This document shows positions 1 through 32,752 of a stretch of 32,752 nucleotides of DNA, one piece after another. Below the pieces are notes generated by a model. The model was not told the DNA's origin, did not search any database, and worked only from the letters and a program-made list of their open reading frames with translations. The position numbers were made by a program, and so were the translations under genes. The stretch comes from Oscillibacter sp. (GTDB lineage: Bacteria; Bacillota; Clostridia; Oscillospirales; Oscillospiraceae), in NCBI GenBank assembly GCA_022796315.1, contig JAAWIL010000003.1, positions 1-32,752 of the forward strand, written 5' to 3'. Every line of letters begins with the position of its first letter. The first letter of the stretch is position 1.

Positions 1-95
1 TCCTTGCCATCCGTCAGGATGCCTGCGGATTTTTGCCTTGCAGGGCAAAAAATCCACTCGCCAATCCATACACGTCGAGATTTTAAACAGGCTCT

Positions 96-169
96 AAGGG
101 AGATCCGGATCTTGTGGGGGGGGCAGGGCCCGGCCAGGGGTCCGGGCCCTGCCGGGAACTCCGGAGGTC
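96..169. repeat. Intergenic repeat modules, left copy
   Basis: Three short words here also occur in inverted orientation near the other end of the window (32531-32613). They are a purine-rich word at 96-112 (AAGGGAGATCC then GGATCT), a 23-base GC-rich word at 128-150 and a 16-base word at 154-169 centred on CTCCGGAG. The 23-base word lies inside an inverted repeat (CAGGGCCCGG at 124-133 against CCGGGCCCTG at 142-151). No open frame with a plausible start uses this stretch. It looks like a dispersed non-coding repeat family. Bases 1-95 hold nothing I can recognise. Confidence 0.6.
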
Positions 170-196
170 ATGGGAGGACGATACACCCAATCCCAC

Positions 197-228
197 ACAA
201 AAAGCGGACGCCCGCAGGCGTCCGCTTT
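197..228 (-). terminator. Rho-independent terminator of the SNF symporter gene
   Basis: A perfect 12-bp stem (201-212 with 217-228, core AAGCGGACGCC) with a four-base loop lies 17 bases past the stop codon of the symporter gene. On the minus strand it is followed by a run of five T. This is a textbook intrinsic terminator for leftward transcription. Confidence 0.85.
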
Positions 229-245
229 GGATCTCCGAAATCGTC

Positions 246-1607
246 TTACACCAGCCCCTGGATTAAAATCACCAGGATCAGCACCGGCAGCACAAACTGG
301 AAGTAGGGCTTCAGCCACTGGGGCATCCGCAGGCCCTTGCCGGCGTTGGTTTCCGCCAGATAGCGGTCATAGCCCCAGCCCCATTTGGTGACGCAGAACA
401 GCAGATACACCAGAGAGCCCAGAGGCAGCAGCAGATTGCTCACCAAAAAGTCCTCAATGTCCAGCACCTGGCCCACGGCGCCGTTGGGCAGCGTCAGCTC
501 GAAATACCAGAGGTTGTAGCCCAGGACACAGGGCATGCTGGCGAGCAGCATGAAGATCCCGTTGAACAGCGCGGCCTTTTTCCGGGACCAGCCGAAGTTA
601 TCAATACAGCTGGCCTGGAGATTCTCGAAGACGGCAATGATGGTGGAGAAGCTGGCGAAGGTCATGAACAGGAAGAACAGAGCGCCCCACACCCGGCCGC
701 CGGCCATATGGATGAACACCTTGGGCAGGACCATGAAGATCAGGGAGGGGCCCTGGTTCGGCTCCATACCGAAGGAGAAGCAGGCCGGCAGGATGATCAG
801 GCCCGCCATCAGGGCCACAAAGGTGTCCAGAGAGCAGATCCGGATGGCCTCGCTGACCAGGGTGTGCTCCCGGCTCATGTAGCTGCCGAAGATCTCCATG
901 GCCGCGATGCCCAAGCTCAGGGTGAAAAAGGCCTGGTTCATGGCGGCGGTGACCACTTGGCCCAGTCCCGCGTCCATAGCCCGCTGGAAATCCGGCAGCA
1001 GATAGAAGCGCACGCCCTCCATGGCGCCGGGGAGCGTCAGACTGTGAACCGCCAGCACGGCGATCAGGGCCAGCAGGCCCAGCATCATCCACTTGGTGAC
1101 CCGCTCCAGGCCCTTCTGAAGGCCGAAGCTCACGACCAGGAAGCCCACCACGACAGTCAGGACCATCCAGAGGGTCATCTCGCCGGGACTGTTCAGCATG
1201 GAGAGGAACACGCCGTCTACGGCGTCATCCGCCATGCCGGTGAAGGTGCCGCCAACAAACTTGAAGAAGTAGCCCAGCATCCAGCCGGAGACGGTGGTAT
1301 AGAACATCATCAGCAGGTAGCAGCCCGCGACGCAGAACCAGCCGTGGATATGCCACTTGGTGCCGGGCTTCTGGAGGGCCTGATAGCCCTGGACGGCGCT
1401 CTTGCGGCTGGCCCGGCCCACGGCCAGCTCCATGGTCAGAACTGGCATGCCCATGATGACCAGGAACAGCAGGTAGAACAGGACAAACACGCCGCCGCCA
1501 TATTGGCCGGTGACATAGGGGAACTTCCAGACGTTTCCGATGCCGATGGCGCAGCCGGCGCTCACCAGCAGGAAGCCCAGTCTGGACTGAAAATTTTCTC
1601 GTTTCAT
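246..1607 (-). CDS. Sodium:neurotransmitter symporter (SNF/NSS) family transporter
   Basis: This is a 453-residue polytopic membrane protein of the NSS family, which couples uptake of amino acids or related solutes to Na+ entry. The N-terminus shows the family signature: SRLGFLLVSAGCAIGIGNVW, then KFPYVTGQYGGG, covering the unwound TM1 that in LeuT-type proteins binds Na+ and substrate, followed by MPVLTMELAVGR. Length and an estimated 11-12 membrane segments fit bacterial NSS proteins such as LeuT, TnaT and MhsT. The substrate cannot be read from sequence. The start is the ATG at 1607: an AGGAG lies a normal distance upstream, while a longer reading to 1637 has no such site. The gene is monocistronic, between promoter 1749-1777 and terminator 197-228. 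Its leader of about 135 bases holds a 19-bp inverted repeat. Confidence 0.93.
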   Translation of the reverse strand: MKRENFQSRLGFLLVSAGCAIGIGNVWKFPYVTGQYGGGVFVLFYLLFLVIMGMPVLTMELAVGRASRKSAVQGYQALQKPGTKWHIHGWFCVAGCYLLMMFYTTVSGWMLGYFFKFVGGTFTGMADDAVDGVFLSMLNSPGEMTLWMVLTVVVGFLVVSFGLQKGLERVTKWMMLGLLALIAVLAVHSLTLPGAMEGVRFYLLPDFQRAMDAGLGQVVTAAMNQAFFTLSLGIAAMEIFGSYMSREHTLVSEAIRICSLDTFVALMAGLIILPACFSFGMEPNQGPSLIFMVLPKVFIHMAGGRVWGALFFLFMTFASFSTIIAVFENLQASCIDNFGWSRKKAALFNGIFMLLASMPCVLGYNLWYFELTLPNGAVGQVLDIEDFLVSNLLLPLGSLVYLLFCVTKWGWGYDRYLAETNAGKGLRMPQWLKPYFQFVLPVLILVILIQGLV

Positions 1608-1664
1608 AGCGGGATCTCCTTCTCTAAGTGTACACAACAGGCGAAAAAAGGGAACGTGCTCCGA

Positions 1665-1718
1665 AGTCTATTTGCAACCCGGCCCCGATCCGGCGGCGTG
1701 CCGGGTTGCAAACAGACT
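1665..1718 (-). promoter_or_regulatory. Large hairpin in the leader of the SNF symporter mRNA
   Basis: Arms of 19 bases (1665-1683 and 1700-1718, core TTTGCAACCCGGC) pair with a single mismatch around a 16-base loop. The hairpin sits inside the predicted leader, 58 bases before the start codon. A run of six T on the minus strand follows at about 1644-1649. It does not match glycine, lysine or other riboswitch consensus sequences I know. It could be an attenuator, an mRNA stabiliser or a protein site. The rest of 1608-1938 holds only the promoter and the next terminator. Confidence 0.6.
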
Positions 1719-1748
1719 CCAGCCGTTCCATCTTTTCGATTCTTCACT

Positions 1749-1777
1749 ATAGTAACGGTGGTTGCGGAAAAAGTCAA
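1749..1777 (-). promoter_or_regulatory. Sigma-A-type promoter for the SNF symporter
   Basis: On the minus strand, TTGACT (1772-1777) and TACTAT (1749-1754) are separated by exactly 17 bases. The predicted start near 1742 gives a leader of about 135 bases. Confidence 0.7.
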
Positions 1778-1882
1778 CACTTCTCTGGAAGAATATGCGG
1801 ATTTACGCGGAATTTTCCCGGAGCTGCGTCAGCCGGCACCGCCCGGCGGGGGCGCTCCGGAAGCCGGGAGGGACTGCCCCGG

Positions 1883-1919
1883 AAAAAAACCGGGGACCGC
1901 CCTCAAGGGGGTCCCCGGT
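1883..1919 (-). terminator. Rho-independent terminator of the Cys/His-repeat gene
   Basis: A perfect 10-bp stem (ACCGGGGACC at 1889-1898, GGTCCCCGGT at 1910-1919) closes an 11-base loop. On the minus strand it is followed at once by a run of seven T. It lies 19 bases beyond the stop codon of the repeat-protein gene. Confidence 0.9.
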
Positions 1920-1938
1920 CATTGCGCGGATGGCCGCC

Positions 1939-2577
1939 TTATCGGTGGCAGCTGGCGCTCCAGTGCGTGCGCTGGCCCGCCGCGGCGCAGACAGCATGGT
2001 TGCCATCACAGAAGCCGCTCTCGTGCCGGTAGCCGCAGTAGGCGGTGCCGTAGTGGCTGTGCTGGCCAAGGGTTGTGCAGCCCGCCACAGAGCAGAGGGC
2101 CTGGCAGTGTCCGTCGCAGAATCCGGTTTCATGGTCATAGCCGCAGTAGGCGGTGCCGGAATGGGTGTGCCGCCCCGTGACGGCGCAGCCCTCTACAGAG
2201 CACAGGGCCCGGCAGAGTCCGTCGCAGAATCCGGTTTCGTGGTCATAGCCGCAGTAGGGCGTGCCGTTGTGGCTGTGGGGGCCCACTGCGTCACAGTCCT
2301 CCACGGTGCACAGGGCCCGGCACTTCCCGTCGCAAAAGCCGCTTTCGTGGGCATAGCCGCAGTAGGTCACGCCGCTGTGGCTGTGCCGCCCGGCAAGGGT
2401 GCAGCCCTGCACCGGGCAGACGGCAATCGCGGCGGGGGTCTGAACGGTCTGGACGCTCTGGGTGTTTCTGCGGGGTCCGTTATGATGCCCATGACCATGG
2501 GCCAGCGCCGGCAGGACGAGGGACACGGCGGTTAAAACAACAATGAAACAGACGGGAACAAGCTTCTTGGATTTCAT
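1939..2577 (-). CDS. Secreted Cys/His-rich protein with four 36-residue repeats; unrecognised family
   Basis: The protein has 212 residues. A signal peptide (KSKK, then a hydrophobic run to about residue 26, ending ALA) is followed by a mature N-terminus HGHGHH. After a short linker come four tandem 36-residue repeats (54-89, 90-125, 126-161, 162-197). Each follows the plan C-x-V-x-x-C-x3-G-x-H-x-H-x-G-x-x-Y-C-G-Y-x-H-E-x-G-F-C-D-G, with a further Cys-x-A-L in the first three; a 15-residue tail ends CHR. Each repeat carries four or five Cys and three His, which suggests bound metal or disulfides. I do not recognise the family and assign no function. The ATG at 2577 is chosen because GGAG precedes it and the signal peptide then starts properly. 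The gene has its own promoter (2613-2641) and terminator. Secretion is well supported; metal binding is inference. Confidence 0.85.
   Translation of the reverse strand: MKSKKLVPVCFIVVLTAVSLVLPALAHGHGHHNGPRRNTQSVQTVQTPAAIAVCPVQGCTLAGRHSHSGVTYCGYAHESGFCDGKCRALCTVEDCDAVGPHSHNGTPYCGYDHETGFCDGLCRALCSVEGCAVTGRHTHSGTAYCGYDHETGFCDGHCQALCSVAGCTTLGQHSHYGTAYCGYRHESGFCDGNHAVCAAAGQRTHWSASCHR
1987..2418 (-). repeat. Four in-frame 108-bp tandem repeats within the Cys/His protein gene
   Basis: Repeats occupy about 2311-2418, 2203-2310, 2095-2202 and 1987-2094, each 108 bp and in frame. They encode the 36-residue unit. Words such as those encoding YCGY and GFCDG are nearly identical at DNA level between copies, suggesting recent internal duplication or homogenisation. 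Confidence 0.85.
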
Positions 2578-2612
2578 GATGCACGACTCCTTTAGAATAG
2601 AATGTAATGAAA

Positions 2613-2641
2613 AGTATAGCACATCCCCAAGGGGGGCGCAA
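2613..2641 (-). promoter_or_regulatory. Promoter of the Cys/His-repeat gene with a palindrome in its spacer
   Basis: Minus-strand TTGCGC (2636-2641) and TATACT (2613-2618) are 17 bases apart. The predicted start is about 29 bases before the ATG. The spacer contains the 10-base palindrome CCCCAAGGGG (2625-2634), a possible operator. Confidence 0.5.
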
Positions 2642-2705
2642 GGCTTTGGCGGGGAAAATTTTCCTGCCGCCGGGCCTTGCCGGAAAGGTCCGCTTTCTGC
2701 GGAGG

Positions 2706-5405
2706 TTACGCCTCCTCGATCTGGCGGGGAGGATGGAAGAAGGGAATTGCGGCGTCGTCCCGCCGCAGGAACAGCAGGCCGAATGACCCTGGGCCGCAGT
2801 TGCTGGCGATGGCGGAGGAGGCCTTTTGCAGGTAGACCCGCTCAAAGGGGCAGACCTGCTGCACCGTGCTTTGAATAAACTGGAGCTGATCCTCATCCAT
2901 GCCGGAGTAGGTGATGAACAAGATCCGCCGGTCGATGTTTCTGATGTCCTGGAGAGTCCGCTTGATGTATTTCTTCGCCGCGTGGGAGAAGCTGCCCGTC
3001 TCCATATGGCCCACAACCATTTTGCTCTTTTTCAGCACCAGTACCGGATGCAGCAGCAGCGCGTCGCAGAGGATCTGAATGCGTTTTGAGATCCGCCCGG
3101 TCTGACACAGCATATGGGTGCTGTTGACGATGAACGCGGAGGAGATGAACCGCTCCACCCGCCGCACGGCGGCCACGATCTCCGCCTTGGTGGCATGGTG
3201 CTCCGCCAGATAGGCCGCGCACAGCACCGACAGCCCCATGCTGCTGGAGAGGTGTCCGGAATCAATCACGGTGACATTCTCAAAGGACTTCGCCGCCTCA
3301 AAGGCGTTTTGATATCCCTCACTGACGTTCTTTGCCATGGTGATGTGGATCACGTTCTGCGCCTCCGTCAGCCTGCCCGCGAAGAACCGCTCGTAGTCCT
3401 CCACGTCAGGGGGCTGGGAGACGCCCTTCCGTCCCCCGGCGATGTGCATCAGCAGCTCGTCGGGCTTCAGCTCCTCCCCGTCCAGGAACCGGCCCTCCTC
3501 CGTGCAGACATAGTAGGGACACACGGAGATGTCAAAGACGCGCCGGAGGCTCTCCGGGAGGTCACAGACGCTGTCCGTGGTGACCAGGACCGAGCGCCGC
3601 TGCACCTGCTCAAAGATCAGGATGTCCTTTTCAATATCCGACTGGATGGCGTCCTCGCTGATCTGGACCAGTTCCTTCGGGAGGATGCTCAGCACCGCCG
3701 CCTCCAGCAGCGCGCCGCTGACGGGCTTGGCCAGATATCCGCTGAAGCCCTCCCTGCGGTAGAGGAGCTGGTTGTCGCTGCCGGCGTTGGCTGTCAGGGC
3801 GACCACGGGCGCGTTCTGGCACAGGCCGCCGGGCTGTGCCCGCAGGGCGTGGAGGCACTCGATGCCATCCATCTCCGGCATCATGTGGTCCATCAGGATG
3901 CAGTCGTAGTAGTGGTTCTGCGTCAGCTTTAGACACTCCGTGCCGCTGGAGGCCGTGTCAATATGGATTTTGGTGTCCGCCAGGAGCTTGCTGACCACCA
4001 TGAGGTTCATGTCGTTGTCGTCCACCACCAGGATGTGGGCGTCCGGGGCCTCAAAGCTCTGCCGGTAGGGTTCCCCGTCGCGGCGCTGGGCGCGGGAGGA
4101 CAGGGTGAAGGTGCCCAGATCGCTGGCGTCAACGATATCCTGCTCCAGGGTGACAATGAATGTGGAGCCCTTGGTGTAGACGCTGTTCACGCTGATCTCG
4201 CCGTCCATCAGATCCACCAGCTGCCGGACGATGCTCAGCCCCAGGCCGGTTCCCTCGATGAGGCGGTTCTTCTCCTCGTCCACCCGCTGGAAGGCGTTGA
4301 AGATGTAAGGGATGTTCTCCTTGCGCACGCCCTGTCCGGTGTCCTCCACGGAGTACCAGACGCGGACCCGGTTTACCGACAGGCGCTCGCACCGGACGGA
4401 GAGGGTGACGGAGCCCTTGCTGGTGTATTTCACCGCGTTGTTCAGCAGGTTGATCAGAATCTGCTTGATGCGCACCTCGTCTCCGCAGAGCATGCTGGGG
4501 ATGGAGGAGTCCACGTGGAGCTTGAATTCCAGGCCCTTCTCCTTGGCCTTGATCCAGATCATGTTGACGATTTCCGAGAAGAGGGCCCCGGTCTCATAGG
4601 AGACGTTGACGATCTCCATCTTTCCGGATTTGATTTTGGAGATATCCAGGATGTCGTTGATCAGGGTCAGCAGCAGCCTGCTGGCCCCCTGGATGTTCCG
4701 GGCGTTCTCGGCGATGTCCTCAGGGATGTCCTTCCGCAGGATGATCTCGTTCAGGCCGATGATGGTGTTGATGGGCGTGCGGATCTCGTGGCTCATGCTG
4801 GAAAAGAAGTGGTTCTCCGCCCGGTTCAGCTCTTCGATCTCCTTTTTCTGCTGCTGGGAGAGGGCGTTTTCCTCTTCGTACATCCGGGTCAGGAACAGCA
4901 GCAACACGCAGGTCAAAAGTCCCACCAGGACCACGGAGAAGGCGGAGTCAAAGAAGGAGCGCTGCTGGGTGCTCTGGATGATGTGCTCCGGAAAATAGAG
5001 GGCGAGGCCATAGCAAAGCAGGGTCTCCGCCGTACAGAGGGCGAAGAACACCGCCATGCGCTTCCCCTGCAAGGTCAGGCAGACGTAGATGAAACAAAAC
5101 ACAAACCACTCCGGCACGCCGCTGTAAAACCCGCCCGCCGTAAAAAAGCTGATGGGAAACAGGGTCAGCAGCAGCACGGTGATGGCCGTGGCCCCCGTAT
5201 GGATGCACTCCTTCCGGACGCTGTACTTCACAATCGCCGCCATGGCCAGCAGGCTCACAGCCAGGATCAGGATATTCCAGGGGTTCCGGCCCATGGGCAG
5301 GATGAATACCAGCGCAACCATGCAGGTGCCCGTTACAATCCGGAACATCCGGTCACGCAGGCTGATTCTGTGGTCGGAGATGATGTTAAACCATTTTTGA
5401 ATCAC
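2706..5405 (-). CDS. Hybrid histidine kinase-receiver fused to a C-terminal DegV lipid-binding domain
   Basis: About 899 residues. In order: roughly six membrane segments (20-175); HisKA with phospho-acceptor His206 in SHEIRTP; HATPase with N-box NLLNNAVKY, EDTGQG and GTGLGLSI (385-392), all intact; a receiver (about 455-580) with phosphorylatable Asp506 in LMDHMMPEMDG and Lys560; then about 280 residues of DegV type (604-884). The DegV part shows VTTDSVCDLP, FLDGEEL, VSQPP, VIDSGHLSSSMG, TGRIS and the terminal GPGSFGLLF. DegV/FakB proteins are fatty-acid-binding subunits that normally stand alone, so this fusion is unusual. It is the last gene of a three-gene operon, 122 bases after the HPt kinase. 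Start: the GTG at 5417 directly abuts GAGGA with no spacer. The GTG at 5405 has AGGAG 11 bases upstream and is preferred, but the start is uncertain. No clear terminator follows. Confidence 0.9.
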   Translation of the reverse strand: MIQKWFNIISDHRISLRDRMFRIVTGTCMVALVFILPMGRNPWNILILAVSLLAMAAIVKYSVRKECIHTGATAITVLLLTLFPISFFTAGGFYSGVPEWFVFCFIYVCLTLQGKRMAVFFALCTAETLLCYGLALYFPEHIIQSTQQRSFFDSAFSVVLVGLLTCVLLLFLTRMYEEENALSQQQKKEIEELNRAENHFFSSMSHEIRTPINTIIGLNEIILRKDIPEDIAENARNIQGASRLLLTLINDILDISKIKSGKMEIVNVSYETGALFSEIVNMIWIKAKEKGLEFKLHVDSSIPSMLCGDEVRIKQILINLLNNAVKYTSKGSVTLSVRCERLSVNRVRVWYSVEDTGQGVRKENIPYIFNAFQRVDEEKNRLIEGTGLGLSIVRQLVDLMDGEISVNSVYTKGSTFIVTLEQDIVDASDLGTFTLSSRAQRRDGEPYRQSFEAPDAHILVVDDNDMNLMVVSKLLADTKIHIDTASSGTECLKLTQNHYYDCILMDHMMPEMDGIECLHALRAQPGGLCQNAPVVALTANAGSDNQLLYRREGFSGYLAKPVSGALLEAAVLSILPKELVQISEDAIQSDIEKDILIFEQVQRRSVLVTTDSVCDLPESLRRVFDISVCPYYVCTEEGRFLDGEELKPDELLMHIAGGRKGVSQPPDVEDYERFFAGRLTEAQNVIHITMAKNVSEGYQNAFEAAKSFENVTVIDSGHLSSSMGLSVLCAAYLAEHHATKAEIVAAVRRVERFISSAFIVNSTHMLCQTGRISKRIQILCDALLLHPVLVLKKSKMVVGHMETGSFSHAAKKYIKRTLQDIRNIDRRILFITYSGMDEDQLQFIQSTVQQVCPFERVYLQKASSAIASNCGPGSFGLLFLRRDDAAIPFFHPPRQIEEA

Positions 5406-5527
5406 GCAGTTGTTCACTCCTCAAAACGTGGTGTGCAGGGGATGCGTTCCGGGTGCTCTGTGAGACCCTGCCGCGCCGCGTCCCGGCGATGCCGCCGGTG
5501 GCGGAGGCCGTCTCCCGGGAGGGGCCG

Positions 5528-8098
5528 TCACAGCTCGCCGATGTGGGCGCAGAGATCCCGGTATGCCTGCAGCAGCGCGGAGTGGTGTTCCAGGATGTAG
5601 TCTGCGTCGCCCTGCTTTCCGGCCATCTCCAGCGCCTTGGCCTGGGCGGAAAGGGTCTCCGCGCCAATGGTCAGGGAGGTGCTCTTCAAGGCGTGGACCT
5701 TGACCGCGTACTCCCCCCAATCGCCCTGTTCATACAGGGAGACCAGCTCTGAGATCTTGCCCGGGCTCTGGGTACAGAAGAGCCGCAGCATTTCCAGGTA
5801 AAAGTTCTCGTCTCCGGCGCAGTAGTTCAGGCCAATCTCCGTATTGACGCCGGCCTGGGTGAGCCGGCCGTAGGGAATCACGGATTCCTCAGCCGGCGGA
5901 GCGGCCGGGGGCTCCGGCGGATTCACCGGCTCCGGGGCTGCGGCGGGTTCCTCCAGGGGCGGCTTTATATCAGGGGGGTCCAACCGCGCCTGCGAAGCGG
6001 GGACAGGCTCCTTTTCAGGCGGCGGAGCTGCGGACTTGGCGGTGTACTGGATGCAGCTCTTGGGCAGGACCTTCCGCAGCACCCGTTCCAGCACCGTGCG
6101 CTCAATGGGCTTGGGGACAAACTCGGTGAACCCCTCGCTGCGGAACATCTCCCTGGCGCCGCTGACGGTATTGGCGGTCAGCGCGATCACCGGCAGCGCC
6201 CGGTACTTGCCGTTTCGGAGCTCGCGGATCTTTTTCAGGGTCTCCACACCGTCGAAGCCGGGCATCATGTGGTCCAGGAAGATGATGTCGTAGGAGACGC
6301 TGCTGCACCGGGCGATGGCCTCCCGGCCGCTGAGGCAGGTGTCCACCTCGATTCCATAGCTGCCCAGAACGCCCTTGGCCACCACCAGGTTCATCTCCTC
6401 GTCGTCCACCGCCAGGGCCCGGACGCCGACACAGGTGAAGGGCTTTCGGCCTGCGGCCTGGTCCTCCGCGAACCCGCGCTCGCCCATCTCCCCGTTCAGA
6501 AGGTTGGCGACCGAGATGGCGGAAAAGGGCTTGTGGATCACCATCAGACTGCTCCCGCTGTCCAGAGTGAACTCCCGCTCTGCGATTACAACGACACGGA
6601 GGGTCTTGGACAGATCCTCGTAGTACGCCTGGTCCTCCTGGTATTCCGCCTGGGTGATGAAGGCGTGGGTCAGCGCGTGATTGCGCTGGAGCTTGAGGAA
6701 GCCCTCGAAATTGTGGGCCTGATACCCGTGGACGCCCAGGCCCTCTACCAAGTTCAGAATCAGCCCGTCATAGTAGCCCCGCACCTCGTCACAGCTGTAC
6801 TTTTCCGGATTGAAATAGCAGGCGATGCAGAGCTGGTCCGCGTGGGTCAGGGTGATGCAGGGACGTTCGTCCACAACGCCCTGGGGGATGACGATATGGG
6901 CGTGCAGGCCCTGGCGGTCGTTGCTGTCAAAGTGGATAAAGCCGCCCATGGCGTTCAGGAGTCCCCGGGCAATGGGCAGCCCCAGGCCGAGCCCTCCCGT
7001 GAAGCGGCTGCTTCCGGAGTCCACCTGGTAAAAATCGTCGTACATCTGAAGGAGCTGGGAGTCCGTCATGCCGATCCCGGTGTCGTGGATGTCAATCACC
7101 AGATTGACGCCATAGCCCTCCCGGCGGGAGTCGATCTGGACGTTGACGCCGCCCTCCTCCGTAAATTTGATGGAGTTTTCCACCAGGATCTTCAGCACGT
7201 GGGAGATTTTCTCCGCGTCGCCCACCAGAACCGCGGGGATTTTCGGATTGATGTCAAACACGATTTCCAGGTGCGGCCGGTTGCTCTGCAGCGCGGTCAT
7301 GGTGATGACATCGTTCAGCACCGAGGTGATCATGTACTCTTCCTTGGCCGGAACCAGCGTGCCCTCCACAATCTCCGTATAGTCCATCATGTTGTTGATC
7401 TGGTTGGAAAGACGCTTTCCCGCCATCTCAATGGAGGTCATATCCGTCCGGATCTCCGGGGGAAGGTTTCTTCCCAGGGCCACCTCGCTGATGCCGATCA
7501 CCATATTGATGGGGGTGCGGAGCTCGTGAGACACATTGGATAAAAAGACGGCGCTCTGCTTTCCGGCCGTCTCCAGATCCGCGAATACGCGCGCATACCA
7601 GTTCCGCTGCGCAATCCTCTGCTTGATCCAGAATCTGGAAAGCGCCGTACCCCCAAAGACCACAACAGCACCGAGCCCCAGGCGAACCGCAGACGGGAGC
7701 TCCATGCCAGAAGAGATGGTATGAAGGATCAGAGCATGATACAGCAGCTCCAGCACATACAGCAGCTCGATCATGTGCAGAATCCATTTTTTGTTCAGCA
7801 TGAACAGCGCCAGGATCAGGATGCAGGCCGCAGCGGGGATGTCGAAGAGGGTGGCCTCGTGGATTCCAAAGAAAAAGAACTCCACCAGCATCAGTCCGGC
7901 GCATAAATACTCATAAAAGGCATCGGAGCCCATCCGCGCGATGTGCAGAAGCCACACGCTGAAGCAGCCCGCCAGCATCAGCGGGACCACCCAGAGCTCC
8001 CAGGCCAGAAGGACCACAATCAGGCTCAGCAGGGCGCTGAACGACGTGGTGACGACAGCCAGCAGCAGATGCCTGCTTGTCTGCTCGTCCGATCTCAT
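5528..8098 (-). CDS. Hybrid histidine kinase with pseudo-receiver, receiver and HPt domains
   Basis: The protein has 856 residues. About six membrane segments (12-155) are followed by HisKA with His191 in SHELRTP, and a HATPase with Asn308, HDTGIGM and GGLGLGLPIA (368-376). A region at 416-535 has the alternating strand/helix pattern of a receiver and keeps the C-terminal KP, but lacks the acceptor Asp, so it is a pseudo-receiver. A genuine receiver follows (560-680; Asp565/566, acceptor Asp609 in FLDHMMPGFDG, Lys663). Next come a Pro/Glu-rich linker (690-740) and an HPt domain with His802 in VHALKSTS. It is thus a complete His-Asp-His relay in one chain. Its ATG overlaps the stop codon of the upstream receiver gene by four bases (ATGA), so the two are translationally coupled. 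The ligand is unknown. Its membrane-kinase-receiver architecture resembles the next gene, suggesting an old duplication. Confidence 0.92.
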   Translation of the reverse strand: MRSDEQTSRHLLLAVVTTSFSALLSLIVVLLAWELWVVPLMLAGCFSVWLLHIARMGSDAFYEYLCAGLMLVEFFFFGIHEATLFDIPAAACILILALFMLNKKWILHMIELLYVLELLYHALILHTISSGMELPSAVRLGLGAVVVFGGTALSRFWIKQRIAQRNWYARVFADLETAGKQSAVFLSNVSHELRTPINMVIGISEVALGRNLPPEIRTDMTSIEMAGKRLSNQINNMMDYTEIVEGTLVPAKEEYMITSVLNDVITMTALQSNRPHLEIVFDINPKIPAVLVGDAEKISHVLKILVENSIKFTEEGGVNVQIDSRREGYGVNLVIDIHDTGIGMTDSQLLQMYDDFYQVDSGSSRFTGGLGLGLPIARGLLNAMGGFIHFDSNDRQGLHAHIVIPQGVVDERPCITLTHADQLCIACYFNPEKYSCDEVRGYYDGLILNLVEGLGVHGYQAHNFEGFLKLQRNHALTHAFITQAEYQEDQAYYEDLSKTLRVVVIAEREFTLDSGSSLMVIHKPFSAISVANLLNGEMGERGFAEDQAAGRKPFTCVGVRALAVDDEEMNLVVAKGVLGSYGIEVDTCLSGREAIARCSSVSYDIIFLDHMMPGFDGVETLKKIRELRNGKYRALPVIALTANTVSGAREMFRSEGFTEFVPKPIERTVLERVLRKVLPKSCIQYTAKSAAPPPEKEPVPASQARLDPPDIKPPLEEPAAAPEPVNPPEPPAAPPAEESVIPYGRLTQAGVNTEIGLNYCAGDENFYLEMLRLFCTQSPGKISELVSLYEQGDWGEYAVKVHALKSTSLTIGAETLSAQAKALEMAGKQGDADYILEHHSALLQAYRDLCAHIGEL

Positions 8099-8457
8099 GC
8101 CTTCTCAAACTCCTGAGCCACCCGCTTCAGCAGCTCCTGGGGCTGATAGGGCTTTTTTAGATAGTTCACCGCGCCCAGCTGGATGGCGCTGCGCACGTCG
8201 TCTTCCTGGCTGGAAGCGGTGAGGAAAATGACGGGCGTGTCGGCGGCGAACTCCTTCATGCGGGCGAAGGTCTCGATGCCGTTCATTCTGGGCATCTCGA
8301 TGTCCAGGAGAACCAGGTCCATTTTCTCGCGCCGCAGCGTATCCAGCGCCTCGACCCCGGAATTGGCGAAAAAGACGTCATAGACCTTTCCCAGGATCAT
8401 TTTCGTCCGCATCAGATTCATATCGTCATCGTCTACTACCAAAATGCGCTTCTGCAT
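8095..8457 (-). CDS. Stand-alone CheY-like response regulator receiver
   Basis: This 120-residue protein is one receiver domain with no output domain. The acidic pocket is VVDDDD (residues 7-12), the acceptor is Asp52 in LLDIEMPRMNG, Thr80 lies in FLTAS, and Lys102 lies in LKKPYQP. It is the first gene of the operon and overlaps the HPt-containing kinase by four bases, so that kinase is the likely phosphodonor. The ribosome-binding site is a weak AGGGGG. It probably signals by binding a partner, as CheY or Spo0F do; which partner is unknown. Bases 8458-8599 upstream hold the promoter and the end of the neighbouring terminator. Confidence 0.92.
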   Translation of the reverse strand: MQKRILVVDDDDMNLMRTKMILGKVYDVFFANSGVEALDTLRREKMDLVLLDIEMPRMNGIETFARMKEFAADTPVIFLTASSQEDDVRSAIQLGAVNYLKKPYQPQELLKRVAQEFEKA

Positions 8458-8505
8458 AGGATTGCCCCCCTGTTTTATGACTGCGTCAAAATCATATTGA
8501 GATTT

Positions 8506-8534
8506 ATTTTAAAGGAAGCGCGCAAGAAAATCAA
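8506..8534 (-). promoter_or_regulatory. Promoter of the receiver/kinase/kinase-DegV operon
   Basis: Minus-strand TTGATT (8529-8534) and TAAAAT (8506-8511) have a 17-base spacer. The predicted start near 8499 leaves a leader of about 42 bases before the receiver ATG. Confidence 0.55.
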
Positions 8535-8582
8535 GACCGGATTTTGTCTGAAAGAGGCCGGGGGGGCGCGCGCTGTCAATAC

Positions 8583-8613
8583 GAAAGGAGCCCCTTCCCT
8601 CAGGAGAGGCTCC
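8583..8613 (-). terminator. Possible terminator overlapping the LysR stop codon
   Basis: A 6-bp stem, GGAGCC (8608-8613, minus sense) with GGCTCC (8587-8592), spans the stop codon of the regulator gene and is followed by TTTCG on the minus strand. The stem is short and the T run weak, so termination here is only plausible. Confidence 0.4.
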
Positions 8614-9529
8614 CTTGAATTTCATCCTGCAAAGTTTCCAGAAAACACTGGGCCACTTCGCTGAGGGGATTGCTGGCGTGGGTGATGGCGTAAAAGTACA
8701 TCATGTCGCCGCTGTCCAGGCATTTGGTGGAAAGGCCGGGGTAGAGATTCAGCACCCCCTTGTCGCTGACGCCCAGAAACACGGCGTCGCTGTTGGGCAG
8801 CAGAGAGTACAGCAGGGCCATGCTGGTCAAGAAGATGTTTTTGTGGTTGTTGGTGTAATGCAGAAAACTGAAGCTCGCCGCCTCCTGGTAGAAATCCATG
8901 TTGTGGGAATTTCCCCGGATTTGGGGAAACCGCATGAGGTCCTGCTCCGTGATGTGCTCCATTGTCTCCAGGGGGTGCCCTTTTCGGAAAAGCACATAAG
9001 GCTTGGTCTCGAAGAGCTTGGTGAAATTGATTTTCTTTTCAGAGAAGTAGGCCAGCTGGGCGGCGTTGCTCCGGGAGTTGGTGTGGATGATGCCGATGTC
9101 GGATTTTTTCTGCAGCACATCCTGGATGCATTCCTGCGTGTCCTGCTCTGTCACGGTAATGGCATATTTGTCAATCCGGCTGACCCGCTCCCGGTAGAAC
9201 CGAAGGAAGACCGAGGTGACAAACGTATAGCGGCAGGTGGAGATCCGCAGCATGGTAACGGCCTCGGATGGGTCGCTGGAGGAGTACTGGACCCGGATCT
9301 GCTCCAGCTCCATCAGAACGCCGCTGATGGAGTGAATGAACGCCGTGCCGGCCGGGGTGGGGATGATCCCCTTGCTGGTGCGCTCAAAAATCGTAAAGCC
9401 CAGTTCGGACTCCAGCTCCTTGATGGCGATGCTCAGCGTGGGCTGCGTAACATAGAGGGCGGCGGCTGCCCGGCTGATGGAATTTTGGCGGTATGCCTCC
9501 AGCACGTATTTGAATTGCTGCAGATTCAT
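8600..9529 (-). CDS. LysR-family transcriptional regulator
   Basis: The protein has 309 residues, the usual LysR length. The N-terminal winged helix-turn-helix is clear: MNLQQFKYVLEAYRQNSISR, AAALYVTQPTLSIAIKELE, LGFTIFERTSKGIIPT (residues 1-57). A linker helix and a two-lobed effector-binding domain (about 90-300) follow. The ATG at 9529 has GGAGG five bases upstream and begins exactly at the HTH; a reading from 9634 would add 35 unrelated residues. The gene is divergent from the deacetylase/TRAP operon, with about 400 bases between them that contain a T-N11-A dyad. By the usual LysR logic it probably controls that operon in response to its substrate, and perhaps itself. The effector is not readable from sequence. 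Confidence 0.93.
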   Translation of the reverse strand: MNLQQFKYVLEAYRQNSISRAAAALYVTQPTLSIAIKELESELGFTIFERTSKGIIPTPAGTAFIHSISGVLMELEQIRVQYSSSDPSEAVTMLRISTCRYTFVTSVFLRFYRERVSRIDKYAITVTEQDTQECIQDVLQKKSDIGIIHTNSRSNAAQLAYFSEKKINFTKLFETKPYVLFRKGHPLETMEHITEQDLMRFPQIRGNSHNMDFYQEAASFSFLHYTNNHKNIFLTSMALLYSLLPNSDAVFLGVSDKGVLNLYPGLSTKCLDSGDMMYFYAITHASNPLSEVAQCFLETLQDEIQGSLS

Positions 9530-9593
9530 AGATTCCTCCATTTTTTGTTTCCGTGCCCCGCTGGGATCGGACTGAAGACATGATTTTGATATG

Positions 9594-9622
9594 ATTGTAG
9601 ATAGTTTCCGCGAAGATTGCAA
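9594..9622 (-). promoter_or_regulatory. Promoter of the lysR gene
   Basis: Minus-strand TTGCAA (9617-9622) and TACAAT (9594-9599) are separated by 17 bases. The leader to the ATG at 9529 would be about 58 bases. Confidence 0.6.
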
Positions 9623-9720
9623 GTGCTTTTTCACAAAATGAAAAAGAATGAACCGGGAAACGAGAGAAAACGCGGTTGCTGGGACACAATTCGTGAGGAA
9701 TGGGGTGAAAATTGGTCATT

Positions 9721-9781
9721 GTGCATAAAAATAAGTGAAGCAATTGATGCAAACAGAACAGAGTGCATAAAAAATTTTTAT
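9721..9781. promoter_or_regulatory. Candidate LysR operator: T-N11-A dyad plus phased direct repeats
   Basis: A perfect dyad (ATAAAAA, central A, TTTTTAT) at 9767-9781 contains a T-N11-A (T9768, A9780), the classical LysR box. The 11-base word GTGCATAAAAA occurs twice, at 9721-9731 and 9763-9773, 42 bases apart or four helical turns. With the start predicted near 9838 the dyad is centred at about -64, the usual LysR activation position. Around it, 9623-9802 is AT-rich and non-coding. Confidence 0.5.
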
Positions 9782-9802
9782 AGCTCAATAAAAAGGGACA
9801 AT

Positions 9803-9831
9803 TTTTCAAAACGCGGAGTTGTATGTAAAAT
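9803..9831 (+). promoter_or_regulatory. Candidate activator-dependent promoter of the deacetylase/TRAP operon
   Basis: TTTTCA (9803-9808) and TAAAAT (9826-9831) are 17 bases apart. The -35 element is poor, as expected for an activator-dependent promoter. Other placements in this AT-rich stretch are possible. Confidence 0.35.
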
Positions 9832-9930
9832 CATTCACAAGGGAAGTTGGACACAGATCTGCACGGCTTTCTGCGGAGCCTGCCGGTGTGGACGGCTTGG
9901 GATGCGAATCATGAAAGGAGAATCTGAACC

Positions 9931-10776
9931 ATGAAGAATATGCCTGTGCTTTTGACCTTTGATGTAGACGGCGAGATGATTTGGCGCTGCCGTGATCCGG
10001 AGAACGCGGACCGCCCGGTGACGCTGTCTCTGGGACACTACGGTCTGAACTGCGGCCTGCCTCGGATCTTGAAGGTGCTGAAAAAGTATGACGCTCCCGC
10101 GACCTTCTTTGTCCCCGGCATGACGGCGGAGATGTTTCCCCATGTACTTCCCGGCATCATGGAGGCGGGGATGCATGAGATTGGACACCACAGCTACAGC
10201 CACACGTATCCGGACAAGTTTCCCTCCGGGGAAGCGGAGGCGGAGGACTATGCCAAGGCCAGCCGGATCATTGAGCCGGTGATTGGGAAAAAGCTCAAGG
10301 GCTACCGCTCCCCCGCCTGGGAATTCAGCTGCAGCACCCTGGATATTCTGGAGGACATGGGGATGGAGTACTCCAGCAATATGATGGGTTCGGACCGGCT
10401 GGAGCTGTTGGAGATCTTCGGCAGGAAGAGCGATATTGTGGAGATTCCGATCCATTGGATTCTGGACGACGCCGCGTTCTGGCTGTACAGCGTCCGCATT
10501 GCCGGCAAGTGCATGCAGCCCCTCAGCGCCGTGGAGGACTGCTGGATCAAGGAGTTCGACGGCCTCTACGAGGAGTTCCTGGAGGAAGAGGAGAACGGGA
10601 TGGATTCGGACATCGTCTTTGTTCTGACCTGCCACCCCCAGGTGATTGGACGGCCCTCCCGCATGACGGTGCTGGAGAATGTGATCCGCCATATCAATTC
10701 CTGCCCCCATGTGGAGTTTGTGACAGCCGGACAGGCTGTGGCGGACTATAAGCGGCGCCACGGCATTACCAAGTGA
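9931..10776 (+). CDS. NodB-fold polysaccharide deacetylase family protein
   Basis: The 281 residues have the carbohydrate-esterase-4 plan: metal and catalytic Asp in TFDVDGE (Asp11, Asp13), the HxxxH metal motif in GHHSYSH (His87, His91), Arg126 in GYRSPAWEFS, and a late catalytic-type His235 in LTCHPQ. There is no signal peptide or membrane segment, so the enzyme is cytoplasmic. Together with the form of its motifs this recalls the PuuE/HpPgdA-like branch, which acts on small amides, rather than secreted peptidoglycan deacetylases. It has a strong ribosome-binding site (AAAGGAG) and is the first gene of the operon with a TRAP transporter and an M20 peptidase, all consistent with hydrolysing an imported amide-bonded compound. 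The substrate is unknown. Confidence 0.88.
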   Translation: MKNMPVLLTFDVDGEMIWRCRDPENADRPVTLSLGHYGLNCGLPRILKVLKKYDAPATFFVPGMTAEMFPHVLPGIMEAGMHEIGHHSYSHTYPDKFPSGEAEAEDYAKASRIIEPVIGKKLKGYRSPAWEFSCSTLDILEDMGMEYSSNMMGSDRLELLEIFGRKSDIVEIPIHWILDDAAFWLYSVRIAGKCMQPLSAVEDCWIKEFDGLYEEFLEEEENGMDSDIVFVLTCHPQVIGRPSRMTVLENVIRHINSCPHVEFVTAGQAVADYKRRHGITK

Positions 10777-10857
10777 GTTTCCCGTTCCCCGCGTTCTGTG
10801 CGTTTCAGAACCTGCTTTGCAGATTCTGGAAAATAATACAAAAGGAGAATGAACGAA

Positions 10858-12015
10858 ATGAAAAAAGTCTTGTGTATCCTGCTTGTGATGATGATGCTTC
10901 TCTCTGGCTGCGGCCTCGGCGGCAGCAATCCCGGAACGGGCGATGCGGAAAACAGCACCTCCGGCGACGGGTCCACCGGCGGCCAGACCCCCGATGAGGG
11001 CGCCCAGGCCGCCCTTCCTGAGAACGCCACCGACGATGAGATCAACGCCTTCATCACGGCGGCCTCCAGCAATCCGGAGAAGATGATTATTAAGTACGCC
11101 TCCACCAGCCCCGATCTCAATGGACAGGCCTACCTGCGGGCGGCCCGGAAGTTCCTGCAGACGCTGAAGGAGGAGCTGGGCGACAAGGTTGAGATCCAGT
11201 ACTACATGAACTCCACCTTCGGCGGCTCTGCGGATGCCGTTCTGGGCGGACTGCAGAATGAGACCTTCGAGCTCACCGACTGGCCTCTTGGCAGCTTTGC
11301 GGAGTTCACCAACGCCTTCCAGCCCCTGGACGTGCCCTATCTGGTGACCACCTCCCAGGAGGCCTATGACCTGCTGGCCGGTCCCGCCGGTGATCTGATG
11401 GCCGAGAAGTGCACCAGCGAGACCAACATCAAGCCGCTGTACTATGGCATCATCGGTATGCGCCAGATGACCAATTCCAAGCACGAGGTGACGGCGCCGG
11501 ACGACCTGAAGGGTCTGAAGATGCGCGCCCAGAACAACTCTGTTCAGGTGACGGGCCTCTCCGCCCTGGGCTGCAGCATTACCACCATGGCCTTCTCTGA
11601 GCTCTTCACCTCTTTGCAGCAGAAGGTGATTGACGGACAGGAAAACCCCATTGAGACCATCTACAATTTCCAGTATTACGATGTGCAGGACTACCTGACC
11701 GTTACCAACCACCTCTGCACGGCCGGCGTGGTGGCCTGCAACAACGACTGGTACGAGGGCCTCTCCGACGAGTTCAAGGCTGCCGTAGACAAGGCCGCGT
11801 CTGTGGCCGGGCGTTACAGCATTGAGGAGCTGAACAGCTCTGAGGCCGGTGTTCTGGAGCAGCTGAAGGAGAAGATGACGGTGACGGAACTCAGCGGCGA
11901 GCAGCTCTCCGCCTTCCAGGAGAGCGCCAAGAGCGCCTGGCCTCAGCTGAGAGAGGAGATCGGCGCGGAGTACTTTGACCAGTTCCTGGCCGCGGCCAAT
12001 CTGAGTCTCGACTGA
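10858..12015 (+). CDS. dctP: TRAP transporter substrate-binding lipoprotein, DctP family
   Basis: The protein has 385 residues. A lipoprotein signal peptide with lipobox LSGC (Cys18) is followed by a Gly/Ser/Thr-rich tether and a DctP-type solute-binding domain from about residue 75. Family hallmarks are GMRQMTNSKHEVTAPDDLKG, LKMRAQNN carrying the ligand-carboxylate Arg, and MAFSELFTSLQQKVIDGQEN. DctP proteins deliver organic acids and related anions to a DctQM permease driven by an ion gradient. The ATG at 10858 is chosen because AAGGAG lies ten bases upstream; an ATG at 10849 is almost on top of that site. A strong hairpin separates it from dctQ. The family is certain, the ligand unknown. 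Confidence 0.94.
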   Translation: MKKVLCILLVMMMLLSGCGLGGSNPGTGDAENSTSGDGSTGGQTPDEGAQAALPENATDDEINAFITAASSNPEKMIIKYASTSPDLNGQAYLRAARKFLQTLKEELGDKVEIQYYMNSTFGGSADAVLGGLQNETFELTDWPLGSFAEFTNAFQPLDVPYLVTTSQEAYDLLAGPAGDLMAEKCTSETNIKPLYYGIIGMRQMTNSKHEVTAPDDLKGLKMRAQNNSVQVTGLSALGCSITTMAFSELFTSLQQKVIDGQENPIETIYNFQYYDVQDYLTVTNHLCTAGVVACNNDWYEGLSDEFKAAVDKAASVAGRYSIEELNSSEAGVLEQLKEKMTVTELSGEQLSAFQESAKSAWPQLREEIGAEYFDQFLAAANLSLD

Positions 12016-12046
12016 TGAAGCGGTGCCGGCATAGAAACGCCGGCGG

Positions 12047-12087
12047 ACCGGATGGGCGGCGTTCCCGCATGGGGCCGCCCGTCCGGT
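12047..12087 (+). promoter_or_regulatory. Intercistronic hairpin between dctP and dctQ
   Basis: Arms of 14 bases (12047-12060 and 12074-12087, core GGGCGGC/GCCGCCC) pair with one G-U wobble around a 13-base loop. No T run follows, so it is not an intrinsic terminator. Such hairpins often protect the upstream mRNA end, giving more binding protein than permease. Confidence 0.65.
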
Positions 12088-12109
12088 ATGAAGTTCGGAG
12101 GGAGTTTTC

Positions 12110-12658
12110 ATGAAAGCATCCAGAGTCCGATGGTTTTTCAGCCATCTGGAATACCTTTTGTCCATGCTGTTCATGGGCGTGATGGTATGCCTGCTCTTTG
12201 TGCAGGTGGTTTCCCGCTATGTGTTCGGGTCTTCCCTGGCGTTTACAGAGGAGATTTCCGTAATCCTCTTTATCCTCTCGGTATATATCGGCGCCATTGG
12301 CGCCACCCGGCGGGGTCAGCATCTGCGGATCGAGCTGCTGACCCAGACGATGAGCCCCCGGGGACAGACGGTCTGCCGGATCGTCTCCAACATCATCTTT
12401 ATCATTGTCAACTGCATCCTGGGCTATGGCACCTGTCTGGTGGTGGCGAACCTCTTCAAGTTCGGGATGACGACCCCGATTGTAAAGCTGCCCAAGTGGA
12501 TTCCCTATGCGGTGATTCCGTTGGCATTCCTGCTGATCAGCATCCGCCTGGTGGAGGACACCGTCCGCCAGTTCCGCAACCTGAACAGCGGGGAATATGA
12601 TTTCTGCAAGAATGGCGAGGCCGCGCCGGCGGATGGCGGCACAGAGAAGGAGGGATAA
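12110..12658 (+). CDS. dctQ: TRAP transporter small permease, DctQ family
   Basis: The 182-residue protein has four membrane segments (about 15-40, 48-68, 90-112 and 132-152) and the DctQ motifs VVSRYVFGSSLAFTEEIS and GAIGATRRGQHLRIELL. DctQ pairs with DctM to form the ion-coupled TRAP permease. GGAGGGAG precedes the ATG. It is followed by dctM after only five bases. The hydrophilic C-terminal tail is charged and probably cytoplasmic. Confidence 0.94.
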   Translation: MKASRVRWFFSHLEYLLSMLFMGVMVCLLFVQVVSRYVFGSSLAFTEEISVILFILSVYIGAIGATRRGQHLRIELLTQTMSPRGQTVCRIVSNIIFIIVNCILGYGTCLVVANLFKFGMTTPIVKLPKWIPYAVIPLAFLLISIRLVEDTVRQFRNLNSGEYDFCKNGEAAPADGGTEKEG

Positions 12659-12663
12659 GGAGT

Positions 12664-13950
12664 ATGGCACTTGCGACCTTGGCGTTTGTGACGATTGCGC
12701 TGCTGCTTCTGGGGGTGCCGATCGGCATCTCGATTGCGGCCGGCCTGATCTCCTCGTCTCTGCTCTTTGACGTTACCACGCTGAAGTTTATCTGCCAGCA
12801 GCTGTACACGGGTCTGGACTCCTTCGCGCTGCTGGCGGTCCCCGGATTCATGCTGGCCGGCTCCTTTATGGAAAAGGGCGGCCTCTCCAAGCGGCTGGTG
12901 AATACGGCGGAGAAGTTTGTGGGCCACCAGGCCGGCGGTTTCTGCGCGGTGACGGTGGTGGCCTGCCTGTTCTTCGGCGCGATCTCCGGCTCTGCCCCCG
13001 CTACGGTGGCGGCCATTGGCGGCATCATGATCCCCTATATGGCAGCGGTTGGCTATGACCGTGAGTTCGCGGCGGGACTCTCCGCCGTGGCCGGCGGCCT
13101 GGGCGTCATTATTCCGCCCAGTATCCCCTTTGTGATCTACGGCATTGCCACCCAGACCAACATCAGCGACCTCTTCATCGCGGGCTTCGGCCCCGGCATC
13201 TTCATTGGCGCGCTGCTGGTCGCAGTGGCCAAGAGGATCTCCAAAAAGGAGAACTACCAGCCTCCGCGGCCTAAGGCCACAGGCAGGGAGAAGCTGGCGG
13301 CCATCAATGAGGCCAAGTGGGCCCTCATCATGCCCCTCATCATCCTGGGCGGGATCTACGGCGGATTCTTCACGCCTACCGAGGCCTCTGTGGTGGCCAT
13401 TTTCTACAGCCTGCTGGTGGGCTTCTTCGTCTATAAGGAACTCCGGTGGAAGGATGTGTTCGCCATCCTGGACAACACGGCCTCCTTCGTGGGCGGCGTG
13501 ATGCTGGCCTTTGCCCCTGCGGCGGCACTGGGCGCGGTGCTGACCATGCTGAATGTTCCTGCGATGGTCAGCCAGCTGCTCCTCTCCATTACGGATAACA
13601 TCTACATCATTATGCTGATCGTGGTGGTGGTGCTGCTGGGCGCCGGGATGATTCTGGACACCATTTCGGCAATCGTCGTGTTTGCCCCCATCCTCTACAA
13701 GGTGCTGGTGCCGATGGGAATTGATCCGGTGCATCTGGGCGTGATTATGGTGGTGGATCTGGCCATTGGCTTTGTGACGCCGCCTGTGGCGCAGAATCTG
13801 TTTGTGGCATCGTCCATGACGGGGCTGCCCATCCACGGGATTGTCAAAAAGGCGCTGCCCTTCATCCTTACAATGCTGGCGGCGCTGCTGCTGATTACCT
13901 TCTTCCCGGAGATCTCCCTGACCCTGGGAAAGGGACTGGCATTGCTGTAA
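12664..13950 (+). CDS. dctM: TRAP transporter large permease, DctM family
   Basis: The 428-residue protein is hydrophobic throughout with about 11-12 membrane segments, the normal size of a DctM subunit. Recognisable motifs include GVPIGISIAAGL, LLAVPGFMLAGSFMEKGG, FGAISGSAPATVAAIGGIMIP, LGVIIPPSIPFVIYG, FTPTEASVVA and GFVTPPVAQNLFVA. It forms the transport channel driven by Na+ or H+ and takes substrate from DctP. The ATG has GGAGG ten bases upstream. The next gene starts 47 bases later without a terminator, so the operon continues. Confidence 0.95.
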   Translation: MALATLAFVTIALLLLGVPIGISIAAGLISSSLLFDVTTLKFICQQLYTGLDSFALLAVPGFMLAGSFMEKGGLSKRLVNTAEKFVGHQAGGFCAVTVVACLFFGAISGSAPATVAAIGGIMIPYMAAVGYDREFAAGLSAVAGGLGVIIPPSIPFVIYGIATQTNISDLFIAGFGPGIFIGALLVAVAKRISKKENYQPPRPKATGREKLAAINEAKWALIMPLIILGGIYGGFFTPTEASVVAIFYSLLVGFFVYKELRWKDVFAILDNTASFVGGVMLAFAPAAALGAVLTMLNVPAMVSQLLLSITDNIYIIMLIVVVVLLGAGMILDTISAIVVFAPILYKVLVPMGIDPVHLGVIMVVDLAIGFVTPPVAQNLFVASSMTGLPIHGIVKKALPFILTMLAALLLITFFPEISLTLGKGLALL

Positions 13951-13997
13951 ATATTGATTAAACCTGAAAGAGCGACGGAAACAGAGAGGAGTTTATT

Positions 13998-14657
13998 ATG
14001 GCTGAGAAGTTGATTTTAGGAATTTCCGGCAGTCCCCGTAAGGGCGCCAACACGGATCTCATGCTCCAGGAGGCCCTGCGGGCCGCGGAGACCGTGGAGG
14101 GCGTCCGCACGGAGATGCTCTGCCTGCGGGATTACGAGATCCACAACTGCAAGGGCTGCTTTGCCTGCTGCCGGGAGGGCGGAAAGAAGGACGGCGGCAT
14201 CCACGCGTGCGCGATGTTCCGGGACGGCATGGATGAGATCTATCCAAAACTGAAGGCCTGCGGCGGACTGATCCTCGCGTCCCCGGTCTATTTTGCCTCC
14301 ATGTCTGCCCAGATGAAGCAGTTCATGGACCGGACAGAGGGACTGCTGCGCTACGGCACCAGCCAGTATCAGTACGGCCTGCAGAACAAAGTGGGCGGCG
14401 CACTGGTTGTGGGCGGAAACCGCAATGCCGGCGAGGAGCTGACCATCTTGGAGATGCAGGCCTTCTTCCAGGTGCATGACATGATCGTTGTGGGCTCCGG
14501 CGGCGAGCCGACTCCCGGCTGCTATCACGGCGGCGCCTGCACGACCTACCCGCAGAAGGGCGACATCCGGGACGCGGTGCTGCAAGATGAGATCGGCCTC
14601 AAGAGCGCCCGGAATTTGGGGGTCCGCGTGGCCAAGACCTTGTGGATGCTGAAATAA
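13998..14657 (+). CDS. Flavodoxin-fold NADPH-dependent FMN reductase/iron-sulfur flavoprotein-like
   Basis: In 219 residues, the FMN phosphate loop is GSPRKGANTD (residues 11-20) and the second flavin loop is SPVYFASMSAQMKQFMDR (95-112). Between them lies a cysteine cluster, CKGCFACC (51-58), with Cys71 behind it. This resembles the cluster-binding motif of iron-sulfur flavoproteins, though the spacing to the last Cys is longer than in the archaeal type. It is probably a cytoplasmic electron-transfer reductase. It lies between dctM and the M20 peptidase, so it likely reduces the imported compound or an intermediate. The substrate is unknown, and whether a cluster is bound is inference. Confidence 0.85.
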   Translation: MAEKLILGISGSPRKGANTDLMLQEALRAAETVEGVRTEMLCLRDYEIHNCKGCFACCREGGKKDGGIHACAMFRDGMDEIYPKLKACGGLILASPVYFASMSAQMKQFMDRTEGLLRYGTSQYQYGLQNKVGGALVVGGNRNAGEELTILEMQAFFQVHDMIVVGSGGEPTPGCYHGGACTTYPQKGDIRDAVLQDEIGLKSARNLGVRVAKTLWMLK

Positions 14658-14679
14658 GAAACGAAGAGGACCAGTGAGC

Positions 14680-15858
14680 ATGCAGAATACACTTACGACA
14701 GCTGTTGAAGTGAATAGCCGCCGGATTGCCGCCTATGTATCCAGTCATCTGGAGGAGTTTCTTGCGGTTCTGCAGGATGTCGTGGACCTGGAGTCCCATA
14801 CCTACGGGGACCGGCAGGTGAAGGACCGCTGCGGCAGTTATCTCAAGGAGCTGTTTGAGGGAATTGGATTTCAGGTGGAGGCGGTGGACGCCGGGGAGAT
14901 TGGGTTCCATCTTTCCGGAAAGCTGGGGGATCATCAAGACAAGGTTCTGCTGGTAGGACACTACGATACGGTATTTCCCACCGGAACGACCAGGGAACGG
15001 CCCTTCTCCCGGCAGGGGGACCGGGCCTTCGGACCTGGCATTTTCGATATGAAGGGCGGACTGGTTGGCTTTTACATGGCCGTGAAGGCCCTGAAGGAGC
15101 TGGACCTGCTGCCGGCGGACAAGGAAGTTGATTTCTTCTTCAACTGCGATGAGGAAGCCGGCAGCGGAACCTCCAGAGAGCGGATTGTGGCGCTCGCAAA
15201 ACAGGCCAAGGCCTGTCTGGTGGCGGAGCCGGGTCATAAGGGCGAGGGCTATGTGACGGCAGAGCGCTTCGGCCGCTCCGTGGTGACCGTCACGGCCCAC
15301 GGCGTGGCGGGGCATGCCGGCAACCGCCCCGAATACACGGCCAATCCCTTGGTGGAATTGTCCAAGGTGGTGGAGGAGCTGGAAAGCCGCTGCGACCGGA
15401 GCCGGGGCATTTGGTACTCTCCCGTCAGCCTGCACGGCGGAGATCGGGGCCCCACGGCCATGACGCCGGGAGACGCCTATGTGATCTATGATATCCGTTA
15501 TCTCAACGAGGCCCTGGGGCAGGAGGCGGATGCGGCTGTGAACGGCCTCTGCCCCACGCAGCCCAGCGTGCGCTTTGAGGTGACCGGAGGCGTGGAAAAG
15601 CCCCCCTTTATTCAAACGGAGGAGAGCCGCTGGCTCTGGAACCGCGCCAAAGAGATTACGGAGGAGATGGGGCACACGTTTTTGCCGGCGCGCCTGGGAG
15701 GAGGCAGCGACGCCAACTTCACGGCGGCCGCGGGCTGCCCGACGCTCTGCGGTCTGGGGCTGAACGGGGACTTCCTCCATAACCCCAAGGAGTATGTGAT
15801 GATTGACACGATCCCTGACCGGGTGGCCCTGCTGGCGGAACTGATCCGCACTATATAA
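14680..15858 (+). CDS. M20 family metallopeptidase, glutamate carboxypeptidase-like
   Basis: The 392-residue protein matches the two-zinc M20 family. Metal ligands are His94 in VGHYDTV, the bridging Asp123 in GIFDMKGG, Glu159 next to the catalytic Glu158 in CDEEAGS, Glu183 in VAEPG and His367 in FLHNPKE; all are present. The dimerisation domain lies at about 190-300 (GVAGHAGNRPEYTANPL). The closest style is the carboxypeptidase G2 branch, which removes C-terminal glutamate from N-acylated or pteroyl compounds. There is no signal peptide, so it acts on imported material. The ATG at 14680 is preferred, with GAGGA nine bases upstream; a GTG at 14674 is only three bases from it. It is the last gene of the operon. 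Confidence 0.9.
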   Translation: MQNTLTTAVEVNSRRIAAYVSSHLEEFLAVLQDVVDLESHTYGDRQVKDRCGSYLKELFEGIGFQVEAVDAGEIGFHLSGKLGDHQDKVLLVGHYDTVFPTGTTRERPFSRQGDRAFGPGIFDMKGGLVGFYMAVKALKELDLLPADKEVDFFFNCDEEAGSGTSRERIVALAKQAKACLVAEPGHKGEGYVTAERFGRSVVTVTAHGVAGHAGNRPEYTANPLVELSKVVEELESRCDRSRGIWYSPVSLHGGDRGPTAMTPGDAYVIYDIRYLNEALGQEADAAVNGLCPTQPSVRFEVTGGVEKPPFIQTEESRWLWNRAKEITEEMGHTFLPARLGGGSDANFTAAAGCPTLCGLGLNGDFLHNPKEYVMIDTIPDRVALLAELIRTI

Positions 15859-15901
15859 GCAGAGCGGCGGAAACCGCAGAGCGGCGGAAACCGCAGAGCG
15901 G
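15859..15901. repeat. 17-bp tandem repeat directly after the M20 stop codon
   Basis: GCAGAGCGGCGGAAACC occurs at 15859-15875 and 15876-15892, and its first nine bases recur at 15893-15901. It is non-coding. It probably arose by slippage and could vary between strains. Confidence 0.8.
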
Positions 15902-15927
15902 ACAACAGCAGAAACCGAGACGGGAGG

Positions 15928-15963
15928 ACCTCCTGTGCAGAAGCGTACATCTGCACAGGAGGT
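15928..15963 (+). terminator. Hairpin ending the deacetylase/TRAP/M20 operon
   Basis: A perfect 14-bp stem (15928-15941 with 15950-15963, core CCTCCTGTGCAGA) closes an eight-base loop. Only a short TT follows, so it is a strong hairpin but a weak T-run terminator. From here to 16104 I see nothing else. Confidence 0.6.
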
Positions 15964-16104
15964 TTGACTATAAAGATATACGCTATCGGATGGCTGCAAA
16001 TCTTCCGCCGCGCCATGCTCGCGTGTCCCCGCGGTCAGACGGGAATTTGCGGCTGGAAGGCTTGGGAAGCTGTGGATTGCCGGGAAATTCTCCCTTAGAA
16101 ACCA

Positions 16105-16134
16105 TTGACAAGTAGATATTCCGGCGCATATAAT
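16105..16134 (+). promoter_or_regulatory. Perfect-consensus promoter of the transmembrane chemoreceptor
   Basis: TTGACA (16105-16110) and TATAAT (16129-16134) are both exact consensus, 18 bases apart. The start predicted near 16141 gives an unusually long leader of about 194 bases with no recognised riboswitch. No sigma-D-type chemotaxis promoter is visible. Confidence 0.8.
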
Positions 16135-16334
16135 AAAAAAATGAAAGCATAGGCTTTTGGCGTTGTTTTGAGAGATGCCAGGGAATGCGGATAGGGAATT
16201 CGCCGCGCCGAGGAAGGGATTCTTATTCCGGGGCGGCATTGTTTTGTGGAGATTCTCCCCTGCCGGGTATCCTGCCATTCTGCGGACAGGGCCTTGGAGC
16301 ACAGTTCAGTTTTAAAAAATTGAGGTGCAGAGAG

Positions 16335-18308
16335 ATGAAAAGTATCCGGAAAAAGATCACAGTGTGTCTGATGGCAACGGTTTTGATTGCTCTGGCAGCG
16401 GTGGGAACGTCCAGTATCGCCCTGAACTACCGGAGCACCCTGGCCACAGTGGACCAGATGATGAGCGAGACCGCAGTGCTGGCGGCGGAGCGCATCCAGC
16501 AGGAACTGACCGCCTACCAAAATGTGGCCATGGATACCGGCTGCATCCCCCAGCTGTCCGACGGGACGGTGCCGGTGGAGGAAAAGCGCGCGATCATTGA
16601 CGAGCGCGTCTCCATGCACGGCTTCCAGCGGGGCAACATCGTCGGCGCGAACGGCGTCAGCATCTTTGACGGGAAGGACTACTCCGACCGGGAATACGTG
16701 CAGCAGGCGATGAAGGGGAACGTTTACGTCTCCGAGCCCCTGGTCAGCAAGGTGACGGGGGAGCTCTCCATCATGGTGGCGGCGCCGCTCTATGCCGGCG
16801 GAAACCAGGGGTCCCGGATTGTGGGTGTGATCTATTTTGTGCCGCCGGAGACGTTTTTGAACGACATCGTCTCCTCCATCAAGGTCAGTCCCAACAGCCG
16901 GGCCTATATGATCAACAAGAACGGCGACACCATCGCGGACGCCACGCTGGAGACCATCACCACACAGAATGTGGAGCGGGACGCCCAGAGCGACAAATCC
17001 CTGCGGGACTTGGCCGCCATTCATGCGCAGATGCGCCAGGGGGAGAACGGTTTTGGCAGTTTCTCCAATGAGGCCGGCCCCTGGTTTGCGGCCTACGCCC
17101 CGGTGGAGGGGACGGACGGCTGGAGCGTCTCCGTTACGGCCATGAAGAAGGACTATCTGACGGATACATACGTGGGAATGCTGATCAACCTGCTGGTGGT
17201 CTTGGCCTCCATTTTGGCCTCGGTCGTGGTGGCGCTGAAGCTCTCCAGCAACATCAGCGTGCCGATGCGGGCCTGCGCCGAGCGGATGAAGCTGCTGGTG
17301 GAGGGCGACCTGGAGTCCCCGGTGCCCGAGACCGTGGGGCAGGATGAGACGGCGGAGCTGACCCGTTCCACGGCAGAGCTGGTGACGGGTCTGAACACGA
17401 TCATCAACGATATCGGGTATCTCCTGACCGAGATGTCCCGGCAGAATTTTGATATCCAATCCGCCCATCGGGAGGCCTATGTGGGCGGGTTCCAGGGAAT
17501 CCTGACGTCCATGCGCACGCTGAAGGTGGAGCTGAGCCGCACCATGCGCCAGATTGACGCCTCGGCCGGGCAGGTCTCCGCGGCCAGCGGACAGGTCTCC
17601 ACCGGCGCCCAGACCCTGAGCCAGGGGTCCATGATGCAGGCGAGCTCCGTGGAAGAGCTGGCAGCCACCATCAACGACATCGCTGCCAGCGCGAAAAAGA
17701 CCTCTTCCGCCGCCGAGGAGGCGGGCCAGTTTGTGGGCCAGGCCGGCGCGCAGCTGGGCATCAGCGTGGAGCACGTCAAGGAGCTGAACGGCGCCATGGA
17801 GAAGATCTCCCAGTCCTCTGAGGAGATCTCCAAGATCATTGCCGCCATCGAGAATATCGCCTTCCAGACGAACATCCTGGCGCTGAACGCCGCCGTGGAG
17901 GCGGCCCGGGCCGGCAGCGCCGGAAAGGGCTTTGCCGTGGTGGCCGACGAGGTGCGGAACCTGGCCAGCAAGTCCGACGAGGCCGCCAAGGCCACCAAGG
18001 AGCTGATCGAGGGCTCCATTGCCGCCGTCACCGAGGGCAGAGGGGCGGTGACCAGGGTGACAGAGTCCCTGGAGCAGACCAGCGTCTTTGCCGGCCATGT
18101 GACCGCGCAGATGGATATTGTGGTAGATGCGGTGGAGAAGCAGACCAGCGCCATCGCCCAGGTCACCGAGGGCGTGGACCAGATCTCCTCCGTGGTGCAG
18201 ACCAACTCCGCCACCGCCCAGGAGAGCGCCGCCGCCAGTGAGGAGCTCTCTGCGGAGGCCTCCAGCCTGAAGCATCTGGTGGACCAGTTCACGCTGGCAC
18301 AGGAGTGA
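16335..18308 (+). CDS. Transmembrane methyl-accepting chemotaxis protein with extracellular Cache-type sensor
   Basis: The 657-residue protein has a short cytoplasmic basic start, TM1 (about 10-30), an extracellular domain of about 250 residues (31-278), TM2 (280-302), HAMP-like segments (303-395) and a long coiled-coil signalling domain (400-655). The sensor resembles a double Cache domain, with motifs such as [26 protein letters not shown] and DGWSVSV. The hairpin tip that binds CheA/CheW is [20 protein letters not shown], then [20 protein letters not shown] (506-544). The ATG at 16335 has GAGGTG upstream and begins at the basic pre-TM residues. It is monocistronic, between the TRAP operon and the FIST unit. 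The ligand is unknown; neighbouring transport genes make an organic acid or amino-acid derivative plausible. Confidence 0.93.
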
Positions 18309-18368
18309 CGCAGCCCTGACAGGGTCTCTGGAGCACGGACATCCTGCCTTGGGAATGACCGGGAGCTG

Positions 18369-18397
18369 TTGACATGTGGAACGGGTTCCCGTATAAT
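18369..18397 (+). promoter_or_regulatory. Perfect-consensus promoter of the FIST/MCP/FapA/CheY unit
   Basis: TTGACA (18369-18374) and TATAAT (18392-18397) are exact consensus with the ideal 17-base spacer. The start predicted near 18404 leaves about 28 bases before the chosen GTG. Confidence 0.85.
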
Positions 18398-18431
18398 TTG
18401 AGCGAGAAAAAATATGGGAGGGAACGGCAGC

Positions 18432-19487
18432 GTGAAACAGTTTTTTGGGATGAGCCGGAACGGCAATTTGGAGGAAGCGGTCCGTGGACTCCACAGCCCT
18501 CAGTTTATAATGCTGTTATCGAACGACACGCAATTTACAGCCCATGTGGAGGAGCTGGAGCGGCGCTTTCCCGGCGTTCCAAGCATCGGATGTATCGGGA
18601 TGAGCTATCAGACCAGCGTGGTGGAGAACGGCGTGGGAGTCATCGCGTTTTCGGATGGCGTCAAGGCTGCGGCCAACGTGCTGGAGCAGGCCTCCGTCAT
18701 GCCGGTCAAGTACATCCGGAGGCTGGAAAACGACGTGCAGGCGGTGGGCGGCTCCGGCAGGGACACGGTGTGCATTGACTTCTGCGCGGGGAACGACGCC
18801 TGTGTGCTGACCACCATCAACACGGTTTTGCAGCGGCAGGGAATCCCCCTGGTGGGGGGAACCGGCGACCAGGGACGGGTGTCCGCCAATGGGCGGGTGT
18901 ATCAGGACGCGGTGGCTTACGGAATCGTGCGGAACCAGAACGGAAGGGTGAAGACCTACAAGGAGAACATCTATCACCAGCTGGGGAATTACCGCTTCAT
19001 CGCCTCCAATACGGACCGGGCCAATTACATTCTGGGCTCTCTGAACGGAAAGCCCGCCAAGCAGGTCTATGAGAGCATCCTCCATGTGACCGATGAGGAG
19101 ATCCTGACCAGGACCTTCCAGAACCCCTTTGGCAAGATCAACGGGGACGATACCTGCATCATCTCGATCAAGGAGGTCCGGGGCAATGCCTTGGCCTGCT
19201 TCCGCCAGGTCAACGACTCCGACGTGCTGATCCTGCTGGAGCTGGGGGACTATCAGGCCATTACCAGGAATACGATTCAGCAGATCTGCCAGGAGTTCCC
19301 CAAGCGCTCCGCGGTGTTCTCCGTGAACTGCCTGTTCCGCTATAAGCTCTTTTCCGAGCGCAATTATATGCAGGCGTATCTGCGGGAGATGGCGGCTCTG
19401 GGGAGCCACGCTGGGCTTGTGGGATACGGTGAGCACTACAACAACCGGTTTGTGAATCAGTCCATGACCTGCGTGGTCTTTGAGTAA
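18432..19487 (+). CDS. FIST domain sensory protein
   Basis: About 351 residues, soluble, with no signal peptide. It shows FIST N and FIST C organisation: FIST N at about 15-190 (GIGCIGMSY-like turn, [30 protein letters not shown]) and FIST C at about 195-350 ([43 protein letters not shown]). FIST domains are proposed intracellular sensors of small ligands, perhaps amino acids, often linked to chemoreceptors, kinases or cyclic-di-GMP enzymes. The start is taken as GTG 18432, because GGGAGGG lies nine bases upstream. An ATG at 18414 has no such site and would leave a leader of only ten bases. The soluble chemoreceptor gene starts 11 bases after the stop, so the two are translated together. A functional partnership is inference. 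Confidence 0.87.
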
Positions 19488-19498
19488 GGAGGGACAGG

Positions 19499-20443
19499 AT
19501 GTTATTTACAGGAAAGCGCCGGCAGGCACCGGAGCAGCCCCGCGCGGAGAAGAGTCTGTACCCGGTGCTCCACGTGGCGGACAGCCTGAAGGCCTACCAG
19601 AGAGAGCTGGTGAAAAAAGAGGTGGCCTCCCTTTCGGAGCTGAGCATGGTGGGCAGCGCCTTCTCCAACGTGGTGGCGGAGGCGGACCAGTTTCAGGAGA
19701 AGCTCCAGGATTTGGGACAATCCTTTTCCGATATTGACCAGACGGCAGGGGGATTCCGCCAGGTGCGGGAGGAGGTCGCCCTGGCTGTGACGGCGGCCCA
19801 GGACCAGATGGAGGAGCTGGAGAAGACCTCCTCGCAGGTGCAGCGGTCCTATGAGGAGATGGCGGGGATGTTCGCCCAGCTGCAGGCCGCCATTGATGGG
19901 ATTCAAAAGTGCATGGGCAAGATTGTGTCTATCGCGGATCAGACGGATATCCTGGCCATCAACGCCTCCATTGAGGCGGCACGAGCCGGCGTGGAGGGCC
20001 GCGGCTTCGCCGTGGTAGCGGTGCAGGTTAAGGAGCTGGCCAAGGAGATCAAGGTGCTGGCGGCGGAGGTGAATACCGGCGTCGGCGACGTGGAGGACCG
20101 GGCGGGACAGCTCAGCGGAAGCATTACCACCTCCCAGCAGCTCCTGGGCCAGAGCATGGATATTGTGGAACAGACCGACGAGAGCTTTCGCCGGATTATG
20201 GCGGCGTCCGAGGGCGCGGTGTCCGTGCAGACGGAGATCTCCAGCGTGATCAGCGCCTCCCAGCAGAACCTGCAGATTATCTGCCAGTTTTTCGACCGGA
20301 TCAAGGACCAGTATCAGGAGGTCATCCGGCATATTGCGCAGGCCAGCCGCCTGGGCACGACAAAGAGCGCGATGTTTGAGGATATGGACAATATGATTTC
20401 TCAGATTCCGCCGATGGTGAAAGAGGCGAAAGAGGGACGCTGA
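19499..20443 (+). CDS. Soluble chemoreceptor-like protein (MCP signalling domain only)
   Basis: The 314-residue protein has no membrane segment, HAMP or sensor domain. Almost all of it is predicted long helix. The recognisable part is the MCP tip, about 130-190: [40 protein letters not shown]. This is shorter and more divergent than in the membrane receptor upstream. The ATG has AAGGAGG six bases before it. Because the protein lacks a sensor and follows a FIST gene by 11 bases, the FIST protein may supply sensing in trans, a split version of FIST-MCP fusions. Whether it couples to CheA/CheW or to something else cannot be told here, since no cheA or cheW lies in the window. Confidence 0.88.
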
Positions 20444-20455
20444 GGCCAGCGTCCC
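20434..20455 (+). other. Small hairpin over the soluble-MCP stop codon
   Basis: GGGACGCT (20434-20441) pairs with AGCGTCCC (20448-20455) around a six-base loop and includes the stop codon. No T run follows, so it is more likely an mRNA end stabiliser or partial attenuator than a terminator. Confidence 0.45.
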
Positions 20456-20537
20456 ATTTCACAGTCTCCATGAATGGGAGAGAGCTCCTTACTGCGTTTG
20501 GATTGGAAGCTCGTTCTAGGAAGGTGGTGCCGCAAAG

Positions 20538-22280
20538 ATGTCACTGAGAGAAAAGATTGCTTCGTTTTTGTTTCGGGCAAGAGCGAAGGAGAACTTGGAG
20601 GATGGCGCGCAGCAGGAGCAGGCGAAGGCAGAGACTGCGGAGGCCCAGGAGGACAGCAGCGTCAACCCGGCTGTGCTGGAGCTGTCTCCGGAACATGCCC
20701 TCCACCGTCTCCGGGAGATGCGCCGGCAGGAGGCCGGCTATATGCCGGCCCCCAGAATTTGCCTGGATGAGGAGGGAATCCTTCCGCCAGAGCTGGTGAA
20801 GAAGGAACTGAACCGCCTGCGCTCCTTCCTGAGCAGCGCTTGCGGCGCACGGCTCAAGCAGGCCAAGGGAAAGAAGCCGGGCAAGAACCGGAAAAAGGAG
20901 AAGGAGGCGGGGGAGCCGGAAGATGAGGGAGATGCGCTGATGCTGGACGCCCTGCCCCAGTTCTTCCTCTCGGCGGATAAGCTCTATGCCTGGATGATTG
21001 TGCTGCCGCCTGTTGGAGAGGGACAGGAGCTGAACCGGGACCTGCTCTGGCGAGCGATGCGGGGACAGGGGATTACCTACGGCGTAGACGAGCGGCTGGT
21101 GGACCGGCTGTCTCACGACGACGAGCGGTACTTCCACCTGTATCTCATTGCCAAGGGAAAACCCGCCTTTGACGGGAAAAACGGCAACATTGTGGACTAC
21201 TTCCCCCGGGTTGTGGAGCGGGTGATGGAGGTGGATGAGTTCGGGCAGGTGGACTATGCCAACCTGAACCTGATCCGCAATGTCAAGGAGGGGCAGGAGA
21301 TCTGCCGCCTCATTAAGCCCACCGAGGGCGAGCCGGGCCGGACGGTGACAGACCAGGAGATTCCCGCAAAGAGCGGAAAGCCGGTGCCGCTGCCGAAGGG
21401 GCGGAACACCGAGATCAGCGAGGACGAACTCTCCCTGATTGCGGTCATGCCGGGGCATGTGGAATTCACCGGCCGGAGCTTCCAGGTAAAGCCGGTGCTG
21501 GATATTGACGGAAATGTGGACTTTTCCACGGGAAATATCAAGTTCCTGGGGGACATCAATATCAAAGGCGACGTGCTCAGCGGGTTCACAGTCCGCGCCA
21601 TGGGAGATATTCACGTAGGCGGCGTGGTGGAGGCCGGAAGCACCGTGGAGGCCGGCGGAGACCTGGTGGTGGTCAAGGGCATCCTGGGAGACGGCACCAC
21701 GGTGATTCGCGCGCACCGGTGCGTCTTCTCCAAGTATATTGAGAACTCCACCATTTACGTCCGGGAGAACTTGCAGACGGACTGCATCATCAACGGCAGA
21801 GTGTACTGTGATGGAGAGGTCCACGTCCGCTCTGGGCGGGGCAGCATTATGGGCGGCCGGATCTGGGCCGCCAAGCTGGTAAACGCCGCGTCGGTGGGGT
21901 CCCCGGCGGAGTGCAGAACGACCATCGCCCTGGGAGGCCTGCCCTGCACGAACTTCGAGCGGGAGGTCGTGCAGCAGGAGCTGAAGGACCTGGAGATGGA
22001 TCTGGAGAAGCTGGAGTGCCAGCCGGACAGCCCGGTCAAGAGCAGTCTTCTGGCCAAGCTGCGGGTGAAGCTGTCTACGGCGGAGCTGAAGCTGAAGCAG
22101 CTGGAAGATGATTTGGTGGACATCGAACAGGAGATGACGGAGAAAACGGCGGGACGGATGGAGTGCGGTGTGGCCTACCCGGAGACGGAGATCAGCATTG
22201 GCGACGAGATGCTCCGCCTGCGGCGGGAGACCAGACAGTGCGTCGCGAAGCTGGTGAGCGGGGAGATCGTGGTGATATAA
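20538..22280 (+). CDS. FapA family protein (DUF342, flagellar assembly protein A-like)
   Basis: The protein has 580 residues. A variable N-terminus with a Lys-rich linker (about 105-125) is followed by the conserved FapA region (about 140-450). Motifs include AKGKPAFDGKNGNIVDYFPR, FGQVDYANLNLIRNVKEGQ and PTEGEPGRTV, then a right-handed beta-helix-like stretch of short hydrophobic turns (IDGNVDFSTGNIKFLGDINI, GDVLSGFTVRAMGDIHVGG). A coiled coil (475-540) and a short C-terminal cap end it. FapA proteins are poorly characterised polymer-forming proteins; a role in polar flagellar assembly has been described in Vibrio. No flagellar gene is visible here; instead it lies between a soluble chemoreceptor and a CheY-like receiver. 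It may scaffold or localise that unit, which is inference. An AGGTGG precedes the ATG. Confidence 0.88.
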   Translation: MSLREKIASFLFRARAKENLEDGAQQEQAKAETAEAQEDSSVNPAVLELSPEHALHRLREMRRQEAGYMPAPRICLDEEGILPPELVKKELNRLRSFLSSACGARLKQAKGKKPGKNRKKEKEAGEPEDEGDALMLDALPQFFLSADKLYAWMIVLPPVGEGQELNRDLLWRAMRGQGITYGVDERLVDRLSHDDERYFHLYLIAKGKPAFDGKNGNIVDYFPRVVERVMEVDEFGQVDYANLNLIRNVKEGQEICRLIKPTEGEPGRTVTDQEIPAKSGKPVPLPKGRNTEISEDELSLIAVMPGHVEFTGRSFQVKPVLDIDGNVDFSTGNIKFLGDINIKGDVLSGFTVRAMGDIHVGGVVEAGSTVEAGGDLVVVKGILGDGTTVIRAHRCVFSKYIENSTIYVRENLQTDCIINGRVYCDGEVHVRSGRGSIMGGRIWAAKLVNAASVGSPAECRTTIALGGLPCTNFEREVVQQELKDLEMDLEKLECQPDSPVKSSLLAKLRVKLSTAELKLKQLEDDLVDIEQEMTEKTAGRMECGVAYPETEISIGDEMLRLRRETRQCVAKLVSGEIVVI

Positions 22281-22436
22281 CCGGCCTTCACAGGGCGTTC
22301 AGGCGGCGGAACACGGGCCGCTTACGTCCGGCGGCAGAGGCGAGCGGTTGGACAGCGGAGCTGCCGGATTTCCCCGGCAGGGCGGTTCGGAGGGCCGCGC
22401 CTGCATGATCTGAAATCGGAAAGAGGAAACAGTGAT

Positions 22437-22799
22437 ATGAAGAAAAAGCTCATGGTGGTAGATGATTCCCGGATGATGGAGCTGCAGATCTGCAAGCTGC
22501 TGGAGGACTCTGCGTTCGAGGTGGCGGCATACTGCGAAAACGGCGAGGATGCGATTGTGCGCTATCAGGAGATTCATCCGGATATCGTGACCATGGACAT
22601 CATCATGCCTGGCATTGACGGCCTGGAGACGGCAAAGATCATCTTGGAGGAGCACCCGGAGGCACGCATTGTGATGCTTTCCTCTCTGGTGTGTGAGGAC
22701 ACCATCAATGAGGCCGGCAGCATCGGCGCGAAAACCTTTCTCAACAAGCCGGTCACAAGGGAGAACTTGCTTCAGGCTTTGGAGACGGCGCTGGGCTGA
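22437..22799 (+). CDS. CheY-like response regulator receiver
   Basis: The 120-residue protein is a lone receiver. The acidic pocket is VVDDSR (7-12), the acceptor is Asp54 in TMDIIMPGIDG, Ser82/Ser83 lie in MLSSL, and Lys104 is in LNKPV. It resembles CheY more than the receiver at 8095-8457, with IIMPGIDGLE and VMLSS as in clostridial CheY proteins. It is the last gene of the FIST/MCP/FapA unit, 156 bases after fapA. That gap has a 7-bp hairpin (22361-22380) but no T run or promoter that I can see. It may be the output of this chemosensory unit; the kinase is not in the window. Confidence 0.92.
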   Translation: MKKKLMVVDDSRMMELQICKLLEDSAFEVAAYCENGEDAIVRYQEIHPDIVTMDIIMPGIDGLETAKIILEEHPEARIVMLSSLVCEDTINEAGSIGAKTFLNKPVTRENLLQALETALG

Positions 22800-22833
22800 G
22801 GAGCGCGGAATTTTCAAAATGGACAGATCAGAG

Positions 22834-22866
22834 GGCAGCAGATGCGTCGCGTCTGCTGCCTTTTTG
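22834..22866 (+). terminator. Rho-independent terminator of the FIST/MCP/FapA/CheY unit
   Basis: GGCAGCAGA (22834-22842) pairs perfectly with TCTGCTGCC (22852-22860), followed at once by five T. It lies 35 bases after the receiver stop codon. Confidence 0.92.
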
Positions 22867-22973
22867 TTGCGGATTGACCCTGAACGGGAAATGATGTGAT
22901 TCTCCTGAGAGACAAAGCGGGGATTTTTGCCCATAGAATTGGCATTTTGGAACTTTTTTTGGAAGTCAGTCCC

Positions 22974-23002
22974 TTGAAAAGGCGGAAAAAATATGCTACA
23001 CT
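22974..23002 (+). promoter_or_regulatory. Promoter of the binding-protein/giant-kinase operon
   Basis: TTGAAA (22974-22979) and TACACT (22997-23002) are 17 bases apart. The predicted start near 23009 is about 35 bases before the lipoprotein ATG. Confidence 0.6.
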
Positions 23003-23043
23003 AACAGGAAACGCCAAAAACGAAAAGGAAGAAGGAATGATCC

Positions 23044-24507
23044 ATGAAGATGAGAAGAAGTACAGCGGAGAAGGCAGGCCTAGTGTGTTTGACTACGGCG
23101 CTGGCGTTTTCGCTGACGGGCTGCGGGAGCAAGAGCCCCCTGGACCCCAAAAATCCGGTATCCCTGACGGTGTGGCACTACTACAACGGCTCCCAGCAGG
23201 CCGCCTTTGACACCCTGGTGGAGGAGTTCAACGACACCGTGGGCCGGGAGCGGGGGATCTACGTGGAGAGCTACTCCCAGGGCTCGGTGTCCGACCTGGA
23301 GACCGCGGTGCGGGACGCCATCGGCGGCAAGGTGGGGGCCGGCGCCATGCCGGATATCTTCTCCTCCTACGCGGACACCGCCTATGAGATCGAGCAGGCG
23401 GGCGCTCTGGCCAACTTGTCGGACTACCTGGACCAGGCGGAGCTGGAGCGGTATGTGGACTCCTACATTGAGGAGGGCCGCATTGCCGCCGACGGGACCC
23501 TGCGGATCTTCCCCACGGCGAAGTCCACGGAGATCATGATGATCAACCGGACGGACTGGGATGTGTTCGCGGCGGCCACAGGGGCCTCCCTGGAGAATCT
23601 GGGGACCGTCGAGGGCGTGGTGGATACCGCCAGGACCTACTATGAGTGGACGGACAGCCTGACCCCGGATGTGCCGGGGGACGGCAAGGCCTTCTACGGC
23701 CGGGACGCCATGGCGAACTACTTCATCATCGGTATGCAGCAGCTGGGCGTGGAGATCTTCCAGGTGGAGAACGGGGAGATGACCCTGAACACGCCGAAGG
23801 AGGAGCTGCGCCGGCTGTGGGAAAACTACTACGTGCCCATGGTCCAGGGGTACTTCGGGGCCTATGGCTCCTTCCGCTCGGACGACGTGAAAACCGGGGA
23901 CATTCTGGCCTATACGGGTTCCACCACCTCCGCCATGTATTTCCCCGACCAGGTGGAGCTGGAGGAGGGCAGCCACGCCATCGACTACCAGGTCATGGCG
24001 GCGCCGGTTTTTGAGGGCGGGCGGAACTACGCCGTGCAGCAGGGCGCCGGAATGGTGGTCAGCAAATCGGACGAACAGCACGAGTACGCCGCCGTTGAAT
24101 TTTTGAAGTGGTTCACCCAGACGGAGAACAACCTTCAGTTCGGCTGCGTGTCCGGCTACCTGCCGGTGCTGAAGGAGGCCAGCAGCATCGAGAAGCTGGA
24201 CCAGGTGATCGGGGACCGGGACCTGTCGGTGGCGCCCAAGACCTATGACTGCCTGAGCACCATGTTCGACGGCATGGAGGACATCACCCTCTATACCAAC
24301 AAGAGCTTCCGGAACGGCTCCGCGGCGCGGAAGGTGCTGGAGTACCACCTGGCGGACCGGGCGGCGGAGGACCGGGCGGCCGTGACGGCGGCGCTGGCCC
24401 AGGGCAGGAGCCTGGAGGAGGCCGTGGCGCCCTACGTGACGGAAGAGGCCTTTGAGAACTGGTATGGCGCCTTCTGCGAGGCGCTGAACGCGGCTGCGGC
24501 CAAGTAG
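23044..24507 (+). CDS. Extracellular solute-binding lipoprotein, ABC family 1 type
   Basis: The protein has 487 residues, with a lipoprotein signal peptide and lipobox LTGC (Cys27) and then a family-1 solute-binding fold. Typical elements are VSLTVWHYYNGSQQAAFDTL, VEEFNDTVG, MPDIFSSYADTAYEIEQAGA, FPTAKSTEIMMINRTDWD, GAGMVVSKSDEQ and AAVEFLKWFTQTENNLQFG. Such proteins bind sugars or other solutes outside the cell for ABC importers. No ABC permease or ATPase gene follows. Instead a hybrid kinase with an extracellular sensor starts seven bases after the stop. This suggests, by analogy with periplasmic proteins that present ligands to sensor kinases (LuxP-LuxQ, TorT-TorS), a sensory rather than purely transport role. 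That is inference; a permease elsewhere is possible. Confidence 0.92.
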   Translation: MKMRRSTAEKAGLVCLTTALAFSLTGCGSKSPLDPKNPVSLTVWHYYNGSQQAAFDTLVEEFNDTVGRERGIYVESYSQGSVSDLETAVRDAIGGKVGAGAMPDIFSSYADTAYEIEQAGALANLSDYLDQAELERYVDSYIEEGRIAADGTLRIFPTAKSTEIMMINRTDWDVFAAATGASLENLGTVEGVVDTARTYYEWTDSLTPDVPGDGKAFYGRDAMANYFIIGMQQLGVEIFQVENGEMTLNTPKEELRRLWENYYVPMVQGYFGAYGSFRSDDVKTGDILAYTGSTTSAMYFPDQVELEEGSHAIDYQVMAAPVFEGGRNYAVQQGAGMVVSKSDEQHEYAAVEFLKWFTQTENNLQFGCVSGYLPVLKEASSIEKLDQVIGDRDLSVAPKTYDCLSTMFDGMEDITLYTNKSFRNGSAARKVLEYHLADRAAEDRAAVTAALAQGRSLEEAVAPYVTEEAFENWYGAFCEALNAAAAK

Positions 24508-24514
24508 GGATGCC

Positions 24515-27500
24515 ATGAAAGAGAATGGTCGGCAGCGAAAGAAATCGACGATCTTCCGGATCTTTCTCGTTCCTCTGATTGCCATCATGCTGCTGCAGAG
24601 CGTGATCAGCATCGGCACACTGGTGGTTAAGAGAACGACTAAAACGCTGGAGGAATACGCCGGCAACATGATGAACCGCCTGGTGGAGAACCGGGGGGTG
24701 ATTTTGCAGAGCGACATGAACCAGCGCTGGGCCTCCGTTCATCAGCGGGAGGCGTGGCTGAACGCGCTTTTGGAGCAGTACCTGGCCGCCGAGGACATAG
24801 ACCTGGATGCGATGCTTCAATCCGGAGAGCAGAGGAGCGCACTGCTGGAGCAGATGTTTCCGGAGTGCCTGGAGGTGCTGCAAAACAACTCTACCACAGG
24901 AATTTTCCTGATCCTGGCGGGACCGGACGCCGGAACGGCCGGAGAGCTGGACGGGTTTTTCATCCGGGACTCCGATCCCAACACGAACCCGGCCAACCGC
25001 TCGGACCTGCTGCTGGAGCGGGGGAGCAAAGAGCTCTCCAGGGCCTGGGATATTCCCCTGGACACCAACTGGACCACCCGGTTCCATATGGACGGCCAGG
25101 GGACCAGCGAGGCCGACCGCTATTTCTACGAGCCCTGGCGGGCCGGCAGGGATTACCCGGAGGCGGACACGGCAGATTTGGGCTACTGGTCGCTGCCGTT
25201 CTGCCTGGAGAAGGAGACGGTGGACCCCCACGAGATGATCACCTACTCTCTGCCCCTGCGCTATAAGGGGCAGATCTACGGTGTGATAGGCGTGGAGATT
25301 TCCAGCCGGAGCCTGTATAACTACTTCCCCGCGTCGGAGCTGAATGAGGCGCAGCAGTCGGGGTATCTCCTGGCGGTCCGGGAGGAGGACGGCAGTTACC
25401 GGCCTCTGGTGGGCAAGGGGCTGCTCTATGATCAGGTCCGGACCATGGAGCCCGGAATCCGCCTGCGGGAGATGGAATACCAAGACGTCTGCCGCGTGGA
25501 GGGCGCCAGCCTGAACGGCCAGGGCATCTACGCCGCGGTGTGCCCGCTGAAGCTGTACAGCAGCAATGTGCCCTATGAGGACACGGAATGGGTGCTCCTG
25601 GGCCTGGACACGGAGGAGGACCTGTTTGGCATGAGCCGCCAGCTTTACGTCTGGATGGTCTTTGCCGTGTTGATCGGCCTGGGCTTTGGTGTGCTGGGAA
25701 TCTATCTGGCGGTCCGGCATCTGACCCGGCCGGTTCAGCGACTGATGCAGTGCATCAGCCGGGGGACCGTGGGCCTGGGGGCGTTCCGGGCTTCCAACAT
25801 TCTGGAGATTGACGCGCTGTACGATGTTGTGGTGGATCTGACAGAGCGGCAGCGGGAGGCGGAGAATATTCTGCTGGAGGAGAAGGAGCGCTATAAGCTG
25901 GCGCTGGAGTCCTCCAAGGACATCTTCTTCTCCTTTGACCTGCGGAGCCAGAGGCTGGATATTGTGAACCACCCCACGATGAGCGGGCAGTGGGCGTGCG
26001 ACAGCTACGGAGGCAGCTTTATTGACCCGGATTATATTTACGAGGCGGACCGGGCGCAGGCCGTCAAAGTCCTGCAGAGCAAGGAGGACGAGATCTATGT
26101 GGAGTTCCGCCTGAAATGGCCTCAGGATGCGGAGTATCTCTGGGTGGCCCTGACCGGAAAAACGGTCTATGACACCGATGGCCAGCGGTGGAAGCTGGTG
26201 GGGAGCATCCGAGACATCCAGGAGCAGAAGGAGCGGGAGGCCCAGCAGCTGCGCAAGAACACCATCGACGGCGTCACCGGCCTCTACGTCTACAGCGCAG
26301 GCCTCAAGGAGCTGACAGAGGCCCGGAGGAGCCGGCCGGAGGGCGTCATGGTCAGTCTGTTCCTGGATCAGCTGAAGCAGACCAACGAGAAGAACGGAAT
26401 TGTCTTCGGCGACATGATCCTGGAGGAGCTGGGAGAGCTGGTCCGGACCCGCTGCCAGGCGCTGGCGGAGGAGACCGGAGAGCGCGCGGAGGCCCTGCGG
26501 CTGAACCGGGATGAGCTGGTGCTGTGGCTGGGAGCGCAGACGGAGACTCGGGCGGCGTCCTTCGTGCAGGCGCTGCTGGAGACGGCGGCGGAGAGCCTGC
26601 AGGAGTTTTCGGTCCGGATACAGGCCGGCATCGTCCGGGGAGAGCGGGGCCGGGACACGGAGGAGCTGATCCGGATGGCGAAGCTGGCCCGGAGCGCGGG
26701 ACAGCCCGGGGCCGGCGAACGGCCCGGCCTCTATGGGGAGGTCCCGGAGCGGGCCCGCGCGGCGCTGCCGGCTCTCCAGGCCTATGAGATCAACAGTCTG
26801 GGCTATGGAGAGGATGTAAGCCTGGTGTCCGTGGCACTGAACCTCTTCGGCAAGGGCGGGGACTTCCCGGCTCAGATGATGCTGATGATCCGGAAGATGG
26901 GCCGGTCTTACGGGGCCGAGGGGGTAATGGTGTCCCTGCTCCGGGCGGATTTTAATTCCAATTATCTCAACTATCAGTGGAGCCGCTCCGGGAAAACGGT
27001 GGAGGAGACGGTCAAAAAGTACTGCGAGGAGGAGAAGCAGGCCTTTTTCGACTGGCTGGGGCAGGGGGAGATCCGGTATGTCTCCCCTGAGGACAGCCGG
27101 CGGGAGGAGCTGCAATGCTTCCTGAACATCGCGCCGGGACAGCGGGGGCTGGTACTGCCGATGTATGACAGCGGCCGGTATATGGGCAATGTCTGCGTCC
27201 TGGGCCTGGGCCCGGAGCTGCTGGAGGACCCGGAGGAACACCAGAACCTTGCGGAGCTGGGCCAGGTGATCCAGAGCCAGATGAACCAGCAGCAGTACGA
27301 CATTGCCAGCAAGGCGAAGTCGGAGTTCCTCTCCCGCATGAGCCACGAGATTCGGACCCCCATGAACGGCATCATCGGTATGACGGCCATCGCCCTGCAG
27401 AAGGAGCAGGGCCCGGAGCGGATTCTGGACTGCCTCCAGAAGATCCAGTCCTCCTCCCACTATCTGCTGGGATTGATCAACGACATTTTGGACATGTCCA

Positions 27501-28447
27501 AAATCGAAAGCGGCAAGATGAAGCTGGAGCCCGTGAACTTCGAGATGCGGGAGATGCTGGACACCATTCAGGAGCTGATCGCGCCCCAGGCCTCGGCCAA
27601 GGGGATCGAGTTTGTCCAGGAGGTCACGCTGGCGCATGACTGGTTCCTGGCGGACCGGATGCGGATCAGCCAGGTGCTGATCAACCTGCTGGGCAACGCG
27701 GTGAAATTCACCCCGGAGGGGGGCCGGGTAACCCTGATTGTGCGGGAGAGCGACGGCGGCGAGGGGATGTCCCAGGTGTTCTTCGCGGCCCGGGATACGG
27801 GTATCGGCATTGCCGAGGAGGAGCAGGAGCGGGTATTCCGGGCCTTCGAGCAGGCCGGGGCGAATCCCTCCAAACAGCAGGGAACCGGGCTGGGGCTGTC
27901 CATCAGCAGCCGTCTGGTGCAGATGATGGGCAGCGGCATCCATCTGGACAGCGTGCTCGGAGAGGGCAGTACCTTCAGCTTTTCCGTCCCCCTGGCCCTG
28001 GGCCAGTACGTGGGGCACGGAGAGGAGACGGAGGAACTTACCTTCGCGGGCCGCAGAATCCTGGTGGTGGAGGACAACGAGCTGAACGCCGAGATTGCCC
28101 AGTGCCTGCTGGAGGAGCGGGACTTTGAGGTGCAGTGCGTCGGTGACGGCGCCCAGGCGGTGGAGCGCATCCGCACCACGCCGCCAGGTACTTATGATGT
28201 GATTCTGATGGACATTATGATGCCGGTGATGGACGGCCTGGAGGCCACCCGGGTGATCCGGAGCCTGGACCGGGAGGACTGCCGCACCATTCCCATCATC
28301 GCCATGTCCGCCAACGCCTTTGACGACGACCTGAAGAAGTCGGTGGCCTGCGGGATGAACGGACACCTGTCCAAGCCCGTGGAGGTAGAGCGGCTGTATC
28401 GGGTCCTGGGCGAGGTGCTGAAAACCGCGCGGACCGCTGCCGGTTGA
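24515..28447 (+). CDS. Multidomain hybrid histidine kinase with Cache, PAS, degenerate GGDEF and GAF-like regions
   Basis: The protein has 1310 residues. TM1 (13-38) precedes an extracellular double-Cache-like domain (about 40-375; ITYSLPLRYKGQIYGVIGVE). TM2 is at 379-401, then a HAMP-like segment (402-450) and a PAS domain (460-570). A GGDEF-like domain (585-710) starts DGVTGLYVYSAGLKEL and keeps the spacing, but its signature is LNRDELVLWL in place of GGDEF, so it is probably inactive. A GAF-like region (770-900) leads into HisKA with His944 in SHEIRTPMNG. The HATPase is intact (NLLGNAVKFT, RDTGIGIA, GTGLGLSI), and the C-terminal receiver has Asp1233 and Lys1287. It is coupled to the binding-protein gene seven bases upstream; its own ribosome-binding site, AGGGA, is weak. 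No output domain or partner regulator is in the operon. Confidence 0.92.
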   Translation: MKENGRQRKKSTIFRIFLVPLIAIMLLQSVISIGTLVVKRTTKTLEEYAGNMMNRLVENRGVILQSDMNQRWASVHQREAWLNALLEQYLAAEDIDLDAMLQSGEQRSALLEQMFPECLEVLQNNSTTGIFLILAGPDAGTAGELDGFFIRDSDPNTNPANRSDLLLERGSKELSRAWDIPLDTNWTTRFHMDGQGTSEADRYFYEPWRAGRDYPEADTADLGYWSLPFCLEKETVDPHEMITYSLPLRYKGQIYGVIGVEISSRSLYNYFPASELNEAQQSGYLLAVREEDGSYRPLVGKGLLYDQVRTMEPGIRLREMEYQDVCRVEGASLNGQGIYAAVCPLKLYSSNVPYEDTEWVLLGLDTEEDLFGMSRQLYVWMVFAVLIGLGFGVLGIYLAVRHLTRPVQRLMQCISRGTVGLGAFRASNILEIDALYDVVVDLTERQREAENILLEEKERYKLALESSKDIFFSFDLRSQRLDIVNHPTMSGQWACDSYGGSFIDPDYIYEADRAQAVKVLQSKEDEIYVEFRLKWPQDAEYLWVALTGKTVYDTDGQRWKLVGSIRDIQEQKEREAQQLRKNTIDGVTGLYVYSAGLKELTEARRSRPEGVMVSLFLDQLKQTNEKNGIVFGDMILEELGELVRTRCQALAEETGERAEALRLNRDELVLWLGAQTETRAASFVQALLETAAESLQEFSVRIQAGIVRGERGRDTEELIRMAKLARSAGQPGAGERPGLYGEVPERARAALPALQAYEINSLGYGEDVSLVSVALNLFGKGGDFPAQMMLMIRKMGRSYGAEGVMVSLLRADFNSNYLNYQWSRSGKTVEETVKKYCEEEKQAFFDWLGQGEIRYVSPEDSRREELQCFLNIAPGQRGLVLPMYDSGRYMGNVCVLGLGPELLEDPEEHQNLAELGQVIQSQMNQQQYDIASKAKSEFLSRMSHEIRTPMNGIIGMTAIALQKEQGPERILDCLQKIQSSSHYLLGLINDILDMSKIESGKMKLEPVNFEMREMLDTIQELIAPQASAKGIEFVQEVTLAHDWFLADRMRISQVLINLLGNAVKFTPEGGRVTLIVRESDGGEGMSQVFFAARDTGIGIAEEEQERVFRAFEQAGANPSKQQGTGLGLSISSRLVQMMGSGIHLDSVLGEGSTFSFSVPLALGQYVGHGEETEELTFAGRRILVVEDNELNAEIAQCLLEERDFEVQCVGDGAQAVERIRTTPPGTYDVILMDIMMPVMDGLEATRVIRSLDREDCRTIPIIAMSANAFDDDLKKSVACGMNGHLSKPVEVERLYRVLGEVLKTARTAAG

Positions 28448-28450
28448 ACC

Positions 28451-28495
28451 GCACCCCAGCCGGAGCTCTGAGGAGCACCGGCTGGGGTGCTTTTT
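28451..28495 (+). terminator. Rho-independent terminator of the binding-protein/kinase operon
   Basis: A perfect 13-bp stem (28451-28463, core ACCCCAGCCGG, with 28478-28490) is followed by five T. It begins three bases after the kinase stop codon. Confidence 0.93.
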
Positions 28496-28528
28496 CCGGC
28501 ACGGCTCCGGAAGAGCGCAAGAAGCGGC

Positions 28529-28557
28529 TTGACGGGGACCATGCCAGGGGATACAAT
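28529..28557 (+). promoter_or_regulatory. Promoter of the MATE exporter gene
   Basis: TTGACG (28529-28534) and TACAAT (28552-28557) are 17 bases apart. The start predicted near 28564 is about 26 bases before the ATG. Confidence 0.75.
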
Positions 28558-28589
28558 GGGAGAAGATCACCGAAAAAGGAGGCCGCTGT

Positions 28590-29924
28590 ATGGCTGAAAT
28601 CAATAAAATGGAGTCCAGGCCCATCCTGCCCCTGATTGTGTCCATGTCTGTGCCGCCGCTGATCTCCATGTTCATGCAGTATTCCTATAACTTTGTGGAC
28701 TGCATGTTCGTCTCCTGGATCAGCGAGGAGGCGCTGACGGCGGTGTCCCTGGCCTTCCCCATCACCACGCTGATGATCGCCATGTCCATCGGCCTGGGGG
28801 TGGGCGTCAATGTGCTGATTTCCAACCGCCTGGGCCAAAAGCGCTTTGAGGAGGCCAACCAGATTGCCGCCAACGGCATCGTGCTCTCGGCGGGGTGCGG
28901 CATGGTGATTACGGCGGTGGTGCTGATGATCATCGAGCCCTTTTTCGCCTCCTTCGCGGAATCCGGCGCGATCTATGAGTATGGGATGCAGTACATGAGG
29001 GTGTGCGCCTTTATGGAGGTGTCCAACATGGTCCATATCTGCATCCAGAAGATCCTCCAGGGGACCGGCAATATGCTGGCGCCCATGGGCTTCCAGATTG
29101 CCGGCGTGGTGCTCAACTACATTTTGGACCCGGTGCTGATTTTCGGCAGGGGGCCCTTCCCGGCCATGGGAATCCGAGGGGCCGCCGTAGCCACCGTGGC
29201 GGGGTATACCTTCAGCATGCTTCTGGCCTTTTGGGTGCTGCTGTGCACGAAGCAGAAGGTGCGGCTCAGCGCCCGGTCCTTCCGGATTGACCTCCGCATT
29301 TTTCGGGATGTGTTTGTGATCGGGTTCCCCTCCTTTTTGATGAACGCCCTGGGAGCGGTGATGATCCTGTTCACCAACTGGTTCCTCAAGGCCTATTCCA
29401 TGACGGCGGTGGCCTTCTTCGGCGCGTACTTCAAATTGCAGCAGGTGGTGGTGATGACCCTGAATGGCCTGGTGCAGGGCTGCATCCCCATTATGAGCTA
29501 CAACTTCGGGGCCAAAAACGGGGTGCGGCTGCGGCAGGCCCTGAGGTACGGCACCGTCATCGCCTGCCTGCTCACGGGGCTCAGCATTGTGATTCTCTGG
29601 GCCTTCCCGGAGCAGATCCTGCGGATCTTCAAGGCCTCCAGTGAGATGATGGCCTTTGGCGTCCCTGCCGTGCGGATTATGTCCATGAGCTACGTCTTCG
29701 CGGCCATCTCCACCATGCTGGCCTCGTTCATGCAGTCCACCAAGCGGGTGGGGTACAGCCTGCTGGTCAATGCCCTGCGGCAGCTGGTGATCCTGATTCC
29801 GATGATGTGGGCGTTTTCCCGGTGGTTTGGGATGTCCGGCATCTGGTGGTCCTTCATCGTGACGGAGACGGCGGCGGTCCTCATCGCCTGGGCGCTTCAT
29901 AGGAGGAATCGGGTGACGCTGTAG
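28590..29924 (+). CDS. MATE family efflux transporter
   Basis: The 444-residue protein has about 12 membrane segments in two homologous halves. MATE features include the N-terminal run LPLIVSMSVPPLISMFMQYS, YNFVDCMFVSWISEEALTAV, SLAFPITTLM, GLGVGVNVLISNRLGQKR, the mid-protein GAVMILFTNWFLKAYS and a second-half GLVQGCIPIMSYNFGAKNG. MATE proteins export cationic drugs or metabolites in exchange for Na+ or H+. The ATG has AAGGAGG seven bases upstream. It has its own promoter and terminator, so it is a single-gene unit not obviously tied to the kinase next door. The substrate cannot be predicted. Confidence 0.94.
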   Translation: MAEINKMESRPILPLIVSMSVPPLISMFMQYSYNFVDCMFVSWISEEALTAVSLAFPITTLMIAMSIGLGVGVNVLISNRLGQKRFEEANQIAANGIVLSAGCGMVITAVVLMIIEPFFASFAESGAIYEYGMQYMRVCAFMEVSNMVHICIQKILQGTGNMLAPMGFQIAGVVLNYILDPVLIFGRGPFPAMGIRGAAVATVAGYTFSMLLAFWVLLCTKQKVRLSARSFRIDLRIFRDVFVIGFPSFLMNALGAVMILFTNWFLKAYSMTAVAFFGAYFKLQQVVVMTLNGLVQGCIPIMSYNFGAKNGVRLRQALRYGTVIACLLTGLSIVILWAFPEQILRIFKASSEMMAFGVPAVRIMSMSYVFAAISTMLASFMQSTKRVGYSLLVNALRQLVILIPMMWAFSRWFGMSGIWWSFIVTETAAVLIAWALHRRNRVTL

Positions 29925-29938
29925 GGGTTACATCAGAA

Positions 29939-29971
29939 AATGCCGCCGCCGGCTTTGCCGGCGGCGGCATT
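29939..29971 (+). terminator. Terminator of the MATE gene, possibly bidirectional
   Basis: A perfect 12-bp GC stem (29942-29953 with 29957-29968), extended by AAT/ATT, closes a TTT loop 15 bases after the stop codon. On the plus strand GCTCTTTATTT follows; on the minus strand TTTTC follows. Confidence 0.75.
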
Positions 29972-30007
29972 GCTCTTTATTTGGAGGATGATTTTACCGT
30001 CACCGCA

Positions 30008-30076
30008 GTTGAAAAGAAGGAAATGACTCTTTTCAACCCTGGGGCGACTATGCGTCCCAGGGGCCGCGAAACGGCC
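30008..30076. repeat. String of three adjacent hairpins between the MATE and symporter genes
   Basis: GTTGAAAAGA/TCTTTTCAAC (30008-30017, 30028-30037) is a perfect 10-bp stem. A 10-bp stem with one wobble (30037-30046 with 30054-30063) and GGCCG/CGGCC (30062-30066, 30072-30076) follow with almost no gap. No open frame uses them. They could form a structured RNA, or be the distal part of the repeat that starts at 30080. The whole interval 29972-30128 is otherwise non-coding. Confidence 0.65.
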
Positions 30077-30079
30077 TGA

Positions 30080-30145
30080 CGGTGGACTTCATGGGCAAAG
30101 CCCGCCCGGAACATCGGGTTCCCGGTTTTCAAGTGTTTTGACTAT
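30080..30145 (+). repeat. Intergenic repeat, copy A, running into the symporter 3' end
   Basis: The element is delimited by CGGTGGACTTCAT (30080-30092) and a 20-base word ending TTTTGACTAT (30126-30145). Both ends, and an internal GCCCGCC, recur in inverted orientation at 32659-32752. The middle holds an imperfect hairpin (30107-30125). The right end overlaps the symporter gene and supplies its last four codons and stop. Confidence 0.7.
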
Positions 30146-31412
30146 GGAGGGTCTTCTGGAGCCAGTCCCTGCCGTCCACGAAGCGGGAGACGATGAAGCA
30201 GGTCACATAGTCACCGGCGGCGTTGATCATGGTGGCCGGGGGATCTACCAGGTTGCCGATGACCACCAGGATGGGGAAGGCAATGTCCATCTGGGCGGGG
30301 AAGAAGATGGAGCAGATGATGTACTCTCCGATGTACCCGCCGCCGGGGACGCCGCTCATGCCCACGGAGCTGAGGACCGCCACCAGGACCACGGGGATCA
30401 GCATCCCCATGTCCAGCTTCTGGCCGAACACGCCCAGCACAAAGGCGATCTTCAGCACACAGGAGAAGCAGGAGCCGTCCATGTGCATGGTGGCGCCCAG
30501 GGGCAGCACCATGTCGGCCACGTCCTTGCGGATGCCGGTGTCCGCGGCCTCCTCCATGTTGGTGGGGATGGTGGCGACAGAGGAGCAGGTGCCCAGGGAG
30601 ACCACGGCGGGCTTTGCGATGTGGCGGAACATGGTGCCCACGGCGCCCCTGCCGCCGCCGAACCAGGCGAAGAGGGGCCAGGCCGTGAAGATGTAGACGA
30701 AGCACAGGGGATAGTATACCGCCAGGGCCCGGGCATAGTTCTCGGTGATCTGGGGACCGTAGGTGGCCACCAGGTCGGCGAAGAAGCCGAAGAAGGCGAT
30801 GGGGGCGTAGCAGGTGATGATCTTCACGAACTTCAGCATCACATTGGTGAGATCCTCCAGGAAGCGGCCCACGGGGGTCTCCCTGCCGCCGTTGAGGTTC
30901 ACGGCAAAGCCGAAGAGCAGGGAGAAGACGATCAGGGGCAGCATGGCCCGGCGGGTCAGCAGGCCGCTGAAATCACTGGCGGTGAAGAAGTTGACGATCA
31001 TGTCCGGCAGGGTGGCGTACTCGCCCATCTCCTGGGCGGCCAGATTCGTCCAGGCGGACGGAACCGGGGGGAAGACGATCATCAGCAGGTACATGATGAC
31101 GGCGGCGATGGCTCCGGTGACCACGAAGGTCCCCACGGTGACGCCCATGATCTTCCCCGCCCGCTTCCGGCTCTCCATGTTGGCCACGGCGCTGGAGATG
31201 GAGGCGAACACCATGGGCACCACGATGCAGAACATCATGTTGATGAACACGGTGCCCAGGGGCTTGAGGACCGTGGCGCCGGTGCCGGAGAGGACGCTGC
31301 CGCCGGCGTCCACCTCGGCGGGCCAGACCCAGCCCAGAATGGCGCCCAGAATCATGGCTCCCAGCATGATAGCCAGGAAGACGTAGTTTTTCGCGATGGA
31401 TCTCTTTTCCAT
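30129..31412 (-). CDS. Dicarboxylate/amino acid:cation symporter (DAACS/SDF family)
   Basis: The 427-residue membrane protein has about eight membrane segments and two re-entrant loops. Family landmarks are the serine-rich hairpin loop after GTCSSVATIPTNMEEA, the NMDGT-like stretch PLGATMHMDGSCFSC, and VPGGGYIGEYIICSIFF near the C-terminus. These proteins take up glutamate, aspartate or C4-dicarboxylates with Na+ or H+. The second hairpin and DPPATMINAAGDYVTCFIVSR are intact. The ATG at 31412 has AGGAGGG five bases upstream. It lies 43 bases after dapF on the same strand with no terminator, so they are probably co-transcribed. Its last four residues, SQNT, and the stop fall inside an intergenic repeat, so the original C-terminus may have been replaced. 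The exact substrate is not certain. Confidence 0.93.
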   Translation of the reverse strand: MEKRSIAKNYVFLAIMLGAMILGAILGWVWPAEVDAGGSVLSGTGATVLKPLGTVFINMMFCIVVPMVFASISSAVANMESRKRAGKIMGVTVGTFVVTGAIAAVIMYLLMIVFPPVPSAWTNLAAQEMGEYATLPDMIVNFFTASDFSGLLTRRAMLPLIVFSLLFGFAVNLNGGRETPVGRFLEDLTNVMLKFVKIITCYAPIAFFGFFADLVATYGPQITENYARALAVYYPLCFVYIFTAWPLFAWFGGGRGAVGTMFRHIAKPAVVSLGTCSSVATIPTNMEEAADTGIRKDVADMVLPLGATMHMDGSCFSCVLKIAFVLGVFGQKLDMGMLIPVVLVAVLSSVGMSGVPGGGYIGEYIICSIFFPAQMDIAFPILVVIGNLVDPPATMINAAGDYVTCFIVSRFVDGRDWLQKTLHSQNT

Positions 31413-31455
31413 AGTTTCCCTCCTGTGATTGTGTGACATCCGATTGTCCGCGTGT

Positions 31456-32307
31456 TCAGGTTCCGGTTTTGAGGTTCAGCTCTTCATCGGTGATTTCGCC
31501 TTTACAGACGATGTTGGTGGGACCGGTCAGATAGAGGTCCGTAATTCGGCCGTCGGATTGCTCCGCATCTACAATCAGGGTTCCCCCGGCCATGTCCGCC
31601 CGGACCTGGCGGCCGCTGACCTTGCCCTGGAGGGTCAATACCGTGACCACGGAGCCGGTGCCGGTGCCGCAGGCGTAAGTGAAATCCTCCACCCCCCGCT
31701 CGAAGGTCCGCTCATAGAGATGGTTTTCACCCAGCAGTTCGTAAAAATTTACATTGGCCCCCTTTGGAAAAGCCGGGTGCCAGCGGAGCTTCCGGCCCAG
31801 CTCCCGCAGCGCCTGTTCGCCGGCGTGCTGCAGGTTATGATAGGGAACCGCTATGTGCGGAAGACCAGGGTTACCCAGCTCCACATAGGCGCAGGGATAC
31901 GGTATCCCGTCTACCGCTACAGAAGTATCCAGCTTGACGGTGGTGGGATCGTTGAGACGGATCTTGTAGAGCCGGCGGTCGATCCGCCTTCCTGTCACCA
32001 TGCCGGCGGTGGTCTCCACGGTCTGGGTCTCCCCGGCCAGACCGTTTTCGTAGCCGTAGCGGCAGATGCACCGGGCGCCGTTGCCGCACATCTCGCCAAC
32101 GCTGCCGTCGGAGTTGAAGAACCGCATTCTGTAGTCCCCGCCCTGGGTGGGAGCGTCTACCACCATCAGGCCGTCGGCCCCGACGGACAAATGCCGCTCG
32201 CACAGCGTCCGGGCGATCTGGGGGAAAAGCGCAGGGGACAGACGCTCCGTCAGGTTGTTCAGGATGAGAAAATCGTTGCCGGCTCCGTTCATTTTCCAGA
32301 AATTCAT
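31456..32307 (-). CDS. dapF: Diaminopimelate epimerase (DapF family)
   Basis: The 283-residue protein has the two-domain PLP-independent epimerase fold. Both catalytic cysteines are present: Cys74 in MCGNGARC and Cys213 in ACGTGTGS. FWKMNGAGNDFLIL at the start and FFNSDGSVGEMCGNG are family signatures. DapF converts LL- to meso-diaminopimelate for lysine and peptidoglycan. GGAGGG lies five bases before the ATG. The neighbour is a dicarboxylate/amino-acid symporter, and no other lysine gene is in view. An epimerase for another amino acid therefore cannot be excluded, because related enzymes share these motifs. Its ribosome-binding site and promoter are close together, giving a short leader. 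Confidence 0.9.
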   Translation of the reverse strand: MNFWKMNGAGNDFLILNNLTERLSPALFPQIARTLCERHLSVGADGLMVVDAPTQGGDYRMRFFNSDGSVGEMCGNGARCICRYGYENGLAGETQTVETTAGMVTGRRIDRRLYKIRLNDPTTVKLDTSVAVDGIPYPCAYVELGNPGLPHIAVPYHNLQHAGEQALRELGRKLRWHPAFPKGANVNFYELLGENHLYERTFERGVEDFTYACGTGTGSVVTVLTLQGKVSGRQVRADMAGGTLIVDAEQSDGRITDLYLTGPTNIVCKGEITDEELNLKTGT

Positions 32308-32330
32308 GGGCTCCCTCCTTATATGGCTCT

Positions 32331-32359
32331 ATTATAAACGCACTTTGCGCAGTTGAGTA
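32331..32359 (-). promoter_or_regulatory. Candidate promoter of dapF and the symporter
   Basis: Minus-strand TATAAT (32331-32336) is exact consensus; TACTCA (32354-32359) 17 bases upstream is a poor -35. The leader would be under 25 bases. Confidence 0.4.
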
Positions 32360-32466
32360 CCGGATAAGGTGCTGTAAAGAATGCAAAAGGTGCTAACACA
32401 AGGGGGAGGGAATCTGAGGTACGTCCGATTACGGATTTTACGGTGATTCCTGCGGGCCCTGTAGGG

Positions 32467-32640
32467 GCCGCCGCCCTCGGCGGCCCGCCCCCGCGACCTT
32501 CGCATCGCCTTATAGACCAGCAGACCCGGTAGGGCCCGGACCCCTGGCCGGGCTAATCCCTCCCCGACCTCCGGAGTTCCCTTAACCCTCCCCCGGCAGA
32601 TCGGATCTCCCTTTGGACGGGCGGTTGGCAGCCGCCCTAC
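32467..32640. repeat. Intergenic repeat modules, right copy
   Basis: The 415 bases after the dapF promoter have no gene. Within them lie the 23-base GC-rich word (32531-32553), the 16-base CTCCGGAG word (32566-32581) and the AAGGGAGATCC-type word (32598-32613). All are inverted relative to the copies at 96-169, and the first two are in swapped order. GGCCGCCGCCCTCGGCGGCC (32467-32486) is a further GC hairpin. The stretch resembles a mosaic of dispersed non-coding repeats. Bases 32360-32466 show nothing I recognise. Confidence 0.6.
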
Positions 32641-32658
32641 AGGGGATCATCTTCTGAT

Positions 32659-32752
32659 ATAGTCAAAACACTTGAAAATCGGTATCCGATTTTCAAGGCG
32701 GGCGAGGCCGCCGGCACATCCATGTGCCGTGTTTTGTCTATGAAGTCCACCG
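32659..32752 (-). repeat. Intergenic repeat, copy B, inverted partner of 30080-30145
   Basis: Read on the minus strand it starts CGGTGGACTTCAT (32740-32752) and ends with the same 20-base word as copy A (32659-32678). Inside are an 8-bp hairpin (CGGCACAT/ATGTGCCG, 32712-32729) absent from copy A, and an 11-bp hairpin (TTGAAAATCGG arms, 32672-32696). The element reaches the window edge and may continue. Confidence 0.7.

Follow-up and report, generated by a model that had tools for sequence, protein, structure and literature searches.

A family of predicted secreted Cys/His-repeat proteins in Oscillibacter and related bacteria, with putative metal-binding units of 36 residues

The window analysed here, a stretch of 32,752 nucleotides from Oscillibacter sp., contains a gene whose product is, judged by its sequence, a member of a real and undescribed repeat family, and is very probably a secreted metal-binding protein. 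The repeat is far beyond chance, since some 40 loci in other genomes carry the same unit. Somewhat better than evenly supported, in our view, is the explanation that the protein would be a freely secreted, Sec-exported string of tandem metal modules which captures or buffers zinc outside the cell. The gene and its signals are arranged as follows.

2613..2641 (-): promoter, -35 TTGCGC (2636-2641), 17-nt spacer, extended -10 TGTGC-TATACT (2613-2618)
1939..2577 (-): gene for the predicted secreted Cys/His repeat protein (P0001), 212 aa plus TAA
2500..2577 (-): signal peptide, residues 1-26 (MKSKKLVPVCFIVVLTAVSLVLPALA), predicted type I cleavage after ALA
2482..2499 (-): mature N-terminus HGHGHH
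2311..2418 (-): repeat unit 1, residues 54-89
2203..2310 (-): repeat unit 2, residues 90-125
2095..2202 (-): repeat unit 3, residues 126-161
1987..2094 (-): repeat unit 4, residues 162-197; CDGNH, final ligand His, not Cys
1942..1986 (-): degenerate tail, residues 198-212
1883..1920 (-): intrinsic terminator, GC stem then seven T; minimum free energy -37 kcal/mol over a 64-nt stretch, z -2.5

A sequence-only reading, which gave no strand for the gene (it lies on the minus strand), had described four regular 36-residue Cys/His repeats behind a signal peptide and an HGHGHH start, and both descriptions proved correct. The units begin at residues 54, 90, 126 and 162, at a spacing of exactly 36 aa or 108 nt; pairs of units are identical in 20-25 of 36 amino acids and 69-85 of 108 nucleotides, and the 108-nt repeat was also detected directly at the nucleotide level. 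The hydrophobic signal sequence ends in LPALA and is followed immediately by HGHGHH, the A|H cleavage site being retained in nearly all relatives. Because the window protein has neither a lipobox nor an LPxTG motif, it is predicted to be released from the cell. Fourteen of 25 family proteins share the HGH start; H-G-H at a mature N-terminus would presumably be an amino-terminal copper/nickel (ATCUN) motif.

Altogether, 143 units, 138 of them distinct, were collected from 40 loci. Eight positions, forming the four pairs C-x4-C, H-x-H, C-x3-H and C-x3-C, are nearly invariant among the distinct units. As a unit was selected by at least five of the eight ligands together with the Gly after C3, the counts lean upward and overstate the invariance somewhat: C1 is present in 137 of 138 units and C2 in 138, H1 and H2 in 138 each, C3 in 137, H3 in 136, C4 in 137 and C5 in 132, while the Gly positions between C2 and H1, C3 and H3, and H3 and C4 are occupied in 138, 138 and 137. 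The consensus given in the sequence-only reading omitted the last conserved Cys (CDG-x-C), the complete unit comprising five Cys and three His. This last Cys is replaced in six units, twice by His (unit 4 of the window protein and a unit of L002). Two distant members show His at the place of C-x3-C as well, L041 (matching the window protein at E = 1e-10) with HYYGDGHDYH and L063 with GHTHHSSC. In L103 and L104 the first unit has a shortened loop and retains all four ligand pairs. The number of units per protein ranges from one to seven across the family, and two units of L002 that are identical in amino acids point to recent duplication.

The promoter of the repeat gene lies 35 nt ahead of the ATG. 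It is a dedicated one, as had been suggested, and a real one whose pattern relatives share: of 41 upstream regions, 22 contain TTG-N3, a spacer of 16-18 nt and an extended -10 (TG-N-TA), as against 0.5 in shuffled sequences. In seven Lachnospiraceae loci the promoter is instead TTGACA-17-TATGAT or TAGAAT, and the TG is lacking. The earlier hint that a palindrome in the spacer is significant found no support. The inverted repeat, CCCC-TT-GGGG with a 2-nt loop, exists in the window and was not found in the upstream regions of relatives; since it is not conserved, we rejected it as an operator. No operator conserved across relatives emerged from the compared upstream regions, and the promoter resembles the plain housekeeping type, which weighs against the explanation favoured here.

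Searches of known families agreed with the earlier impression of an unrecognised family. The repeat family has no significant match in Pfam or NCBIfam, nor in PDB sequences, and the window protein, the only member compared with PHROGs, has none there either. Scattered Pfam matches of single members, the best at 2.6e-6 to Ornatin in one member of 20, are not common to the family and fit a Cys-rich composition, and were therefore not taken as family identity. No description of the family was found in the literature searched, and Rfam gave no match within the window.

Relatives are unevenly distributed. The family was detected in 19 of 85 other species of the genus, in 10 of 150 other sampled genomes of the bacterial family, and in one genome each of the class-wide (390) and phylum-wide (398) samples. 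A search of genome contigs returned 16 relative loci, 15 of them clear, mostly from Oscillospiraceae/Oscillibacter and Lachnospiraceae; several apparently come from mouse-gut collections. Besides several Lachnospiraceae, a few more distant lineages carry the family. Apparent duplicates, on contigs equal in length and sequence, were counted once (L086=L005, L087=L006, L089=L003, L093=L002, L102=L004), L017 was left out for want of a readable unit, and L066-L069, four weak matches to the distant member L063 in which no unit was seen, were dropped. In the protein tree, six Lachnospiraceae rows group together (99/93) with Parablautia muri outside the group; most other forks are weak. Frequent loss or transfer could account for this patchy occurrence amid unrelated surroundings. 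An origin of the gene from phages or plasmids was rejected, as phages, plasmids and viral contigs gave no match.

How could such a protein work? It would leave the cell via Sec and be freely secreted. With its eight ligands in four pairs, each unit could form two tetrahedral sites of the zinc type; this number of sites follows from arithmetic, not from a structure, and would amount to about eight metals in a four-unit protein. His-rich ends might add weaker sites. The Cys residues would stay as thiolates on the metal, which is feasible in the anaerobic gut. Immediately outside the cell, the protein would most likely capture or buffer zinc or a different soft transition metal, either to supply the cell or to protect it. 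The sequences show the export signal, the unit architecture, the invariance of the ligands, the Cys to His exchange, the odd Cys number and the gene's own promoter and terminator; bound metal, two sites per unit, zinc as the metal and a buffering role are inferred.

The same residues could instead belong to a disulfide-rich secreted protein in which Cys are paired and His serve something else. Many extracellular domains held by disulfides are, like this protein, small, exported and rich in Cys, and some clostridia possess functional Dsb enzymes (PMC12453122). Where Dsb/VKOR are present, exported proteins show an excess of even Cys numbers (PMC12453122). The mature window protein, however, has 21 Cys, an odd number, and odd numbers occur in 13 of 25 mature family proteins with no preference for even ones, as expected if Cys pairing is not selected. 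Neither DsbA nor VKOR was found in the window's genome (88.7% complete), and among 12 carrier genomes VKOR was found in none and DsbA in two. Metal is further favoured because the three His of each unit are as fixed as the Cys and because Cys are exchanged for His in terminal units and in distant members. For the repeat units, metal binding fits better than disulfides, which we consider improbable; extracellular metal binding, already proposed from the sequence, stands as the best-supported reading, the metal and its role being putative.

If metal is bound, it might serve folding only, in structural zinc modules that bind a glycan, a mucin, a protein or a cell, the number of repeats setting the valency. 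In line with this, the unit number varies between one and seven from species to species while the ligands are fixed, and the constancy of certain Gly and Tyr positions points to a genuine fold, with a beta-hairpin at HxH. AlphaFold2 placed such a hairpin at HxH-SG-VTYC in models of low confidence from two designs, the whole protein and a two-unit alignment; clustering of ligands is not seen in them because mean pLDDT reaches only 59 and 64. Foldseek returned no significant match for these models, the weak ones including LIM domains, which hold structural zinc, and choline-binding repeats. On the other hand, residues between the ligands mostly vary freely, leaving no conserved patch apart from Gly and Tyr positions, and metal capture accounts better for the His-rich ends. 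Purely structural zinc seems to us a rather unlikely alternative, though one to be taken seriously. Far less credible is an iron-sulfur protein akin to the CDGSH family, suggested by CGY-x-H-x2-GFCDG-x-C, which has the spacing of the CDGSH motif. A profile match to a CISD3 chain (E = 0.029) and an aligned stretch of 14 columns, with the last three ligands spaced identically, are in its favour. Against it, hhalign gives a probability of 13% over those 14 columns only, the units lack both the first CDGSH ligand (a Cys two before Cys3) and the Pro, Pfam yields no family match to CDGSH (PF09360) above the curated cut-off, and none was found in the window's genome. Secretion is, moreover, unusual for CDGSH-type iron-sulfur clusters. 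Membership in this family was rejected.

Among the loci compared, the surroundings of the repeat gene form no conserved operon and, which speaks against capture or buffering of metal, contain no metal transporter conserved beside the gene, and the window's own neighbours, an SNF transporter and a histidine kinase-DegV protein, are not common to other loci. The latter (2706-5417, minus strand) is an unusual fusion, in one open frame, of a hybrid histidine kinase (HisKA, HATPase, receiver) to DegV. Elsewhere in the window (18414-22799, plus strand), translations inspected by eye include, one after another, what may be a FIST-type sensor, a short protein resembling chemoreceptors, a FapA-like protein and a receiver protein.

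Membrane sensors, some of them His-rich, lie near the repeat gene in some lineages, as BlaI/BlaR1-type M56 or sigma/RsgI-type pairs. Upstream of the repeat gene and on its strand, L007 has a BlaI-type repressor and an M56/BlaR1-type gene, and L033 an M56 gene; in both loci the M56 gene is the immediate neighbour. A divergent BlaI/M56 pair adjoins the repeat gene in L008. The BlaR1-type M56 proteins contain HHGEDHHEEH (L007, 5070-7952) and GHHHGDHH (L033, 6764-8539). Downstream of the repeat gene in L041 are a sigma factor, identified by Pfam, and an RsgI-type protein (5008-5814, minus strand) ending in GHHGGGHH. An RsgI-type protein was also recognised by eye beside the gene in L063 (1-556, minus strand); L041 and L063 are the two most distant members. 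Such His-rich neighbours speak for metal binding but occur in few loci only. A LacI-type regulator is the immediate upstream neighbour in six of seven Lachnospiraceae loci, and in L016 it is found about 1.5 kb upstream; the one in L010 is confirmed by Pfam. A single genus group has a divergent HtrA-type protease, with a DUF1540 protein and a TauE-type gene downstream; the DUF1540 protein (at 6070-6261 in L086 and at the corresponding place in seven further loci of the genus) is Cys-rich and starts with C-x4-C. As the neighbourhoods of relatives are not common to the window, context gives hints only. A tentative and rather doubtful extension would be that the family represents an undescribed bacterial module, strung in one to seven copies and each time fitting two metal sites into 36 residues, that belongs to an extracellular metal-sensing and capture system; in some lineages these membrane sensors would lie beside it.

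The family exports proteins of which about one quarter is Cys plus His, although the exported proteins of obligate anaerobes tend to lack Cys (PMC12453122). Should the units bind zinc, gut Clostridia would have a secreted metal buffer that present annotation misses, with possible consequences for zinc competition in the gut. As a metal module, a unit of 36 residues would also be very compact and easy to produce, if it holds two metals.

Several known systems invite comparison. The polyhistidine triad proteins (Pht) of streptococci are likewise extracellular, His-containing proteins of Gram-positives that handle metals; they differ in their triad motif HxxHxH, which the window protein lacks and relatives contain at most once, and the ligands here are mainly Cys in a small repeat. 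Metallothioneins are similarly small, very rich in ligands and built on repeated Cys motifs. The repeat protein, in contrast, is predicted to be exported and is built on a regular unit of 36 residues in which Gly, Tyr and His are fixed, and metallothionein profiles of Pfam and NCBIfam do not match the family. With the CDGSH iron-sulfur domain the units share the spacing C-x8-C-D-G-x-(C/H) over 14 residues; in missing its first Cys and Pro they depart from it, and by profile comparison the two are not homologous. RING, LIM and similar two-zinc modules resemble the unit in its shortness and in having eight Cys/His ligands in four pairs. There is no match to them in sequence, including Pfam profiles, and the present units, with spacings x4, x1, x3 and x3, stand in tandem in a protein predicted to be secreted from an anaerobe; the order of their pairs would allow either 1+3 and 2+4, as in a cross-brace, or a LIM-like 1+2 and 3+4.
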